Assembly (NCBI GenBank): GCA_025463925.1
Contig: JAODBK010000101.1
Span: 1 to 60,060, forward strand
Source: Acidimicrobiales bacterium
GTDB taxonomy: Bacteria; Actinomycetota; Acidimicrobiia; Acidimicrobiales; AC-14
Direction of reading: 5' to 3'
DNA: 60,060 nt
The number at the start of each line of letters is the position of its first letter. The first letter of the stretch is position 1. Both the position numbers and the translations under genes were made by a program. The notes under the pieces were generated by a model. That model saw only the letters and a program-made list of their open reading frames with translations, ran no database searches and had not been told where the DNA came from. Shown here one piece after another: positions 1-60,060 of this stretch.

Positions 1-164
1 CCGGGCGGCGGGTCGAGGCGGGCGAGGGCTGCGTCGGTCGACGGCGTCGGGCGCGACATCGGGCGACCGCCCGACCGGGCCGTCGGCGGTGCGCCGCCAC
101 ACGCGGCGACGAACAGCGCGACGACGACACCGAGGAGCGCCCGCTTGCCTCGTCGCCGCAGCAC
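1..164 (-). CDS. N-terminal part of a lipoprotein, cut by the window edge
   Basis: Reading leftwards from a GTG at 164, the first residues are MLRRRGKRALLGVVVALFVA followed by AC, a Sec signal peptide with a lipobox (VAAC, Cys22). A GGGGAGG ribosome site lies 9 nt before the GTG, which fixes the start. After the Cys comes a Pro/Ser/Arg-rich stretch typical of the linker of a surface lipoprotein. The frame is open to base 1, so the functional domain lies outside the window and no role can be given. It is divergent from tadA. Confidence is in the lipoprotein nature, not in the function. Confidence 0.6.
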   Translation of the reverse strand, partial: MLRRRGKRALLGVVVALFVAACGGAPPTARSGGRPMSRPTPSTDAALARLDPPP

Positions 165-293
165 CCCGGTGACCCTCCCCGTGTCGGGGGATGTGCGCTC
201 GACCGGACGGCCCCAGCGCCGCCCGATCCAAGTCGTTGGGGATCGAGATTCGACGGGCAACCGGCGGGGTCCTGCCCGTTACGCTCACCGTCG

Positions 294-749
294 GTGACCG
301 ACGAGGACGCGATGGCGCTGGCGCTGGAGGAGGCCGCGCTGGCGCCCGGACACGACGACATCCCGGTCGGCGCGGTCGTGCTCGACCGCGACGGCGTCGT
401 CGTCGCCGCCCGGCACAACGAGCGCGAGCTGGCCGACGACCCCACCGCGCACGCCGAGCTGCTCGCGATGCGGGACGCGGCGGCATCGATCCGGAGCTGG
501 CGGCTCACCGGCATGACGGTCGTGGTGACGCTCGAGCCGTGCCCGATGTGCGCCGGCGCACTGGTCGCGTCCCGGGCTTCCCGGCTGGTGTTCGGCGCGT
601 TCGACCCGAAAGCCGGCGCGTGCGGGTCGCTCTACAACCTGTGCGCCGACCCGCGCCTCAACCACGAGGTCAACGTGCGGTCCGGTGTCATGGCCGGCGA
701 GATCGCGGCCATGCTCGCGGCATTCTTCGGCGCGCGACGCGGCCGGTAG
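294..749 (+). CDS. tadA: tRNA-specific adenosine deaminase TadA
   Basis: A 151-residue cytoplasmic zinc deaminase that converts A34 of tRNA-Arg(ACG) to inosine, so that one tRNA can read several CGN codons. The zinc site is visible as HAE (53-55; Glu55 is the proton shuttle) and PCPMC (82-86, Cys83 and Cys86). Length is normal for the family. The start is GTG; a TACGCT hexamer lies 8 nt upstream with no Shine-Dalgarno, so a leaderless transcript is likely. tRNA-Ser follows 10 nt after the stop. Its presumed substrate, a tRNA-Arg with anticodon ACG, is encoded at the other end of this window. Confidence 0.95.
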   Translation: MTDEDAMALALEEAALAPGHDDIPVGAVVLDRDGVVVAARHNERELADDPTAHAELLAMRDAAASIRSWRLTGMTVVVTLEPCPMCAGALVASRASRLVFGAFDPKAGACGSLYNLCADPRLNHEVNVRSGVMAGEIAAMLAAFFGARRGR

Positions 750-759
750 GCTCGCTCCC

Positions 760-849
760 GGAGGGATGCGAGAGTGGCCGAATCGGACGGTCTCGAAAAC
801 CGTTGTGTCCGCAAGGGCACCGTGGGTTCAAATCCCACTCCCTCCGCCA
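760..849 (+). tRNA. tRNA-Ser, anticodon CGA
   Basis: The acceptor stem GGAGGGA/TCCCTCC pairs perfectly. The anticodon stem ACGGT/ACCGT encloses the loop CTCGAAA, giving anticodon CGA, which reads UCG. A long variable arm, as expected for a class II serine tRNA, lies between the anticodon and T arms. The T arm has GTTCAAAT. The discriminator is G at 846 and the CCA end is encoded at 847-849. Confidence 0.95.
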
Positions 850-857
850 GGCACGGT

Positions 858-899
858 TTCTGCCTCCCCGACCCGTGAGGCCGGTCGGGAGAGGCAGAA
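858..899 (+). terminator. Strong hairpin after tRNA-Ser
   Basis: TTCTGCCTCCCCGACC (858-873) pairs with GGTCGGGAGAGGCAGAA (883-899), leaving a single-base bulge and a 9-nt loop. There is no T-tract directly after it; a run of T occurs only at 942-949. It probably ends or stabilises the tRNA transcript. The rest of the interval to 1044 shows only a TATAGT hexamer (933-938) that could serve as a -10 for the next gene. Confidence 0.6.
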
Positions 900-1044
900 C
901 CCGGCGATTTCGGCGTCCCGAGGGGTGCTACTTATAGTCATCTTTTTTTCCTGAACTCACCCGTTGGGGGGAGGACGGATCCAGTCGGTCGTGCGACGTT
1001 CGACGCCGCTGACCGAGCAGCTGGAGACGACCGGAGGGGTGGGG

Positions 1045-4000
1045 TTGACGAACAGACGACGCGGGCCGACGAGGATCGGCGCGCGACTGGCCGTGGTGAT
1101 GACCGTGCTGGCGAGCGGGCTGGCGATGGGCGCGTTGCAAGCGGCGCCGGCGTCGGCCGACCCGCTCCCGGCTCCAGTCCGGACGGCGCCGCTGGTCGCT
1201 CCGACGCAACTGCCGCCGACCAGTGGGCCGGAGTCGATCACGGTGAACTGGAAGCCGCCGACGTCGCTCACGCCGTCGGGTCAGCCGGATCACTACACGA
1301 TCGCCATGTTGGCTCCGGGGGCGACACAGTCCACATCGACCGATGCCTTCTGCCCGATGGCGCCGTGTGGCTACACCTTCACCGGCGTTGCCAGCGGCAC
1401 CCACACCTTCGTCGTGTTCGCAAACGACGCCGTGGGGAACTCCTCGCCGCCATCGAATCCGGAAACGGCGAACGCCGTGACCGTCGCCTCCTACGCGGGG
1501 GCTGGGCCGCTTCCGCCGGTCCAACTGGCACCGAGCTATTCGCCTGGGTCAGTCGACATCAACTGGCTGCCCTCGCTCAATCTGTCACCGCTGCCGCAGG
1601 TCTGGCGATACAACATCTACTCCGTCAGCCCAAACAAGTTGCTGACAATCACCTTTTCCATCGCCTGCTCGACAACGCCCTGCACGTTCAAGGTCAACCG
1701 TGCGGATTACCAGATGACGTTGGACGGCCCCTACGAATTCTTCGTCGCGGCCATCGACAGTGCCAACAACATGTCGGCACCCTCGAATGTCGAGGTCGTG
1801 TACTTCCCGGGGACGCCACCGCCACCGCCGCCGGTGCAGACGACGCCGGGTCAGTCGCCTGGTGTCATCACGTACAACTGGACCCAGCCACTCGGCACCG
1901 GAACGGCGTCTGTGCAGCCTCACCACTTCGGCCTGGTATGGGTCAACCCCAATCACGAATGGTGGGCTGCCGGCCCCGTCTTCTGTTCGACGCCGACGTG
2001 CAGCGCCAATATCAACGTGAGCGCACCAGGTCCCTACGAGCTCTACGTCGAGTCCTTCGACGCCGCAGGAAACAGTTCGGTGCCGTCCAACCCGGTTGCG
2101 ACCGTCGTCGCCGGAAGCGACACCGTGGCGCCGACGCCACCACTGGCGTTCCGGGTCACGGGCCAGACGCCGAACACGATCTCGGCCAGCTGGCAGCCCT
2201 CGGCCGACAACGTCGCCGTGTCCTACTACTGGGCTTGGTACAAGGACCCGACCGGCTTCTCCACCGCATGGGGCCCGATCCCATGCTGCAGCTTCAACTA
2301 CCCCAACATGACGGTGCCGGGCACCTACACCTTGTGGGCGACGGCGTGGGACGCCGCCGGCAACCAGTCGCAACAGTCGAACCCCGGCGCCGCGATCCAA
2401 GGGCCGGTCGGAGGCGTGTCGCCCGGCCAGCCGACCAACGTCACCGCGTCGGGCGGCAACGCGCAGGCGACGGTGAGTTGGACAGCGCCGACCGGAGCCG
2501 GCCTTCCGGTGTCCTCCTACACCGTCACCGCGTCGCCCGGTGGCCAGACCATGACGGTGTCGGGCTCGCAGACGAGCGCGACGGTGCTCAACCTCACCAA
2601 CGGCACGACCTACACGTTCACGGTGTACGCATCCAACGCCGCCGGGAACGGGCCACCATCGGCACCGTCGAACGCGGTGACGCCGGTGGGACCACCGCCG
2701 GTCGCGCCGACCAACGTCACCGCGACCGCCGGCAACGCCCAAGCGACCGTGACGTGGACACCGCCATCCGGCAACGGCGGCAGCGTGATCACGTCGTACA
2801 CCGTCACCGCGTCGGGCGGTCAGAGCACGACCGCGTGCGGCACGTGCACGAGCGCGGCCATGACCGGCCTGACCAACGGCGTGACCTACACCTTCACGGT
2901 GTACGCCACCAACGCGTACGGCAACAGCCCGTCGTCGTCACCGTCGAACGCCGTCACACCGGCGCGGCTGCCCGGCGTCCCGGCGAACGTCACCGCGACC
3001 CCCGGAGCCAACGATGCGGTCGTCACGTGGACGCCGCCGTCTGACAATGGTGGCGCCAACATCGACGCCTATCGCATCCGGCTGTACGTCAACGGCGCGT
3101 ACTCGTCCGAGACCTCGGTGTGCGGCACCTGCACCCAGTACGACTGGGGGAATCTCACACCGGGCGATCCGGTCTACTTCGTCGTGTGGTCGCACAACAG
3201 CGTCGGCTACTCGTCGAGCGGTGGCGTCTCGAACGAGGCGACACCCGGGACAGGAGCGCAGCCCGGCGCACCGTACGGCGACAACACCGGCGCCGACGCG
3301 CTCGTCGCCGACTCCACCGGGAGGACTTGGTACAACAACGTCGACGGCGTCTACGCCGGCATGGTCATCCCCGGCAACATGAACGTGCCGTTGATCAACA
3401 TCTCCACCGGCCTCATGCGCGCCGGTGTCACCCCGAATGCCAACGAGCGCGTCGTCGGTCACAACACCCGGCCCATCCAGATCTTCGCCGCGGTGAACAG
3501 CACGGCCGCCAACTCCGGGGAATTCGTCGGCGTCGGCATCACCGCCGGATGCATGCACAGCACGGGAATCGGCAACCCGCCGAACTGCACCGGCATCGCA
3601 TCCAACGGCGGCGTCTACAAGCGCATCTACGTCGACGGCTGCACGATCGTGTTGGCGCCGAACGGCTGCACGGGTGACGAGCTTCCCGGCTACTACCAGT
3701 CGCCGTTCGGGGCGGTGAGCGTCAACGAGTACCACACCTTCCAGATCCAGCGGCACTGGTTCGGCGCCACAACTGGCTATCGGTTCGGCGTGTGGGTCGA
3801 CGGCCTCTTGCTCGGCCAGGCGCAGCAGACCTTCATGTTCGGCGGGAGCAGCGAGGGCTCGGAGAGCGCGACCAACACCGGGGCCGAGAACGGTTGGCCC
3901 GTTCACAAGATGGCGCTCGACATGAGCGAGCCGTGCTTCGGCCCGGCCCCCTACGGACCGTGCGCACCCAGCACGAAGGTCCACTACTACGGCGACCCCA

Positions 4001-4146
4001 GCACGTATCCGCCGGGCGCGGACGCGGCGTACTCGGATCTCCAGGGCTGGCAGTTGCAGAACCCCAATTACAACCCCGTCAATCACACCGGCTGCCAGGT
4101 CTATGCACCGAACACCACCGCCTTGGCCGCCACGGGCTACTGCTGA
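1045..4146 (+). CDS. Large secreted protein with about seven fibronectin type III repeats
   Basis: I place the start at TTG 1045, which has GGAGG 7 nt upstream; an in-frame reading extends back to 964 but has no ribosome site. The resulting 1033-residue protein begins with a twin-Arg-free Sec signal peptide (hydrophobic core about 15-31) and a cleavage site after ASA at 36-38. Four degenerate FnIII-like modules (about 45-455) are followed by three classical ones (about 461-550, 550-640, 642-735) with the usual LTNGTTYTFTVYA-type strands and NAVTP linkers. Residues 740-1033 form a domain I do not recognise, with strands suggestive of a jelly-roll or lectin fold. Most repeats carry a close Cys pair. 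Likely a cell-surface or extracellular adhesion or carbohydrate-binding protein; the function is not shown. The next gene follows after 15 nt and is probably co-transcribed. Confidence 0.8.
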   Translation: MTNRRRGPTRIGARLAVVMTVLASGLAMGALQAAPASADPLPAPVRTAPLVAPTQLPPTSGPESITVNWKPPTSLTPSGQPDHYTIAMLAPGATQSTSTDAFCPMAPCGYTFTGVASGTHTFVVFANDAVGNSSPPSNPETANAVTVASYAGAGPLPPVQLAPSYSPGSVDINWLPSLNLSPLPQVWRYNIYSVSPNKLLTITFSIACSTTPCTFKVNRADYQMTLDGPYEFFVAAIDSANNMSAPSNVEVVYFPGTPPPPPPVQTTPGQSPGVITYNWTQPLGTGTASVQPHHFGLVWVNPNHEWWAAGPVFCSTPTCSANINVSAPGPYELYVESFDAAGNSSVPSNPVATVVAGSDTVAPTPPLAFRVTGQTPNTISASWQPSADNVAVSYYWAWYKDPTGFSTAWGPIPCCSFNYPNMTVPGTYTLWATAWDAAGNQSQQSNPGAAIQGPVGGVSPGQPTNVTASGGNAQATVSWTAPTGAGLPVSSYTVTASPGGQTMTVSGSQTSATVLNLTNGTTYTFTVYASNAAGNGPPSAPSNAVTPVGPPPVAPTNVTATAGNAQATVTWTPPSGNGGSVITSYTVTASGGQSTTACGTCTSAAMTGLTNGVTYTFTVYATNAYGNSPSSSPSNAVTPARLPGVPANVTATPGANDAVVTWTPPSDNGGANIDAYRIRLYVNGAYSSETSVCGTCTQYDWGNLTPGDPVYFVVWSHNSVGYSSSGGVSNEATPGTGAQPGAPYGDNTGADALVADSTGRTWYNNVDGVYAGMVIPGNMNVPLINISTGLMRAGVTPNANERVVGHNTRPIQIFAAVNSTAANSGEFVGVGITAGCMHSTGIGNPPNCTGIASNGGVYKRIYVDGCTIVLAPNGCTGDELPGYYQSPFGAVSVNEYHTFQIQRHWFGATTGYRFGVWVDGLLLGQAQQTFMFGGSSEGSESATNTGAENGWPVHKMALDMSEPCFGPAPYGPCAPSTKVHYYGDPSTYPPGADAAYSDLQGWQLQNPNYNPVNHTGCQVYAPNTTALAATGYC

Positions 4147-4161
4147 AAGAGGGCGAGCACA

Positions 4162-5061
4162 ATGATCGACACCGAGCCAGCCATCACCGACCTCGAGCCG
4201 GACTCACCTCGACGACCGCGTCACTCGCGGTTCGTCGGGATGGCGGTGGTCCTCACGCTGGTCGTCGCGAGCGTCGTCGCGTGGCGCGCCCGCTCCGACG
4301 TCACGACGCGCAAGGTCCGGGGCATCGCCGGAGTCGCGCCGACGACCAGCGCGCCGGGCGGGCCGACGGTGGCCGCCGTCTCGGGTCCGTTCACCGACGA
4401 CGTGGCCCCGCCTGACCCCGCCGGCGACTGGCCCGGCGGGTTGGCGCACGCGACCTTCCAAGATCCCTTCTCAGGTCCTTCGTTCAACGACGACAGCAAC
4501 AACGGCTTGCTGGCGGTGGTGCCCTGTCCTGCGTTGCTGGCCGCGACCCAGGGCCTTCTCGGCCACCTGGCGGCGACGCCGCCTGGGACTCGGCCGTTCT
4601 GCTCGGTTTCCGGCAACACTCCGGCGGGGCTGGCCGATGCCCTGATCCACGACAACCCGCCGTCCGGCCAGTGGACCTTCACCATGGCGTACGTACCGGT
4701 GCAGCTCGACCTCCGCGCCCCCGGCAGCTTCGTCGCGCGAGGTGCGATCCAGATCAGCGGCGACTTCGGCCTTCCCGCGCCTCAATGGCCGACGCGGCCG
4801 TACAACCCTCGCCCGGCGAGCGGCCGAGGGGGGATGGAGCCGATCTCCGTCCACGGCCACTTCGGCACCGTCGCCCGGACCGCGCCCACCGTCATCAACC
4901 TCGTCTGGGCCGAACCGCTCCCGGCCGGCGGCTGGGTCCGCTGGAACATCACCGGCAACCAGGACGTGCTCCCCAGCCAGCTGCTGCACGACGCCGAGAC
5001 CCTCCAGCCCGGTCCGCCGCCGGACGAGCTCGTGCCACCCACCTACATCCCGCCGCGCTAG
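4162..5061 (+). CDS. Membrane-anchored extracytoplasmic protein of unknown function
   Basis: 299 residues. A short cytoplasmic head (1-23, acidic then Arg-rich) is followed by one membrane segment (about 24-41) and a Pro/Gly-rich outer domain with two cysteines (in VVPCPA and RPFCSV). No known domain was recognised. The ATG is preceded by AAGAGGG at a good distance. It lies 15 nt behind the FnIII gene, so the pair is probably one operon and the two proteins may act together at the envelope; that link is inference. Confidence 0.7.
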   Translation: MIDTEPAITDLEPDSPRRPRHSRFVGMAVVLTLVVASVVAWRARSDVTTRKVRGIAGVAPTTSAPGGPTVAAVSGPFTDDVAPPDPAGDWPGGLAHATFQDPFSGPSFNDDSNNGLLAVVPCPALLAATQGLLGHLAATPPGTRPFCSVSGNTPAGLADALIHDNPPSGQWTFTMAYVPVQLDLRAPGSFVARGAIQISGDFGLPAPQWPTRPYNPRPASGRGGMEPISVHGHFGTVARTAPTVINLVWAEPLPAGGWVRWNITGNQDVLPSQLLHDAETLQPGPPPDELVPPTYIPPR

Positions 5062-5071
5062 CGGTTCGCGG

Positions 5072-5632
5072 TCAGGCCGAGAAGGCCGCCGCGGTGGTGC
5101 GTTCGAGGAAGGCGGCCAGGGTGTCCCAGTCGTCGCGGCCCGACGAGGCCCAGTACAGGATTGTCTCGGCGTAGAGGCCGAGCACCGCGTGGGCCGCGAG
5201 CGTCGGGTCCTCCTTGCGCATGAGGCCGGTCTTGATGCCGCGCTTCATCCCTCGCGCGATGCGTTCAACGAACGCGGCGCGCAGGCCGCCCGATCTCGCG
5301 CTCCCGTGCCAGCGGTACAGCGCGTGCAGGAGGGCGGCCTCGTCGGCCGCGACCGCGCACACCGCGCGCGTCGCCGCATGGATGCCGGCACCGGCGTCGT
5401 CCGTCGCGGCCGCGATGCGGGCGACCAGATCGTCGGCGACGGCCGCCGCGACCTCGTCCTTGTCGTCGAAGTGGAGATAGAAGGTGCCGAGGCCGACGTC
5501 GGCCTGCTCGGTGATGGCGGCGATCGTTGCGCCGTCGACGCCGACCTCACCGAACACCTGGGCCGCCGCCCCCAGCAGCCGGCGGCGGGTCTCGGCCTTG
5601 CGCCGCTCGCCGCGCGAGACCGTCGCGGTCAC
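5072..5632 (-). CDS. TetR-family transcriptional regulator
   Basis: 186 residues. The N-terminal helix-turn-helix spans about residues 10-56 (ending in GTFYLHFDDKDE, the classic TetR recognition and support helices), followed by an all-helical ligand/dimer domain. The GTG start at 5632 overlaps the TGA of the upstream diiron gene by four bases, so the two are translationally coupled. A longer in-frame reading that runs through the diiron gene is spurious. Its likely operator is the inverted repeat at 6320-6339. The ligand is unknown. It would repress its own operon and perhaps the divergent ABC exporter. Confidence 0.9.
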   Translation of the reverse strand: MTATVSRGERRKAETRRRLLGAAAQVFGEVGVDGATIAAITEQADVGLGTFYLHFDDKDEVAAAVADDLVARIAAATDDAGAGIHAATRAVCAVAADEAALLHALYRWHGSARSGGLRAAFVERIARGMKRGIKTGLMRKEDPTLAAHAVLGLYAETILYWASSGRDDWDTLAAFLERTTAAAFSA

Positions 5633-6282
5633 GACGACGACGACGACGCACGCTCGCGGGCGGCGGCATCGACCTGCTTCTCGTATGCCGCCAGCGCGCC
5701 CGCCAACGCGTCGCGCGACGCCTCTCGCCACCCGTCGACCTCGGGGCGCGTCTCGGCCAGCACGTCCAGCCGCGAGCCGATCCAACCGAGGTGGAACATC
5801 TCGTCGTAGCGGATCTCGTTGAGGTACCGGCCGACGAACGGGTCGTCGGCGAAGATGCGGTTGAGCCCGTCGAAGATGACCGACGCCCGGAGCTCGATCG
5901 CCTCGGTGTTCAGCATGAAGAAGAGGATGCGGGTCTCCTCGTCGACGTCCCGCAGCTCGTTGGGGTTGCGGGAACCGAGACCGAGCGGGTCGTCGACCAC
6001 CGGGTGCTCCTCGAAGCCGAGGTGCTCGATGATCTGGCTGAAGTAGTAGCCGTGCTTCGCCTCGTCGCGAGCCTGCCGCATGATGTTCTTCCGGGCGTCC
6101 TTGTCGAAGGCGACGCTCTCGGCGAGATAGGCCAGCAGCGCGCCGCCGCGCATCTCGGTGAACCGGACCCCGTTGAGGAACGCCTCGCGGCCCGGCCCGT
6201 CCAGCTGCTGCCACCGGCGGACGACGTCGTCGGCGCTGAGCCGGGCCTCCTCGTCGGTGACATGGGTCTTCAACGTGTCCAC
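5629..6282 (-). CDS. Ferritin-like diiron-carboxylate protein
   Basis: 217 residues, all helical. Two EXXH motifs (E74-H77 in DEAKHG, E161-H164 in DEMFH) plus E43 and E127 or E130 reproduce the ligand spacing of the ribonucleotide reductase R2 / ferritin-like superfamily (about 31 and 31-34 residues between ligand helices). A full R2 or R2lox protein is about 300 residues, so this is a shorter relative. It could be an oxidase, an oxygenase or an aldehyde-deformylating-type enzyme; the substrate cannot be read from sequence. The tail is Ser-rich. The GTG start has GGAGG only 4 nt upstream. First gene of the pair with the TetR regulator. Confidence 0.8.
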   Translation of the reverse strand: MDTLKTHVTDEEARLSADDVVRRWQQLDGPGREAFLNGVRFTEMRGGALLAYLAESVAFDKDARKNIMRQARDEAKHGYYFSQIIEHLGFEEHPVVDDPLGLGSRNPNELRDVDEETRILFFMLNTEAIELRASVIFDGLNRIFADDPFVGRYLNEIRYDEMFHLGWIGSRLDVLAETRPEVDGWREASRDALAGALAAYEKQVDAAARERASSSSS

Positions 6283-6319
6283 GGGCCCTCCAAGGATCGC
6301 CGCCTGAGATCGGCGTCAG

Positions 6320-6339
6320 AACTGAAAATACCTTCAGTT
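6320..6339. promoter_or_regulatory. Inverted-repeat operator between the diiron/TetR operon and the ABC exporter
   Basis: AACTGAA-AATACC-TTCAGTT, perfect 7-bp arms, in an AT-rich island of a very GC-rich intergenic region. Read leftwards it contains TATTTT, and read rightwards TACCTT, both plausible -10 hexamers, so one bound dimer could block both promoters. Size and position fit a TetR dimer. The assignment to the neighbouring TetR is inference. Confidence 0.65.
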
Positions 6340-6377
6340 GGGAATGCCCGGCAACCTCGTGGTGTCTCAGGAGGGAC

Positions 6378-8282
6378 ATGGGTCGACCGATGTGGCATAT
6401 GGCGCTGGGACATGACCCCCAGCACATCGAGGGCAAATCGGTGGACCGCCGCGTCCTTCGGCGGGTTTGGACGTTCGCCCGGCCGTACCGCTTCATGCTG
6501 GCCGGCCTCCTCGCCGCCATCGTGCTCGGGTCAGTCGCCAGCGCGCTTCCGCCGCTTCTGTTCGCGCGCATCATCGATCGCGCCATCCCGCACAAGGACA
6601 AGCACGCCGTCAACCTGCTCGGCGGGGCGGTGATCGTGCTGGCACTGACCGGCGCGGCGTTGTCGGTCGGTCAGCGATGGTGGTCGGCCCGCATCGGCGA
6701 GGGCCTGATCTTCGACCTGCGGTCGGCGCTCTACGACCACGTGCAACGGATGCCGATCGCGTTCTTCACCCGCACCCAGACGGGCGCGCTCATCAGCCGC
6801 ATGAACAACGACGTGGTCGGCGCGCAACAGGCGGTCACGGGGACCCTGAGCAGTGTCGCCGGCAACATCGTCGACCTCACCATCACGTTGATCGCGATGA
6901 GCGTGCTCGACTGGCGGCTGACGGTGCTGTCCGTCATCGTCCTGCCGCTCTTCATCGTGCCGGCCAAGCGGGTCGGCAAGCGCTTGCAGAAGATCACCCG
7001 CGAGTCGTTCCAGCTCAACGCCGAGATGAACACCACGATGACCGAGCGGTTCAACGTCGCCGGCGCCATGCTGGTGAAGCTCTTCGGCCGGCCCGACGCC
7101 GAGGCCGCGGAGTTCTCCGGCAAGGCCGGCCGGGTGCGCGACATCGGCATCCGCAGCGCCATGCTCGGGCGCACCTTCGCCGTGGCATTGGCGCTCGTCG
7201 GCTCGATCGGGACCGGTCTGATCTACTGGCTCGGCGCCCGCCAGGTGATCAGCGGCTCGCTCAAGATCGGCACCCTGACCGCAATGGCGCTGTACGTCGG
7301 CCGCATCTACGGCCCGGCGACCGCGCTGACCAATGCCCGCGTCGATCTGATGACGGCCTTCGTGTCGTTCGATCGGGTGTTCGAGGTGCTCGACACGTCC
7401 GCCGCGATCACCGAGCGGCCGGGCGCGGTCGACCTGATCGCCCCCGCCGGCCGCGTCGAGGTCGACAACGTCTGGTTCTGCTACCCGGCGCCGTCGACGG
7501 TGTCGATCGCCTCGCTCGAGGGCGACGGGACGACGCCGCTCACCGACGAGCCGTCCGAGTGGATCCTGCGCGGCGTGTCGCTCTCGGTCCTGCCGGGTCA
7601 CATGCTGGCACTCGTCGGCCCCTCGGGCGCGGGCAAGACGACGTTGGCGTCGATCATCCCGCGCTTGTACGACGTCACCACCGGCGTGGTCAGCGTCGAC
7701 GGCCATGATGTCCGCGACCTGACGAGCGCGTCGCTGACCGCCGCCATCGGCGTCGTGACCCAGGACGCGCACATGTTCCACGACACCGTCGCCGCCAACC
7801 TGCGCTACGCCAAGCCCGATGCCACGGACGCCGAGTTGATCGAAGCATGCCGGCGAGCCCAGATCCACGAGGTCATCGCGGCGCTGCCCGAGGGCTACCG
7901 CACGCTCGTCGGTGAGCGCGGCTACCGCCTGTCGGGGGGCGAGAAGCAGCGGCTGGCCATCGCCCGCGTGCTGCTCAAGGACCCGGCGATCATCATCCTC
8001 GACGAGGCGACCGCGCACCTCGACTCGGAGACGGAGGCGCTGGTGCAGGACGCGCTGGCCGAGGCGCTGGCCGGGCGGACGTCGATCGTCATCGCCCACC
8101 GACTGTCGACGATCAAGGCCGCCGACGAGATCGTCGTGCTCGACGAGGGCCGCATCGTCGAGCGCGGAACCCACGACGAGCTGGTGAGCTCCGGCGGGCT
8201 CTACGCCGAGCTGTACGAGACGCAGTTCGCGATGACGCCTACCGCTTCTCCCGCGCCAGCTCCCGTTCCTCCTCCAAGCTGA
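6378..8282 (+). CDS. ABC exporter half-transporter (membrane domain plus ATPase)
   Basis: 634 residues. A six-helix exporter-type membrane domain (about 40-340) is followed by a nucleotide-binding domain with Walker A GPSGAGKTT (about 414-422), signature LSGGEKQRLA (about 517-526) and Walker B IIILDEA (about 537-543). As a half-transporter it should work as a homodimer, exporting a lipid, peptide or drug. The ATPase domain carries an insert of roughly 30 residues before Walker A. AGGAGG lies very close to the ATG; a second ATG four codons later is also possible. It is divergent from the diiron/TetR pair and probably shares its operator. The 3' end overlaps the next, convergent gene by 44 nt. 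Confidence 0.9.
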   Translation: MGRPMWHMALGHDPQHIEGKSVDRRVLRRVWTFARPYRFMLAGLLAAIVLGSVASALPPLLFARIIDRAIPHKDKHAVNLLGGAVIVLALTGAALSVGQRWWSARIGEGLIFDLRSALYDHVQRMPIAFFTRTQTGALISRMNNDVVGAQQAVTGTLSSVAGNIVDLTITLIAMSVLDWRLTVLSVIVLPLFIVPAKRVGKRLQKITRESFQLNAEMNTTMTERFNVAGAMLVKLFGRPDAEAAEFSGKAGRVRDIGIRSAMLGRTFAVALALVGSIGTGLIYWLGARQVISGSLKIGTLTAMALYVGRIYGPATALTNARVDLMTAFVSFDRVFEVLDTSAAITERPGAVDLIAPAGRVEVDNVWFCYPAPSTVSIASLEGDGTTPLTDEPSEWILRGVSLSVLPGHMLALVGPSGAGKTTLASIIPRLYDVTTGVVSVDGHDVRDLTSASLTAAIGVVTQDAHMFHDTVAANLRYAKPDATDAELIEACRRAQIHEVIAALPEGYRTLVGERGYRLSGGEKQRLAIARVLLKDPAIIILDEATAHLDSETEALVQDALAEALAGRTSIVIAHRLSTIKAADEIVVLDEGRIVERGTHDELVSSGGLYAELYETQFAMTPTASPAPAPVPPPS

Positions 8283-8946
8283 GCTCGCGGTCGCCGTTGG
8301 CATCCCGACCCTCGCGCACCGCCGGTCCGTTGGCCGCGGTGTACGGGGCCACGCGGTCCTCGATTTCCCCGGTGGCCGGCCCCTCGGCGTCCGACGCCCG
8401 GGTGACGAGCCGCCCGTGCCAGTGATCGCCCCGGATGGCGCCGGCCACTGACCCGACGAACATCGCGACGGCCGACGCCACCGCGATCGTCAGGCCGGTG
8501 TTCGACCGCCAGTCGTTGCGAGTGACGGGCAGGTCGGCCCGGTGCATCATCCGGGCCACGGCGTCGATGCCGTGGATGGACACGAGGATGGCGACCGCGG
8601 CCACGGTGCCGGCCACCGCCAGGACGAAGGTGGCGATGCCGTGCGTCAGGCCGGCCCGACGGCTCATCCGGCCGGCGACGTACCCGCCGTACAGGAACGA
8701 GACGAAGAGCAGTGCGGCCATCACCACCCCGCCGGCGAGCGCCAGCCGGCCGGGCGGCGTGTCCGCCAGCTGGCCGTGCCACCCGGCCCGATGGGCGATC
8801 GCGACGGCGCTCACCGCCAGGATCCCGAAGGTGCCGGCGCCCACGAGGGCGCCGGCGAGGACGCTCGACAGGGAGAGCCGCCCGTACCCGGCCTCGGCCA
8901 CGAGAGCCCGGCGGTCCCGCCCTGTCTCCATGATCCGTCGTCTCAT
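8239..8946 (-). CDS. Four-helix membrane protein of unknown function
   Basis: About 235 residues from ATG 8946 (ATG 8931 is an equal alternative; neither has a clear ribosome site). Four hydrophobic segments, including LSSVLAGALVGAGTFGILAV and LALAGGVVMAALLFVSFLYG, are followed by a charged cytoplasmic tail ending in a Glu/Arg-rich helix. The Gly-rich first two segments resemble small actinobacterial envelope proteins, but no family is recognised. Its tail overlaps the convergent ABC gene. Confidence 0.7.
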   Translation of the reverse strand: MRRRIMETGRDRRALVAEAGYGRLSLSSVLAGALVGAGTFGILAVSAVAIAHRAGWHGQLADTPPGRLALAGGVVMAALLFVSFLYGGYVAGRMSRRAGLTHGIATFVLAVAGTVAAVAILVSIHGIDAVARMMHRADLPVTRNDWRSNTGLTIAVASAVAMFVGSVAGAIRGDHWHGRLVTRASDAEGPATGEIEDRVAPYTAANGPAVREGRDANGDRELSLEEERELAREKR

Positions 8947-9066
8947 GCCGGGACTGTCCCCGGCGCGGCGCCAGAGAAAACGGCTCCCGGCGCTCAAGGC
9001 GAGCCCATCGCAGCCGACAGAAAGGTGGACGGACTTCCCGAATCGCCGCCCAGGGTCATGGATTGT

Positions 9067-9109
9067 CATGGCCCGGTGGAAGACGGACGCATGGCCCGTT
9101 CGGGCCATG
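9067..9109. promoter_or_regulatory. Three CATGGCCCG half-sites upstream of the sigma factor
   Basis: CATGGCCCG occurs at 9067-9075 and again at 9090-9098, and its reverse complement at 9101-9109. The last two form a perfect 20-bp inverted repeat with a 2-nt centre. The array ends 88 bp before the sigma gene. It looks like a dimer-binding operator with an extra half-site. The binder is unknown. Confidence 0.45.
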
Positions 9110-9197
9110 GAGCGCCAACGTCAGACAATTTGGTCATCAAGGGCGATTCGTCGCGCACCGAAGCACCTTCCGGTTGCAGTGGGACTGGAGGGTCCGA

Positions 9198-10091
9198 ATG
9201 ACGGCAAAGCCGGCGAGCAGTGCGACGCAGGAGCGGATGGCGACGATCGAGCAACACCTGCCACTCGTGCAGCACGTCGTGTTCCAGGTCGCGGTCCACT
9301 TCCCCCGCCACGTCGACCGCGAGGAGCTGGCCCGGGCCGGTGCGCTCGGCCTGATCGAGGCCGCTCACCGATTCGACGCCGACCGCGGCGTGCCGTTCGA
9401 GCGCTTCGCCGCCCAACGCATCCGCGGCGCCATCCTCGACGCCGTCCGGGCCGCCGACTGGGCCCCCCGGTCGTTGCGGACCGCAGCCCGCTCGGCGGAC
9501 ACCACCCGCCAGCGGCTGGCCAACGAGCTCGGGCGGGCGCCGACCGCCGCCGAGACCGCGGCGGCCATGGGCATCACCTCGACCCAGCTGGGCGCGCTGC
9601 ACGATCGCGTGCACCGCTCGGTCGTGCTGGCCCTCGACGAGTACGTGTCACAGGACGCCGGCGACGACCTCACCCTCGTGGACGTGCTCGTCGACCCGAG
9701 CTCACCCGAGCCGTCGATGGCGCTCGAGAACCGTGAGCTGCACGCGTACCTTCGCGATGCCGTCGAGACCCTGCCCGAGCGGCACCGCATGGTGATCATC
9801 GGCTACTTCCTCGAAGGCCGCACGAGCCAGGAGCTGGCTCGCTTCCTCAACGTCACCGAGTCCCGCGTGTCGCAACTGCGGTCCGAGGCGCTGGAACGGT
9901 TGAAGGCCGGCATCTCGGCGCAGTACGCGCCAGCCCAGGAGGAAGACGAGCCCGTCAAGGGCCGCGTCGCCCGCCGCAAGGTCAGCTACGCCGCGGGGAT
10001 CTCCGCCCGTTCGACGTGGAAGGACCGCCTCGGCCGGGTGTCCGGCGCCGACGACGCCCGCCCCACCGAGCTCCTCTCGCAGTTCGCGTAA
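9198..10091 (+). CDS. FliA/WhiG-family (sigma-28 type) RNA polymerase sigma factor
   Basis: 297 residues. Region 2 (about 20-90, with ELARAGALGLIEAAHRFD), region 3 (about 95-150) and region 4 (about 195-245, with SQELARFLNVTESRVSQLRS as the -35-binding HTH) appear in order without the long region 1 of housekeeping sigmas, as in FliA and WhiG. A 50-residue basic C-terminal tail extends beyond region 4. I start at ATG 9198 because GGAGGG lies 5 nt upstream. In actinobacteria such factors drive motility or development genes. The convergent neighbour is FlgN-like, which favours a flagellar role. No anti-sigma gene is adjacent. Confidence 0.9.
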   Translation: MTAKPASSATQERMATIEQHLPLVQHVVFQVAVHFPRHVDREELARAGALGLIEAAHRFDADRGVPFERFAAQRIRGAILDAVRAADWAPRSLRTAARSADTTRQRLANELGRAPTAAETAAAMGITSTQLGALHDRVHRSVVLALDEYVSQDAGDDLTLVDVLVDPSSPEPSMALENRELHAYLRDAVETLPERHRMVIIGYFLEGRTSQELARFLNVTESRVSQLRSEALERLKAGISAQYAPAQEEDEPVKGRVARRKVSYAAGISARSTWKDRLGRVSGADDARPTELLSQFA

Positions 10092-10100
10092 CTCGCCCCG

Positions 10101-10517
10101 CTACGCGAGGAACTCGGCGAGCGACGCCAACGAGAGGTCGCAGGTGTTGCCGGTCAACGCCTGCGACGCGCCGGTGTCGGTCCGGGAGAGCTCGCAGCTC
10201 GCTCGGCTTACGGCTTCGATCTCGGCGAGCAGGGCGCGCATGCTGTCCCGGTGATCGTCGAGGATCGTGCCGAACGGTGACGGTGCAGTCACGGCGAGAT
10301 CGGTGAGCGTCCGGTCCGGCCCGATCACCAGCGCCCGTTTCAGCTCGGCGTCGCGCGCGAGTTGGAGCACGCGCTCGAGCTCGGCCGACGCCAACGCGTA
10401 GAAGCGGTCGTCCCCCTCGGCCAGCAAGTGCTGCGCCTCGACCAGCTTGAACAGCAGCAGCTCGAGGACCCGCCTCTCGGCAGCAAGGGACCGGGCCAGC
10501 TCATCCATCTCCACCAT
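10101..10517 (-). CDS. FlgN-like flagellar export chaperone family protein
   Basis: 138 residues, almost entirely long amphipathic helices (for example RRVLELLLFKLVEAQHLLAE), as in FlgN-type chaperones that guard hook-associated proteins before export. The match is by helix pattern and length, so it is moderate. It converges on the sigma-28-type gene with a 9-bp gap, which supports a flagellar association. No other flagellar gene lies in the window. The start at ATG 10517 is uncertain by three codons. Confidence 0.6.
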   Translation of the reverse strand: MVEMDELARSLAAERRVLELLLFKLVEAQHLLAEGDDRFYALASAELERVLQLARDAELKRALVIGPDRTLTDLAVTAPSPFGTILDDHRDSMRALLAEIEAVSRASCELSRTDTGASQALTGNTCDLSLASLAEFLA

Positions 10518-10570
10518 GGCAGTCCCCCCATCGGCAGGACCGACCTCGCCATGAGGAGTACGGTCGGTTC

Positions 10571-11035
10571 ATGCTCACCGAGGGTGACATCGCGCCGGAC
10601 TTCGACCTTGCCGACCATGAAGGCGGTCGCGTCCGCGCACACGACCTCCGCGGCCGATGGGTCGTGCTCTGGTGGTACCCGAAAGCCTCGACGCCCGGCT
10701 GAACGATCGAAGGCCGGGGGTTCCGTGACCGAACCCCAGAGTTCGAAGCCCTGAACGCCGAGATCCTCGGCATCTCGTTCGACACGCCCGAGGAGAACAA
10801 GGCGTTCGCCGACGCCGAGGGCTTCCCGTATCGCCTCCTGTCCGATCCGGACAAGGCGATCGGCGAGGCGTTCGGTGCCGCCAAGGGGCCGGACGAGCAG
10901 TGGCCGATGGTGCCGAAGCGCCTCACGTTCCTCATCGACCCCGACGGCGTCGTCCGGCGCTCGTACGAGGTGACCGATGTCGGCGGTCATCCGGACGCCG
11001 TACTGGCGGACCTCCGGGCGCTCTCGGGCAACTAG
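10571..11035 (+). CDS. Bcp-type peroxiredoxin with in-frame TGA at the catalytic position, probable selenoprotein
   Basis: Reads MLTEGDIAPDFDL..., then WWYPKASTPG, then TGA at 10700-10702 (codon 44), then TIEGRGFRDRTPEFEALN and on, open and family-like to TAG at 11033-11035 (154 residues). In Bcp/AhpC proteins the consensus at this point is TPGCT.E...FRD, so the TGA replaces precisely the peroxidatic cysteine codon. That pattern is the signature of selenocysteine. A hairpin starting 14 nt after the TGA fits a bacterial SECIS (separate entry). The resolving cysteine position (+5) is Arg, and the protein contains no cysteine at all, so it would be a 1-Sec peroxiredoxin needing an outside thiol. 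A TACGGT hexamer 6 nt before the ATG suggests a leaderless transcript. Conventional gene calling splits or misses this gene. The alternative is a nonsense mutation or base error. Confidence 0.85.
10707..10746 (+). promoter_or_regulatory. SECIS-like hairpin for selenocysteine insertion
   Basis: Inner stem GGGGTTC (10717-10723) / GAACCCC (10731-10737), 7 bp perfect, with a 7-nt loop CGTGACC. An outer stem TCGAA (10707-10711) / TTCGA (10742-10746) is separated by an internal loop. The apical loop begins 22 nt after the TGA and has G among its first two bases. Both fit the known bacterial SECIS rules (loop roughly 16-37 nt after UGA, G in the first two loop positions). SelB recruitment is inferred. 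Confidence 0.7.
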
Positions 11036-11259
11036 AACCAGGTCGTCCGCGCGGGGTTCGCCGGGCGGACCTCCTCGGGGGCGAACACGCGCGGCAGGAC
11101 GTGCTCATCGACCTCACGGCGGACCACCACGCCGTACGGGACCACGTCCTCGATCACGAACCCACTGCTCCACGACGGCACGAACGGATTGAGGATGTCG
11201 ACCCTCGTCCCCCGCGCCAGATCGACGAGGCCCTCCTCGATCCGCTCCATCTCACGCAT
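11032..11259 (-). CDS. Small conserved-looking protein, 75 residues
   Basis: Starts at ATG 11259 behind a good AGAGG site (7 nt spacing): MREMERIEEGLVDLARGTRV and on, ending in PARTTWF. The sequence suggests a compact beta-barrel (RVDILNPFVP, GFVIEDVVPYGVVVRRE, DEHVLPRVF), reminiscent of small SH3- or KOW-like folds, but I do not recognise a family. Its TAG stop interlocks with the stop of the convergent peroxiredoxin in CTAG. A longer in-frame reading upstream only covers the antisense strand of the next gene. Confidence 0.65.
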   Translation of the reverse strand: MREMERIEEGLVDLARGTRVDILNPFVPSWSSGFVIEDVVPYGVVVRREVDEHVLPRVFAPEEVRPANPARTTWF

Positions 11260-11296
11260 GCTCGAACCTCTGCGTCCGCCGGTACGGGACCGCGAC

Positions 11297-12292
11297 CTAC
11301 CCACCCTGCCGCTGGTCGACACGCCCGACCCCCGCCGCGATCCACGCGGCATAGGCGTGGGCGAACAGCGCCGGCAGCCCGCCGGTGTGGAGGAAGACGA
11401 CCTGCTCGCCGGGCGTGATGCGACCATCGCGCACCGCGGCGAGGAGCCCGGCCATGGCCTTGCCGGTGTACACCGGGTCGAGCACGAGGCCTTCGCACCG
11501 GGCGGCGAGGTCGAGCGCCTCGCGGCACGCGTCGGTCGGCGCGCCGTAGCCGGCGCCGAACCGGTCACGGTCGAGGCGGAGGTCGCCGGTCGGGGACGGC
11601 CGTCCGGCGCGCTCGGCCACCTCGGTCGCCTTCTCCGGAACCCGCTCGCCGAGGTCCGGCCGGGTGCCGACGTCGACGCCGAGCACCCGGCGGTGGTCGC
11701 CCAGCCCCGCGACCAATCCGGCGTGCGTCCCGCCGGAGCCGTCGGCGGTCACGACCACCGCGACATCCGGCAGTTGGGCAGCCAGCTCGTCCGCGGCGCG
11801 CACGTACCCGAGGGCACCGGTCACCGACGCACCGCCGATCGGCATGGCGTACGGCCGGCGCCCCTCGACGCGCAAGCGATCGCGCGCGGCCTCGATCGCG
11901 GCTTCGGTCGCGTAGTAGCCGTCGTCCTCGGCCCACACGATGTCGGCGCCGAGGAGGTAATCGAGCACGACGTTGCCGGTCGGGTGAGACGGCCGACCGC
12001 CGGCGAGGACGACCGTGCAGGCCAGCCCGAGCCGGTTGGCCGCGGCCGCGGTGATGCGCACGTGGTTGCTCTGCCGGCCGCCGCCGGTGACCAGGGTGTC
12101 GCAACCTCCGGCGATCGCCTCGGCACACAGGTACTCCAGCTTGCGCACCTTGTTGCCGCCGCCGGCCAAGCCGGTGCAGTCGTCGCGCTTCACCCACAGC
12201 GTCCCCGGCGGAAGCCCGATCTCGGCCGCGAGGCGGTCCATCGGCTCGAGCGGTGTCGGCAGATGAGCCAGCGCCACGCGGTCGTCCGCCAT
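11297..12292 (-). CDS. PLP-dependent D-cysteine desulfhydrase / ACC deaminase family enzyme
   Basis: 331 residues, fold type II PLP enzyme. The PLP lysine is in GGGNKVRKLEYL (Lys48), and the catalytic Ser/Asn-His segment GGGRQSNH follows at about 71-78. The phosphate-binding loop is probably the TADGSGGTHAG region. This family covers D-cysteine desulfhydrase (D-Cys to pyruvate, sulfide, ammonia) and 1-aminocyclopropane-1-carboxylate deaminase; the two are hard to separate by eye. The divergent neighbour resembles cysteine dioxygenase, which favours a cysteine-related substrate. Length is normal. Confidence 0.85.
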   Translation of the reverse strand: MADDRVALAHLPTPLEPMDRLAAEIGLPPGTLWVKRDDCTGLAGGGNKVRKLEYLCAEAIAGGCDTLVTGGGRQSNHVRITAAAANRLGLACTVVLAGGRPSHPTGNVVLDYLLGADIVWAEDDGYYATEAAIEAARDRLRVEGRRPYAMPIGGASVTGALGYVRAADELAAQLPDVAVVVTADGSGGTHAGLVAGLGDHRRVLGVDVGTRPDLGERVPEKATEVAERAGRPSPTGDLRLDRDRFGAGYGAPTDACREALDLAARCEGLVLDPVYTGKAMAGLLAAVRDGRITPGEQVVFLHTGGLPALFAHAYAAWIAAGVGRVDQRQGG

Positions 12293-12318
12293 CAGGCAGT
12301 GACGCTACTTTCCTCGCG

Positions 12319-12906
12319 ATGACGCCGGCCCTGGAGCGGTTGGTCGCCGCGGTCGAGGCTGCCCTCGGCGACCCGTCGCTCGCCGACGACCGGGCGCGGG
12401 CCGAGGCGATGCGGCCGGCGCTGGCCGCACTGCTCGCCGACGCCGACCCGATCCCGGCGGCGGCCCGCCAGCCGCTCGACGGCGCCGCGGTCGGCAACCT
12501 CCTCCATCAAGACGCCGCCGGTCGCTTCCACGTGCTGGCCGTCGTCTTCCCCGAGGGCACGTCGAGCGGCATCCATCACCACGGGTGCTGGGGCGTGATC
12601 GGCTACCTCGACGGGTCGGACGAGGAGACGCGGTACCGGGAGGGCGATCCCGGTGGCCCGCCCGTCGAGGCCAGCCGCCACCGGTGGGCCGCCGGTGACA
12701 TCACCTACCTGCTGCCGCCCGAGGACGGATGGCACCGCGTCCGGAGCGCCGGCCCGGGCGACGGCGTGAGCGTGCACGTCCTGTGCCGGACACCGGCCGA
12801 CCACCCGCACCGGTTCTACGACCGCCGGTCGGGAACCGTGTTGCCGTACCCCTTCGTCGAGGTCGCGCCCGGCCGGTGGCGCGCCGAGGTGCGCCAATTC
12901 GACTGA
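12319..12906 (+). CDS. Cysteine dioxygenase-like cupin
   Basis: 195 residues. The metal site is visible as IHHHG plus a downstream His in DGWHRV, the three-His iron site of the cysteine dioxygenase type I family, which oxidises cysteine to cysteine sulfinate; related thiol dioxygenases use 3-mercaptopropionate. A TACTTT hexamer lies 7 nt before the ATG and there is no ribosome site, so the mRNA is probably leaderless. Only 26 bp separate it from the divergent PLP enzyme, so the two promoters overlap. Confidence 0.75.
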   Translation: MTPALERLVAAVEAALGDPSLADDRARAEAMRPALAALLADADPIPAAARQPLDGAAVGNLLHQDAAGRFHVLAVVFPEGTSSGIHHHGCWGVIGYLDGSDEETRYREGDPGGPPVEASRHRWAAGDITYLLPPEDGWHRVRSAGPGDGVSVHVLCRTPADHPHRFYDRRSGTVLPYPFVEVAPGRWRAEVRQFD

Positions 12907-12928
12907 CCGCATCTGCCAGGCTGACCAC

Positions 12929-15052
12929 ATGCGCCGCTTGGGGATGTCGTTGCTGCTCGCGCCCGTCCTCGCGCTCCTGCTGCCGTCGGCTGTCGCGCAG
13001 GCCGCCGGGCCGTCCACCTTCCTCATCACCGGCTCGGGCTTCGGCCACGGCGTCGGCATGAGCCAGTACGGCGCATACGGCATGGCCCTCGACGGCAACA
13101 ACGCGACGCAGATCCTGCAGCACTACTACACCGGCACGACGATCTCGCCGGCCAACGACAACGTGCCGCTGCGGGTGAACCTGTTCGCGTCGAACACCGC
13201 GCAGTTCCGCGGCGAGCCCGCGATCCCTGGCGCGGGCGGCGTCGACGTCGCCGTCGACGGCGTCCACACCACCGGTCAGGCGTTCCAGGTGTTCAACCTG
13301 GCGGTGAGCGGCACCAAGGTCGCGGTCACGTCGAACAATGCCGCGGTCGGCACCGGCGACCTCGTCACCGTGGGCTGGGCGTTCACGTTGCTCAACGTGC
13401 CCGGACCGGGCCAGCCGTTCGACGACGACCCGCGCGCCCACCGCTATCTGTATGGCAGCCTCGACGTCGCGGTCGTGGGCGGGCAGTTGCAGGTGGTCAA
13501 CCAGGTGCGGCTCCACCAGGACTACCTCAAGGGCATCGCCGAAGTGCCGTCGTCGTGGCCGGCGGCGACGCTGCAGGCGCAGGTCGACGCGGCCCGCACG
13601 TATGCCCTCCGCAAGTACGCCGCCGGGGTGCGGCCCGACTGCCGCTGCCACGTCACCGACGACACTCGCGACCAGGTGTTCGCCGGGTGGAGCAAGGAGG
13701 CCGAGCCGACCTACGGCCAGAACTGGGTGCAGGCGGTGGCAGCGACGTCGGACGACAACAACGGCACGGGCCAGGCGATCCTCTCCGCCGGCGCGCTCAT
13801 CTCGGCGAACTACTTCTCGTCGTCGGGCGGCCGCACCGAGAACAACGAGGACGGCTTCGGTCCCGGCGCGACGCCGCTGCCGTACCTCCGCAGCGTGGAC
13901 GACCATTGGAGCCTCGATCCACGCGTGAAGAATCCGATGGCGTCGTGGACGCGCACCAAGAGCCAGGGCGAGATGGCGTTCGCGTTCAACCTGCCCGACG
14001 TGACCTCGTACGACATCAGCGACCGCAGCGCGGGTGGCTCGGTGCGCAGCGCGGTGGGCACCGCGTCCAACTCGGCGACGGCCACGATCTCCGGCGCGTC
14101 GTTCCGCAGCCGGCTCAACCTGCCCGGTGGTTGGGTCCGCAAGCCGGTGGTCCGCGTTGCCGGCGCCGACCGCTACGCGACGAGCGCGGCCATCGGCGAC
14201 CTCGGCGTGCCCAGCGGCGACACCGTCGTCATCGCCAGCGGTGAGACCGCCCATCTGGTGGACGGCCTCGTTGCCGGGCCGCTGGCCCACGCCAAGGCGG
14301 CGCCGCTGTTGCTCGCGACCGCGACGGGTTTGCCGGCACCGATCATCACCGAGATCGACCGGCGCAAGCCGTCCAAGGCCATCCTCGTCGGCGGCGCCGG
14401 CGCGCTCGGACCCGGCGTGAAGAGCGACCTGCAGGCCCACGGGGTCCCGGCGTCGGGCATCACGCAGCTCGCCGGCACCGACCGTTACGACACCGCGCGC
14501 GTCGTGGCCGCGGCGATGGGCGGCACGCGGCCGAACGTCGTCATCGCGTCCGGTGAGCCCGGCCACCTCGTGGACGCGCTCACGGCCGGCGGGCCCGCCG
14601 GCGCGGTGGGTCAGCCGGTGCTGCTGGTGACGTTGGGCGCGGTGCCAGCACCCACCAAGCAGGCCCTCACGGAGCTGAGCACCACGAAGACCGCAGTCGT
14701 GGGCGGCGTCTCGTCGGTATCGGACGCGACGATGGCCCAACTGCCGTCGCCGACGCGCGTCGCCGGCAACACCCGGTACACGACGGCGCTGAAGGTGTCG
14801 GACTACTTCTTCGCCAACATCCCGAAGGACGCGGTGTTCATCGCGTCGGGTGCCGACGCCAACCTCTCCGACGCACTCGCCGGCGGGGCGCTCGGCCGCA
14901 TCATGATCCTGACGACGCCGAGCCCGCTGCAACCCGACTCGGAGTTCTGGCTGCGGGGCAACCCAGAGATCGGCGCCTTCTACGTGCTGGGCGGCACCGG
15001 CGCGGTCGCCGACAGCACGCTGGCGCAGATCCGCACGTCGGTCGGGGGCTAA
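12929..15052 (+). CDS. Secreted SpoIID/LytB-domain protein with cell-wall-binding repeats
   Basis: 707 residues with a Sec signal peptide (core LLLAPVLALLLPSAV, cut after AQA). The SpoIID domain follows, with its GSGFGHGVGMSQYGAYGMA glycan-binding signature near residue 35 and LRVNLFASN. SpoIID proteins act on peptidoglycan, as lytic transglycosylases or their activators. From about residue 408 there are three cell-wall-binding type 2 repeats, each with RVAGxxRYxTA and VVIASG motifs, which would hold the protein in the wall. Its TAA interlocks with the stop of the convergent lipoprotein gene. Confidence 0.9.
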   Translation: MRRLGMSLLLAPVLALLLPSAVAQAAGPSTFLITGSGFGHGVGMSQYGAYGMALDGNNATQILQHYYTGTTISPANDNVPLRVNLFASNTAQFRGEPAIPGAGGVDVAVDGVHTTGQAFQVFNLAVSGTKVAVTSNNAAVGTGDLVTVGWAFTLLNVPGPGQPFDDDPRAHRYLYGSLDVAVVGGQLQVVNQVRLHQDYLKGIAEVPSSWPAATLQAQVDAARTYALRKYAAGVRPDCRCHVTDDTRDQVFAGWSKEAEPTYGQNWVQAVAATSDDNNGTGQAILSAGALISANYFSSSGGRTENNEDGFGPGATPLPYLRSVDDHWSLDPRVKNPMASWTRTKSQGEMAFAFNLPDVTSYDISDRSAGGSVRSAVGTASNSATATISGASFRSRLNLPGGWVRKPVVRVAGADRYATSAAIGDLGVPSGDTVVIASGETAHLVDGLVAGPLAHAKAAPLLLATATGLPAPIITEIDRRKPSKAILVGGAGALGPGVKSDLQAHGVPASGITQLAGTDRYDTARVVAAAMGGTRPNVVIASGEPGHLVDALTAGGPAGAVGQPVLLVTLGAVPAPTKQALTELSTTKTAVVGGVSSVSDATMAQLPSPTRVAGNTRYTTALKVSDYFFANIPKDAVFIASGADANLSDALAGGALGRIMILTTPSPLQPDSEFWLRGNPEIGAFYVLGGTGAVADSTLAQIRTSVGG

Positions 15053-15636
15053 CCCGCCGACGTCGGGGGCGCGGTCGTCGCCACCGCGCTGGTCGACCCG
15101 AACACGATGAGCAGCTCGCTGCGACCGACGTCGCAGTACGCCGCGCGGACGCGGAAGGCGCCGCCGTATCCCGTCTTGGCGAAGCTGTCCTCGGCCTCGC
15201 CCCGTTCGGCGTCGCCGCGGCCGAGTGTCCAGCCCTTCGGCGGCCATTGCGCGAGGGCGTAGCGGACGAAGTCGGTCGTGCCGACGGTCACGAAGAGGGC
15301 CCGGTGGTAGGCGCCCACGTCGGCGAGTTGGTTGACGAAGACCGTGCCCGTCGGCAGCGGCAGGTCGGAGGGCAGCCATGCGGGCGCGGGGCCGATCGAC
15401 GGCGGTGATTGCTGGCAGCCCACCGAAGTCGGCGGGCCGAGCCCGAACCCGCCGCCGAACGATGCACTGCTGAGGCCGCCCTGCGAACCGGCCGGGAACA
15501 GCGTCGACGTCGTGAGACCCGAGGCCGTCGACGGCGACGTGGCCTGCGGCTTGGACGAGGAGCCGCACGCCGACACCAGCCCGCCGACGACGGCCAGCGC
15601 CGTGACGGCAGCGAGGATGCGGCGACGCGTGGCCAT
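15049..15636 (-). CDS. Lipoprotein of unknown function
   Basis: 195 residues. The signal peptide ends in the lipobox VSAC (Cys24), then a Ser/Thr-rich linker, then a domain with two Cys (GCQQSP and AYCDVG) and strands such as LPLPTGTVFVNQLADVG. The position after SpoIID and the fold hint at a small alpha/beta sensor or binding domain, but no family is recognised. The stop overlaps the SpoIID stop in CTAA. The ATG start has no strong ribosome site. Confidence 0.75.
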   Translation of the reverse strand: MATRRRILAAVTALAVVGGLVSACGSSSKPQATSPSTASGLTTSTLFPAGSQGGLSSASFGGGFGLGPPTSVGCQQSPPSIGPAPAWLPSDLPLPTGTVFVNQLADVGAYHRALFVTVGTTDFVRYALAQWPPKGWTLGRGDAERGEAEDSFAKTGYGGAFRVRAAYCDVGRSELLIVFGSTSAVATTAPPTSAG

Positions 15637-15689
15637 CCGGGCAACGTTAGGTGAGGCCGCTGCGGTGACGGCAGTAGTGTCCCGGCGCG

Positions 15690-16631
15690 ATGACCGCCGG
15701 GCTGGTGCTGCAGGTCGTCGTCACCGGCGTCGCCGCGGGCGCGACATACGGCCTGGTCGCGATCGGCTTCGCCCTGGTGCACCGGCTCACCGGCGTACTG
15801 CAGTTGGCCCACGGCGACCTGGTTGCCGGCGCGGTGTTCCTCTCGCTCTTCCTCGTGGCGGGCACCAGCCCGGTGACGCAGACGAACGTCGCGTGGCCCG
15901 CCTTGCTCGCGGCCGCGGCCGGTGTGGTCGTCGCCAGCGCGGCTGTGGGCGCGTTCCTTTCCGTCGCGATCGTCCGGCCGTTCTACCGACGGGGCGCGAC
16001 CCTCGGTTGGCTCGGCGCGCTCGTCGCGGTGGGCTTCGTGATCGAGGGCGGCCTCGCGGGCGCGTTCCCGCGCTCGGCGTCGGTCGTGCCGGATCTGTTC
16101 CGACTCGGCGGCACCCGGCCGATCAACATCGGGGGTGGCGCAACGCTCGAGTGGCGCACCCTGGCGATCCTGACCACGAGCCTCGCCGTGGCCGCCGTCG
16201 CAACCTGGTTCCTCGCCCGCACGCCGACGGGGGTCGCGATGACCGCGATCGGCGACGACCCGGTCGCGGCGCGACTGACCGGACTCCCGGTCGACCGACT
16301 CGTCGCCGCGGCATTCGCGATCGCGGGCGCGCTGGCCGCCATCGCCGGCATCGTGGCGTTCTCCGGCACGGCCGTCACGCCCGACGCCGCGGTCGTCCTC
16401 GGCCTCAAGGGCATTGCGGCTGCGGTCCTCGCCCGGCTCGGCCGGCCTGGCCGGGTCCTCGCCGCCGGCATCGCGCTCGGCGTGCTGGAGGGCGCGGTCG
16501 CGTCGCTGCACGTCCCGGGGCTGCCGAGCCTCGGCCTCGGACCGGAGTGGCGCGACGTCGCGCCGTTGCTCGTCGTCCTGCTGGCGCTGGCGGTCGGGGC
16601 CGGCGGTGGCGCGGCCGAGCCGGTCGAGTGA
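15690..16631 (+). CDS. livH: Branched-chain amino-acid-type ABC transporter permease (LivH family)
   Basis: 313 residues with about eight membrane segments and the LivH hallmarks GATYGLVAIGFALVHRLTGV near the N-terminus and a conserved cytoplasmic loop (DDPVAARLTGLPVDRL) that contacts the ATPase. It imports branched-chain amino acids or similar small acids or amides; the substrate is unproven. A TAGTGT hexamer lies 9 nt before the ATG. The TGA overlaps the next GTG by four bases (GTGA), so translation is coupled. Confidence 0.85.
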   Translation: MTAGLVLQVVVTGVAAGATYGLVAIGFALVHRLTGVLQLAHGDLVAGAVFLSLFLVAGTSPVTQTNVAWPALLAAAAGVVVASAAVGAFLSVAIVRPFYRRGATLGWLGALVAVGFVIEGGLAGAFPRSASVVPDLFRLGGTRPINIGGGATLEWRTLAILTTSLAVAAVATWFLARTPTGVAMTAIGDDPVAARLTGLPVDRLVAAAFAIAGALAAIAGIVAFSGTAVTPDAAVVLGLKGIAAAVLARLGRPGRVLAAGIALGVLEGAVASLHVPGLPSLGLGPEWRDVAPLLVVLLALAVGAGGGAAEPVE

Positions 16632-18442
16632 ACCGGTCCCGGCCGGCGACGGCAACGATCGTCGTCGGCGTGGCCGCCCTCCTTCCCGTCGTGATGCGCG
16701 ATGGGCAGACCCGCACCGACGTCGCCACCGCGCTGGCGCTGTTCCTGGCGGCGTTGGGCCTCTGGGCCGCGGTCGGCGTCGGCGGTCTGCCGTCGCTCGG
16801 GCAGGGCGCGTTCGTCGGGCTGGGCGCGTACGGCACCGCGATGCTCCGGGTCCACGACGGGTGGAACCCGCTCGTCGCGAGCGCCGCCGGCACTGTGGTC
16901 GCCGGCACCGCCGGCGTGATCGTCGCCGTCGGCGTGGCCCGGTTCCGCCCCGCCTTCGTCGCGCTGGCCACGTTGCTGGCGTCGTGGACGTTCGCGCTGG
17001 CTGTCAACGCCTTCCCCGGTCTCACCGGTGGCGCCGCTGGCCTCGTCGTCCCGGATCCGGTCCTCGAGTCGCGGGCCCTCGGCATCCGGGTGACGGTCGG
17101 GCCGCCGGCGCGCTACGAGATTGCGTTGCTCGCCGTCGTGGTCGGCGCGCTGGCCCTGCTGGCGCTCGGCCGGCGCTACCGCGCCGCGATGACCGTCGCG
17201 CGCGATGACTCCGCGGCCGCGCGCGGCGCCGGCATCCCGGTCGAGCGATTGCGGGCCGGCGCGTTGGTGGCCTCGGCGGTGGTCGGCGGTGCCGCGGGGT
17301 CGCTCTTGGTGCAGCTCGACGGCGTTGCCGATCCCACGCGTTACGGGCCGCTGTTGTCGGTGAAGCTCTTCATCGTCGTGGTGCTGGGCGCCCAGTTGCT
17401 GGCGCTGGGGCTCGGGCTGATGGGTGGGGCCGCCTCTGCCGCCGGCCCCGCGGTCGGCCTGGCCGCGCTCGTCGTCGTGGATCGCGTCGGTCACGCGCTC
17501 GCCCGCGCCTTCGGCGGGTCGGCGAGCCGGCTCGAGCCGCTGGCCGCGGGCGCGACCCTGCTGGTCGTCCTGCTGGCCGCCGGCACACCGGCGGCGACGT
17601 GGTGGACCCGGCGGCGACGGTCCGGCGGAGCGCCCGACTCGGTGAGGTCAGACGCGACCGTTCCGCCGATCGGCGGCCTCCGGCTCGACGGTCACGACTT
17701 GGCAGTCTCCTTCGGTGGTGTCGACGCGCTGACCGGGGTGGACATCCATGTCGCGTCGGGTTCCTGCCATGCCGTCATCGGGCCGAACGGGTCGGGCAAG
17801 ACCACACTGCTGCGCGTGCTCGCGGGTGTCGTGTCGCCGGCCCGCGGCACGGTGCGGCTGGCCGACCGCGACGTGACCCGCACCGGCCCCACGGGGCGGC
17901 GGCGCGCCGGGTTGGCGCGGAGCCTGCAACGGCCGGCCCTCGCGCCGGGCCTGTCCGTGATGACCCACGTCGTCGCGGCCACCGAGGCGACCCGCATCGA
18001 TGGGTGGCTGCGTTCGCTGCTGGCGACACCGCGCGCCCGTGCCGAGCGACGGCGCATCGAAGCCGACGCGGCGCGAGTACTCGCGTTGGTCGGCCTCGCG
18101 CAGGACGCGGCGAGCGACGTTGCCCAGCTGGACGGGCTGGCGCGTCGCCTGCTGCAGGTCGCGATGGCGTTGGCCGGGGGCTCGCGCGTCGTACTCCTCG
18201 ACGAGCCGTCGGCCGGCCTCCGCGAGCCGGAGGAAGCGCGCCTGGTCGATGTGCTCGTCCGACTTCGCGACGCCGGGATGACGATCGTCGTGGTCGAGCA
18301 CAATCTCCGGCTGGTGGCGGCGCTGGCCGACGAGGTCACGGTGCTCGACGCCGGGCAGGTCATCGCGCGCGGGCGCCCGGACGACGTGATGCGCGAACCC
18401 GCGGTCCTGGTCGCGTACGTCGGCGACCCCGACGACTCGTAG
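16628..18442 (+). CDS. Fused LivM-type permease and LivG-type ATPase
   Basis: 604 residues. Residues about 1-320 form a LivM-like membrane domain (GGLPSLGQGAFVGLGAYGTA motif and the RDDSAAARGAGIPVERLRAG loop). Residues about 345-604 form an ABC ATPase with Walker A GPNGSGKTT and Walker B VVLLDEPSAG. The signature region reads LDGLARRLLQVAMAL in place of the usual LSGGQ-like motif, so it is degenerate. Permease-ATPase fusions occur in this family. No separate LivF ATPase lies in the window, so either the fused ATPase works as a homodimer or LivF is elsewhere. The start is the GTG overlapping the livH stop. Confidence 0.85.
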   Translation: MNRSRPATATIVVGVAALLPVVMRDGQTRTDVATALALFLAALGLWAAVGVGGLPSLGQGAFVGLGAYGTAMLRVHDGWNPLVASAAGTVVAGTAGVIVAVGVARFRPAFVALATLLASWTFALAVNAFPGLTGGAAGLVVPDPVLESRALGIRVTVGPPARYEIALLAVVVGALALLALGRRYRAAMTVARDDSAAARGAGIPVERLRAGALVASAVVGGAAGSLLVQLDGVADPTRYGPLLSVKLFIVVVLGAQLLALGLGLMGGAASAAGPAVGLAALVVVDRVGHALARAFGGSASRLEPLAAGATLLVVLLAAGTPAATWWTRRRRSGGAPDSVRSDATVPPIGGLRLDGHDLAVSFGGVDALTGVDIHVASGSCHAVIGPNGSGKTTLLRVLAGVVSPARGTVRLADRDVTRTGPTGRRRAGLARSLQRPALAPGLSVMTHVVAATEATRIDGWLRSLLATPRARAERRRIEADAARVLALVGLAQDAASDVAQLDGLARRLLQVAMALAGGSRVVLLDEPSAGLREPEEARLVDVLVRLRDAGMTIVVVEHNLRLVAALADEVTVLDAGQVIARGRPDDVMREPAVLVAYVGDPDDS

Positions 18443-18457
18443 GATCGCGTCTCCACC

Positions 18458-19654
18458 ATGCGACGGGCGTTCATCGCGGTCCTGCTGTCCGGCGCGCTCG
18501 TGGCGGCCTGCTCGACGGGGAGCAAGAGTACAGCGGCGGCCAGCCGACTCATCGTCGTCAATGCGCCGTTCGCGTCGACCCCTTCGGTGGCCGTGCCGAT
18601 CGCCCGAGGCGTCGAGCTTGCGGTCGCCGAGCTCAACCGGTCCGGGTGGCGGCTGCGGGTGGAGCGGATGGACAGCGGCAACTCACCGACCGTCGCCATC
18701 GCCAATGTTCGCAAGGCAGTCGAGCTCGGCGCGGTCGGTGTCGTCGACGAGGGCACCGGCGCCGATGCCTCGTGGCCGGCGGCCAACGCCGCCGGCGTGC
18801 CGATCGGGATCGTCTACCAGGGCGGTGCGTCACTGGTGGACCTGAGCGCCCGGCCGAACGTCTTCCGCATCACGCCGACCGACCGGGGCGTGTCGTTCCG
18901 TCTGGCCGAGTACCTCGTGCCCAAAGGTCTGCGGTTGGCGTTGATCCACGACGACTCGACCTACGGCACGAACGGTGACGCCGCGTTGCGCGCCGCGTTC
19001 GCGCGCAACCGGTCGTCGGTCGCCGGCACCTACGGCGTCCCGGCGAACGGCGATCCCGCGGCCCAGCTGCTCGCGGCCCGGTCGAGTGGCGCGACCGCGC
19101 TCGTGGTGTGGGCCGGCCCGATCGCCCTGGCCCGCGTCGTTCGCGCCGCGCGATCGACCGGCTGGGCCGTGCCGATCTACGCCGCGACCAGCGGCGAGGA
19201 CCCGCTCGTCCGCCAGCAGTTGTCCGATCACCGCGCCTGGGTGGAAGGCCTCACGTTCGCGTACGGGCGGCTCACCTCGGAGAAGGGGCCGGGGCCGTTC
19301 GAGCAGTTCCAATCGGCGTACGAGAAGCAGTTCGGGCCCGACCTCGTCGGTGTGACGTCGGGCGGCCGCGACGTGATCCAGCCGGCCGACCGCGCCATGT
19401 ACGCCTTCGACTTCGTGCGGGTGTTGGTCGCGGCACTGGCCAAAGCCGGCAGGCGCGGGCCCGGTCTCATCGTGGCGATGGGCCAAGTGGAGGTGCAAGG
19501 AGCCAACGGTGACGAGCGAGCCTTCAACGAGCGCAACCATGAAGGAGTCGTCGACGACGACGTGGCGTTCGCCGCGATCAGGGACATGGTGATCGTCCCG
19601 GTGAAGGACGACGCGCTGTCGGCCACCCTCCCGACGGTTCGCCAGACCCGCTAG
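18458..19654 (+). CDS. Substrate-binding lipoprotein of the branched-chain amino-acid-type ABC transporter
   Basis: 398 residues, type I periplasmic-binding fold as in LivK/AmiC. The lipobox is VAAC (Cys18). The body shows the family layout: a PIARGVELAVAELN segment, a helix-rich hinge and late KAGRRGPGLIVAM. It would capture the substrate outside the membrane and deliver it to the fused permease encoded 15 nt upstream. A TAGGAT hexamer lies 12 nt before the ATG, so it may also have its own promoter. The stop interlocks with the convergent gene in CTAG. Confidence 0.85.
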   Translation: MRRAFIAVLLSGALVAACSTGSKSTAAASRLIVVNAPFASTPSVAVPIARGVELAVAELNRSGWRLRVERMDSGNSPTVAIANVRKAVELGAVGVVDEGTGADASWPAANAAGVPIGIVYQGGASLVDLSARPNVFRITPTDRGVSFRLAEYLVPKGLRLALIHDDSTYGTNGDAALRAAFARNRSSVAGTYGVPANGDPAAQLLAARSSGATALVVWAGPIALARVVRAARSTGWAVPIYAATSGEDPLVRQQLSDHRAWVEGLTFAYGRLTSEKGPGPFEQFQSAYEKQFGPDLVGVTSGGRDVIQPADRAMYAFDFVRVLVAALAKAGRRGPGLIVAMGQVEVQGANGDERAFNERNHEGVVDDDVAFAAIRDMVIVPVKDDALSATLPTVRQTR

Positions 19655-20859
19655 CTCCTCGACCAGACCGCGGCGCCCGCGAGCGCGACAGCCAGCGCGG
19701 CCGCGAGCGCGAGGGCGATCGCCGCCGGCTTGGCCTTCAGCGGCCGGGGAGCGGTGCGCGTCGCCCCCGGCGCCGCCGCCGAGATGAAGTGGAAGGTGCT
19801 CGAGGACGTGCCCGGACGCGGGTTGCCGAGGTACGCCGCGACCGCGCCGGCCCGCAGGCCCTGCCAGATGACGTCCTGCAACGCGGCCAGCCGGGCGCGG
19901 GGCGGGGCGGCAGCATCGGCGAGGCGATCGCGGTCGGGCAGCACGAAGGCGACGCTGAGGTCGACGTGCACGGCCGCGGTGCCCGCGACCGGCACGCGCA
20001 GCATCCCGTCGGGCAGGCGCGCCGACGGCAGCACCGCGTCCACGGTGACGGGCGCGCCACCGCCGACGCTCACGGTGCCGCGCACCCGCACCGGTGCCAG
20101 CTCGTCGCGCGCCACACCCGTCACCGGGCTGTCGGCGGCGATGGTCGGCAATTCCGCCGGCACCCCGCCCGCGCCTCCGATCGGTGCTCGGCCGGCGGCC
20201 AGCGCGGCCAGCGCGCGCGATGCCGCAACGTCGAGCGCCGAGCGGTCGGGTTCGCCGTCGGACACCGTCACCGGCAGCCCCGTCTGGTTGGTGATGCGGA
20301 CCTCGGTCGCAGCCGCCGACCGCGTCACGGTGATGCCGACCGGCAGCTTGGATCGTTCGGTTGCCGGATCGAGGGTGACGCTCGCCGCCAGCGTCTTGCC
20401 GCCCGGGCTGAAGCCCTCCCAGATCACCGATCCACGGCGTAGCCCCGGACGGCTGCCGGCGCCGGCCGGCGCGACCACGTCGATCGCGGGGCCCGGCTCC
20501 TTGAAGCTGAAGTCGCCGACACCGCTCAGGGTCAGTTGTTGATCGACGACCACCGACGTGGGAGCGCCGTCGGGGCCGACGCCGACGCGGACATCCTCGA
20601 CGTCGTCGACCGGGCCGGGGACCCGGTTGGCCACCTCGCCTGGCCGGTCGGGTCCGAGCAAGGACGTCGGGTTGCCGGCGATGACCAACCGATCGGCCTC
20701 GGTCGGCAGCGGGATCGTGTGCTGCGGCAGCGCCGCAGCCCCGCCGGCGGCGCCGATCGCGAGCGCACCGAATGCCGCCGCGAGCCCGGCGGCGGCGCGA
20801 GCCCTAGGTGCCCGGACGGATCGTGATCTTGACCGAGGTGCGGCCCTTGCACGCCTCAC
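19651..20859 (-). CDS. Envelope protein with N- and C-terminal hydrophobic segments, unknown function
   Basis: 402 residues, Ala/Val/Pro-rich. An Arg-rich head and a hydrophobic Ala/Gly stretch (about 23-44) look like a signal or anchor. The middle holds repeated beta-strand segments with two duplicated-looking halves (TSVVVDQQLTLSGVGDFSFK; VRVRGTVSVGGGAPVTVD). The end has a membrane helix (AIALALAAALAVALAGAAVW). No family is recognised. The only usable start is GTG 20859, which lies inside the upstream lipoprotein gene (56-nt overlap), implying coupled expression. Confidence 0.65.
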   Translation of the reverse strand: MRRARAAPRSRSRSVRAPRARAAAGLAAAFGALAIGAAGGAAALPQHTIPLPTEADRLVIAGNPTSLLGPDRPGEVANRVPGPVDDVEDVRVGVGPDGAPTSVVVDQQLTLSGVGDFSFKEPGPAIDVVAPAGAGSRPGLRRGSVIWEGFSPGGKTLAASVTLDPATERSKLPVGITVTRSAAATEVRITNQTGLPVTVSDGEPDRSALDVAASRALAALAAGRAPIGGAGGVPAELPTIAADSPVTGVARDELAPVRVRGTVSVGGGAPVTVDAVLPSARLPDGMLRVPVAGTAAVHVDLSVAFVLPDRDRLADAAAPPRARLAALQDVIWQGLRAGAVAAYLGNPRPGTSSSTFHFISAAAPGATRTAPRPLKAKPAAIALALAAALAVALAGAAVWSRS

Positions 20860-21220
20860 CCAGGCGCACCTGCCCAGTGGAGCCGCTTCCCGTGAACGTG
20901 ACCTCGGCGTCGTGGGCGTCGTGCTCCTTCTTCGTCACGCCGTACGGCGCCGTACCCAGCGCCGAGGCGTACGAGTTGTACACCGTCGTCAGGTCGGCGT
21001 CGGCATAGCCCTCGGCGATCGTGGACGGGCCGGCGTTCGAGGACGTCGTGTACACCACACCGGTGGGCTTCGGGAAGCCGGCCAGCCCGCCGGAGGGCGC
21101 GGCAATCGACACCGGCGGCGACGGGCACGTCTTGCTGCCCGCGCCCTCGCTCTTCCCGCAGGCGGTGACGGCCACCATCGCGATCGCCACCGTCACCACG
21201 AACGCCAGGATCCTTCGCAC
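20804..21220 (-). CDS. Small lipoprotein of unknown function
   Basis: 138 residues from GTG 21220, preceded by TACGGT 8 nt upstream (leaderless pattern). The lipobox is VTAC (Cys21). The mature part has strands typical of a small outer-surface domain (TGVVYTTSSNAGP, VTFTGSGSTGQVRL) and two further Cys (TCPSPP, EACKGR) likely to be bridged. It resembles the 15049-15636 lipoprotein in its motif of a Pro/Gly-led VVYTT or TVFVN strand; both may belong to one lineage-specific family, but that is only impression. Confidence 0.75.
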   Translation of the reverse strand: MRRILAFVVTVAIAMVAVTACGKSEGAGSKTCPSPPVSIAAPSGGLAGFPKPTGVVYTTSSNAGPSTIAEGYADADLTTVYNSYASALGTAPYGVTKKEHDAHDAEVTFTGSGSTGQVRLGEACKGRTSVKITIRPGT

Positions 21221-21329
21221 GGCGGCGGACCGTAGCCGGTCCCGACAGCGCAACGGTGGGAGGGACTACCCGCGGCATGGCCCGATCGGCTCATTCAAGC
21301 AATGGCCCGCGCGTGCCGATGGGACTCGG

Positions 21330-21620
21330 GTGACGTGGTCGGCGGTCGAGACCTTGCGGCAGTGGCATTGCTGGTGTGGCTACACGAACGTCGGGTTCGA
21401 CCCGTGCGCCGGCTGCCACCGCCCGGCGCCTCGCCAGGTCCGCCGCAACACCCGCGCCCGGCCGACGCCCGCGGGCCAGACCGCGCTGGCGGCCGAGCTC
21501 CTCGCGCGAGCGCCGACCGAGGCACCGGGCTCGCCGAGCCCGGCGTGGCTCACGACCTTGGTGGTCTGGTCGGCGGTCTCGATGGCGGTGATCGTCGCGA
21601 CGCTGCTGTTGCTCGCATAG
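21330..21620 (+). CDS. Small zinc-ribbon membrane protein
   Basis: 96 residues from GTG 21330. An N-terminal Cys cluster WHCWCGYTNVGFDPCAGC (CxC then CxxC) looks like a treble-clef or ribbon zinc site. An Arg/Pro-rich linker follows, and a single C-terminal membrane helix (about 74-95) suggests a tail-anchored protein facing the cytoplasm. The family is not recognised. The frame is open further upstream, but without family-like sequence, so the start is a judgement. Confidence 0.55.
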   Translation: MTWSAVETLRQWHCWCGYTNVGFDPCAGCHRPAPRQVRRNTRARPTPAGQTALAAELLARAPTEAPGSPSPAWLTTLVVWSAVSMAVIVATLLLLA

Positions 21621-21636
21621 GTCCGCCGTACGCGAC

Positions 21637-22377
21637 TTACGAGGCCTGGGCCTTCAGGTGCTCGAGGAGCCGGCCCAGCCGATCGCCCAACTGCTCGCGG
21701 ACCTGTCGCTCCATCGCCCGCGCCAACTCGCTGTCCACTGCCATCTGGGCCAGCGGCCGCAGCCGCCGGACGACCTCCGCAAGTCGTGGCACCTCGTCCT
21801 TCGGCAGGCGATCACCGATCGGCTCGAACACGTGCGTCGTGACGAGCTCCACGAAGCGCGCCGCCACGCGGTCCATGTCGCGCTGCAACGCGCGGGCGTT
21901 GGCCAGTACCGCGTCGAGCGGGATGCCGGCGGCCACGAGCTCGGCGCCGGCCTGGAACCACCGCGGGCTGTTGACGCGGAAGCGCTCGCCGTCGGGCTCG
22001 ATGATCCCGAGCTTGATCGCGGTGTCCAGCGCGCGCGCGTCCTGCGCACCGAACACTTGGGCCAGCTCGGCCGCCGAGATGAATGTCGGAACCTCGTCGC
22101 TCCACGGTCCGGTGAGCGCGACCTCGAGCCCGAGCAGCTCACCGAGGTTCTGCCCCTGCTCCCATCCGTTGACGAGCTCGGCGATGTTCGCCAGCGAGTA
22201 GCCGCGCTCCAACATCTGGTTGATGAGCCGGAGCCGGGCCAGGTGCGAGTCGTCGTAGAGCCCGACGCGCCCGACGCGGCGCGGCGGCGGCAGCAATCCG
22301 CGGTCCTGGTACGCCCGCACGTTGCGGACCGCAGTCTCCGCCTGCTGCGCCAGCTCGTCGATCCGGTACTCAGCCAC
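21637..22377 (-). CDS. MerR-family transcriptional regulator
   Basis: 246 residues from GTG 22377. The winged-helix N-terminus (AEYRIDELAQQAETAVRNVR, then AYQDRGLLPPPRR) is the MerR DNA-binding domain, followed by a dimerisation helix and a roughly 150-residue helical effector domain with no cysteine pair, so it probably senses an organic ligand rather than a metal. An in-frame ATG at 22419 would add 14 residues through a tandem repeat and is less likely. It is divergent from the M24 peptidase operon, its probable target. Confidence 0.85.
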   Translation of the reverse strand: MAEYRIDELAQQAETAVRNVRAYQDRGLLPPPRRVGRVGLYDDSHLARLRLINQMLERGYSLANIAELVNGWEQGQNLGELLGLEVALTGPWSDEVPTFISAAELAQVFGAQDARALDTAIKLGIIEPDGERFRVNSPRWFQAGAELVAAGIPLDAVLANARALQRDMDRVAARFVELVTTHVFEPIGDRLPKDEVPRLAEVVRRLRPLAQMAVDSELARAMERQVREQLGDRLGRLLEHLKAQAS

Positions 22378-22381
22378 CGAC

Positions 22382-22417
22382 CTCGTCCCCGACCGTGACC
22401 TCGTCGCCGACCGTGAC
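22382..22417. repeat. Tandem 18-bp duplication at the MerR start
   Basis: Two adjacent copies of an 18-bp unit (22382-22399 and 22400-22417), 17 of 18 bases identical. On the minus strand they lie just before the MerR GTG. In one frame they fall inside a 20-codon reading frame (ATG 22432, TGA 22372-22370) that repeats VTVGDE and whose stop overlaps the MerR start by a few bases. Confidence 0.6.
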
Positions 22418-22465
22418 ATCAGGCACTGACATGATGGCTTGACCTTACCATTGAAGACTGGAACG

Positions 22466-23305
22466 ATGGCAGATGTGAACGATGTCCGGCTGTCGGATGC
22501 GCTGCTGGCCGAGCACCGGGCGGTGCAACAGCTCGCCTACCGGTGCGCCGAAGAGGTCGCCGCCGGTCTCGAGCCCGGCGTGACCGAGCGAGAGACGACC
22601 CGCCGCATGCGGGCGTGGCTCGACGCCAATGGCGTCGAAGACTGGTTCCACCTGCCGTTCGCGTGGTTCGGCGACCGGACCGCCTTCCGGAACTTCCGGC
22701 TGCCGCTGCAGTTCTTCCCGACCAACCGGCGGCTCGAGGACGGCATGCCGTTCATCCTCGACGTGGCGCCGGTCATCGGACGGGCGACGTCCGACATCGG
22801 ATACGCCGGCGTGCTCGGCACCAACGCCGAGTTCGACCGGCTCCACGATCACCTGGCCGGCCATCGCCGTCTGATCCTCGACCTCGTCAAGTCCGGCACA
22901 CCATTGCGCGACATCTACGTCGCGTGCGACGAGCTCGCGACGCGCTCGGGGTACGACAACCGGCATCGGGAGTATCCGTTCGGTGTCATCGCCCACCGCG
23001 TCGAGCCGCTGCCGCGCCACCCGGTCAACCGCACCGTCACCGGGTTTGGCGTGCGGGCGCTGCTCGCGCTCATCCGCAGCGCCGTGGTCGGGCGCCGGCG
23101 CGGTTGGTCGCCCCTGTGGGGTGGCGGGCGCCGGTCGGATCACCCGGCGACGCCCGGGCTCTGGGCAGTCGAGCCGCACTACGGGTCGGGCCCGGTCGGC
23201 GCCAAGTTCGAGGAGCTGCTCGTGGTCACCGAAGACGATGCCTTCTGGCTCGACGACGATCTCCCCCACGTCCGTCGATGGGCGGCGCGCCAGGTGATCG
23301 CATGA
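22466..23305 (+). CDS. M24-family metallopeptidase (Xaa-Pro aminopeptidase-like)
   Basis: 279 residues with the pita-bread fold only, no N-terminal prolidase domain. The five metal ligands can be placed: Asp in FILDVAP, Asp in RATSDIGY, His in GVIAHRV, Glu in AVEPHYG and Glu in KFEELLVV. Expected activity is two-metal aminopeptidase or creatinase-like hydrolysis; the substrate is unknown. I start at ATG 22466; the frame is open nine codons further. The TGA overlaps the next ATG (ATGA), so the following membrane protein is coupled to it. Confidence 0.8.
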   Translation: MADVNDVRLSDALLAEHRAVQQLAYRCAEEVAAGLEPGVTERETTRRMRAWLDANGVEDWFHLPFAWFGDRTAFRNFRLPLQFFPTNRRLEDGMPFILDVAPVIGRATSDIGYAGVLGTNAEFDRLHDHLAGHRRLILDLVKSGTPLRDIYVACDELATRSGYDNRHREYPFGVIAHRVEPLPRHPVNRTVTGFGVRALLALIRSAVVGRRRGWSPLWGGGRRSDHPATPGLWAVEPHYGSGPVGAKFEELLVVTEDDAFWLDDDLPHVRRWAARQVIA

Positions 23306-25128
23306 TCCCGCAGGTGCTCGCACACGCCGTCGCCCCCGCGCGCGGAGCGCCCCTCGGCGATCTGGTGCCGGCGTCGATCGTCGCGGTGCTCGCGGTGCTG
23401 CTCGTCGCCGCGCTCGGCTTCGGACACCGGAGGGGCGTGTTCGGCGCGTTGGGTCGCTTCAGCGCCGCGGTCGAGGATCGCGTGGGCCTCCCCGGTTGGG
23501 CGGCGATTCCCGCCGCGATCGGCGGGTCGAGTCTGCTCTGTGCCGCGTTCGGCTACTACTGGGATGTCTCGTGGCACATCGATCGGGGCCGCGACCCAGG
23601 GCCGTTCGCCAACCCGGCGCACTGGTTCATCATCATCGGCCTGGCCGGCATCGCGCTGGCCGGCGTCGTCGCGATCATCCTCGGTGACGACCAGCCGACC
23701 GGTGCTTCTGTGCGCTTCGGCGCGCACTGGCACGCGCCGGTCGGTGGGGTGCTGCTCGCCATCTGCGGTGTCGTCGCGCTCGCCGGCTTCCCGCTCGACG
23801 ACGTGTGGCACCGCATCTTCGGCCAGGACGTCACCGCGTGGGGCCCGACCCACATCCAGATGATCGGCGGCGCGTCGCTGGCGACGTTGGCGATGTGGGC
23901 GCTGTCGGTCGAGGGTCGCCGCGTCGCGGCGTCGCGCGGCCGGCGGATGCCCGTGGCGCACGCATGGCTGCTCGACGTCACCCTCGGCGGCGCGTTCCTC
24001 ATGGGGCTGTCGACGCTGCAGGTCGAGTTCGACTTCGGCGTGCCGCAGTTCCGCCAGGTGTACCACCCGCTGCTGATCATGCTGGCGACGGGCATCGGCC
24101 TGGTCGCGGTGCGCATCCGTGCCGGGCGCGGCGCCGCGCTGGCGGCCACCGCCTTCTTCCTCGCGATGCGCGTCGGGCTGGCCGTGGTCATCGCGCCGGT
24201 GCTCGGCCGGACCTTCATGCACTTCCCTTTGTACGTCGTCGAGGCGATCGCGGTGGAGCTCGTGGCGATGCGGTGGTCGACGAGGCGGCAGCTCGACTTC
24301 GGCCTGCGCAGTGGACTCGCCATCGGCACCGCCGGCCTGGCCGCCGAATGGTTGTGGAGCCAGTTCGCGATGCCGTTCCCCTGGGGTCGGGCGATGTGGC
24401 CCGAGGGGGCGGTGCTCGGGCTCGTCGGCGCGCTCGCCGGCGGCGTCATCGGCGGGATGATCGGGCGGGCGCTCGTCGCCGATCGCCGGCTCGGTCAACC
24501 CACGCCGCGCGCGTGGGCCGCGTTGGCGTGGATCGCGGCCGTGGCGGCCATCGGATGGGCGCTCCCGGTTCACGCCGCCGCCGGGACCGCCCGGATCACC
24601 ACGACCGACGTGGCCCGAGCCGATGGTCGTTGGGCGAAGGTCGGTGTGCAGCTCGATCATCCGCAGCACGCGGTCGGCGCCAACTGGTTCGTCGCCATGT
24701 CGTGGCAGGGCCGCAAGAACGGCGACGGCGGCCTGGTGCTGGCGCCGTTCCACCGCACCGGACCCGACACGTGGGCGACCACCGACCCGGTGCCGATGTT
24801 CGGGAGCTGGAAGACGATCATCCGCCTCCACGACGGTCGCAACCTCGAGGTGGCGCCGCTCTACCTCCCGGCCGACGCCGCCATCCCCGCGGCCGGCGTC
24901 ACCACCGGCGCCGAGGCGACGCGGCCGTTCGTGCGCGACAAGACCGTGCTCCAACGCGAGGCGGTCGGTGGCTCGCCTGCCTTGCAGCGGGTGGCGTACG
25001 CGCTGTTGCTGGGAGTCGCCGGCACGTGGCTCACCACCCTGGGCTGGGGCCTCCGGCGGTTGGAGGCGACGACGTCCCCGGCGCCGGCCCCCGAACGCGC
25101 CGGAATCCCGCACCGGACCGCCGCCTGA
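23302..25128 (+). CDS. Thirteen-helix membrane protein with an outer domain, unknown function
   Basis: 608 residues. About twelve membrane helices (30-425), a soluble stretch of about 130 residues (GTARITTTDVARADGRWAKV onward) and one last helix. Loops between early helices are rich in His/Trp/Asp (YYWDVSWHID, NPAHWF, HWHAP, DDVWHRIFG, WGPTH), which suggests a metal or heme site near the outer face; that is inference. No family is recognised. The ATG overlaps the M24 stop, and the TGA overlaps the SDR start (TGATG), so three proteins are made from one coupled message. Confidence 0.7.
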   Translation: MIPQVLAHAVAPARGAPLGDLVPASIVAVLAVLLVAALGFGHRRGVFGALGRFSAAVEDRVGLPGWAAIPAAIGGSSLLCAAFGYYWDVSWHIDRGRDPGPFANPAHWFIIIGLAGIALAGVVAIILGDDQPTGASVRFGAHWHAPVGGVLLAICGVVALAGFPLDDVWHRIFGQDVTAWGPTHIQMIGGASLATLAMWALSVEGRRVAASRGRRMPVAHAWLLDVTLGGAFLMGLSTLQVEFDFGVPQFRQVYHPLLIMLATGIGLVAVRIRAGRGAALAATAFFLAMRVGLAVVIAPVLGRTFMHFPLYVVEAIAVELVAMRWSTRRQLDFGLRSGLAIGTAGLAAEWLWSQFAMPFPWGRAMWPEGAVLGLVGALAGGVIGGMIGRALVADRRLGQPTPRAWAALAWIAAVAAIGWALPVHAAAGTARITTTDVARADGRWAKVGVQLDHPQHAVGANWFVAMSWQGRKNGDGGLVLAPFHRTGPDTWATTDPVPMFGSWKTIIRLHDGRNLEVAPLYLPADAAIPAAGVTTGAEATRPFVRDKTVLQREAVGGSPALQRVAYALLLGVAGTWLTTLGWGLRRLEATTSPAPAPERAGIPHRTAA

Positions 25129-25943
25129 TGGGGCGGGTCACGCTGCCCGGCGCGTTGGTCCTCGTGACGGGCGCCGGTTCGGGCATCGGCCGGGCGACTG
25201 CCCTCGCCTTCGCGGACGCCGGGGCCCGGATCATCGCGGTCGACGTCGACGGCGCGGCCGCCGAGAAGACCGCGGCGGCGTGCGCCGAGCTCGGCGTCCA
25301 GGCCGAGGCGCGGCACGGCGACGTCACCGACTACGACGCGGTGACCGCGCTGGCCGCGACCGTCGACGCCGAGCACGGCGCGGTGGACGTGCTGGTCAAC
25401 AACGCCGGCGTCGGCCTCACCGGCCGCATGCTGGCGACGTCGATCGAGGACTGGCGGTGGATCCGGTCGGTGAACCTCGACGGCGTCGTCCACTGCCTCT
25501 ACGCGTTCGCGCCGGCGATGCTCGCGCGCGGGCGCGGTCACGTCGTCAATGTCTCGTCCGGGTTGGGCTACACGCCCCACGCGTCGGAGCCGGCGTACGT
25601 CGCGACCAAGGCCGCCGTGCTCGCGCTCTCACAGTCCCTCCGCGCCGATTGGGGAACAAGCGGCGTCGGCGTGTCCGCGATCTGCCCGGGCGTGATCAAC
25701 ACGCCGATTGCCGCCAACACGCGCTACCGCGGCCGGCGCGCCGATCCGAAGGAGCGGGCCCAGGTCGAGCGCATGTTCCGGCGGGGCCACAAGCCCGAAC
25801 GCGTCGCCGCCGCCATCGTGAAGGCGGTGGAGCGCGACCGGGCGGTCGTGCCGGTGGGATTCGAGGCCCATGCCGGCTGGTGGTTCCACCGCCTCGCGCC
25901 GCTGGCGCTCCAGCAGCGCCTGGCGCGGGCCCAATCGGGCTAG
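25128..25943 (+). CDS. Short-chain dehydrogenase/reductase
   Basis: 271 residues, classical SDR. The NAD(P) loop TGAGSGIG, the NNAG motif and the Ser...Tyr-x-x-x-Lys catalytic set (NVSSGLGYTP..., AYVATK) are all present. An Asp after the second strand (AVDVDG) favours NAD(H). The C-terminal extension (KAVERDRAVVPVGFEAHAGW) is typical of SDRs that act on lipids or retinol-like substrates. Last gene of the M24/13-TM/SDR operon; the stop interlocks with the convergent gene in CTAG. Confidence 0.9.
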   Translation: MGRVTLPGALVLVTGAGSGIGRATALAFADAGARIIAVDVDGAAAEKTAAACAELGVQAEARHGDVTDYDAVTALAATVDAEHGAVDVLVNNAGVGLTGRMLATSIEDWRWIRSVNLDGVVHCLYAFAPAMLARGRGHVVNVSSGLGYTPHASEPAYVATKAAVLALSQSLRADWGTSGVGVSAICPGVINTPIAANTRYRGRRADPKERAQVERMFRRGHKPERVAAAIVKAVERDRAVVPVGFEAHAGWWFHRLAPLALQQRLARAQSG

Positions 25944-26782
25944 CCGGCAACGACCTTCCGCAGCGCGTCGGCGGCGAGCGCGGCGACATCGGTTGCGGCC
26001 CGCGTGTGGAGATCGTCGGAGAACACCTCGACGCCCCACGGCGCTTGCGTTCCCGTGGCGCGCAACGCGTCGATCAAGCCGGGGAGATCGAACTCGCCGG
26101 CGCCCGGCAGCACGCGGTGGTGCATGGTTGCGTCGATGAGGTCGGGCTCGGCCGCCGCCGGACCGTCGTTGAGCTGGATGCCGAGCACCTTGCCGGCCGG
26201 CAGGGTTCGCAAGAGGTCAGGGTCGGATTCGCTGCGCGTCCAGTGCCACGAGTCGACGAGCACGCCCCCGTTGGGCCGATCGGCGGCGTTGGCGATGGCC
26301 CACGCGGTCGCCAGGTCGGGGATGCGCGACCACGGGAGGAATTCGATGTGCACCAGCAACCCGTGCTCGGCCGCCCGGTCGCACAGGCCGGCGAAGTGGT
26401 CGGCGGCCTGGTCGACGCTCCACTCCCCGCCGAACACGTCGACCGCGTTGAGCGAGCGCGCGCCGGTGGCGTCGGCGATCGCGAACACGTCGGCCTCGCC
26501 GTACGCGAACGCACCGGCCAGCTCGCCCGGCACCGTGTCGGGCCCACCGGGCAACCACCACCACGCAGCATCGATCTCGGCGACCGCGAGGCCATGGTCG
26601 TCGAGCATCGCCCGCATGTCGGCATCCGAAAGGCCGTCGGCCCGGCCGCCGCGGTAGTCCTGCACCCACAGCGAGAGCCCGTCGAAGCCGGCGGCCGATG
26701 CCGCGTGCACCCGGTCGGCGAAGCTGGTGCCGAACGCGAACGTGCCGGAGCACAGGACCAGGTCGTCAGCACCGAGCGTCAT
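25940..26782 (-). CDS. Sugar phosphate isomerase/epimerase-like TIM-barrel protein
   Basis: 280 residues of the AP endonuclease 2 / xylose isomerase-like barrel. Likely metal ligands appear on successive strands: Glu in LVHIEFLPWS, Asp and His in VLVDSWHW, Glu in GVEVFSDD. Members are sugar isomerases, epimerases or hydrolases; the substrate cannot be told. Starts at ATG 26782, 30 bp from the divergent cupin. Its stop overlaps the SDR stop. Confidence 0.8.
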   Translation of the reverse strand: MTLGADDLVLCSGTFAFGTSFADRVHAASAAGFDGLSLWVQDYRGGRADGLSDADMRAMLDDHGLAVAEIDAAWWWLPGGPDTVPGELAGAFAYGEADVFAIADATGARSLNAVDVFGGEWSVDQAADHFAGLCDRAAEHGLLVHIEFLPWSRIPDLATAWAIANAADRPNGGVLVDSWHWTRSESDPDLLRTLPAGKVLGIQLNDGPAAAEPDLIDATMHHRVLPGAGEFDLPGLIDALRATGTQAPWGVEVFSDDLHTRAATDVAALAADALRKVVAG

Positions 26783-26812
26783 CGACGTAGATTGCCGCGT
26801 CGAGGAGGCACC

Positions 26813-27133
26813 ATGTCTGAACAGCGAGTGTTGGGCGGCGTCGGCACCGAGGTGGTCTTCGAGAACGACCGAGTGCGCATCTGGCAGTTGCGGCTGGCGC
26901 CCGGGGAGTCGAGCGCGACCCACGCCCACGAGCTCGCCCACATCCTGATCCAGGTGCAGGGCGACAAGATCGCCGCCCTGCCCGAGCCCGACACCGCCGG
27001 CCCGTACAAGGACTACCTCGAGGCCGAGCCGATCCCCGGCGCGGCGATCTACGTGACGCCCGGCGGGATCGAGACCGCGAAGAACGTCGGCACCACGCCC
27101 TACCTCGAGGTCATCGTCGAGCTGAAGGACTGA
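26813..27133 (+). CDS. Small cupin-like protein
   Basis: 106 residues, single cupin barrel (APGESSATHAHELAHILIQV gives the first metal-binding motif with His-x-His-x(3)His). GAGGAGG sits 5 nt before the ATG and TAGATT about 20 nt before, a conventional leadered promoter. Such small cupins bind a metal and a small ligand; the role is unknown. The last 23 nt overlap the convergent patatin gene. Confidence 0.7.
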   Translation: MSEQRVLGGVGTEVVFENDRVRIWQLRLAPGESSATHAHELAHILIQVQGDKIAALPEPDTAGPYKDYLEAEPIPGAAIYVTPGGIETAKNVGTTPYLEVIVELKD

Positions 27134-27974
27134 CCTCCCAGCGGGCCGCCACGTCGGCCGCGGCGGCGAGGCCCTGGCGGCGGCCGGCTTCGGCCGACGG
27201 CTTGCGGGTGGCCGGGTCGAGCGGGTTCGGCCCGATCGCGGCCGCCGACGCGTCGTCGGCGACGACGCTCACCACGACTCGGCCGCTTGCTTCCATCGCC
27301 GCGATCTCCGCCTCGTACTGGCCGAAGCCCTTGATTGGCACGAGCACCAGCACGCGGTCGTGGGCGGCGGCGAGGTCGGCGTTGGTCACCGTCCGGACAC
27401 CGCCGTCCATGTAGCGCCGGTCGCCGATGGTGACCGGCGGCCAGATGCCGGGAACTGCGCAGCTCGCCGCGACCGCGTCGACGAGCCCGACACCGGAGTC
27501 GCGGTCGAACGTCACGAACTCGCCCGACGCGACGTCGACCGCGGTGACGACGAGCGGGATGCCCGGCCAGTCGTGCGACGGCAGCTGGCCGGCGATGATC
27601 GCCCGCCGCGCGGACTCCGGCGGCGTCTCCGCGGCGACCGCCAGCGCGCCGATGCGCGCCCGCCGGCGCGTGTCGTCCGGGTCCGCGGCCATCTCGCGGA
27701 AGATCGGCATCAAGACGTCGAGGTCGAACGCGATCACCGGCTCACCCGATGTCGCCGCCGGTCCGAGCTGGCGCTCGTAGAGCTCGTCGACATCCGCGCC
27801 GGCGAGCAACTGCGCGCCGAGCACCTGGGCGCCGACCACCGAACCGGCGGACGTGCCGACCGCGAAGTCCGGCGCGGTCACGTCGACACCACCGTCGCGC
27901 AACCCGGCGACCACGCCGAGCTCCCACGCGATTCCCGCGACGCCGCCACCGCCGAGCACCAGCGCCTTCGTCAC
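27111..27974 (-). CDS. Patatin-like phospholipase / esterase
   Basis: 287 residues. The oxyanion loop GGGGVAG, the nucleophile elbow GTSAG (Ser42) and the Asp of the catalytic dyad in DGG (about residue 187) define a patatin-fold serine hydrolase acting on acyl esters of lipids. It is cytoplasmic, with no signal peptide. AAAGGAGG lies 5 nt before the GTG, one of the best ribosome sites in the window, which settles the start against a longer in-frame reading. Confidence 0.9.
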   Translation of the reverse strand: MTKALVLGGGGVAGIAWELGVVAGLRDGGVDVTAPDFAVGTSAGSVVGAQVLGAQLLAGADVDELYERQLGPAATSGEPVIAFDLDVLMPIFREMAADPDDTRRRARIGALAVAAETPPESARRAIIAGQLPSHDWPGIPLVVTAVDVASGEFVTFDRDSGVGLVDAVAASCAVPGIWPPVTIGDRRYMDGGVRTVTNADLAAAHDRVLVLVPIKGFGQYEAEIAAMEASGRVVVSVVADDASAAAIGPNPLDPATRKPSAEAGRRQGLAAAADVAARWEVSPSARR

Positions 27975-28019
27975 GCCGTCCTCCTTTACCTGGCCCGCGA
28001 CGGTAGGTGATCCTGTGCC

Positions 28020-28457
28020 ATGGACACCATCGACCGGCTCGAAGCGATCGAGGCCATTCGCCAGCTGAAGGCGCGCTACTTCCGCGCCATCGACACCAAG
28101 GACTGGGCCGCTCTGGCGGCGGTGTTCGCGCCCGGCGCCGAGATGGACATGACCGGCGAGGGATCCGGCGTCACTCGCGGGGCCGCGGCCATCGCCGAAT
28201 ACGTCCGTACGTGCGGGATCGAGCCGGCCGAGACGGTGCACCACGGCCACAACCCCGAGATCACGATCACGTCAGACACGGCTGCGACGGGCATCTGGCC
28301 CATGGAGGACATGCTGCGTTGGCCGGAGGGGACGTTCGCGCTGAGGACGATGCACGGGTACGGGCACTACCACGAGACCTACATCCGCGTCGACGGGGTG
28401 TGGCTGATCCAGACGCTGCGGCTGTCGCGCCTGCGCGTCGACGTCGAGCCGGCGTGA
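28020..28457 (+). CDS. SnoaL/NTF2-like protein
   Basis: 145 residues, single cone-shaped NTF2-like domain (IEAIRQLKARYFRAIDTKDW, then IWPMEDMLRWP and the YHETYIRVDGVWLI strands). This subgroup includes dehydratases and isomerases such as the bile acid 7-alpha-dehydratase type, with Tyr, Asp and His candidates present, but activity is not predictable. The 3' half is overlapped on the other strand by the tail of the next gene. Confidence 0.75.
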   Translation: MDTIDRLEAIEAIRQLKARYFRAIDTKDWAALAAVFAPGAEMDMTGEGSGVTRGAAAIAEYVRTCGIEPAETVHHGHNPEITITSDTAATGIWPMEDMLRWPEGTFALRTMHGYGHYHETYIRVDGVWLIQTLRLSRLRVDVEPA

Positions 28458-28991
28458 CCGATCCGGCTTCCGGTTCAGGCCGGTCACACGGAAGGTCGTG
28501 AGACCGGCGACGGTCGCGACGACCGCGGTGACGACGGCGTCGGTCGCGAGCGCGCCGGCGTCGGCACCCGCGGTCAACAGATGGACGGTCGCGACGACGA
28601 ACAGCGGGAAGCTGGCCACGTGGGTCATGCGCCACACCTTGCGCGGCAGCCGCGACCGGGCGAGTGACGTCAGCTCCACCGCCAGCAGGAGGTAGAGGCC
28701 GACCACGCCCCACGCCACCGCGCCCGGGCGCCAGCTGCTGGCGCCCGGCACCAGCACCGACGCCACGTCGAAGTGGACGTAGGAGTCGGCCACGATCGCC
28801 GCGATGTGCACGCCGGTGAAGATGGTGGCCAGGCCACCGAGGTACCGGTGGAGATCGAGCAGCCACGCCGGCCGCGGCTTGCGGCCGAGGGCGCGCGTCG
28901 ACAGCGCGAGCCCCCACACCACCGACGCGCTGAGCAGACCCCACGCGACCAGCCCGGCGGCGCGGGCGACGTACCAGGCGAACGTGCCCAT
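28272..28991 (-). CDS. Ferric-reductase-like transmembrane protein
   Basis: 239 residues. Five to six membrane helices in the first 175 residues with paired His on helices (LLDLHRYLG, FTGVHIAAI, MTHVASFPLF, TVHLLTAG), the bis-heme arrangement of the ferric reductase / YedZ-like domain. There is no FAD or NAD domain. The last 60 residues are Arg/Pro/Gln-rich, do not look like the family, and are read antisense to the SnoaL gene (186 nt overlap), so the natural stop has probably been lost. A small gene sits 3 nt upstream and is likely co-transcribed. Confidence 0.75.
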   Translation of the reverse strand: MGTFAWYVARAAGLVAWGLLSASVVWGLALSTRALGRKPRPAWLLDLHRYLGGLATIFTGVHIAAIVADSYVHFDVASVLVPGASSWRPGAVAWGVVGLYLLLAVELTSLARSRLPRKVWRMTHVASFPLFVVATVHLLTAGADAGALATDAVVTAVVATVAGLTTFRVTGLNRKPDRSRRLDVDAQARQPQRLDQPHPVDADVGLVVVPVPVHRPQRERPLRPTQHVLHGPDARRSRV

Positions 28992-28994
28992 GAG

Positions 28995-29306
28995 TCAGCT
29001 CGCCCTGCTGGTGGTGACCGCGGCGCCACTCGAGCTGGCCGCCGGAGTCGCCGCCATCTGGGACGTCTTGCTCGTCGACGGCTGCGTCGACGGCTGGGTC
29101 GTGGGCGTCGTGGCGACCGTGGCCGATGTCGCCGCCGCGGACGCGCCCGCGGCGACAGTCGTCGTACCCGTCGTGGCCGCGCCGCCGGCCAGGCCGGCGG
29201 TGAGGACCGCGAACCCGCCGAGGCTGGCGGCAAGGGTCGCGTGGCGGGCCCGCTTGGCGGCATGCCGGCGACGGCGCCTCGGGCGATCGGCAGTGTCATC
29301 GCTCAT
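28995..29306 (-). CDS. Small single-span protein with Thr/Ala/Ser-rich tail
   Basis: 103 residues from ATG 29306 (ATG 29318 would add four). A very basic head (RPRRRRRHAAKRARH) is followed by one hydrophobic segment (ATLAASLGGFAVLTAGLAGG) and a low-complexity Thr/Ala/Ser/Gln tail presumably outside. The stop is 3 nt before the ferric-reductase-like gene, so the two form an operon. No family is recognised. Confidence 0.6.
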   Translation of the reverse strand: MSDDTADRPRRRRRHAAKRARHATLAASLGGFAVLTAGLAGGAATTGTTTVAAGASAAATSATVATTPTTQPSTQPSTSKTSQMAATPAASSSGAAVTTSRAS

Positions 29307-29373
29307 GCCCGACAGCATCCGCCCGGCGCCTGAGAGCGGGGTTGGCGAAGCGTTAGAGGCACCGAAGAAGTTC

Positions 29374-29392
29374 CTCTCACCCCGCTCTTACC
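29374..29392 (+). promoter_or_regulatory. Direct-repeat box in front of the two-component operon
   Basis: CTCTCACC at 29374-29381 and CTCTTACC at 29385-29392: seven of eight bases shared, 11-bp period, as OmpR-type regulators prefer. The repeats cover the -35 region of a promoter whose -10-like TACAAC (29402-29407) ends 7 nt before the ATG. Autoregulation by the downstream response regulator is the obvious reading. Confidence 0.5.
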
Positions 29393-29414
29393 CAGGCGCG
29401 GTACAACGTCGTCA

Positions 29415-30113
29415 ATGAGCCAGGCCGCCAAGCCCTCGGGCCGTGTTCTCGTCGCCGAGGACGACCAGCGCCTCCGCGAGGGACTGGCGCGCGTGCTGAC
29501 CTTCGAGGGCTATGACGTCCGGCTGGCGGTGGACGGCGTCGAAGCCTTGCTCGCCGTCGACGATGCCGCCCCCGACGTCATCGTGCTCGACGTGATGATG
29601 CCGAACATGGACGGGCTCGAGGTCTGCCGCACCCTGCGGCGTCTCGGCGATCACACGCCGGTGCTGATGCTGACGGCCCGGCACGAGGTCACCGACCGCG
29701 TCGCCGGTCTCGATGCCGGCGCCGACGACTACCTCGTCAAGCCGTACGCGCTCGACGAGTTGCTCGCCCGCCTTCGCGCGCTGCTGCGCCGCACGAGCAT
29801 CACGGGCGACCAGGACACGCTCACCGTCGGCGATCTCGTGCTCGATCCGCTGCGCCGCCAAGCACACCGCGGCCAGCGACCGCTGGAGCTGACGAAAACG
29901 GAGTTCGACCTGCTCGAGCTGCTGTTGCACAACGCCGGCATCGTGCTCACGCGCGACCAGATCTACGAGCGGATCTGGGGCTACGACTTCGAGACCTCGT
30001 CGAAGTCGCTCGACGTCTACATCAGCTACCTCCGCCGCAAGACGGAGGAGGCCGGCGAGTCGCGCCTGATCCACACCATCCGCGGCGTGGGGTACACGGC
30101 CCGGCCGTCGTGA
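29415..30113 (+). CDS. OmpR/PhoB-type response regulator (MprA-like)
   Basis: 232 residues. Receiver domain with acidic pair (AEDD), phospho-acceptor Asp59 (VLDVMMP) and Lys in LVKPYAL, then a winged-helix DNA-binding domain ([41 protein letters not shown]). The overall pattern is closest to MprA, the envelope-stress regulator of actinobacteria. The start appears leaderless. The TGA overlaps the kinase GTG by four bases. Confidence 0.9.
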
Positions 30114-31474
30114 GCCTGCGCACGCGCCTGACGCTCGGCGTGGCCGCCATCGTCGCCGTGGCCGTGATCGGTGCCGCGTACGCGTCGCACTACAGCACCA
30201 GCCGCCAGCTCCGGACGGCCACCGACCAGTTCCTCCACCTGCGGGCCGAGCGCTTCACCAAGTCCAGCCCGAGCGGGCCGAGCGGCGGCGGGGGCGACGG
30301 CCGCGGCGGGTCGCTCGACGGAAGCCAACCACCGCAGCTGTCGGGCGGCCGCGGCCCGGCGGTCGAGTTCGACGCGGTGACGCAGATCCTGGCCGCCGAC
30401 GGATCGGTCGCGTCCTCCACCGGTCGGCCGGCGCTTCCCGTCGACGGCTCGGATCGCGCGCTGGCGGCGGGTGACGGCGCGTCGCGTATTCGGAACGTGT
30501 ACGTCGGCGGCACGCACTACCGCATGATCACCGCGCACCAGGCCAACGGCGGCGCCGTCCAGATCGCCCGAAGCCTCGTCGAGACGGACAACGTGCTCAC
30601 CGTGCTGCGCGACCGGCTCATCCTCATCGCGCTGTCGGGCATCGTCTTCGCCGCGCTGGTCGGCTGGGCGCTGGCCCGCCGCACGACGACACCGGTCGAG
30701 CAACTCACCGACACCGCCGAGCGCGTCGCCGCCACCCAGGACCTGAGCACGCCCATCCCGGTCGTGCGCAAGGACGAGGTCGGTCGGCTGGCCACGAGCT
30801 TCAACACGATGCTGTCGGCGCTGGCGACGTCGCGCGAGCAACAGCAACGCCTCGTCGCCGACGCCAGCCACGAGCTGCGGACGCCGCTCACCGCGCTGCG
30901 CACCAACATCGAGTTCCTCGAGCGCGCCGGCACGCTCCCGGCCGACGAGCAGGCGGCGCTCCTGGCCGAGGCCCACCTCGAGCTCACCGAGCTGACCGCG
31001 CTGGTCTCCGAGCTGGTCGACCTGGCCGGCGACGCCCGGGTCGACGAGCCGGTGACCGTCGTCGACCTGGCCGAGGTCGCCGAGGACGTCGCGGCCCGCT
31101 TCCGGCGGCGCACCGGACGCGAGGTGACGGTCGACGCGTCGGGCGCCGCGACCATGGACGGCCGCCGGACGATGATCGACCGCGCCATCGCCAACCTCGT
31201 CGACAACGCGCTGAAGTTCAGCGACGCCGAGGTCGAGATCACCGTCCGCGGGACGACGGTCGACATCGCCGACCGCGGTCCGGGCATCGAGCCCGGCGAC
31301 CGTGAGCGGGTGTTCGACCGGTTCTACCGAGTGCCGTCGGATCGGACGAAGCCCGGCTCCGGGCTCGGGCTGTCGATCGTCAGCCAGATCGCGGCGGCTC
31401 ACGGTGGGCGGGCGTCGATGCACGACCGGGCCGGCGGCGGCAACGTGGCGCGCCTGGAGCTGTCGACCGACTAA
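30110..31474 (+). CDS. Sensor histidine kinase (MprB-like)
   Basis: 454 residues. Membrane helix near 8-25, an outer sensor segment of about 140 residues with a Gly/Ser/Pro-rich stretch, a second membrane helix (about 165-183), HAMP linker, phospho-His in [10 protein letters not shown] (His254), and an ATPase domain with N box ([10 protein letters not shown]), G1 (DRGPGIE) and G2 (GSGLGLSI). It should phosphorylate the regulator encoded just upstream. The stop interlocks with adk in CTAA. Confidence 0.9.
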
Positions 31475-32040
31475 GCGCGGCCCGAGACCGCAGCGAGCAT
31501 GGCCTTCGTGACCTCGTCGGGCGGCGGCGTCGCATCGACCGTGGTGAGGATGCCACGGTCGCGGTAGAAGTCGAGCAGCGGCTCGGTCTCCTCGTGGAAC
31601 ACCTGAAGCCGCCGCTCGATGACGTCGCGGTCGGCGTCGTCCACCCGCCCTTCCCCACCTCGAGCCAGCAGCCGCTCCCGCGCGACGTCGTCGGGAACGG
31701 CGAGATACACCGCGGCGTCGGCGGTCAGACCGGCCGGGCGGGCCAGCTCGAAGGCCCGCTCGGCCTGCGGAAGCGTGCGCGGAAATCCGTCGAGCACGTA
31801 CCCGCCGTCCTTGGCGGCCCGCATCACGGCGTCACCGACGATCGACACGACGAGGTCGTCCGGCACGAGGTCGCCGCGCCGGACGTAGCCGGCGACCAGC
31901 CGGCCCAGGTCCGTCCCCCGGGCGATGTGGTCGCGGAAGAGCTCGCCGCTCGACACGTGCGGGACCCCGAAGTGGCGGGCCAAGGCCTCGCCCTGCGTGC
32001 CCTTTCCGGATCCCGGGGCACCCAGCAGGACGATTCGCAT
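31471..32040 (-). CDS. adk: Adenylate kinase, short-LID form
   Basis: 189 residues. P-loop GAPGSGKGT (7-15), AMP-binding SSGELFRDHIA, DGFPRT and the short LID (LLARGGEGRVDDADRD) identify the small actinobacterial form without the zinc or extended LID. It interconverts ATP, AMP and ADP. It does not lie in the usual secY-adk-map ribosomal cluster, so it may be a second copy. The ATG start at 32040 has TACGAT 5 nt upstream (leaderless pattern). A longer in-frame reading extends to 32187 but lacks family sequence. Confidence 0.9.
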   Translation of the reverse strand: MRIVLLGAPGSGKGTQGEALARHFGVPHVSSGELFRDHIARGTDLGRLVAGYVRRGDLVPDDLVVSIVGDAVMRAAKDGGYVLDGFPRTLPQAERAFELARPAGLTADAAVYLAVPDDVARERLLARGGEGRVDDADRDVIERRLQVFHEETEPLLDFYRDRGILTTVDATPPPDEVTKAMLAAVSGRA

Positions 32041-32146
32041 CGGGCATCGTACGGTCAGTCGGCGGCCGCCGCGCAAGCGGTTCCGGGCTCGCCGACACCG
32101 CCGGTCGAGGGGATCGGAAACGGCGGGTGGGGGTACCGTTCGGCCC

Positions 32147-33469
32147 ATGGCAACGACCCAAGCCGTCACTCTCGGCACCGACGTCATCGACGAGCTCCGT
32201 CACTGGCTCGAGGAGAACTGGGACCCGGACCTCACCGTCGCCGAGTGGTGGGAGCGCCTCGGCCTGGCCGGCTGGGCCGCGCCCGGCCTCCCGGAGCACG
32301 CCTACGGCCGCGGGTTGTCGCGCGGCGACGCCGTCCGGGTGGTGCAGGAGATCGCCCGGTTCGGCGCCCTCGGGCCACCGGCGGGCCTCGGCGTCCTGCT
32401 GGCCGCGCCGACGATCGCGACGCACGGAACCCAGGAGCAGATCGACCGCTACGTCCGCGATGCCGTCACCGGCCAGGCGGCGTGGTGCCAGCTCTTCAGC
32501 GAGCCGGGCGCCGGCTCCGACCTCGCCGGGTTGACGACGCGCGCCGTGGAGGACGGCGACGAGTTCGTCGTCAACGGGCAGAAGGTGTGGACCTCCGGCG
32601 GCAATCACGCCGACCTCGGCATGTTGCTGGCCCGCACCAACCCGAACGCGCCCAAGCACCAAGGCATCACATGGTTCGCCCTCGACATGCACCAACCGGG
32701 GGTCGACGTGCGGCCGCTGCGCGAGCTCACCGGCCGGGCCATGTTCACCGAGGTCTTCATGTCCGACGCGCGAGTCGGGCGCGACGCGATCATCGGTGAC
32801 AAGAACAACGGCTGGGCCGTCGCCAACACCACGCTGATGTACGAGCGGGCGGGCCTCGGCGCCGGCGGTGGTGGGGCCGGCGGCGGCGCGACCCCCGGCA
32901 CCGTGGCCGGCCATCTGGGTGCGCGAGCCGGCGACTTCGTCGGTGGGCGCGGCACCCGCGGTTCAGCCGAGGGTGTCGTGACGTCGGCGATGACCGGCGG
33001 CACGCAGCTGCTCATCAAGCTGGCGCGCGACAACGGCGCCATCGCCGATCCGACGGTGCGCCAGGACCTGGCCCGGCTCTACACGCTCGGCGAGATCGGC
33101 CGCATGAGCAACCTGCGGGTGAAGGCGGAACGCGCCGCCGGGCGAGACATCCCGGGCATGGCCAACATCTCCAAGCTGTCGATGAGCGACATGATGCGAC
33201 TGACGCGCGATCTCGGCCTGCGCATCGTCGGCCCGTTCGGGATGCTGCACGCGTACGAATCGAAGGACCGCGAGGTGCTGAACGAGGCCACCGGCAAGCC
33301 GGAGTTGGCGGCGCTCACGGAGACCGCGCTGTTCGCGCAGGCGCCCTCGATCTACGGCGGCACCGACCAGATCCAGCGCAACATCATCGGCGAGCGGGTG
33401 CTCGGGCTGCCCAAGGAGCCGAACAACGACAAGACCATGCCGTTCTCGGAGCTGCCGAAGAACGCTTGA
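32147..33469 (+). CDS. Acyl-CoA dehydrogenase family protein
   Basis: 440 residues with the three ACAD parts: helical N-domain, middle beta-domain (WCQLFSEPGAGSDLAGL, VWTSGGNHADLGMLLART) and helical C-domain ending in YGGTDQIQRNIIGERVLGLPKEP, which contacts FAD of the partner subunit. A Gly-rich insert (GAGGGGAGGGATPG) occurs in the C-domain. The catalytic base is not obvious at the classic position. Chain specificity is unknown. TACCGT lies exactly 7 nt before the ATG and no ribosome site is present, a clear leaderless candidate. The next frame overlaps the stop. Confidence 0.9.
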   Translation: MATTQAVTLGTDVIDELRHWLEENWDPDLTVAEWWERLGLAGWAAPGLPEHAYGRGLSRGDAVRVVQEIARFGALGPPAGLGVLLAAPTIATHGTQEQIDRYVRDAVTGQAAWCQLFSEPGAGSDLAGLTTRAVEDGDEFVVNGQKVWTSGGNHADLGMLLARTNPNAPKHQGITWFALDMHQPGVDVRPLRELTGRAMFTEVFMSDARVGRDAIIGDKNNGWAVANTTLMYERAGLGAGGGGAGGGATPGTVAGHLGARAGDFVGGRGTRGSAEGVVTSAMTGGTQLLIKLARDNGAIADPTVRQDLARLYTLGEIGRMSNLRVKAERAAGRDIPGMANISKLSMSDMMRLTRDLGLRIVGPFGMLHAYESKDREVLNEATGKPELAALTETALFAQAPSIYGGTDQIQRNIIGERVLGLPKEPNNDKTMPFSELPKNA

Positions 33470-33531
33470 CCCATCAGGCGCGCCGGCGAAAGGGCTCGCC
33501 CGGAGCCCACGAGATGGGCCACGATTGGCGC

Positions 33532-34071
33532 GTGACCCACCGCACGCCCGACGAGCTGCAAGACGGACTCGACCACGTGCGGGCCGCGCCCGCCGACCGG
33601 GGCATCCTCGAGTGCATCGTGTGCCGCCCGGCGGTCGACGAGCGGACGGTCGTCGGTGCCGGCGAGCTGAGCATGCTCGACGGGCTCGTCGGCGACGGGT
33701 GGGGCACCCGATCCATGGCGGACCCGGTCCGGCAGCTCACCGTGATGAACGCCCGCGCCATCGCCTTGATCGCCGGCGATCGCGACCGCTGGCCGCTCGC
33801 CGGTGACCAGCTCTACGTCGACCTCGACCTGTCGGAGGACAACCTGCCGGCCGGCACCCGACTCACCATCGGCGCGGCGACGATCGAGGTGTCGGAAGCA
33901 CCGCACACCGGGTGCGCCAAGTTCGCTGAGCGGTTCGGCATGGACGCGGCGCGCTTCGTCAACACACCCGAGAACCGGAAGCTCCGCTTGCGCGGCCTCA
34001 ACGCCCGAGTCGTTCAGCCGGGCACGGTCGGCCTCGGCGACATCATCGCCAAGTTGCCGCCGCCGAACTAG
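33532..34071 (+). CDS. MOSC-domain protein
   Basis: About 179 residues from GTG 33532; ATG 33514 and TTG 33466 are in frame upstream. I prefer 33532 because family-like sequence (THRTPDELQDGLDHVRAAPA) begins there. The MOSC beta-barrel carries the conserved Cys in APHTGCAKFAERFG, the sulfur- or molybdenum-handling residue in molybdenum cofactor sulfurases and mARC-type proteins. Stand-alone MOSC proteins are thought to move sulfur to metallocofactors. The stop interlocks with the convergent TetR gene. Confidence 0.8.
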   Translation: MTHRTPDELQDGLDHVRAAPADRGILECIVCRPAVDERTVVGAGELSMLDGLVGDGWGTRSMADPVRQLTVMNARAIALIAGDRDRWPLAGDQLYVDLDLSEDNLPAGTRLTIGAATIEVSEAPHTGCAKFAERFGMDAARFVNTPENRKLRLRGLNARVVQPGTVGLGDIIAKLPPPN

Positions 34072-34664
34072 TCGGCCGGCAGGGCGGCGTTGAGCAACTC
34101 GAGGAACGGCTCGTACAGGTCGTCGTCGTCGAACTCCGCCGAGAACGCCAGCCCGTCGGACGCCGCCAGGATGACGCGAGCGATGGTGATCGCCGGCAGG
34201 CGCAACGTGATCCCGGTCGTCGCGGCGCGCTGCTCCATGAACGCCGCAATCATCCCGGGCAGCCGCCTGCGGTGCTCGGCGACCTGGGCGCGCATCTCGG
34301 GGTGTCGCAGCACGTAGAGGTTGAACTCCATCCCGAGGGCCAGCAGGTCGCGTTCGGGGGCCAGGACCTCGCGCCATTTCCTGGCGAGGGCGGCGTTCTC
34401 GTCGCCGGCCAGGTCGTGCTCGAGCATGTCGGCGAACGCGATCAGCGCCCGCTCGTTGAAGCGCTCGTTCACCGCGAGGAACAGCTCGGCCTTGTTGGCG
34501 AAGTGCTTGTAGATCGCGCCGCGCGTGAAGCCGGCCACCTCGGCGATGTCCTCGAGCGAGGCCCCCTCGAAGCCGCGGCGGGCGAAGACGTCCTGAGCGG
34601 CGTCGAGCAGAAGGTCCCGGGTGTGCTGCCGTCGCCGCTCGGGGGTCCACCTCTCCACCGCCAT
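34068..34664 (-). CDS. TetR-family transcriptional regulator
   Basis: 198 residues from ATG 34664. The HTH (ASLEDIAEVAGFTRGAIYKHFANKAEL) lies at about residues 30-58 and a helical ligand domain follows. CATACT ends 6 nt before the ATG, another leaderless arrangement. Divergent from the ABC-2 transporter across the GATAC operator and therefore its likely repressor. The inducer is probably an exported compound. Confidence 0.9.
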   Translation of the reverse strand: MAVERWTPERRRQHTRDLLLDAAQDVFARRGFEGASLEDIAEVAGFTRGAIYKHFANKAELFLAVNERFNERALIAFADMLEHDLAGDENAALARKWREVLAPERDLLALGMEFNLYVLRHPEMRAQVAEHRRRLPGMIAAFMEQRAATTGITLRLPAITIARVILAASDGLAFSAEFDDDDLYEPFLELLNAALPAD

Positions 34665-34690
34665 GCGGCCAGTATGCACCCTTGACTCTC

Positions 34691-34715
34691 AGATACATGA
34701 GCGTATCTTCGATAC
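34691..34715. promoter_or_regulatory. TetR operator of overlapping GATAC palindromes
   Basis: AGATAC-ATGAGC-GTATCT (34691-34708) is a perfect 18-bp inverted repeat, and its right arm forms a second palindrome GTATC-TTC-GATAC (34703-34715). The site covers the TATCTT -10 (34704-34709) of the ABC gene, whose ATG is 6 nt further on. A TTGACT stands at 34683-34688. A bound repressor would block the promoter directly. Confidence 0.7.
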
Positions 34716-35486
34716 ATGGGCGTCTCTGGGGGAGCGGGTCCGGCCATCGAGGTGACGGGACTGCACAAGGACTACGGCGACCGCCGGGTGCTGCGGGGTG
34801 TCGACCTGGCCGTCGAGCGAGGTGAGGTCTTCGCCCTGCTGGGGCCGAACGGTGCCGGCAAGACGACGACCGTCGAGATCCTCGAGGGCTACCGGCCGGC
34901 GAGCCGCGGCACTGTCCGCGTGCTCGGGTTCGACCCGTCGGAGCATCCGCACGAGATGCGGCAGCGCACCGGCGTCGTGCTCCAGGAGTGCGGCTTCCCG
35001 TTGCACCTGCGCGTCGGTGAGCTGCTCGACGCCTGGCGCGGCTACTACCGCCGGCCGCGCCCGATGGCCGAGTTGCTGGCCGTGGTCGAACTGCAGGCCG
35101 AGGTCGACACGTTGGTCCGGAAGCTGTCCGGCGGCCAACGGCGCCGCCTCGACTTCGCGCTCGCACTGGCCGGCGACCCGGACCTCATCTTCCTCGACGA
35201 ACCGACGACCGGGTTCGACCCGGAGGCGCGCCGCCGGTGCTGGTCTGCCATCGAGAACCTGCGCGACCTCGGCAAGACGATCGTCTTGACCACGCACTAC
35301 CTCGACGAGGCCGAGCGTCTGGCCGACCGCGTCGCCATCCTCGACGGCGGTCGCATCCGCGCCACCGGCACCCCGAGTGAGCTCGCCGAGCAGTCTGGCC
35401 TGCCGCCGCGCATGGAGCTGGTCCAGCCGTCGCTCGAAGAGGTGTACCTCCAACTCGTCGGCAGCGCGGAAGGGATCACGTCGTGA
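34716..35486 (+). CDS. ABC-2 type transporter ATPase
   Basis: 256 residues. Walker A GPNGAGKTTT (about residues 44-53), Q-loop LQECGFPLHL, signature KLSGGQRRRLDFAL, Walker B LIFLDEPTTGFDP and the His switch TTHYLDEAE mark a DrrA-like drug or lipid export ATPase. It energises the permease encoded by the next gene, with which it overlaps by four bases (GTGA). Confidence 0.95.
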   Translation: MGVSGGAGPAIEVTGLHKDYGDRRVLRGVDLAVERGEVFALLGPNGAGKTTTVEILEGYRPASRGTVRVLGFDPSEHPHEMRQRTGVVLQECGFPLHLRVGELLDAWRGYYRRPRPMAELLAVVELQAEVDTLVRKLSGGQRRRLDFALALAGDPDLIFLDEPTTGFDPEARRRCWSAIENLRDLGKTIVLTTHYLDEAERLADRVAILDGGRIRATGTPSELAEQSGLPPRMELVQPSLEEVYLQLVGSAEGITS

Positions 35487-36241
35487 GCGCTCGGCAGCTG
35501 CTCCTCCGCCAGGTCCGGCTCGAGCAGCGCGCCTTCTGGCGGAACCCGGAGTCGGCGTTCTTCACATTCAGCATGCCGATCGGCGTGCTGTTGATCTACG
35601 GCGCCATCTCGATGAACGAGAAGGTGCCGGGGCGGCCGGACATCCACGGGCTCACGCTGTTCGTACCGGGCATCCTCGCCTTCGCCATCGTCGTCACCGC
35701 GTACGCCAACCTGGCCGCGACAATGGCAGCGGCACGGGCGAGCGGGGTGCTCAAGCGCATCCGCGCCACGCCGCTCAACCCGAGCCTCTATCTCGGAAGC
35801 CAGTTGCTGAGCGTGTTGGCGACGGCATTGCTCATCTCAGTGACGACGATCGCGATCGGCTCGGTGGCATTCGGCGCAGTCCCCCGCGCCGCGGGCGTCG
35901 CGTCACTGCTCGGGACGTTGGCGCTCGGCATCGTCTGCTTCGCGGCGCTCGGTCTGGCGATCAGCACCGCGATCCCGACGGCCGACTCCGCCGGCGCGAT
36001 CACCAACGGCACGTACCTCCCGCTCGCGATGGTCTCCGGAGTGTTCTCGTCGCGACTCGACCTGCCGTCGTGGCTCGACCGCATCATGAGCCTCCTCCCG
36101 ATCAAGGCGCTCGCCGACGGCCTCCGGACGAGTTACGACCCGGCGGCCCACGGCATCCCGATCGGCTCGCTGGTCGTGCTCGCGGCGTGGGCCGTCGCCG
36201 GCGTGCTCGTCGCCCGGCGGCGCTTCCGGTGGGAGCCGTAG
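35483..36241 (+). CDS. ABC-2 type transporter permease
   Basis: 252 residues with six membrane helices in the ABC-2 layout, an amphipathic N-terminal helix (RQVRLEQRAFWRNPESAFFT) and the conserved late motif LPSWLDRIMSLLPIKALADGL. Partner of the upstream ATPase in a probable drug or lipid exporter that is de-repressed through the divergent TetR. GTG start overlapping the ATPase stop. Confidence 0.9.
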   Translation: MSARQLLLRQVRLEQRAFWRNPESAFFTFSMPIGVLLIYGAISMNEKVPGRPDIHGLTLFVPGILAFAIVVTAYANLAATMAAARASGVLKRIRATPLNPSLYLGSQLLSVLATALLISVTTIAIGSVAFGAVPRAAGVASLLGTLALGIVCFAALGLAISTAIPTADSAGAITNGTYLPLAMVSGVFSSRLDLPSWLDRIMSLLPIKALADGLRTSYDPAAHGIPIGSLVVLAAWAVAGVLVARRRFRWEP

Positions 36242-36253
36242 GGTCGTGCCGCC

Positions 36254-37009
36254 GTGGACCCGATCCTGGTTGCGCTCACTGCGCAGCACGCCGAGCTCGC
36301 CGACCTGCTCGCTGGCCTCGATGATGTCGACTGGGCGCGGCCGTCGCGATGCGACGGTTGGTCGGTCGCCGACGTCGTCCTGCACCTCGCGCAGACGGAC
36401 GAGATGGCGCTCGGCAGCGCGACCGGCCGGTTCGAGGAGATGCTCGCCCGGCTGACCGACGGCGCCGGGCCGGCCGGCACCGTCGACGAAGGCGCCGACG
36501 CCATGGTCGGGCGTGAGCGCGGCCAGCCGGGCGACGCCGTCCGCGACCGGTGGCAGTCCGGAGCCGACACCCTCGTCGGCGCGCTCGCCGCCGCCGATCC
36601 GCACGATCGGGTCACGTGGGTCGCCGGGCCCCTCTCGATCCGCACGCTCGTGACCACCCGGCTGGCCGAGACGTGGGTCCACACCGGTGACGTCGCGGCC
36701 GTGTTCGGGAAGGACGTCGCGCCCACCGCCCGGCTCGAGCACATCGCGCGGCTCGCGTGGCGCACCGTGCCCTACGCGTTCGCGCGAGCCGGTCGCGCCC
36801 TCGCCGGCCCCGTCGCCTTCGAGCTGCGCGGGCCGAGCGGCGAGCACTGGTCGTTCGTTCCCGAGCAGGCCCCGGTGACGACGATCCGCGGCGACGCCGG
36901 CGAGCTGTGCCTGCTGGCGACCCAGCGCGTCCGGCCGGCCGCCACCGGGTTGCGCGGCGACGGGCCCGACGCCGACGCCGTGCTCGGCCTGGTCCGCACC
37001 TACGCGTGA
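36254..37009 (+). CDS. Mycothiol-dependent maleylpyruvate isomerase-family protein
   Basis: 251 residues, DinB-like four-helix bundle plus a C-terminal domain. The metal-binding His residues are visible in VLHLAQTDEM, and ETWVHTGDV supplies a second site, the signature of the mycothiol maleylpyruvate isomerase N-domain. Such proteins use mycothiol in thiol transfer or isomerisation; the exact substrate is unknown. The start is GTG 36254, with TAGGGT 9 nt before it. It follows the exporter by 12 nt and may be co-transcribed. Confidence 0.8.
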   Translation: MDPILVALTAQHAELADLLAGLDDVDWARPSRCDGWSVADVVLHLAQTDEMALGSATGRFEEMLARLTDGAGPAGTVDEGADAMVGRERGQPGDAVRDRWQSGADTLVGALAAADPHDRVTWVAGPLSIRTLVTTRLAETWVHTGDVAAVFGKDVAPTARLEHIARLAWRTVPYAFARAGRALAGPVAFELRGPSGEHWSFVPEQAPVTTIRGDAGELCLLATQRVRPAATGLRGDGPDADAVLGLVRTYA

Positions 37010-37019
37010 GACCGGGCCG

Positions 37020-39383
37020 TCAGGGGACCAGCTCGTAGAGCGGGTTGAGGATGGCCCGCCGGCCACGGTGATCCGTCACGGTGCCGGTGGCCCGGATGCG
37101 CGTGCCGACGTCGACACCGGCGATCTTGCGACGGCCGAAGAACACGACCGACACGCTGCCGGTCGGGTCCTCCACGACGCACTCCAACGTCGCCGAGCCG
37201 GCGAGCGGGAGGACGCGGACGGTGCGGATCCGGCCTTCGACGACGGCCGGCTGCCGCAACCGGAGCGAAGCGATGGGGACGACGCCGTCCGGCGGCCGCC
37301 AGGCCGGCGCGTCGCGCTCACCGGTCGCGGAGACCTTCCCGTTCCGCCGGCTGACGGCCGCCATCGCCGGGGCATCCACGCTGCCCGACCCCGAACCCGA
37401 CCCCGACCGCGTGCGCGTGCGCGTGCTCGCGAAGTGGAACGGGACGGTCGTCACGTTGGCGTGCGGCAGCCGCGACACGTCGCGGACGATGGCGTCGGCG
37501 GTCTGGTCGTGCAACAGCCGGTGCCAGACGCCGCGGTACTTGCGCTCGGGGAGGAGGACGCTGACCTCGGTGGTGCCGTCGGCCAGGTCGCCGGCGACGG
37601 TCTCGACCGCGGCCCGCGTGATGCGCCGGTCCGGGCAGTCCACGAGGTCGAGCGCGATGTGGGACATCCCGTGCTCGATCCAGGCCGCGGCCAGCTCGTC
37701 GCCCACGTGGTGGTCGATCACGAAGTGCACCGCTCGCAGCTCGTCGGGCATCAGGGTGCGGGCGTACTGGATGGCGCGAGCCGCGGCGAGGTCGAGCCGG
37801 TCCACGAACACCAGCACCACGTGGCGGCGCAGGATCGGCGCCGCCACCGCAGCCGGGACGTCGTGCTCGAGCTGGTCGTCCTCGATCTCGTACTGCCGGG
37901 CGAGCCGGACGAGGAACACGACCATCACCGGCACGAGCACGACGATCACCCACGCGCCATGGGTGAACTTGGTGATGGCGATGACGATGTCGACGAGCAG
38001 CGACAGCACCGCGCCGGTGCCGTTGATCACGATCCCCTTGCGCCAGCCGGGCTCCTTCTGTCGCAGGTGGTGGCGCGCCATGCCGGCCTGGGACAGCGTG
38101 AAGCTGGTGAAGACCCCGATGGCGTACAGCGGGATGAGCCGGTCGACCTTGGCGCCGGTCACGATCACGAGCGCGATCGCCGAGATCGACAGGAACACGA
38201 TCCCGTTGGAGAACACCAGCCGGTGGCCGCGCTTGGTCAGCTGGCGCGGCATGAACTTGTCGCCGGCGTGGAAGCTGGCGAGGCGCGGGAAGTCGGCGAA
38301 GCTGGTGTTGGCGGCGAGGACGAGGATGAGCATGGTGCCGGCTTGGAGCCCGTAGAAGAGCACCCGACCGAGGGCGCTCGGCCCGTAGATGAGATCGCCG
38401 ATCTGCGAGATGACCGTCGGCGTGCCGCCCTCGAACGGCACCGTCTTGAGGTGGGCACCGAGGACGGAGAGCCCCAGGAACATGACGCCGAGCAGCGTCC
38501 CCATGACGACGAGGGTGCTCCGGGCGTTCTTCCACTCGGGCTTCCGAAAGGCCGGGACACCGTTCGAGATGGCCTCGACGCCGGTGACCGCGGCCCCGCC
38601 GGACGCGAACGCGTGCATCACGACATAGAGCGACGCGCCCATCAGCAGCCCACTGCTCGCCGAGTGCCCGAGCGGCATGATGCCGGCGCGCGCGTGGTTG
38701 GCGTGCGGGAGCTGGCCGAATGCCATGCGCGACAAGCCGACGCCGAGCAGGGCGACCATGTTGACGATGAAGAAGTAGGTCGGCGCCGCGAAGATGCGTC
38801 CCGACTCCTTCACGCCGCGAAGATTGCCGAACGCGATCAGCACGATGAACCCGACCGAGATCGGCACCGTGTACGGCGAGAGACCGCCGAAGGCCGACAC
38901 CAGCGCCGCGGTGCCGGCGGCGACCGACACCGACACCGTGAGCACGTAGTCCGTCAGCAAGGCGACACCCGCGACCTGCGCGGGGAGCAGGCCGAAGTTG
39001 TCGCGGGTGACCATGTAGGCGCCGCCGGCGGTCGGGTACGCCTTGATCGTCTCGCGGTAGCTGAGGATCAGGAACGCCAGCACGATCAGCATGGCGACGG
39101 TGATCGGCACCACGAGCGAGAACGCCGCCAGCCCCACTGCCGGCACCAGCACCCGGAGGATCTCCTCCGTCGCGTAGGCCGACGACGACAGGTTGTCGGA
39201 CGCGAACACCGCCAGCGCGGTCGGTCGCCCGAGCCGTTCGTGCTCGAGGTCCGCGGTGGGCAAGGGCTGGCCGAGCAGCCGGCACTTCAGGCGGTACCCG
39301 AAGTTGTCCGGCGGGAGGACGACTGCCGGAGTGACGGCAGGTCCGGCGGGAGCGTCGGTGGTGGGGGGCGCGAGGGTGGTCAT
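37020..39383 (-). CDS. KimA/KUP-like APC potassium-type permease with C-terminal OB-fold
   Basis: 787 residues from ATG 39383 (a TTG five codons upstream is in frame). Twelve APC-fold helices (about 50-490) begin with ALAVFASDNLSSSAYATEEI and include AYPTAGGAYMVTRDNFG, features of the KimA/KUP-related group of proton-potassium symporters. A cytoplasmic alpha/beta domain (about 500-645, HVVLVFVDRLDLAAARAIQY) follows, then a low-complexity Thr-Arg/Ser-Gly linker (about 650-668), then a separate OB-fold (about 702-787, VEGRIRTVRVLPLAGSATLE). In M. tuberculosis, to my recollection, the permease and an OB-fold protein are separate genes near trk; here they are fused. kdpE lies just upstream. Confidence 0.8.
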   Translation of the reverse strand: MTTLAPPTTDAPAGPAVTPAVVLPPDNFGYRLKCRLLGQPLPTADLEHERLGRPTALAVFASDNLSSSAYATEEILRVLVPAVGLAAFSLVVPITVAMLIVLAFLILSYRETIKAYPTAGGAYMVTRDNFGLLPAQVAGVALLTDYVLTVSVSVAAGTAALVSAFGGLSPYTVPISVGFIVLIAFGNLRGVKESGRIFAAPTYFFIVNMVALLGVGLSRMAFGQLPHANHARAGIMPLGHSASSGLLMGASLYVVMHAFASGGAAVTGVEAISNGVPAFRKPEWKNARSTLVVMGTLLGVMFLGLSVLGAHLKTVPFEGGTPTVISQIGDLIYGPSALGRVLFYGLQAGTMLILVLAANTSFADFPRLASFHAGDKFMPRQLTKRGHRLVFSNGIVFLSISAIALVIVTGAKVDRLIPLYAIGVFTSFTLSQAGMARHHLRQKEPGWRKGIVINGTGAVLSLLVDIVIAITKFTHGAWVIVVLVPVMVVFLVRLARQYEIEDDQLEHDVPAAVAAPILRRHVVLVFVDRLDLAAARAIQYARTLMPDELRAVHFVIDHHVGDELAAAWIEHGMSHIALDLVDCPDRRITRAAVETVAGDLADGTTEVSVLLPERKYRGVWHRLLHDQTADAIVRDVSRLPHANVTTVPFHFASTRTRTRSGSGSGSGSVDAPAMAAVSRRNGKVSATGERDAPAWRPPDGVVPIASLRLRQPAVVEGRIRTVRVLPLAGSATLECVVEDPTGSVSVVFFGRRKIAGVDVGTRIRATGTVTDHRGRRAILNPLYELVP

Positions 39384-39387
39384 CCTG

Positions 39388-39450
39388 TAAGAACTCAACC
39401 GCGGCCCGGCGCTACGCCGTCGCTAAGAAGCGGGGTGCACCCGCTAAGAA
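39388..39450 (-). promoter_or_regulatory. TAAGAA direct repeats between kdpE and the permease
   Basis: TAAGAA occurs at 39388-39393, 39424-39429 and 39445-39450; the last two are part of GCTAAGAA copies exactly 21 bp apart, two helical turns. Between them lies AGCGGG-GTGCA-CCCGCT, a 6-bp-stem hairpin, which on the minus-strand transcript is followed by TTCTTAG and could also act as a weak terminator. Repeats of this kind suit an OmpR-family regulator such as KdpE. The assignment is inference. Confidence 0.5.
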
Positions 39451-39454
39451 CGCG

Positions 39455-40135
39455 TTACGGCCCGGGCTCGAACCGGTAGCCCATGCCGGGCTCGGTGATG
39501 AAGTAGCGCGGGCGGGTCGAATCGGGCTCGAGCTTCCGCCGGATGTGGGCGAAGTGCACTCGGAGGTAGTTCGTCTCCTGCCCGTACGCCGGGCCCCACA
39601 CCTCCTTGAGGAGCTGCCGGCTCGACACCAGGCGGCCGGCGTTGCGCACGAGGACTTCGACGAGGTGCCACTCGGTCGGCGTCAGGCGGATCTCGCCGTC
39701 GCGCCCGACGACCCGCTTGGTGGTGAGGTCGACGACGAAGTCCGGCGTCTCGACGATCGGCTCGGCCGGCGTCGGGCTGCCCCGCCGGACCGCGGCGCGC
39801 AGACGGGCGAGGAGCTCGTCCATCCCGAACGGCTTGGTCACGTAGTCGTCGGCACCCACGTCGAGGGCCGCCACCTTGTCGGCTTGGCCGTCGCGGGCCG
39901 AGAGCACGATGATCGGCACGTCCGTCCAGCCGCGAAGGCCGCGAATGACGTCCAGGCCGCTCATGCCGGGAAGCCCGAGGTCGAGGATCACCACGTCAGG
40001 TGGGTTGCGGGCCGCGACCTCGAGCGCCTCTTCCGCGGTTGCGGCCACGTCGTACTCGTAGTCGCGCGCGCGGAGGTTGGCCGCCAGCGCCCGCAGGATC
40101 GGCGCCTCGTCGTCGACGACGAGCACTCGTGTCAC
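39455..40135 (-). CDS. kdpE: KdpE-like response regulator
   Basis: 226 residues. Receiver with Asp52 (ILDLGLPGMSG) and Lys in VTKPFGM, then winged helix with the KdpE-typical WGPAYGQETNYLRVHFAHIR and EPGMGYRF. KdpE controls potassium uptake genes. Neither the KdpD kinase nor kdpFABC lies here; instead the next gene downstream is a KimA/KUP-like permease 71 bp away, which suggests this regulator has been attached to a different potassium system. GTG start with GACAAT 6 nt upstream. Confidence 0.85.
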   Translation of the reverse strand: MTRVLVVDDEAPILRALAANLRARDYEYDVAATAEEALEVAARNPPDVVILDLGLPGMSGLDVIRGLRGWTDVPIIVLSARDGQADKVAALDVGADDYVTKPFGMDELLARLRAAVRRGSPTPAEPIVETPDFVVDLTTKRVVGRDGEIRLTPTEWHLVEVLVRNAGRLVSSRQLLKEVWGPAYGQETNYLRVHFAHIRRKLEPDSTRPRYFITEPGMGYRFEPGP

Positions 40136-40225
40136 GGTGGCATTGTCCTACGGTTGCGAGATCGCCGAGGACCCGATGCTCGCTGACGGCGGCCGGTGAA
40201 CAATTCCCGTGGGCAGGAGGCAGAC

Positions 40226-41923
40226 ATGACGGTGAGCACCGCGATCGACGACGGCGTCCTGGTCGTCACTTTGGACGACGGCAAGATGAACGCGATCACC
40301 CACGTTGTGCTCGAGGCGCTCCACGCCGCCCTCGACACCGCGAAGACCGAAGCCAAGGCGGTGTGTCTGCGCGGCAACGACCGCGCGCTCTCCGCCGGCT
40401 TCGACCTCGCGGTCATGACCGGGCCGCCCGAGGGCATGCGCGCGCTGGTGACCGCCGGTGCCGAGCTGCTCATGCGCCTCTATGTGCACCCGCAGCCCAC
40501 CGTCGTCGCGGTCACCGGCCATGCCCTCGCCGGTGGGGCGCTCATCGCGCTGGCGTGCGACACGCGGATCGGCACCGACGGGCCGGCGAAGATCGGGCTG
40601 AACGAGGTCGCGATCGGCCTGGCCCTGCCAGAGTTCGCGAACGAGCTGGCGTTGGCGCGATTGTCGAAGCGCTTCCTCACCCGGGCGACCATCCAGGCCG
40701 AGATCTTCGATCCCGCGGGCGCCCTCGCGGCGGGCTACCTCGACACGATCGAGGCGTCGTGTGTCGACGCGGCCATCGCGGAGGCGCGCCGGCTGGGCGA
40801 CGTGCCAGGGCGGGCGTACGCGAGAACGAAGCGTTCACTCCGCCAGCCCATGATCGACCGGGTGCTCGCCGGCATCGCGAGCGATCTCGCCGGTCTCACC
40901 GTCTCGCGTTCGGACGCACCGAACGGTCCGGGACGCCTCTACCATCAGGGCGTGTCGACCCGCCCTGATGCCACGACGAGCGACCTCGACCTCGAGCCGT
41001 ATCGCCGCGAGCTGACGGCGTACTGCTACCGCATGCTGGGCTCGGGCTTCGAGGCCGAGGACGCGGTGCAGGACACGATGGTGCGGGCATGGAAGGCCGT
41101 CGACCGTTTCGAGGGTCGGTCGGCGTTGCGGTCGTGGCTCTATCGCATCGCCACCAACGTGTGCCTGGACATGCTGCGCGGTCCTCAGCGCCGGGCCCAC
41201 CCGATGGACCTCGGGCCGTCGTCGCCGGCGGACACCGCGCTGCCCGCCGGGCTGCCGGAGAACACCTGGGTGATGCCGGTGCCGGACTCGAGGGTCTTGC
41301 CCGTGGACGGTGACCCGGCCGAGATCGCGGCGTCCCGCGACACGATCCGGCTGGCCTTCGTGGCCGCCTTGCAACACCTGCCGCCCCGCCAGCGCGCCGT
41401 GCTGATCCTGCGCGAGGTGCTCCGCTGGCAGGCCGCCGAGGTCGCCGAGCTGCTCGACACCAGCGTCGCCTCGGTCAACAGCGCGCTGCAGCGCGCCCGC
41501 GCCACCCTCGACACCGTCAACCTCGACGCCGACCGGCCGGTCACGGTGGATGCCGACCAGCAGGAGCTGCTCGCCCGGTACGTCGATGCCTTCGAGCGCT
41601 ACGACATCACGTCGCTCGTGTCGCTCCTCCACGAGGACGCGTCGTTCACGATGCCGCCCTATCCATTGTGGCTCCGCGGACCCGTCGAGATCGGCCGCTG
41701 GTACGTCGGCCAGGGCATCGGATGCCAGGGCGCCCGGCTGGTGGCCACCGCGGCCAACGGGTGCGCGGCCTTCGCGAGCTACAAGGTCAGCGGTCCCGGC
41801 ACGTGGGAGCCGTTCAACGTGCACGTGGTCGAGGTCTCAGGCGATCGAATCTCCGGGCTGCACCACTTCCTCTACCCGGAGCTCTTCCCCGCCTTCGGCC
41901 TGCCGGCCCGCCTCGAGCGGTAG
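40226..41923 (+). CDS. Crotonase (enoyl-CoA hydratase family) fused in frame to an ECF sigma factor with SnoaL tail
   Basis: 565 residues without a stop between two complete proteins. Residues 1-228 are a crotonase: LDDGKMNAIT, RGNDRALSAGFDL (CoA and oxyanion loop) and HALAGGALIALACDTRIG. Residues 229-242 are a short linker. Residues 243-565 are a SigG/SigX5-like ECF sigma: region 2 (YRRELTAYCYRMLGSGFEAE, then DAVQDTMVRAWKAV), region 4 (LPPRQRAVLILREVLRWQAA) and a C-terminal SnoaL-like domain (about 455-565). The crotonase ATG has AGGAGG 5 nt upstream. A second, in-frame GTG at 40952 with TACCAT 6 nt before it could start the sigma factor alone. So the cell may make a fusion and a free sigma. 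Either half is of normal length for its family. Confidence 0.8.
   Translation: MTVSTAIDDGVLVVTLDDGKMNAITHVVLEALHAALDTAKTEAKAVCLRGNDRALSAGFDLAVMTGPPEGMRALVTAGAELLMRLYVHPQPTVVAVTGHALAGGALIALACDTRIGTDGPAKIGLNEVAIGLALPEFANELALARLSKRFLTRATIQAEIFDPAGALAAGYLDTIEASCVDAAIAEARRLGDVPGRAYARTKRSLRQPMIDRVLAGIASDLAGLTVSRSDAPNGPGRLYHQGVSTRPDATTSDLDLEPYRRELTAYCYRMLGSGFEAEDAVQDTMVRAWKAVDRFEGRSALRSWLYRIATNVCLDMLRGPQRRAHPMDLGPSSPADTALPAGLPENTWVMPVPDSRVLPVDGDPAEIAASRDTIRLAFVAALQHLPPRQRAVLILREVLRWQAAEVAELLDTSVASVNSALQRARATLDTVNLDADRPVTVDADQQELLARYVDAFERYDITSLVSLLHEDASFTMPPYPLWLRGPVEIGRWYVGQGIGCQGARLVATAANGCAAFASYKVSGPGTWEPFNVHVVEVSGDRISGLHHFLYPELFPAFGLPARLER
40940..40954 (+). promoter_or_regulatory. Possible internal leaderless promoter for the sigma-factor half
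   Basis: TACCAT (40940-40945), a 6-nt spacer and GTG (40952-40954), which begins VSTRPDATTSDLDLEPYRRE. The spacing matches other leaderless starts in the window. It lies inside the open crotonase frame. The 323-residue product would be the standard length of SigG-type factors. Confidence 0.5.
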
Positions 41924-42112
41924 CACCTCGGCCAAGCCAGCCAGCACGACCAGCTCGCGCAGGCCATCGCCGGGATCACGCAGGACCACCGAACCGCCCA
42001 GCCTCCGGGCGGCGAGCTGCAGTCGGGCCAACAGGTCGACCAGCGCGAGGTCGGGGGGCACGCCGGTGACCGCCACCACGACCACCTCCGACGCGTCGTT
42101 CGTCGCCACCAC
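41837..42112 (-). CDS. STAS-domain-like protein
   Basis: 91 residues. The pattern EVVVVAVTGVPPDLALVDLL, then LARLQLAARRLGGSVVLRDP and LRELVVLAGLAEVLPLEAG follows the beta-alpha order of STAS (anti-sigma-factor antagonist) domains. No phospho-acceptor Ser is obvious at the usual place. The last 87 nt are antisense to the 3' end of the sigma-factor gene, so the two genes converge with overlap and may be functionally linked. The start is GTG 42112 (or the adjacent GTG). Confidence 0.6.
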   Translation of the reverse strand: MVATNDASEVVVVAVTGVPPDLALVDLLARLQLAARRLGGSVVLRDPGDGLRELVVLAGLAEVLPLEAGRQAEGGEELRVEEVVQPGDSIA

Positions 42113-42178
42113 CCGGATATGACGGCGTGGGGCGGCGGAACTCAGCGACCCCCGTCCGCGGCCGCCCGCTCCGGCATG

Positions 42179-42192
42179 CGAACATGTGTTCG
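42179..42192. promoter_or_regulatory. LexA (SOS) box at the dinB start
   Basis: CGAAC-ATGT-GTTCG: perfect inverted repeat matching the Gram-positive LexA consensus CGAACRNRYGTTYC in every position but the last. Its final base is the first base of the dinB GTG at 42192. Confidence 0.85.
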
Positions 42193-43382
42193 TGTCGGGC
42201 GACGCGACGATCCTGCACGCCGACCTCGACGCCTTCTACGCGTCGGTCGAGCAGCGCGACGACCCCCGCCTCCGCGGCCGCCCCGTGATCGTCGGGGCGG
42301 GCGTCGTCCTCGCCGCGAGCTACGAGGCCAAGGCATTCGGCGTGCGCACCGCGATGGGCGGCCGCCAGGCGCGCCAGCTGTGCCCGTGGGCAGTCGTCGT
42401 CAGCCCGCGGATGTCGGCGTACTCGGAGGCCAGCCGGGCGGTGTTCGACGTGTTCGACCAGACGACGCCACTGGTCGAAGGGGTGTCGATCGACGAGGCG
42501 TTCCTCGATGTCGGCGGCCTCCGGCGAGTGTCCGGCACGCCGCTCGAGATCGCCGTGCGGCTGCGTCGCGAGGTCCTCGAGCGCGTCGGTCTGCCGATCA
42601 CCGTCGGTGTCGCCCGGACCAAGTTCCTGGCCAAGGTGGCGAGCGGAGTGGCCAAGCCGGACGGCCTCCTCGTGGTGCCGCCAGACCGCGAGCTGGCGTT
42701 CCTCCATCCGCTCCGGGTCGAGCGGCTCTGGGGCGTCGGCGCGGTGACGTCCGCCAAGCTGCGGGGCCGCGGCATCACGACGGTCGGCGAGGTGGCCCAG
42801 CTCGCCGAAGCGTCGCTGGTGTCGATGCTCGGTCGGGCATCCGGCCGGCACCTGCACGCGCTGGCGCACAACCGCGACCCCCGTCCCGTGCAGGTGGGGC
42901 GGCGGCGGCGCTCGATCGGGTCCCAGCGCGCGCTCGGGTGGGCGCGCAAGACCCCCGACGCCGTGGACGCCGCGTTGGTCGGGCTGGTCGACCGCGTCAC
43001 CGGCCGGATGCGCGTCGCCGACCGGGTGGGCCGCACCGTCGTGCTGCGACTGCGATTCGACGACTTCTCCCGAGCCACGCGGTCCCACACGCTTCCCCGG
43101 CCCACCGCGCACACCGAGACCATCCTCGCCACGGCACGGGTGTTGCTCACGACGGCGATGCCGATGATCGAGCGTCAAGGCTTGACCCTCGTCGGCATCT
43201 CCGTCGGGAACCTCGACGACAGTGGCGCGATCCAGCTCGCACTGCCGTTCGACGGGCACTGCGGCGGGGCCCTCGACGCCGCGCTCGACGACGTCCGCGA
43301 GCGGTTCGGCTCGGCCGCGGTGACGCGGGCCGTGCTGCTCGGGCGCGAGGATGGGCCGTCGGTGCCGCTCCTCCCCGATTGA
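42192..43382 (+). CDS. dinB: DNA polymerase IV, Y-family
   Basis: 396 residues from GTG 42192 (a GTG two codons upstream is in frame). Catalytic acidic residues are in HADLDAFYASVE (Asp11) and SIDEAFLD (Asp101, Glu102). YEAKAFGVRTAM, the thumb HhH (LWGVGAVTSAKLRGRGI) and the little-finger domain (RSIGSQRALG) are all present. It performs low-fidelity translesion synthesis. The LexA box overlapping the start makes it an SOS gene. No beta-clamp motif is obvious at the C-terminus (ends SVPLLPD; the QLALPFDG segment just before could serve). Confidence 0.95.
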   Translation: MSGDATILHADLDAFYASVEQRDDPRLRGRPVIVGAGVVLAASYEAKAFGVRTAMGGRQARQLCPWAVVVSPRMSAYSEASRAVFDVFDQTTPLVEGVSIDEAFLDVGGLRRVSGTPLEIAVRLRREVLERVGLPITVGVARTKFLAKVASGVAKPDGLLVVPPDRELAFLHPLRVERLWGVGAVTSAKLRGRGITTVGEVAQLAEASLVSMLGRASGRHLHALAHNRDPRPVQVGRRRRSIGSQRALGWARKTPDAVDAALVGLVDRVTGRMRVADRVGRTVVLRLRFDDFSRATRSHTLPRPTAHTETILATARVLLTTAMPMIERQGLTLVGISVGNLDDSGAIQLALPFDGHCGGALDAALDDVRERFGSAAVTRAVLLGREDGPSVPLLPD

Positions 43383-43459
43383 CACGCGCCGATGAGTCCG
43401 CGGGCGCCACCCCGTCGAACCTGGTGACATCGTTCGTGAGTTCGGAGAAGGAGCCTCCT

Positions 43460-44230
43460 GTGCCCAAGCGTGACGCAGCCCCTGTCGGTGCCCCCTGTTG
43501 GGTCGAGCTGTTCAGCACCGATCCGGAGAAGAGCCAATCGTTCTACGCCGACCTGTTCGGCTGGACCTCCGAGGCCGCCGGCGAGGAGTACGGCGGGTAC
43601 ATCAACTTCTCGAAGGACGGGATCATGGTCGCCGGGTGCATGCGCAACGACGGCCAGTCCGGCATGCCCGACCTCTGGTCGGTCTACCTGGCGACCGACG
43701 ATGCCAAGGCGACGGTCGACGCCGCCGCCGATCACGGCGGGCACGTGGTGGTCCCGGCGATGGAGGTGATGGAGCTCGGGACGATGGCCGTCGTCACCGA
43801 CGCCGGCGGCGCCGCCATCGGTGCCTGGCAACCCGGCCTCCACAAGGGGTTCGGCGTCTTCGACGAGCCCGGCACGCCCGGTTGGTTCGAGCTGCACACC
43901 CGTGACTACGACGCGTCGGTCGCGTTCTACCGGGACGTGTTCGAGTGGGACACCCACGTCGCCAGCGACCTCCCCGAGTTCCGCTACACGACGCTCGGCG
44001 AGGGCGACGGTCAACTGGCCGGCATCATGGACGCCACCGGGTTCCTCCCCGAAGGCGTGCCGGCGCACTGGTCGGTGTACTTCCGCGTGACCGACACCGA
44101 CGCCACGCTGGCGAGGACCGTCGAGCTGGGCGGTTCGATCGTCCTGCCCGCCGAGGACACGCCGTACGGGCGCCTGGCTTCCGCCGCCGACTCCACCGGC
44201 GCGCCGTTCAAGTTGGTCGCCGCGTCCTGA
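43460..44230 (+). CDS. Two-module VOC (glyoxalase-like) protein, CFP30B-like
   Basis: 256 residues made of two vicinal-oxygen-chelate modules (about 10-122 and 133-254), each starting with a W-V/F-E-L strand (CWVELFSTDPEKSQSFYADL; GWFELHTRDYDASVAFYRDV). The arrangement and length match the CFP30B/Rv0577 type of actinobacterial proteins. Metal ligands are partly conserved (Glu, His), but no enzymatic activity can be inferred. GTG start with AAGGAG 6 nt before. Confidence 0.8.
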   Translation: MPKRDAAPVGAPCWVELFSTDPEKSQSFYADLFGWTSEAAGEEYGGYINFSKDGIMVAGCMRNDGQSGMPDLWSVYLATDDAKATVDAAADHGGHVVVPAMEVMELGTMAVVTDAGGAAIGAWQPGLHKGFGVFDEPGTPGWFELHTRDYDASVAFYRDVFEWDTHVASDLPEFRYTTLGEGDGQLAGIMDATGFLPEGVPAHWSVYFRVTDTDATLARTVELGGSIVLPAEDTPYGRLASAADSTGAPFKLVAAS

Positions 44231-44252
44231 CATCCCCATAAGGTTGGCGTCG

Positions 44253-46061
44253 GTGATCGCCCGGCTCCGGCAACGACAGGAATGGCAGTTCCTCTCGGTC
44301 CTGCCGAAGGCCGATCGCTCGCTTGCCATCGGGTGGTGGATCGTGTTGGTGCTGCGCGGCCTCTTGCCGGCCGCGCTGGCCATCGCCACGGGTGTGCTGA
44401 TCGGCGCGGTGCAACACGGTCATCCCTTGGGCGGGCCGCTGTCGTTCGTCGGCGTGGTGTTCGTCCTGCTCCAGGTGCTGAACCCGATCCACACCGCGAT
44501 CAGCGCCAACCTCGGTGACCGGACCGCGGCGTGGCTGTACGACAAGCTCACCCATGCCTGCGTGACGCCGCCGGGCATGGGCCATCTCGAGGACCCGACG
44601 CTCACCAACGACCTCACGGTGGCGCGCGAGTTCGACACCGGCATGACCGGGCCGCCGCTGTACATCTCCATGGGGTTCATCGCCGACGGCCTCGTGCAGA
44701 TGGTCGGCGGTCTGGCCTCCGCGATCGTGCTCTTCGCGTACGGCTGGTGGGCGCCACCCGTGCTCGCCGGCGGCTGGTTGGCGACGCACTGGCTCTTGCG
44801 CGAGAGCGCCGTCTGGCGCGACCGGAACACCGAAGAGGTCCGGGCGGCCCAGCGCGACTCGGACTACGCCTATCGCATGGCCGTGGACCCGCCGGCCGCC
44901 AAGGAGCTGCGGCTGTTCGGCTTGGCCGGCTGGACCATCGACCGCTTCATCGACCGGCGGACCACCCTGCACCGGCTCCAGTACGAAGCCACGAGGATGC
45001 GCGAGCGATCGGTCCTGTCGAGCGTCCTCATCGTCACCGCGGCCAACCTGCTCGTGCTGTGGTCGGTCGCCAACGCCGTCATCCGCGGCAGCATCGATCT
45101 CGGCGCCGCGGTCATCTACGTGCAGGCGGCGGTGGGCACGTCGATGATCGCGTTCGGCGGGTTGAACTGGGCCTTCGACGGCGCCGCCGCGCCGGTCGCG
45201 GCCGTACTCCGCCTCGAGCCGGCGATGGCGCCGGCCGGCGCGTTGACGCCGGGCACCCGTTCGGCCACCGGCGTGCCGGCCCGCGAGATCCGGTTCCGTG
45301 ACGTCACCTTCGCCTATCCGGAGGGCGTCCCGGTGCTCGAGGGATTCGATCTCGCCATTCCGGCGGGTTCGTCGCTGGCGATCGTCGGCCAGAACGGCGC
45401 CGGCAAGACCACGCTCGCCAAGCTCCTCTGCCGCCTCTACGACCCGCAGTCGGGAGCCATCGAGGTCGACGGCACCGACATCCGCGACTTCGACATCGCA
45501 TCCTGGCGTTCGCGACTCACCGCGGTGTTCCAGGACTTCGTGCGGTTCGAGCTGACGTTGCGCGAGAACGTCGCGCCGGGCGGCGCGCCGGACGACGCCG
45601 TGCTCGCGGCGCTCCACGACGCCGGCGCATCCGATCTCGCCGATCTCGACACCGTCCTCGCGCGCGGGTACGAGGGCGGCACCGATCTCTCCGGCGGTCA
45701 GTGGCAGCGGGTGGCGCTGGCCCGGGCCATGTGCGCAGTGCACCTCGGCGCCGGCGTGGTGCTGCTCGACGAGCCCACCGCGCAACTGGACGTCCGCGGG
45801 GAGGCCGAGATCTTCGATCGCATCCTCGCCACGACGCGCGACTGCACGACCATCCTCATCTCGCACCGCTTCTCGACGGTCCGTCACGCCGATCGCATCT
45901 GCGTCCTCGAAGGTGGCAAGGTCGTCGAGCTCGGCAGCCACGACGAGCTGATGGCCCGGCGGGGCCGCTACTTCACGATGTTCGACCTTCAGGCTCGGCG
46001 GTTCGCGACCGGCGGCGCCGACGAGGGCGAGGAGGACCTGGTGTTCGATGTCCTCGCGTGA
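44253..46061 (+). CDS. ABC half-transporter, first of a pair
   Basis: 602 residues from GTG 44253, preceded by TAAGGT 8 nt upstream. Six-helix exporter-type domain followed by an ATPase with Walker A GQNGAGKTT, Q-loop FQDFVRFEL, signature DLSGGQWQRVALARA and Walker B VVLLDEPTAQLD. The next gene, overlapping by 14 nt, encodes a similar half, so the two probably form a heterodimer. The third gene is a siderophore-interacting reductase, which raises the possibility of an IrtAB-like importer rather than an exporter. Confidence 0.85.
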   Translation: MIARLRQRQEWQFLSVLPKADRSLAIGWWIVLVLRGLLPAALAIATGVLIGAVQHGHPLGGPLSFVGVVFVLLQVLNPIHTAISANLGDRTAAWLYDKLTHACVTPPGMGHLEDPTLTNDLTVAREFDTGMTGPPLYISMGFIADGLVQMVGGLASAIVLFAYGWWAPPVLAGGWLATHWLLRESAVWRDRNTEEVRAAQRDSDYAYRMAVDPPAAKELRLFGLAGWTIDRFIDRRTTLHRLQYEATRMRERSVLSSVLIVTAANLLVLWSVANAVIRGSIDLGAAVIYVQAAVGTSMIAFGGLNWAFDGAAAPVAAVLRLEPAMAPAGALTPGTRSATGVPAREIRFRDVTFAYPEGVPVLEGFDLAIPAGSSLAIVGQNGAGKTTLAKLLCRLYDPQSGAIEVDGTDIRDFDIASWRSRLTAVFQDFVRFELTLRENVAPGGAPDDAVLAALHDAGASDLADLDTVLARGYEGGTDLSGGQWQRVALARAMCAVHLGAGVVLLDEPTAQLDVRGEAEIFDRILATTRDCTTILISHRFSTVRHADRICVLEGGKVVELGSHDELMARRGRYFTMFDLQARRFATGGADEGEEDLVFDVLA

Positions 46062-47856
46062 CGCCGCGGCCACCGATGAGGAGCTGCCGCCGGCGCTGCG
46101 CTCCATGTGGCGCTTGTGCAAGCTCGGGTACCAGCACGAGCCGGCCCTCATGGTCGTGGCGTTCGTGTTGGCACTGCTGGCCGCGCTGCCGGACGCCCTC
46201 ATGGCCGTCTGGCTCAAGGTGCTCGGCGACGGCGTGCTGCACGGCAACCATGGCCGGGTGCGGCTCGCAGCAGTTGGCCTCGCCGCGTCAGCGACGGCAA
46301 CGTGGTTCCTCTCGACGGTCTCGACCCGGCTGCAGCGCCGGTTCCGCGACAGGGTCACGATCGCCCTCGAGTCGCACGTCGCCAAGCTGCAGGCGTCGGT
46401 GTCGACGATCGCCCATCAGGAGCGCCCGGAGTACCTCGACCGCCTGTCCGTCCTGCGCGACCAGATCTTCGTGCTCGACCACATGTACATGTCGGTGTTC
46501 TCGACCGCCGGCTGGATCCTGCGGCTCGCCGTCACCGTCGTGCTGTTGGCGTCGATCCATCCGGTGCTGGTGCTGCTCGTCGTGTTCGCCCTGCCGACGG
46601 TGTCGACCTCGTCATGGCGACCCGGCGTCGAGCGCAAGGCCGAGGAGCTCGGCGCGCCCGCCAAGCGCCTGTCGCGCCACCTGTTCACCACCGCGACCAC
46701 CGCGCCGCCCGGCAAGGAGGTGCGGGTCACCGGCATCGGCGACCGCTTGCTCACCGACCGCCGGGCCGCGTGGGAGCGGTGGTACGGCGGCGTGTCGACC
46801 ACGCGATGGGCCAGCGCGGTGTGGCACACCTTGGCGTGGGCGGTGTTCGGTGGCGCGTACGTCGGCGCCATCGTCTTCGTGTCGAGCGGCCTCCACGCGC
46901 CGGCCGGCGACGTGCTCCTGGTGCTCGCCGCCGGGGCGCGACTCTCGCAGTACGTCGGCGCGACCGTCGGCGAGATCGGCTTCTTGCGAGGCATCTGGCT
47001 CGACGGGTCGCGCCGCCTGGCGTGGCTCGAGGATTACGCCGCCGCGCTGACGGCCGACGAAGACCTGCCGGTGCCGGATCGGCTGGAAGACGGCATCACC
47101 TTCGACCACGTCTCGTTCGCGTACCCCGGCACCGACCGACTGGTGCTCGACGACGTGACGCTGGCGTTGCCCGCCGGCGCGGTGGTGGCCATCGTCGGCG
47201 AGAACGGCGCCGGCAAGACGACACTCGTCAAGCTCCTCGCCAAGCTGTACGAGCCGACGAGCGGCGCCATCTGCATCGACGGCCGGCCGCTCCACCGCAT
47301 GCCGGCGGCCGAGTGGCGGGCGCGGCTGGCCGGTGCCTTCCAGGACTTCTTCCGGTTCGAGTTCCGCGCCCGGCACTCGGTCGGCGTCGGCGACATCGCG
47401 CGCCTCGACGACGAACCGGCCGTCGTGACGGCGGTCGATCGGGCCGGCGCGGCCGACGTCGTCCGGCGGCTCGGCTCCGGCCTGGAGACCCAGTTGGGCC
47501 CGACGTGGCCCGACGGCGTCGAGGTGTCGTTCGGCCAGTGGCAGAAGCTCGCGTTGGCGCGCGGCTTCATGCGCGACGGGCCGCTGCTCCTCGTGCTCGA
47601 CGAGCCGACCGCGGCGCTCGACGCCGAGACCGAGCACGCGCTGTTCGAGCGGTACGCCGCGGGCGCCCGCCACGACACCGGCGACGGCCGCATCACCATC
47701 CTGGTGTCGCACCGGTTCAGCACGGTGCGGATGGCCGATCTCATCGTCGTGCTCGATGGCGCCCGGCTGGTCGAGGTGGGGACGCACGACGACCTGGTCG
47801 CGCGGGGTGGCCAGTACGCCGAGCTCTACGGGATCCAGGCCTCGGCTTATCGATGA
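46048..47856 (+). CDS. ABC half-transporter, second of a pair
   Basis: 602 residues. Membrane domain about 30-320, then an ATPase with Walker A GENGAGKTT, Q-loop FQDFFRFEF and Walker B LVLDEPTAALD. The signature reads VSFGQWQKLALARG instead of LSGGQ, and Walker B carries LLLVLDE with Glu present, so one of the two composite sites of a heterodimer may be impaired, as is common in paired half-transporters. The ATG lies inside the end of the first gene; the TGA overlaps the next ATG (ATGA). Confidence 0.85.
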   Translation: MSSRDAAATDEELPPALRSMWRLCKLGYQHEPALMVVAFVLALLAALPDALMAVWLKVLGDGVLHGNHGRVRLAAVGLAASATATWFLSTVSTRLQRRFRDRVTIALESHVAKLQASVSTIAHQERPEYLDRLSVLRDQIFVLDHMYMSVFSTAGWILRLAVTVVLLASIHPVLVLLVVFALPTVSTSSWRPGVERKAEELGAPAKRLSRHLFTTATTAPPGKEVRVTGIGDRLLTDRRAAWERWYGGVSTTRWASAVWHTLAWAVFGGAYVGAIVFVSSGLHAPAGDVLLVLAAGARLSQYVGATVGEIGFLRGIWLDGSRRLAWLEDYAAALTADEDLPVPDRLEDGITFDHVSFAYPGTDRLVLDDVTLALPAGAVVAIVGENGAGKTTLVKLLAKLYEPTSGAICIDGRPLHRMPAAEWRARLAGAFQDFFRFEFRARHSVGVGDIARLDDEPAVVTAVDRAGAADVVRRLGSGLETQLGPTWPDGVEVSFGQWQKLALARGFMRDGPLLLVLDEPTAALDAETEHALFERYAAGARHDTGDGRITILVSHRFSTVRMADLIVVLDGARLVEVGTHDDLVARGGQYAELYGIQASAYR

Positions 47857-48641
47857 CGGTGCGTGCCCGGCGTGAGCCGCCGCGGTTCCGCCACGTCACC
47901 GTGCGCGGCGTCGAGCCGGTGAGTCGCCGGATGGTCAGGGTCACGCTGGCCGGCCCCGACCTCGCCGGCTTCACCGTTGACGAGCCCGCGGCGAGCGTGC
48001 GCCTGCTGATCCCTTCCCCCGGCTCGCGCGAGTTGGTGGTCCCGCGCTGGAACGGCAACGAGTTCCTGCTGCCGGACGGGCGCCGACCGGCGCTTCGCGC
48101 GTTCACCCCGCGCCGCGTCGACGCCACCGCGCTCGAGCTCGACCTGGATGTCGTGATCCACGACGGCGGGGTGGCGTCGGAATGGGCCGCCTCGGCCGAG
48201 GCCGGCGATGTCGCCGCGGTCTCGGGTCCCGGCCGCGGCTACGCGGTCGACCGCGACGCGCCGGCGTTCCTGCTGGCCGGCGACGAGACCGCGGTCCCCG
48301 CCATGAGCCAGCTCCTCGAGACCCTGCCGGCCGAGACGCAGGTGCACGTGCTGGTGGAGGTCGCCCATCCCGATGCCCGCTTCGCCCTGCCCGATCATCC
48401 ACGGGCAACCATCGAGTGGCACGACCGGCCGCCGGGCGCGCCGCCCGGCGACGCGCTGGTGCGAGCGGTCAGCGAGGCGACGCTGGTCGCCGGCACGCGT
48501 GTCTGGGCCGCCGGCGAGGCCGCGGCCGTCCAGCGCATCCGTCGCCAGCTGTTCGAGGACCGGGGGCTGCCGCGGCCGCAGGCGACGGTGCGCGGCTACT
48601 GGAAGCACGGCCGCAGCGGCGGCACCGAGGACGACGGCTGA
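47853..48641 (+). CDS. Siderophore-interacting protein (FAD/NAD(P)H ferric-siderophore reductase family)
   Basis: 262 residues. The FAD-binding barrel has RAFTPRRVD (RxYTxR-like) and the nucleotide half has LLAGDETAVPAMSQLLETLP and VWAAGEAAAVQRIRRQL, matching ViuB/YqjH-type ferric-chelate reductases, which release iron by reduction in the cytoplasm. It is translated from an ATG overlapping the preceding ABC stop, so it belongs to the same system. In mycobacteria the IrtAB importer has this domain fused to IrtA. Confidence 0.85.
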   Translation: MTVRARREPPRFRHVTVRGVEPVSRRMVRVTLAGPDLAGFTVDEPAASVRLLIPSPGSRELVVPRWNGNEFLLPDGRRPALRAFTPRRVDATALELDLDVVIHDGGVASEWAASAEAGDVAAVSGPGRGYAVDRDAPAFLLAGDETAVPAMSQLLETLPAETQVHVLVEVAHPDARFALPDHPRATIEWHDRPPGAPPGDALVRAVSEATLVAGTRVWAAGEAAAVQRIRRQLFEDRGLPRPQATVRGYWKHGRSGGTEDDG

Positions 48642-48644
48642 CGC

Positions 48645-49508
48645 TCAGAGCTGGAGCGCGGCCGCGCCCTCGGCCAGCACGCGCAGGTGATCGTCGACCG
48701 ATCGCAGGCCGGCACCCATGGTGTTGATCGCGACGTGCGTGGCGCCGGCGTCGCGCCAGCGGCCGAGCTGCTCGATCAACTTCTCGACACCGCCTTCGCC
48801 CCAGGTGACGCGCCCCTCCATGCCGATGGTGGCGGGGTCGCGGCCGGCGTCGCGCGCCGCCCGCTCGACTTCGGCCCGCGCCTCGTCGAGCTTCGGGCCC
48901 GGCGGCACCTGCGGGAACCACCCGTCGGCCAGCCGTCCGGCGCGCCGGTACGCCGCCGGTGACGCCGCGCCGAACCAGATCGGGATGGGGCGTTGGATCG
49001 GCATCGGCGCGAGGCCGGCGCCGGTGACCCGCTCGTAGGTGCCCTCGAAGGTGACGGTCGGCTCGGTCCAGAGGCGGCGGAGCAGGACGACTTGCTCGTC
49101 GAGTCGCCGCCCGCGATTGGTGAAGTCTTTGCCGAGTGCTTCGTACTCGACGGCATTCCAACCGAGCCCGACACCGAAGCGGAACCTGCCGGCGGTGAGG
49201 AGATCCACTTCGGCGGCCTGCTTGGCGGCGAGAACGGTCTGCCGTTGCGGGAGGATGATGATGCCGGTGACGAGCTCGAGCGACGTGATCGCCGCGAGGT
49301 AGCCGAACAACACCATCGGCTCGTGGAAGGTGGTGTGCACGTCGTACGGCCCTTGCCAGCCGGTGTGGACGGCGGGATCGGCGCCGACGACGTGGTCGTA
49401 GGCGAGCACGTGCGCGAAGTTCAGCTGCTCGACCCGCTCGGCGTAGGCCCGGACCGCGCCGGCGTCGGCACCGATCTCGGTTTGCGGGAACACGACCCCG
49501 ATCTGCAT
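48645..49508 (-). CDS. LLM-class F420-dependent-type oxidoreductase
   Basis: 287 residues from ATG 49508 (an in-frame reading continues 12 codons upstream). Luciferase-like TIM barrel: MQIGVVFPQTEIG, AYDHVVGAD, GRFRFGVGLGWNAVEYEALG and PIWFGAASPAAYRRAGRLADGW. Such proteins use F420 or FMN to reduce or oxidise diverse substrates; the specificity is unknown. It converges on the siderophore-interacting gene with a 3-bp gap. Confidence 0.85.
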   Translation of the reverse strand: MQIGVVFPQTEIGADAGAVRAYAERVEQLNFAHVLAYDHVVGADPAVHTGWQGPYDVHTTFHEPMVLFGYLAAITSLELVTGIIILPQRQTVLAAKQAAEVDLLTAGRFRFGVGLGWNAVEYEALGKDFTNRGRRLDEQVVLLRRLWTEPTVTFEGTYERVTGAGLAPMPIQRPIPIWFGAASPAAYRRAGRLADGWFPQVPPGPKLDEARAEVERAARDAGRDPATIGMEGRVTWGEGGVEKLIEQLGRWRDAGATHVAINTMGAGLRSVDDHLRVLAEGAAALQL

Positions 49509-49559
49509 CGCCCGCAGCTTGTCACCAGATGCCGCCTTCATCACAACGTCGCCCGGCTC

Positions 49560-50102
49560 TTACGGGGTACGGCCGAGGAAGGCAACGAGGCGTTGTGTCG
49601 TCGTGGCGACGTCGGAAGCCGACTGCTCGGGTCCGAAGCGGCCGGACCGCAGCTCCGGCGACACGATCATGTGGCCGGCCTCCGTCGCGGCGGCCGCAAC
49701 GTCGTCGGGCAGCTCGGCCGGCTGGCCGGTGGCGACCGCGAGGTCCCACGTGTGGGTCGCGGTGTCGAGCAGGTTGATGCCGGCCAACACGCGAGCGGGC
49801 ATGGGGCCGGCTCCGCCATCGATGACGCGGTCGAGCACGCCGGGGACTCGCCATGCGTCGAGCGTCGCAGTGGCGACTTCCTCGAACTGCGCGCCGGGGT
49901 CGGCGGCCAGCTCGAATGGCGTCCGCGGCTGACCGGCGGCCGCGGCTCCCATACCTGCGACGACGCCGACCATGTGCTCGAGCAGGTCGCGCACGGTCCA
50001 CTCGTCGCAAGGAGTCTTGTCGCCGTACTGGCCGGCGGTCACGCCGGCGATGACGCCGTGCGCGTGGGTGAAGGTCTGGTCGAGCGCTTCGGTCACGTCC
50101 AT
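49560..50102 (-). CDS. DinB-like / maleylpyruvate isomerase N-domain protein (TIGR03086-type)
   Basis: 180 residues. Four-helix bundle with metal ligands in TFTHAHGVI, DLLEHMVGVV and TATHTWDLAVATGQ, the layout of the actinobacterial family usually named TIGR03086 metal-binding protein. Probably a thiol- or metal-dependent enzyme. Substrate unknown. It is transcribed away from the RibD_C gene and lies 51 bp behind the start of the LLM gene on the same strand. Confidence 0.8.
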   Translation of the reverse strand: MDVTEALDQTFTHAHGVIAGVTAGQYGDKTPCDEWTVRDLLEHMVGVVAGMGAAAAGQPRTPFELAADPGAQFEEVATATLDAWRVPGVLDRVIDGGAGPMPARVLAGINLLDTATHTWDLAVATGQPAELPDDVAAAATEAGHMIVSPELRSGRFGPEQSASDVATTTQRLVAFLGRTP

Positions 50103-50254
50103 GTTCCGTCCGATCTGTGGAAGGCGACCCGGTAACTATCCCCTGATTGGCTGACGCCGGGCTCATCGAGGTACCGCCGGACGGCAATCGTCGCCTGTAC
50201 CGATGAACGCGAGGCGACTGACGGGTGCGCGTGTCCTCGACGGCTTGCGATGAG

Positions 50255-50277
50255 TTCGACGTCGCGGCATCGTCGAA
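50255..50277. promoter_or_regulatory. Inverted repeat just upstream of the RibD_C gene
   Basis: TTCGACG-N9-CGTCGAA with perfect 7-bp arms, ending 5 nt before the ATG. It would sit over the transcription start region and suits a repressor dimer. The remaining 180-bp interval (50103-50282) shows no gene. Confidence 0.4.
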
Positions 50278-50282
50278 CCACC

Positions 50283-50909
50283 ATGCGAGTCATCCTGAGC
50301 ACCTTCATCAGCCTCGACGGTGTCGTGCAGGCCCCCGGCGGCAAGGACGAGGACACCGACGGCGGGTTCCAGCACGGCGGCTGGTCGATGCCGTTCTTCG
50401 ACCCGGAATCGATGGGCGCGGCCATCGGTGAGGTCATGGCCCGCACGGACGCCTTGCTGTTCGGGAGGCGGACGTGGGACGGCATGGCCGCGGCCTGGCC
50501 GGAACGGGCGGGTGACCCGTACGCCGACCAGATGAACGCCATCCCCAAGTACGTCGTGTCGCGGACGCTCTCGGCGGACGAGGCATCGTCGAGGTGGAGC
50601 AACACCACCCTCCTCGCGGGCGGCGACGGCGACGCCATCGAGGCGATCCGCTCGCTGCGAGCGACCGGGGGCGACGGGGGCCTGCAGGTCTGGGGCAGTG
50701 CCACGCTGGCTCGCCAGCTCGTCGAGCACGATCTCGTCGACGAGTACTGCCTCATGTTCGAGCCGATCCTGCTGGGCGGCGGCAAGTCGATCTTCCCGTC
50801 GGACGGGCAGGCTCGGCGGCTGGAGCTCGTGTCGGTGACCCAGGCACCGACCGGCGTGCTCATCTGCTCTTTCCGCCCGGCCGGGCCCGCGTCGCGAACG
50901 ACCCAGTGA
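50283..50909 (+). CDS. RibD C-terminal / dihydrofolate-reductase-like protein
   Basis: 208 residues, starting MRVILSTFISLDGVVQAPGG. NADPH-type reductase fold of the YyaP/YwjB group: LLFGRRTWDGMAAAWP, PKYVVSRTL, GLQVWGSATLARQLVEHDLVDEY and GGGKSIFP. These proteins are related to the riboflavin reductase domain, but their substrate is not established. It is followed 4 nt later by a cupin gene. Confidence 0.85.
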   Translation: MRVILSTFISLDGVVQAPGGKDEDTDGGFQHGGWSMPFFDPESMGAAIGEVMARTDALLFGRRTWDGMAAAWPERAGDPYADQMNAIPKYVVSRTLSADEASSRWSNTTLLAGGDGDAIEAIRSLRATGGDGGLQVWGSATLARQLVEHDLVDEYCLMFEPILLGGGKSIFPSDGQARRLELVSVTQAPTGVLICSFRPAGPASRTTQ

Positions 50910-50913
50910 GGAG

Positions 50914-51306
50914 ATGATGGAACACCAATCGCGCAGGCCCACGATGAAAGGCCCCGCGGACTGGTTCACGGGAGACGTGTACATCGACCCCGTCGCCCAA
51001 GGCCACGGCGGGTCGCCGTTGAACGTTGCCCACGTGCACTTCACGCCCGGCGCCCGCACCGCATGGCACTCGCACTCGATCGGCCAAACGATCCACGTCA
51101 CCGAGGGCGCAGGACGCGTCCAGTCACGCGGCGGGCCCATCGTCACCATCCACGCCGGTGACACCGTGTTCACACCCGGACGCGAATGGCACTGGCACGG
51201 CGCTGCGCCCGACCACTTCATGACCCACCTCGCCGTCAGCGAAGGCGACGCCGAGTGGGGCGACCACATGACGAACAACGAGTACCAGGGCGACGCCGGC
51301 GGCTGA
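50914..51306 (+). CDS. Cupin-domain protein
   Basis: 130 residues. Metal motif 1 in HFTPGARTAWHSHSIGQTIHVTE (first part shown across the His-x-His pair) and motif 2 in PGREWHWHGA define a single cupin. This subgroup is related to carboxymuconolactone-decarboxylase-associated cupins and quercetinase-like proteins. GAGGAG directly precedes two consecutive ATG codons, so the start may be 50914 or 50917. Likely co-transcribed with the RibD_C gene. Confidence 0.8.
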   Translation: MMEHQSRRPTMKGPADWFTGDVYIDPVAQGHGGSPLNVAHVHFTPGARTAWHSHSIGQTIHVTEGAGRVQSRGGPIVTIHAGDTVFTPGREWHWHGAAPDHFMTHLAVSEGDAEWGDHMTNNEYQGDAGG

Positions 51307-51347
51307 ACCGCTGGTCGACGGCGACGGCGAGCATCGACGGTCCCCGA

Positions 51348-51876
51348 TCACCGGAGCGCTTCGGCCAACTGGCGGTAGACCGGCGTCGGATCTTCGACGT
51401 CGGGCCCCAGGACCTGGATGGCGATGTGGTCGGCTCCGGCGTCGAGGTGAGCGCACAAGCCGGCGGCGACGTCGCGAACGGGGCCATGGAGCACCAGGGC
51501 ACGCGGCGTCGAGGGCGTCGAGGTAGGCCACCATCGTGTCGTAGGGCTGCCGGTAGGTGGCGATGGATTCGGGATGACCGATGCCAACTCCGAGGAGGAA
51601 GCGCCCTGGGTGGCGCGCCGCGATTCGGTGGTAGGCGTCGGCGACCACGTCCGCGTCGTTGGTCCACATGTTGACGATGGCGGTGGCCACCATGATCGAC
51701 GCGGTGGCGTCGAGGGCGCGCTCGACAAGGCGGAGGTCTCCGAGGGCGGCCGAGCCGAACCCGAGCCACGCGGTGGTGTAGCCCATGGCCTCGGTCTCGA
51801 CGACGAACCGGACTCGGGTGTCGTCGTCGTAGCGCGGGTTGAGCCACGCCCCGAACTTGCCGAGCACCCCGCTCAC
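51348..51876 (-). pseudogene. Decayed LLM-class oxidoreductase gene
   Basis: From GTG 51876 the frame reads GVLGKFGAWLNPRYDDD and on through FLLGVGIGHPESIATYRQPYD to about 51512 (about 121 residues), then loses homology. The reading resumes in another frame from about 51507 (ALVLHGPVRDVAAGLCAHLD, then AGADHIAIQVLGPDVED) to a stop at 51348. An intact family member would have roughly 100 or more further residues between these parts. An internal deletion that also shifted the frame explains this. The GTG overlaps the ATL stop by four bases, so the gene was once part of that operon. Confidence 0.75.
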
Positions 51877-52157
51877 TGGGTCAGCCTGGCTCGGTCGAGA
51901 TCGACCCGGTCGCCGCGCAGGGGGACTCCTTCGCGGCGGAGCCGCTCGAGTTGCTGGGCGCCCAGCGGCGCGCTGCCGTCGGCCCGTACGACTCGATGCC
52001 ACGGCACGTCGTGCATGTGGGCGAGGATCCGGCCGACCGCCCGGGGCGCGGAGGGGTCGATGTCGGCGAAGGTGCGCACGAACCCCGGCGGGATGGCTCG
52101 CACCCGCGCGGCGACGCGCGCCGCACGGCCGGCGGCATTCGGATCAGTGGAGGGCAT
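51873..52157 (-). CDS. Alkyltransferase-like (ATL) DNA-binding protein
   Basis: 94 residues of the MGMT DNA-binding domain alone. RTFADIDPSAPRAVGRI and HDVPWHRVVRADG are recognisable; the active PCHR of O6-alkylguanine methyltransferases is PWHR here, the Trp substitution that defines ATL proteins. ATLs bind alkylated guanine and hand it to nucleotide excision repair rather than removing the alkyl group. Its ATG overlaps the stop of the SnoaL gene (TGATG). Confidence 0.85.
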   Translation of the reverse strand: MPSTDPNAAGRAARVAARVRAIPPGFVRTFADIDPSAPRAVGRILAHMHDVPWHRVVRADGSAPLGAQQLERLRREGVPLRGDRVDLDRARLTQ

Positions 52158-52555
52158 CAGCGATCACCGGTGGGGTCGGTGGCGGCGATCTCGAGCTTGG
52201 CGATCAGCCCGTCGCGCAGGGTGAACCGGTCGGCCAGCTCCGCGGTGCCACCCGGGAAGTCACCGACGAGGCGGGTGAACGCCACGAACCGGTCGGCGCC
52301 GAGGGCATGCCCGCCGAGCACCTCGACGGTGTACTCGTAGGCCGTCGCGGGTCCGTGCCACCACTGGCTGATGGCTTCGGCTCCGATGCGGACGTCTTCG
52401 AAGTCGGCCACCTCGGCGTCATCGGTGAAGCAGGCCAGCACGTCATCGGCGTCAACCGTCCTCGCCGAGCCGGCGAGCCGCAGGTACTCGGTGACCACCG
52501 CGGGCAGCGAGGCAAGTGGGTCCTGTGATCGGCAACTGTCCATGTCGGTCACCAT
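52157..52555 (-). CDS. SnoaL-like protein
   Basis: 132 residues from ATG 52555 behind GGGAGG (4 nt); ATG 52543 is an alternative. NTF2-like fold: VTEYLRLAGSARTVDADDVL, ACFTDDAEVADFEDVRIG, ADRFTLRDGLIAKLEI. Probably binds or isomerises a small molecule; function unknown. First gene of the operon SnoaL-ATL-(decayed LLM), divergent from a MerR regulator whose box-like sequence also occurs in its promoter. Confidence 0.75.
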   Translation of the reverse strand: MVTDMDSCRSQDPLASLPAVVTEYLRLAGSARTVDADDVLACFTDDAEVADFEDVRIGAEAISQWWHGPATAYEYTVEVLGGHALGADRFVAFTRLVGDFPGGTAELADRFTLRDGLIAKLEIAATDPTGDR

Positions 52556-52557
52556 CG

Positions 52558-52582
52558 GGCCTCCCGCTGGGGGAGAGTCAAG
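52558..52582 (-). promoter_or_regulatory. Second MerR-type box, facing the SnoaL/ATL operon
   Basis: Read leftwards, TTGACTCTCCCCCAGCGGGA is a near copy of the left half and centre of the box at 52599-52629 and is an imperfect palindrome. It begins with a consensus-like -35 (TTGACT) and ends against the ribosome site of the SnoaL gene. Control by the divergent MerR is likely but inferred. Confidence 0.5.
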
Positions 52583-52598
52583 AGCAGCTCCGGGGGCC

Positions 52599-52629
52599 TG
52601 GACTCTCCCCTTCGGGGAGGGTCCAGACT
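52599..52629 (+). promoter_or_regulatory. MerR-type promoter with 19-bp spacer
   Basis: TGGACT (-35), exactly 19 bp, then CAGACT (-10); the spacer is filled by the palindrome GGACTCTCCCC-TTC-GGGGAGGGTCC (52600-52624, one mismatch). Over-long 19-bp spacers with a central palindrome are the hallmark of promoters twisted into activity by MerR proteins. The MerR ATG follows 7 nt after the -10, so the transcript is probably leaderless. Confidence 0.8.
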
Positions 52630-52636
52630 GAGGGGC

Positions 52637-53485
52637 ATGGACACCGGATTGACGATCGGTGAGTTCTCCCGGATCACCCACCTAAGCATCAAGACCCTGC
52701 GCCGCTACCACGAGGCCGGCCTGCTCCAACCAGCGCGTGTGGACCGCCAGACCGGATACCGCTACTACATCCTCGACCAGGTGCCGACCGCCCAGGTCAT
52801 CCACCGGTTCCGGGAGCTGGACATGCCGCTGCGCGAGGTCGGCGAGCTGCTCGCCGTCACCGATCCCGACGCCCGGGCTGCGGTCATCGCCCAACATCTC
52901 CAACGCCTCGAGAACCAGCTCGACCAGACCAAGGCGGCGGTGGTCGCGCTACGCCGCCTGCTCGACCCCCAACCGGCGGCGCTGCGAGTCCAGCGCTGGC
53001 GGACCGAAGCCACCACCGTCGCCGCCGTCCGCGGGGTCGTCGATCGCACCCACATACTGCGGTGGTACGCAGAGGCCATGCAGGAACTGGACTCCGTCCT
53101 CGCCGTCGCCGGCGAAGCCCCCACCGGCCCGCCCGGCGGCCTCTACGACAACGAGCTGTTCAGCGACGAGCGAGGCACGATGGTCGTCTACATCCCCGTC
53201 GCCCGACCCCCGCGCTCAGGCGAGGTCGAGCCGTTCGTGATCCCCGCCGCCGAGCTGACCACGACAACCCACGCCGGCCCGCACGACGACATCGACGTCA
53301 CCTACGGGGCGCTCGGAACCTACGTCAAGCAGCAGGCGCTCGAAGTCGCGGGACCGGTCCGGGAGATCTACCGCCTCGGCCCACGCGACACGACGGACAG
53401 CTCGCGATGGCGGACCGAGATCGGTTGGCCGACATTCCAGACGGTGGCTGACCCGGTGGTCAACGCCGGTCAAGCTCCGTCGTAA
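52637..53485 (+). CDS. MerR-family regulator with GyrI-like effector domain (BmrR-type)
   Basis: 282 residues. Winged helix (TIGEFSRITHLSIKTLRRYH, EAGLLQPARVD), a long dimer helix (about 80-115), and a C-terminal GyrI-like small-molecule-binding domain (about 120-275, with FVIPAAELTTTTHAGPHDDI and VREIYRLGP). BmrR-type proteins sense drugs or cationic compounds. Its own promoter is the 19-bp-spacer site immediately upstream. The divergent SnoaL/ATL operon is the probable second target. Confidence 0.9.
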   Translation: MDTGLTIGEFSRITHLSIKTLRRYHEAGLLQPARVDRQTGYRYYILDQVPTAQVIHRFRELDMPLREVGELLAVTDPDARAAVIAQHLQRLENQLDQTKAAVVALRRLLDPQPAALRVQRWRTEATTVAAVRGVVDRTHILRWYAEAMQELDSVLAVAGEAPTGPPGGLYDNELFSDERGTMVVYIPVARPPRSGEVEPFVIPAAELTTTTHAGPHDDIDVTYGALGTYVKQQALEVAGPVREIYRLGPRDTTDSSRWRTEIGWPTFQTVADPVVNAGQAPS

Positions 53486-53529
53486 GGACTTGGTTCGCGC
53501 GGCTTCGTCGATGCCGCCGAGTTCGCTCC

Positions 53530-53689
53530 TCAGTCGTCGATCGCTTCGATGCCTTGCTCCCTGAGGCGTTCGAGGTTGTCCTGCATCGCTTGGAGCACCT
53601 CGGGTGCGTGCCCCTCCCAATCGATGACCTCACCGGTGACGCGCAGTGGCTCCCGAGAGCGGTAGGACCTCCGCGTCGTGCTCCTCCAT
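53530..53689 (-). pseudogene. Frameshifted small protein gene (about 52 residues)
   Basis: From ATG 53689 the frame gives MEEHDAEV, then, after the loss of one base in a CCTACC stretch near 53665, continues YRSREPLRVTGEVIDWEGHA, PEVLQAMQDNLERLREQGIE to TGA at 53530. The 160-nt span equals 53 codons plus one base. Without the shift the first frame stops after 19 residues and the second has no start. It lies 15 nt behind a RibD_C gene. It is either a recent frameshift or a base error; the protein family is not recognised. Confidence 0.5.
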
Positions 53690-53704
53690 CGTGCCGGCTA
53701 CAAC

Positions 53705-54277
53705 TCACGCCGTCGTTCCCGCCGGCCCAGCGAGAACCGTCGGAACATACTCGAGCAGTTGGATGCGACTGTCGAATGTGCGGCTGCTGATCATGTCGAG
53801 CGCAACATCGGGATAGCCGTCGTAGATCCGGTCTTGGCCGCTGCTTCCGGTGATGACGGGAAAGACGACCACGCGGAAGCGGTCCACGAGACCGGCATTC
53901 AGAAGTGAGCGGCACAGGGTGAGGCTGCCGATGGTGCGCATCGACCTGGGGCCCGTGTCCTTCATCTCGCGCACCGCCTCGACGGGGTCGTGAGCCACGA
54001 GTTGCGTGTTCGCCCAAGAAAGGGGCTCGCGCAACGTGGTCGAGAAGACGACCTTCGACATGCCCGCAAGGGCATCGGTGCCAGGCTCGCCCTCGGCGGC
54101 GTATCCCGACATGACGCGGTACGTGGTTGCGCCCATCAGGACCGTGTAGCCCGCCTCGGGCTGCTCGCCCAACCACGCGAGGTACTCGGGTCCTTCGAGC
54201 CCCCACCAGCCCGGCCAGCCGTCGGCTGCCCCGTAGCCATCGAGCGTCGTGATGAAGTCGACGAGCAGTTCTGGCAT
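53705..54277 (-). CDS. RibD C-terminal / dihydrofolate-reductase-like protein
   Basis: 190 residues from ATG 54277 with AAAGGA 7 nt upstream. MPELLVDFITTLDGYGAADG, TVLMGATTYRVMSGYA, SKVVFSTTL and SMRTIGSLTLCRSLLNAG follow the same fold as the gene at 50283. The two are paralogues only in the broad sense. Substrate unknown; likely an NADPH-using reductase. Confidence 0.85.
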   Translation of the reverse strand: MPELLVDFITTLDGYGAADGWPGWWGLEGPEYLAWLGEQPEAGYTVLMGATTYRVMSGYAAEGEPGTDALAGMSKVVFSTTLREPLSWANTQLVAHDPVEAVREMKDTGPRSMRTIGSLTLCRSLLNAGLVDRFRVVVFPVITGSSGQDRIYDGYPDVALDMISSRTFDSRIQLLEYVPTVLAGPAGTTA

Positions 54278-54381
54278 CGTCGGGTCCTTTCGCTGGGATC
54301 TCAGGCAGTGGCTCCCGCCTTCGCTACCACGGAGGGAGGAACGACAGTGCAGGGGCATCGCTTGTCAGGGCAGGCCCACCG

Positions 54382-54855
54382 CTACGCGACGAGGTCGGAC
54401 AGGTGCTGCAGCGAGTTGTCGAGGTGGTCCTGCCCGAACGGCGGGAACTGGAGGTACTCGCGCACCTGGGGCGGGACCGCCGACCAGTCGTACGTCAGCC
54501 TCACCGTCGTCCGGGACGGGCCGGTCGCCTCGAGGTCGTAGCGCCAGATCCAGCCGCCGAAGCTGAGCTCCCCGGTCTCGGACGACTCGGTCCCGGGCTT
54601 CCAGGCGATGGCCCGCGGTTCGTCGAACACCTCAACCAGGTTGGCCATCTTGTAGTCCTTGTCCGGGTGGTTCGGGTGGTACATCGCCATCCGGAACACC
54701 TGGCCGGCGGCGGTGATGCGATCGCTGTCCAGGGACTCGCGCACCCAGCCAGTGCCGTCGATGTCGGCGTGGGCCGACGGGTCGGCCAGCACCGCGAACA
54801 CCGCCTCCGGGGCGGCCTCGATCGTCGTGGACGCGGTCACGCGCTCGGTTTCCAT
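54382..54855 (-). CDS. SRPBCC / polyketide-cyclase-like protein
   Basis: 157 residues from ATG 54855; ATG 54888 is in frame but precedes the family sequence. Helix-grip fold: TERVTASTTIEAAPEAVFAV, LADPSAHADIDGTGWV, GGWIWRYDLEATGPSRTTVR and a long C-terminal helix. These proteins bind hydrophobic ligands. It is divergent from the LuxR gene across 206 bp in which I see no gene. Confidence 0.8.
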   Translation of the reverse strand: METERVTASTTIEAAPEAVFAVLADPSAHADIDGTGWVRESLDSDRITAAGQVFRMAMYHPNHPDKDYKMANLVEVFDEPRAIAWKPGTESSETGELSFGGWIWRYDLEATGPSRTTVRLTYDWSAVPPQVREYLQFPPFGQDHLDNSLQHLSDLVA

Positions 54856-55061
54856 ACCAGTGAGACGGGTCGCCGGGCCGGAACTCATCGCCGCACGGGA
54901 CAAACTGTGTACGTGAATGACGGTCTCGGGGTCGCGCTTGCTGGTGTTGGGCCGCGCCTGCGCGCCATGCGTCAGCACCGTGACATCACGCTCGACGCGC
55001 CTCGGACCGGTGACCCGCGCGTTCACCTCCGGGCTGCGCCGCCGCGCAAGAACGGCAGCCG

Positions 55062-57767
55062 ATGAGCACTCCGGGAGAGCCGTTGCCGGACGCACCCCTG
55101 CTCGAGACGAAGCTGCACGCGCCACGCCGCCGCAGTGTCGTCCCGCGCCCACGCGTGGCTGCGCGTCTGCAGCAGGCGGACGCCCCGCCGCTCACCCTGG
55201 TGTCAGCTCCCGCCGGGTTCGGGAAGACGACGCTGTTGGCGGAGTGGACAGCTTCTGCGTCACACGATGAGGTCGCGACCGCCTGGCTCTCCCTCGACGC
55301 CGGCGACAACGACCCAGCTGTCTTCTGGTCCTACGTCATCGCCGCGCTGCGCACGGCGGTTCCCGAGGCAGGCGCAACCGCGTTGCCGCTGTTGCGGTCA
55401 GCGCAGTCCCCGATCGACACCGTCGTGACCGCCTTGCTCCACGACCTCAGCCGCCTCTCCATCGAGGTGGTCCTGGTCCTCGACGACTACCACGTCATCG
55501 AGTCGCACGATCTTCACGAAGCGGTCGCGTTCTTCCTCGACCACCTTCCCCCGCATGTTCACCTGGTCCTGGGGAGCCGAGCCGACCCACCGTTCGCCCT
55601 CGGCCGAATGCGAGCGCGCGGCGACTTGCTGGAGATCCGCGCCGCCGACCTCCGCTTCACGGCCGACGAGACGGCGACCTACCTGAATCAGACGATGGGT
55701 CTCGACATCACGCCCAGCGACATCGCAGTGCTCGATGCGCGCACTGAGGGTTGGATCGCCGCGCTCCAGCTCGCGGCGCTGTCGATGCGGGACCGCTCGG
55801 ATGTGTCCGGCTTCATCGCCGGCTTCGCCGGCGACGATCGGTTCATCGTCGACTACCTCGCCGACGAGGTCCTTCAACGGCAGACCGACGACATTCGCTC
55901 GTTCCTGCTGGAGACCTCGATCCTCAGCCGCCTCACCGGGCCGCTGTGTCGAGCGGTGACCGGTCAGGCGGACAGCAAGGCGACCCTCGAGTTGCTTGAA
56001 CGATCGAACCTCTTCCTCGTTCCGCTCGATGACCGCAGGACGTGGTACCGGTACCACCAGCTCTTCGCCGACGTGCTCCGGGCCCGACTCCTCGACGAAG
56101 CCCCCGATTCGGTCGGTGGCCTGCATCGGCGAGCGAGTGACTGGTACGCCGAGAACGGTGATCGAGCGGAAGCGATCGGGCACGCGTTCGCCGCCGAGGA
56201 CGTCCACCGCGCCGCCGAGCTCATCGAGCTCGCCGTCCCGTGGATCCGCCGGACCCGGCAGGAGGCCACGATGCGGACGTGGCTCGACGCGCTCCCCGAC
56301 GACATGTTCCCGCCGCGACCGGTGCTGACGATCGCGAGGGTCGGCGCCTTGATGGGGGCGGGCGAGACCGCAGGTGTCGAGCTGCTTCTGCGGAGCGTCG
56401 AGCGTTGGATCGAGCCGTCGCAGCACGCGGGGGCATCGGGGGCGCCCATCGTGGTCGATCGCGACGAGTTCGCCCGGCTTCGTCCGCAGGTGGCGATGTA
56501 CCGCGCCGGCCTTGCCCTCCTGGCCGGCGATGTCACCGCCACGATCGCCCACGCCGAGCGAGTCCTGGACCTGAGCGGACCCGCGGATCACTTCGGTCGA
56601 GGCGCAGCCTCCGCCCTCACCGGCCTCGCGTACTGGAGCACCGGGAATCTCGATGCGGCCCGCCGCCGGTACGCGGAAGCAGTTGCGTGCTTCGTCGACG
56701 CCGACTTCGTCCCCGACGTCCTCGGTTGCTCCCTCGCCCTCGGCGACATCCAAACCGCGCAAGGACGTCTCAGCGACGCGGTGCGGACGTTCGAGACAGG
56801 GCTGAAGCACGCGGCGCCCTACGGCGCGTTGCGGGGCACGGCCGACATGCACGTCGGTCTCGGCGAGGTGCTCATCGAGCGAAATGAGCTCGGAGCCGCG
56901 ATCGCCCATCTCGACCTGAGCGACCAGCTCGGGGGACAAGCCGGGTCACCGCAGAAGGCCCATCGCCGACTGGTCGCTCTCGCTCGCATCCGCCAAGCAG
57001 AGGGAGATCTCGCAACGGCGCTCGATCTGCTCGATGACGCCGAACGCGCCTACAACACCGACTACTCGCCCGCCGTCCGGCCCATCCCGGCGCTCAAGGC
57101 GCGGGTCCGCCTGGCCGGCGGCGACGTCGACGCCGCCCTCCGCTGGGCCGCCGACCACCGTCTCAGCGGTGACGACGAGCTCACGTACATCCACGAGTTC
57201 GAGCACATCACCCTCGCCCGCACGCTGCTCGCCCACGCCAAGGATCGCGGCGACGCGACTGCGCTCGGCGAGGCGACCGCGCTCTTGGACAGACTGCTCG
57301 CTGCTGCGGAGGAAGGCGACCGCGCCGGCAGCGTCATCGAGATCCTCGTGCTTCTTGCCCACGCCCATCACGCCCGCGGCGACCTGCCGGCCGCGACGTC
57401 AACGCTCGCGCGGGCAGTCGACCGCGCCGAGCCCGAGGGCTACGTGCGCGTCCTCGTCGACACCGAACCGTTGATCGTGCCGCTGCTCCGCACGCTCCCG
57501 CACGGCAATCAGCACCTGCGGCGAATTCTTGCGGCCGCCAACCCGTCCGGACCGACGCGCGCGTCGACCGCCCTCGTCGACGAGCTGAGCAGCCGCGAAC
57601 TCGACGTCCTTCGCCTGCTGCGAAGCGACCTCAGCGGACCCGACATCGCCCGCGAACTGCTGGTGTCGTTGAACACCCTGCGGACCCACACCAAGAACAT
57701 CTACGCCAAGCTCGGCGCCACCAGCCGGCGCGATGCCGTGCGTCGCGCCGGCGAACTCGGCTTGTGA
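55062..57767 (+). CDS. Large MalT-type LuxR-family transcriptional activator
   Basis: 901 residues of the signal-transduction ATPase class. Walker A APAGFGKTT (about 50-58), Walker B VVLVLDDYHVIESHDLHEA, an ARHGxxR-like sensor region, a helical-repeat (TPR-like) sensor domain from about 330 to 820, and a C-terminal LuxR HTH (about 835-898, LSSRELDVLRLL, SLNTLRTHTKNIYAKLGATS). Such proteins bind ATP and an inducer, oligomerise and activate transcription. The perfect palindrome 50 bp after its stop, placed at an activating distance from the next gene, is its likely target. Confidence 0.9.
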   Translation: MSTPGEPLPDAPLLETKLHAPRRRSVVPRPRVAARLQQADAPPLTLVSAPAGFGKTTLLAEWTASASHDEVATAWLSLDAGDNDPAVFWSYVIAALRTAVPEAGATALPLLRSAQSPIDTVVTALLHDLSRLSIEVVLVLDDYHVIESHDLHEAVAFFLDHLPPHVHLVLGSRADPPFALGRMRARGDLLEIRAADLRFTADETATYLNQTMGLDITPSDIAVLDARTEGWIAALQLAALSMRDRSDVSGFIAGFAGDDRFIVDYLADEVLQRQTDDIRSFLLETSILSRLTGPLCRAVTGQADSKATLELLERSNLFLVPLDDRRTWYRYHQLFADVLRARLLDEAPDSVGGLHRRASDWYAENGDRAEAIGHAFAAEDVHRAAELIELAVPWIRRTRQEATMRTWLDALPDDMFPPRPVLTIARVGALMGAGETAGVELLLRSVERWIEPSQHAGASGAPIVVDRDEFARLRPQVAMYRAGLALLAGDVTATIAHAERVLDLSGPADHFGRGAASALTGLAYWSTGNLDAARRRYAEAVACFVDADFVPDVLGCSLALGDIQTAQGRLSDAVRTFETGLKHAAPYGALRGTADMHVGLGEVLIERNELGAAIAHLDLSDQLGGQAGSPQKAHRRLVALARIRQAEGDLATALDLLDDAERAYNTDYSPAVRPIPALKARVRLAGGDVDAALRWAADHRLSGDDELTYIHEFEHITLARTLLAHAKDRGDATALGEATALLDRLLAAAEEGDRAGSVIEILVLLAHAHHARGDLPAATSTLARAVDRAEPEGYVRVLVDTEPLIVPLLRTLPHGNQHLRRILAAANPSGPTRASTALVDELSSRELDVLRLLRSDLSGPDIARELLVSLNTLRTHTKNIYAKLGATSRRDAVRRAGELGL

Positions 57768-57804
57768 GACCCAGCCGCCTCGGGCGAAGAGCGGTCGCCG
57801 GCGA

Positions 57805-57850
57805 ATCACCACCCACAATCACCACATGTGGTGATCACAAGTCACCACAT
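57805..57850 (+). promoter_or_regulatory. Operator array with perfect 18-bp palindrome
   Basis: ATCACCACATGTGGTGAT (57818-57835) is a perfect palindrome. Additional half-sites flank it: ATCACCAC (57805-57812) and GTCACCACAT (57841-57850). Its centre is 43.5 bp before the GTG at 57870, which, if that transcript is leaderless (CACTGT 6 nt before), is the classic position for LuxR-type activators. Binding by the upstream LuxR protein is inferred. Confidence 0.65.
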
Positions 57851-57869
57851 CCGGGCGCACTGTCGGGTC

Positions 57870-58193
57870 GTGACCAGCCACGACCACAGCATCGACTCAA
57901 CCAGTGCCCGGCCGGCCGCTGATCACACCGACGTCCCGCACTACGAAATCCGCGTCAAGGGACATCTCGGGCCCCGGTGGGCGGCCTGGTTCGACGGACT
58001 GAGCCTCACCACCGAAGAGGACGGCACCACCGTCATCTCCGGGCCCGTGGTCGACCAGGCGGCATTGCACGGCTTGCTCCACAAGCTCCGCGACGTCGGC
58101 ATCCCACTCGTGTCGCTCATCCAGCTCCCGACCGACGCGCCAGCTGATCCAACCGTTGCGCCACCCGCGCCCGAAACCCCGGAAGGGAACTGA
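57870..58193 (+). CDS. Small protein of an actinobacterial family often next to LuxR/DUF4386 genes
   Basis: 107 residues from GTG 57870; an upstream GTG at 57828 is in frame but lies in the operator. A folded part YEIRVKGHLGPRWAAWFDGL, then TVISGPVVDQAALHGLLHKL and GIPLVSLIQL gives a small alpha/beta domain, with a Pro-rich tail. No enzyme motif. First gene of a probable operon with two membrane proteins. Confidence 0.65.
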   Translation: MTSHDHSIDSTSARPAADHTDVPHYEIRVKGHLGPRWAAWFDGLSLTTEEDGTTVISGPVVDQAALHGLLHKLRDVGIPLVSLIQLPTDAPADPTVAPPAPETPEGN

Positions 58194-58194
58194 C

Positions 58195-58956
58195 ATGAAA
58201 ACCACCACCCGCTCCAAGGTCCCCATGGACCCGATGAGGAAGACCGCACTGATCGCCGGCATCTTCTATCTCGTCACCTTCGTGTCGATCCCGACGCTCG
58301 CGCTCTACCACGGGCCGCTGAACAACCATCAGTTCGTCCTCCACGCCGGCAGCAACGCCGGTCTGCTCTGGGGCGCCTTCCTCGAACTCGTCGTCGCCTT
58401 GGCCGGCATCGGCACGGCCGTCACCCTGTTCCCGGTCGTGAAGCGGCAGAACGAGGCGGTCGCGCTGGGGTTCGTGACGACCCGCCTGATCGAAGGCGCC
58501 ATGATCTTCGTCGGCGTCCTCAGCATCCTGTCGATCGTCGCCCTGCGCCACGACATGGCCGGTGCCTCTGGAGCGAACGCCGCCGCGCTCGTCACCACCG
58601 CTACCGCCCTTGCCGCCGTCTACAAGTGGACGATGCTGCTCGGACAGACCCTCATGCCGGCCCTCAACGCACTGTTGCTCGGCACCTTGCTGTACCGGTC
58701 CCGACTCGTGCCCCGCATCCTTCCGACGCTCGGCCTCGTCGGAGCCCCCATCCTCATCACCTCGGTCATCGTCGGGTTGTTCCGCATCGACCATCCGATC
58801 ACCGTGCTGGCGGGGATCGGCACGCTCCCCATCGCCGTCTGGGAGTTCTCCCTCGGCGTCTGGCTCGTCGTCAAGGGCTTCAATTCGTCGCCCGCCATCT
58901 CGACGCCCGACCGTTCAGCCGACATCCAATCCGAGCTCGAGCCCGCGTTCGTCTAG
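58195..58956 (+). CDS. DUF4386-family membrane protein
   Basis: 253 residues, about six membrane helices. RKTALIAGIFYLVTFVSIPT, the GSNAGLLWGAFLELVVALAG segment and RLIEGAMIFVGVLSILSIVA are typical of the DUF4386 family. Function unknown. It starts 1 nt after the previous stop with GGAAGG upstream; likely co-expressed with its neighbours under LuxR control. Confidence 0.8.
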   Translation: MKTTTRSKVPMDPMRKTALIAGIFYLVTFVSIPTLALYHGPLNNHQFVLHAGSNAGLLWGAFLELVVALAGIGTAVTLFPVVKRQNEAVALGFVTTRLIEGAMIFVGVLSILSIVALRHDMAGASGANAAALVTTATALAAVYKWTMLLGQTLMPALNALLLGTLLYRSRLVPRILPTLGLVGAPILITSVIVGLFRIDHPITVLAGIGTLPIAVWEFSLGVWLVVKGFNSSPAISTPDRSADIQSELEPAFV

Positions 58957-59024
58957 TCCAGAGCGGCGCCTCGTTCGAACCACCGCCACCCACACCACGT
59001 CATCCATACAAGGAGCAAGCAACC

Positions 59025-59621
59025 ATGGCTACCGCCGCCCTCTACGCCGCAACCGTCAACCTCGAAGGCGACCGGGAGATCGCCCGGTGGCGACCGGTCG
59101 TCCAGTGGATCCTCGCCGTCCCGCATCTCGTCGTCGTCAACGCCCTCAGCACGCTGCGGGGAATCCTCAGCCTGATCAGCGCGGTGGCAGTCGTGTTCAC
59201 CGGCCGCAACCCACGCCCGCTGTTCGACGCCATCACCATGACGTACCGCTACGAGTGGCGAGCGCTGAGCTACGCCGCCTTCCTCACCGACGAGTACCCG
59301 CCGTTCGAGTTCATGCCCGCCGCCGCCGACGACGGACACCACAAGGACACCGGGCTCACCATCGCCTACCCCGAGCACCTCAATCGCTGGAAGCCGCTCT
59401 ACAAGTGGGTGCTCGCCATCCCGCACTACGTCGTGTGCCTGGCGCTCGCGCTCGCCAGCGTCGTCACGATGCTGTGGAGCGGCGCCGCGGTCGTCGTGAC
59501 CGGGACGTACCCCGCGCGCAGCCAGCGGTTCCTCGTCGGCGCCTACCGGTACGGCCTCCGCGTCCAGGCCTATGTCGGCCCGCTCACCGACCAGTACCCG
59601 CCCTTCCGACTCGCGGCCTGA
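59025..59621 (+). CDS. DUF4389-family membrane protein
   Basis: 198 residues built from two similar halves, each with RW-P-x-(V/L)-x-W-(I/V)-LA-(V/I)-PH and a long hydrophobic pair of helices (RPVVQWILAVPHLVVVNALS; KPLYKWVLAIPHYVVCLALA) followed by a Tyr-rich loop (TDEYPPFEF; TDQYPPFRL). This is the DUF4389 duplication. Function unknown. AAGGAG stands 9 nt before the ATG. A strong hairpin 19 nt after the stop ends the operon. Confidence 0.85.
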   Translation: MATAALYAATVNLEGDREIARWRPVVQWILAVPHLVVVNALSTLRGILSLISAVAVVFTGRNPRPLFDAITMTYRYEWRALSYAAFLTDEYPPFEFMPAAADDGHHKDTGLTIAYPEHLNRWKPLYKWVLAIPHYVVCLALALASVVTMLWSGAAVVVTGTYPARSQRFLVGAYRYGLRVQAYVGPLTDQYPPFRLAA

Positions 59622-59640
59622 ACGCAACAACTATTCAGCC

Positions 59641-59668
59641 CGAGGCCCGGGGACAACCCCGGGCCTCG
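59641..59668 (+). terminator. Perfect 12-bp hairpin ending the LuxR-controlled operon
   Basis: CGAGGCCCGGGG (59641-59652), loop ACAA, CCCCGGGCCTCG (59657-59668), all twelve pairs perfect. There is no T-tract afterwards, as often in high-GC actinobacteria. Confidence 0.75.
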
Positions 59669-59730
59669 TCCGCGCGGTGTCGGCGGCCAACACGACGGTA
59701 TTCACAGGGAAGCCGCCGGTCAGCAGTGAG

Positions 59731-59803
59731 CGCGCTCGGAGGGATTCGAACCCCCAACCTTCTGATCCGTAGTCAGATGCTCTATCCGTTGAGCTACCGG
59801 CGC
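59731..59803 (-). tRNA. tRNA-Arg, anticodon ACG, with a mismatched acceptor stem
   Basis: Read leftwards from 59803. Anticodon stem TCTGA/TCAGA encloses loop CTACGGA, anticodon ACG, the substrate type of TadA. D arm and T arm (GGGGG-TTCGAAT-CCCTC) are normal. The acceptor strands GCGCCGG and CGAGCGC leave positions 5-68 and 6-67 unpaired (or one bulged A); GCGCTCG would pair perfectly. No CCA is encoded. The gene stands 109 bp from an integrase start, so the mismatch may reflect recombination at the tRNA. Confidence 0.85.
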
Positions 59804-59835
59804 GGGAGGAGCGTGACCAGCACCTTAGCGGTCGC

Positions 59836-59875
59836 TTCCCCCTGGGGATCAGAGGGTTTCCCCCAAGATTCCCCC
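59836..59875. repeat. Phased TTCCCCC repeats before the integrase
   Basis: TTCCCCC at 59836-59842, 59858-59864 and 59869-59875, offset by 22 and 11 bp and so on one face of the helix. They lie between the tRNA and the integrase gene and could be arm-type integrase sites or an operator. Confidence 0.5.
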
Positions 59876-59912
59876 ACGGGGGCCCTTTGCGTTTTCTCCA
59901 CCGCCAACGCGC

Positions 59913-60060
59913 ATGGCACAGAAGATGAGGAAGGCCGAGGGCGGCGACGATCGAGAGGTCCTTGAGTTCGACCACGGCGTCGCCGTCTACCCGCCCAACG
60001 ATCCGGCCGGCTACTTGCGGATCCGGTGGGAGGAAGCGAGACGTCGACGAGACACGACCG
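59913..60060 (+). CDS. N-terminus of a tyrosine recombinase/integrase, cut by the window edge
   Basis: Forty-nine codons from ATG 59913: MAQKMRKAEGG, then VYPPNDPAGYLRIRWEEARR and RRDTT. The pattern of a YPP...G-Y-x-R-x-RW-x-E-x-x-RRRDT strand pair is that of the arm-binding N-domain of actinobacterial phage or ICE integrases. The catalytic domain lies beyond the window. With the neighbouring tRNA it marks the likely boundary of an integrated element. No clear ribosome site. Confidence 0.6.
   Translation, partial: MAQKMRKAEGGDDREVLEFDHGVAVYPPNDPAGYLRIRWEEARRRRDTT

Follow-up and report, generated by a model that had tools for sequence, protein, structure and literature searches.

A probable selenocysteine-containing peroxiredoxin of the Bcp/PrxQ type in an Acidimicrobiales genome

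The window, the whole stretch of DNA that was analysed, is one entire contig (C94, 60060 bases) of a 4.08-Mb, 119-contig genome of an Acidimicrobiales bacterium. Its forward strand contains a frame that begins with ATG at 10571, closes with a TAG ending at 11035 and is interrupted by one TGA. With the TGA read as selenocysteine (Sec, U), the product has 154 residues, 43 before the TGA and 110 after it. Translation returned the frame, the coordinates and the single TGA as an earlier sequence-only reading of this DNA had described them. The features of the locus are as follows.

10554..10558, forward strand: possible ribosome binding site AGGAG, 12 nt 5′ of the ATG (sequence reading only)
10571..11035, forward strand: probable selenocysteine peroxiredoxin gene, Bcp/PrxQ type (translation with TGA as U, Pfam, structural model, PDB folds)
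10700..10702, forward strand: TGA, probably read as selenocysteine, residue 44, at the peroxidatic position of PxxxTxxU (conservation in Sec genes)
10717..10737, forward strand: putative bacterial SECIS hairpin with a 7-bp stem, 10717-10723/10731-10737 (folding, bSECIS test, comparison)
10724..10730, forward strand: apical loop CGUGACC of the putative SECIS, in which the codon CGT (10724-10726) gives G-U (loop codon conservation)
10919..10921, forward strand: codon of Arg117, the probable catalytic Arg (invariant in 39 Sec proteins by alignment)

Five other frames of at least 100 residues touch 10571-11035. A Pfam search of four of them (10362-10754, forward strand, was left out) found no domain, and the proposal that an overlapping frame is the real gene was set aside as lacking Pfam support in the four scanned. 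The other five reading frames were also compared across the 39 distinct Sec genes introduced below: an antisense frame is open throughout in 20 genes, another frame in a single gene and the rest in none. The Rfam search of 10400-11200 gave two matches, both at chance level and neither located at the TGA. Positions 12929-15052, roughly 1.9 kb past the gene, encode a protein in which a SpoIID domain is combined with three stretches of cell-wall-binding 2.

The predicted protein matches the Pfam families AhpC-TSA (E=5.5e-36, residues 5-130, with Cys in place of the TGA) and Redoxin (6e-18), and the frame is family-like on both sides of the TGA, as first proposed. Its best NCBIfam matches are to thiol peroxidase/PrxQ models, where it scores 103.6 bits against a cut-off of 140 and 100.8 bits against one of 260, thus reaching neither. 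The former is NF006960, the thioredoxin-dependent thiol peroxidase model, to which each of the 39 Sec proteins has a match with E of 1e-10 or less. An AlphaFold model built with Cys for Sec from 39 sequences has a mean pLDDT of 97.3; in it, helix 42-53 carries residue 44 in its first turn. The closest PDB folds are Sulfolobus Bcp1, M. tuberculosis BcpB and Xanthomonas PrxQ, and the sequence search also ranks Bcp/PrxQ nearest to the window protein.

The Bcp/PrxQ signature is present in full, comprising the AhpC-TSA domain, PxxxTxxC/U and Arg117. The peroxidatic site of the window protein reads PKASTPG-U-T. Thr41 is found in all 39 Sec proteins, Pro seven residues before Sec in 37, and the invariant Arg117 occupies what we take to be the position of the catalytic Arg of peroxiredoxins. 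The residue five after Sec is Arg in 20 of the proteins, the window protein among them, Gln in 12, Lys in four and Ser, Glu and Cys in one each; the usual resolving cysteine is therefore missing in 38 of 39. Chains free of any cysteine number 26, again including the window protein. Some PrxQ proteins lack the +5 resolving Cys or carry a resolving Cys elsewhere. The loss of the canonical resolving Cys in the Sec clade, for which peroxidase activity is a prediction, would be compatible with a true selenoprotein that has the peroxiredoxin fold and some other redox role. This alternative is judged very unlikely, as PxxxTxxU and the Arg are kept to the extent given above and the nearest solved folds are those of Bcp/PrxQ enzymes; the peroxidase reading is preferred.

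Among 60 related genomes (E up to 1e-25), 16 have a match and 10 of these, source genome included, carry a TGA at this position. In the sample of 396 genomes from the phylum (E up to 1e-32), nine have a match, eight with the TGA (source genome included) and one without. Scanning named genomes brought 41 relatives, of which 27 have TGA and 14 a Cys codon. Five duplicate loci (L041-L044, L058), whose DNA between -30 and +200 of the start of the Sec codon is identical to that of loci from the search of the 60 relatives, were dropped. The resulting set comprises 39 distinct Sec genes, the window gene and its relatives. Seven of them, late additions from the 396-genome sample, are counted in the 39 and left out of the 32-gene hairpin test and the tRNA-Sec test. 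The locus G058/L034 was rejected as a Sec gene: its match was scored as containing one TGA, yet it has Cys at position 44 and its aligned part is TGA-free.

The 39 genes come mostly from Actinomycetota, with two from Gammaproteobacteria. Every one of them, the window gene included, has the TGA at residue 44 and exactly one in-frame stop over 143 codons. The aligned codon is TGC or TGT in 24 Cys homologues, which bears out the earlier placement of the TGA at the peroxidatic residue of a Bcp-type protein. A pseudogene or a sequencing error, in which a Cys codon became TGA and the frame beyond it is drifting, would require a change of only one base from TGC or TGT, in a draft genome of 119 contigs and a window where chance SECIS-like hairpins are frequent. 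However, the same TGA occurs in 39 distinct genes of two phyla, none of which has a second in-frame stop. Since independent genomes carry it, the TGA is no sequencing error, which settles the doubt first raised over 10700-10702. Comparison with four relatives gives dN of 0.29-0.33 and dS of 0.79-1.35 upstream of the TGA, and dN of 0.27-0.36 and dS of 0.86-0.95 downstream, where dN/dS is about 0.3-0.4 and the frame does not behave as one that drifts. These four comparisons indicate that the codons before and after the TGA alike are under purifying selection. Decay or error is accordingly considered extremely improbable, and the TGA is best regarded as a functional codon.

The source genome holds the machinery for selenocysteine insertion, and all four of selA, selB, selC and selD, the search for which had been proposed as a check, are present. 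The selB (262 bits) and selD (321 bits) matches are over cut-off, as is tRNA-Sec (68 bits), which ARAGORN calls as tRNA-SeC with anticodon TCA. The selA gene is cut by contig ends into two pieces, which score 255 and 118 bits and each stay below cut-off; they cover model positions 61-257 on contig C29 (L009) and 273-454 on contig C95 (L010), the latter piece directly before selB.

Within the 60 relatives, all 10 that carry the Sec gene have tRNA-Sec, as do 31 of the 50 that lack it (p=0.015, with relatedness left out of account). For selA the counts are nine of 10 and 30 of 50, a difference that is not significant (p=0.067); no selA match was found in the Sec-gene relative G005, an assembly of about 630 contigs. 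A further test of tRNA-Sec took in 23 named-genome loci within L045 to L068, namely 22 Sec genes and the Cys member L047. Matches above 60 bits were obtained in 19 of the 22 Sec-gene genomes, those of G460 (45.7 bits) and G464 (48.5 bits, marginally above the gathering score of 47 but no better than secondary matches in other genomes) are weak, and the search of G457 gave no match. Overall, 29 of the 32 Sec-gene genomes tested have a strong tRNA-Sec match.

A TGA that reads as a residue within a peroxiredoxin frame would also be expected if TGA had been reassigned to an amino acid genome-wide, as in codes of the 4 or 25 type. That selB, selD and tRNA-Sec all occur in the source genome argues against this, as does the use of TGA as a stop: it closes 35 of the 50 open frames of at least 400 codons in the window, a mechanical count that includes overlapping frames, and is the first stop past the Sec codon in 21 of the 39 genes. 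Because TGA still terminates these 21 genes, the recoding would be local and the code unaltered; an altered code is hardly credible here. Local decoding as Sec is the reading retained.

The hairpin downstream of the TGA has seven perfect pairs starting 14 nt past it, and its 7-nt loop is separated from the TGA by 21 nt. This is the geometry previously noted, a 7-bp stem whose loop begins at the 22nd nucleotide and has G in second place. Published criteria for bacterial SECIS elements are a loop of 3-9 nt, a stem of 4-16 bp, G in loop positions 1-2, a distance of 16-37 nt from the UGA and an energy at or below -7.5 (PMC13188914). In our own implementation of these criteria, applied to the bare hairpin, the window element passes with a loop of 7, a stem of 7, G second, 21 nt and -10.5. 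Counting both strands, the window has 1135 TGA triplets, and 201 of them pass. The original claim that a TGA followed by a SECIS is unlikely to arise by chance is thus too strong, and the argument from the hairpin is weak because SECIS-like hairpins are common after TGA in this GC-rich DNA. Fold energy was likewise rejected as stand-alone evidence: it does not stand out for DNA of this composition (z -0.42 against shuffles) and such hairpins are common at TGAs of the window. Support for Sec decoding is drawn from conservation, not from the lone hairpin.

Under the strict hairpin test, six of 32 Sec genes fail (L025, L027, L031, L053, L062, L064), L027 keeping four of the seven pairs, and two of 23 Cys homologues pass. 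For the Arg in the loop, 38 of the 39 Sec genes use CGT and the other uses CGG, whereas only 21 of the 316 remaining Arg codons of these genes are CGT. Both codons yield G followed by G or U, which fits the published SECIS model. The stems were then compared with the 5′ arm kept at a constant distance from the TGA and the best register taken for each gene. Loops of 7 nt are best in 32 genes, of 5 nt in six and of 6 nt in one, so the hairpin is kept in spite of a shifted 3′ arm. In the best registers 260 of 273 pair cells form, against a shuffled mean of 239.6 and with none of 2000 shuffles as high, a contrast that relatedness inflates. The gene L085 has C-G at a stem pair that is G-C in 30 of the 32 genes of its register. 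Together, the loop codon and the stem pairing point to selection on the hairpin at the RNA level.

The machinery, the conservation of the TGA in all 39 genes and the conserved loop codon support what had been proposed as a probable selenoprotein. It is very probable, on comparative grounds, that the gene encodes a selenocysteine-containing peroxiredoxin of the Bcp/PrxQ type in which the UGA at residue 44 is read as Sec.

A tree built from 63 rows unites the 39 Sec genes with two Cys rows in a single group (support 98/96), and the Sec/Cys label requires three changes on it. One of these Cys rows, L047 (JASHYA010000312.1), adjoins five Sec genes within a larger Sec group (supports 95/86, 97/75 and 87/93). 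It keeps a SECIS-like hairpin, with an energy of -7.4, barely short of the limit, and the CGT loop codon, and its genome has a strong tRNA-Sec match. L047 looks like a recent change from Sec to Cys. The other Cys row, L089, has a long branch and its placement is unsure. The Sec form also occurs in the Gammaproteobacteria L062 (Thioalkalivibrio sp. HK1) and L064 (a gammaproteobacterial MAG), both with strong tRNA-Sec matches. This occurrence suggests that horizontal transfer of the Sec form is probable.

The source genome additionally has two PrxQ-like genes (L090, L091) with an active-site Cys and a Cys at +5. A peroxiredoxin-like frame elsewhere in it (L095, G000:C26:94717-95160) has a TGA in GFG-U-PFC, of the UxxC type, followed by a hairpin, and is a probable second selenoprotein of this genome.

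The proposed cycle would begin with SelB and tRNA-Sec inserting Sec at the UGA of residue 44, a step directed by the downstream hairpin. The selenol, activated by Thr41 and Arg117, would then attack hydrogen peroxide or organic peroxides and become selenenic acid, which an outside thiol would reduce. The outside thiol is the likely reductant because Arg stands in place of the +5 Cys and no cysteine occurs elsewhere in the chain, and the enzyme is probably regenerated in this way. Mycothiol/mycoredoxin or thioredoxin may be suggested as a guess. A search with the MshC model (E up to 1e-40) matched 59 of 60 genomes, none over cut-off, and also 13 of 14 controls; at this threshold MshC is not separated from its relative CysS. 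Selenium is described as resistant to overoxidation (PMC8533274), a property that would fit an enzyme lacking the resolving thiol.

A wider proposal is possible, although doubtful. The Sec genes would form a distinct, largely cysteine-free one-Sec PrxQ subfamily, with the loss of the resolving Cys tied to Sec and direct regeneration by mycothiol/mycoredoxin, acting as a bacterial functional counterpart of glutathione peroxidase on the PrxQ fold and having passed between Actinomycetota and Gammaproteobacteria on one or more occasions.

Sec peroxiredoxins with a TxxU motif are tabulated in reviews that cite Eubacterium acidaminophilum, one of which files them under COG1225 (Bcp) (PMC9312934, PMC13188914). 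These Bcp-class entries agree with the initial statement that Sec peroxiredoxins are known as a class. The Sargasso Sea survey lists 43 Sec peroxiredoxin genes of COG1225 with TxxU (PMC1088965) and a 2006 genome survey 12 Sec peroxiredoxins (PMC1794560). By these descriptions, the window gene is a member of the known Bcp-type Sec peroxiredoxins. A literature search pairing selenoprotein and selenocysteine with Acidimicrobi- found no report among the papers searched, and the branch, set against published Sec peroxiredoxins by description only, may be undescribed. To the Bcp-type Sec peroxiredoxins it adds a branch made up, by record titles, mostly of uncultured Acidimicrobiia and other actinobacteria. 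It also offers a comparative case, with Sec and Cys PrxQ in one genome, a Sec clade nearly without resolving Cys, and the hairpin of L047. Annotation that is unaware of Sec is expected to lose or cut the gene of a probable peroxide-defence enzyme.

As described, the E. acidaminophilum type of Sec peroxiredoxin shares with the window protein the peroxiredoxin fold, the peroxidatic Sec and TxxU. The window protein differs in being cysteine-free and in scoring 55.5 bits on the PrxU model NF040737, far under the cut-off of 270. The Sargasso Sea proteins are of the same class and motif by description and may include members of the window clade. The Cys enzymes of the Bcp/PrxQ family, such as C. glutamicum PrxQ, Xanthomonas PrxQ (5iiz) and M. 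tuberculosis BcpB (5epf), share its sequence family and fold. The PrxQ of C. glutamicum has its peroxidatic Cys at position 49 and, five residues further on, the resolving Cys54 (PMC5811025), whereas the window protein has Sec for the peroxidatic Cys and Arg at +5. AhpE of M. tuberculosis, classed as a 1-Cys peroxiredoxin (PMC5811025), is similar in fold (1xxu, TM 0.89), but it has Cys, not Sec, and is a weaker sequence match to the window protein than Bcp/PrxQ (52 vs 98 bits).
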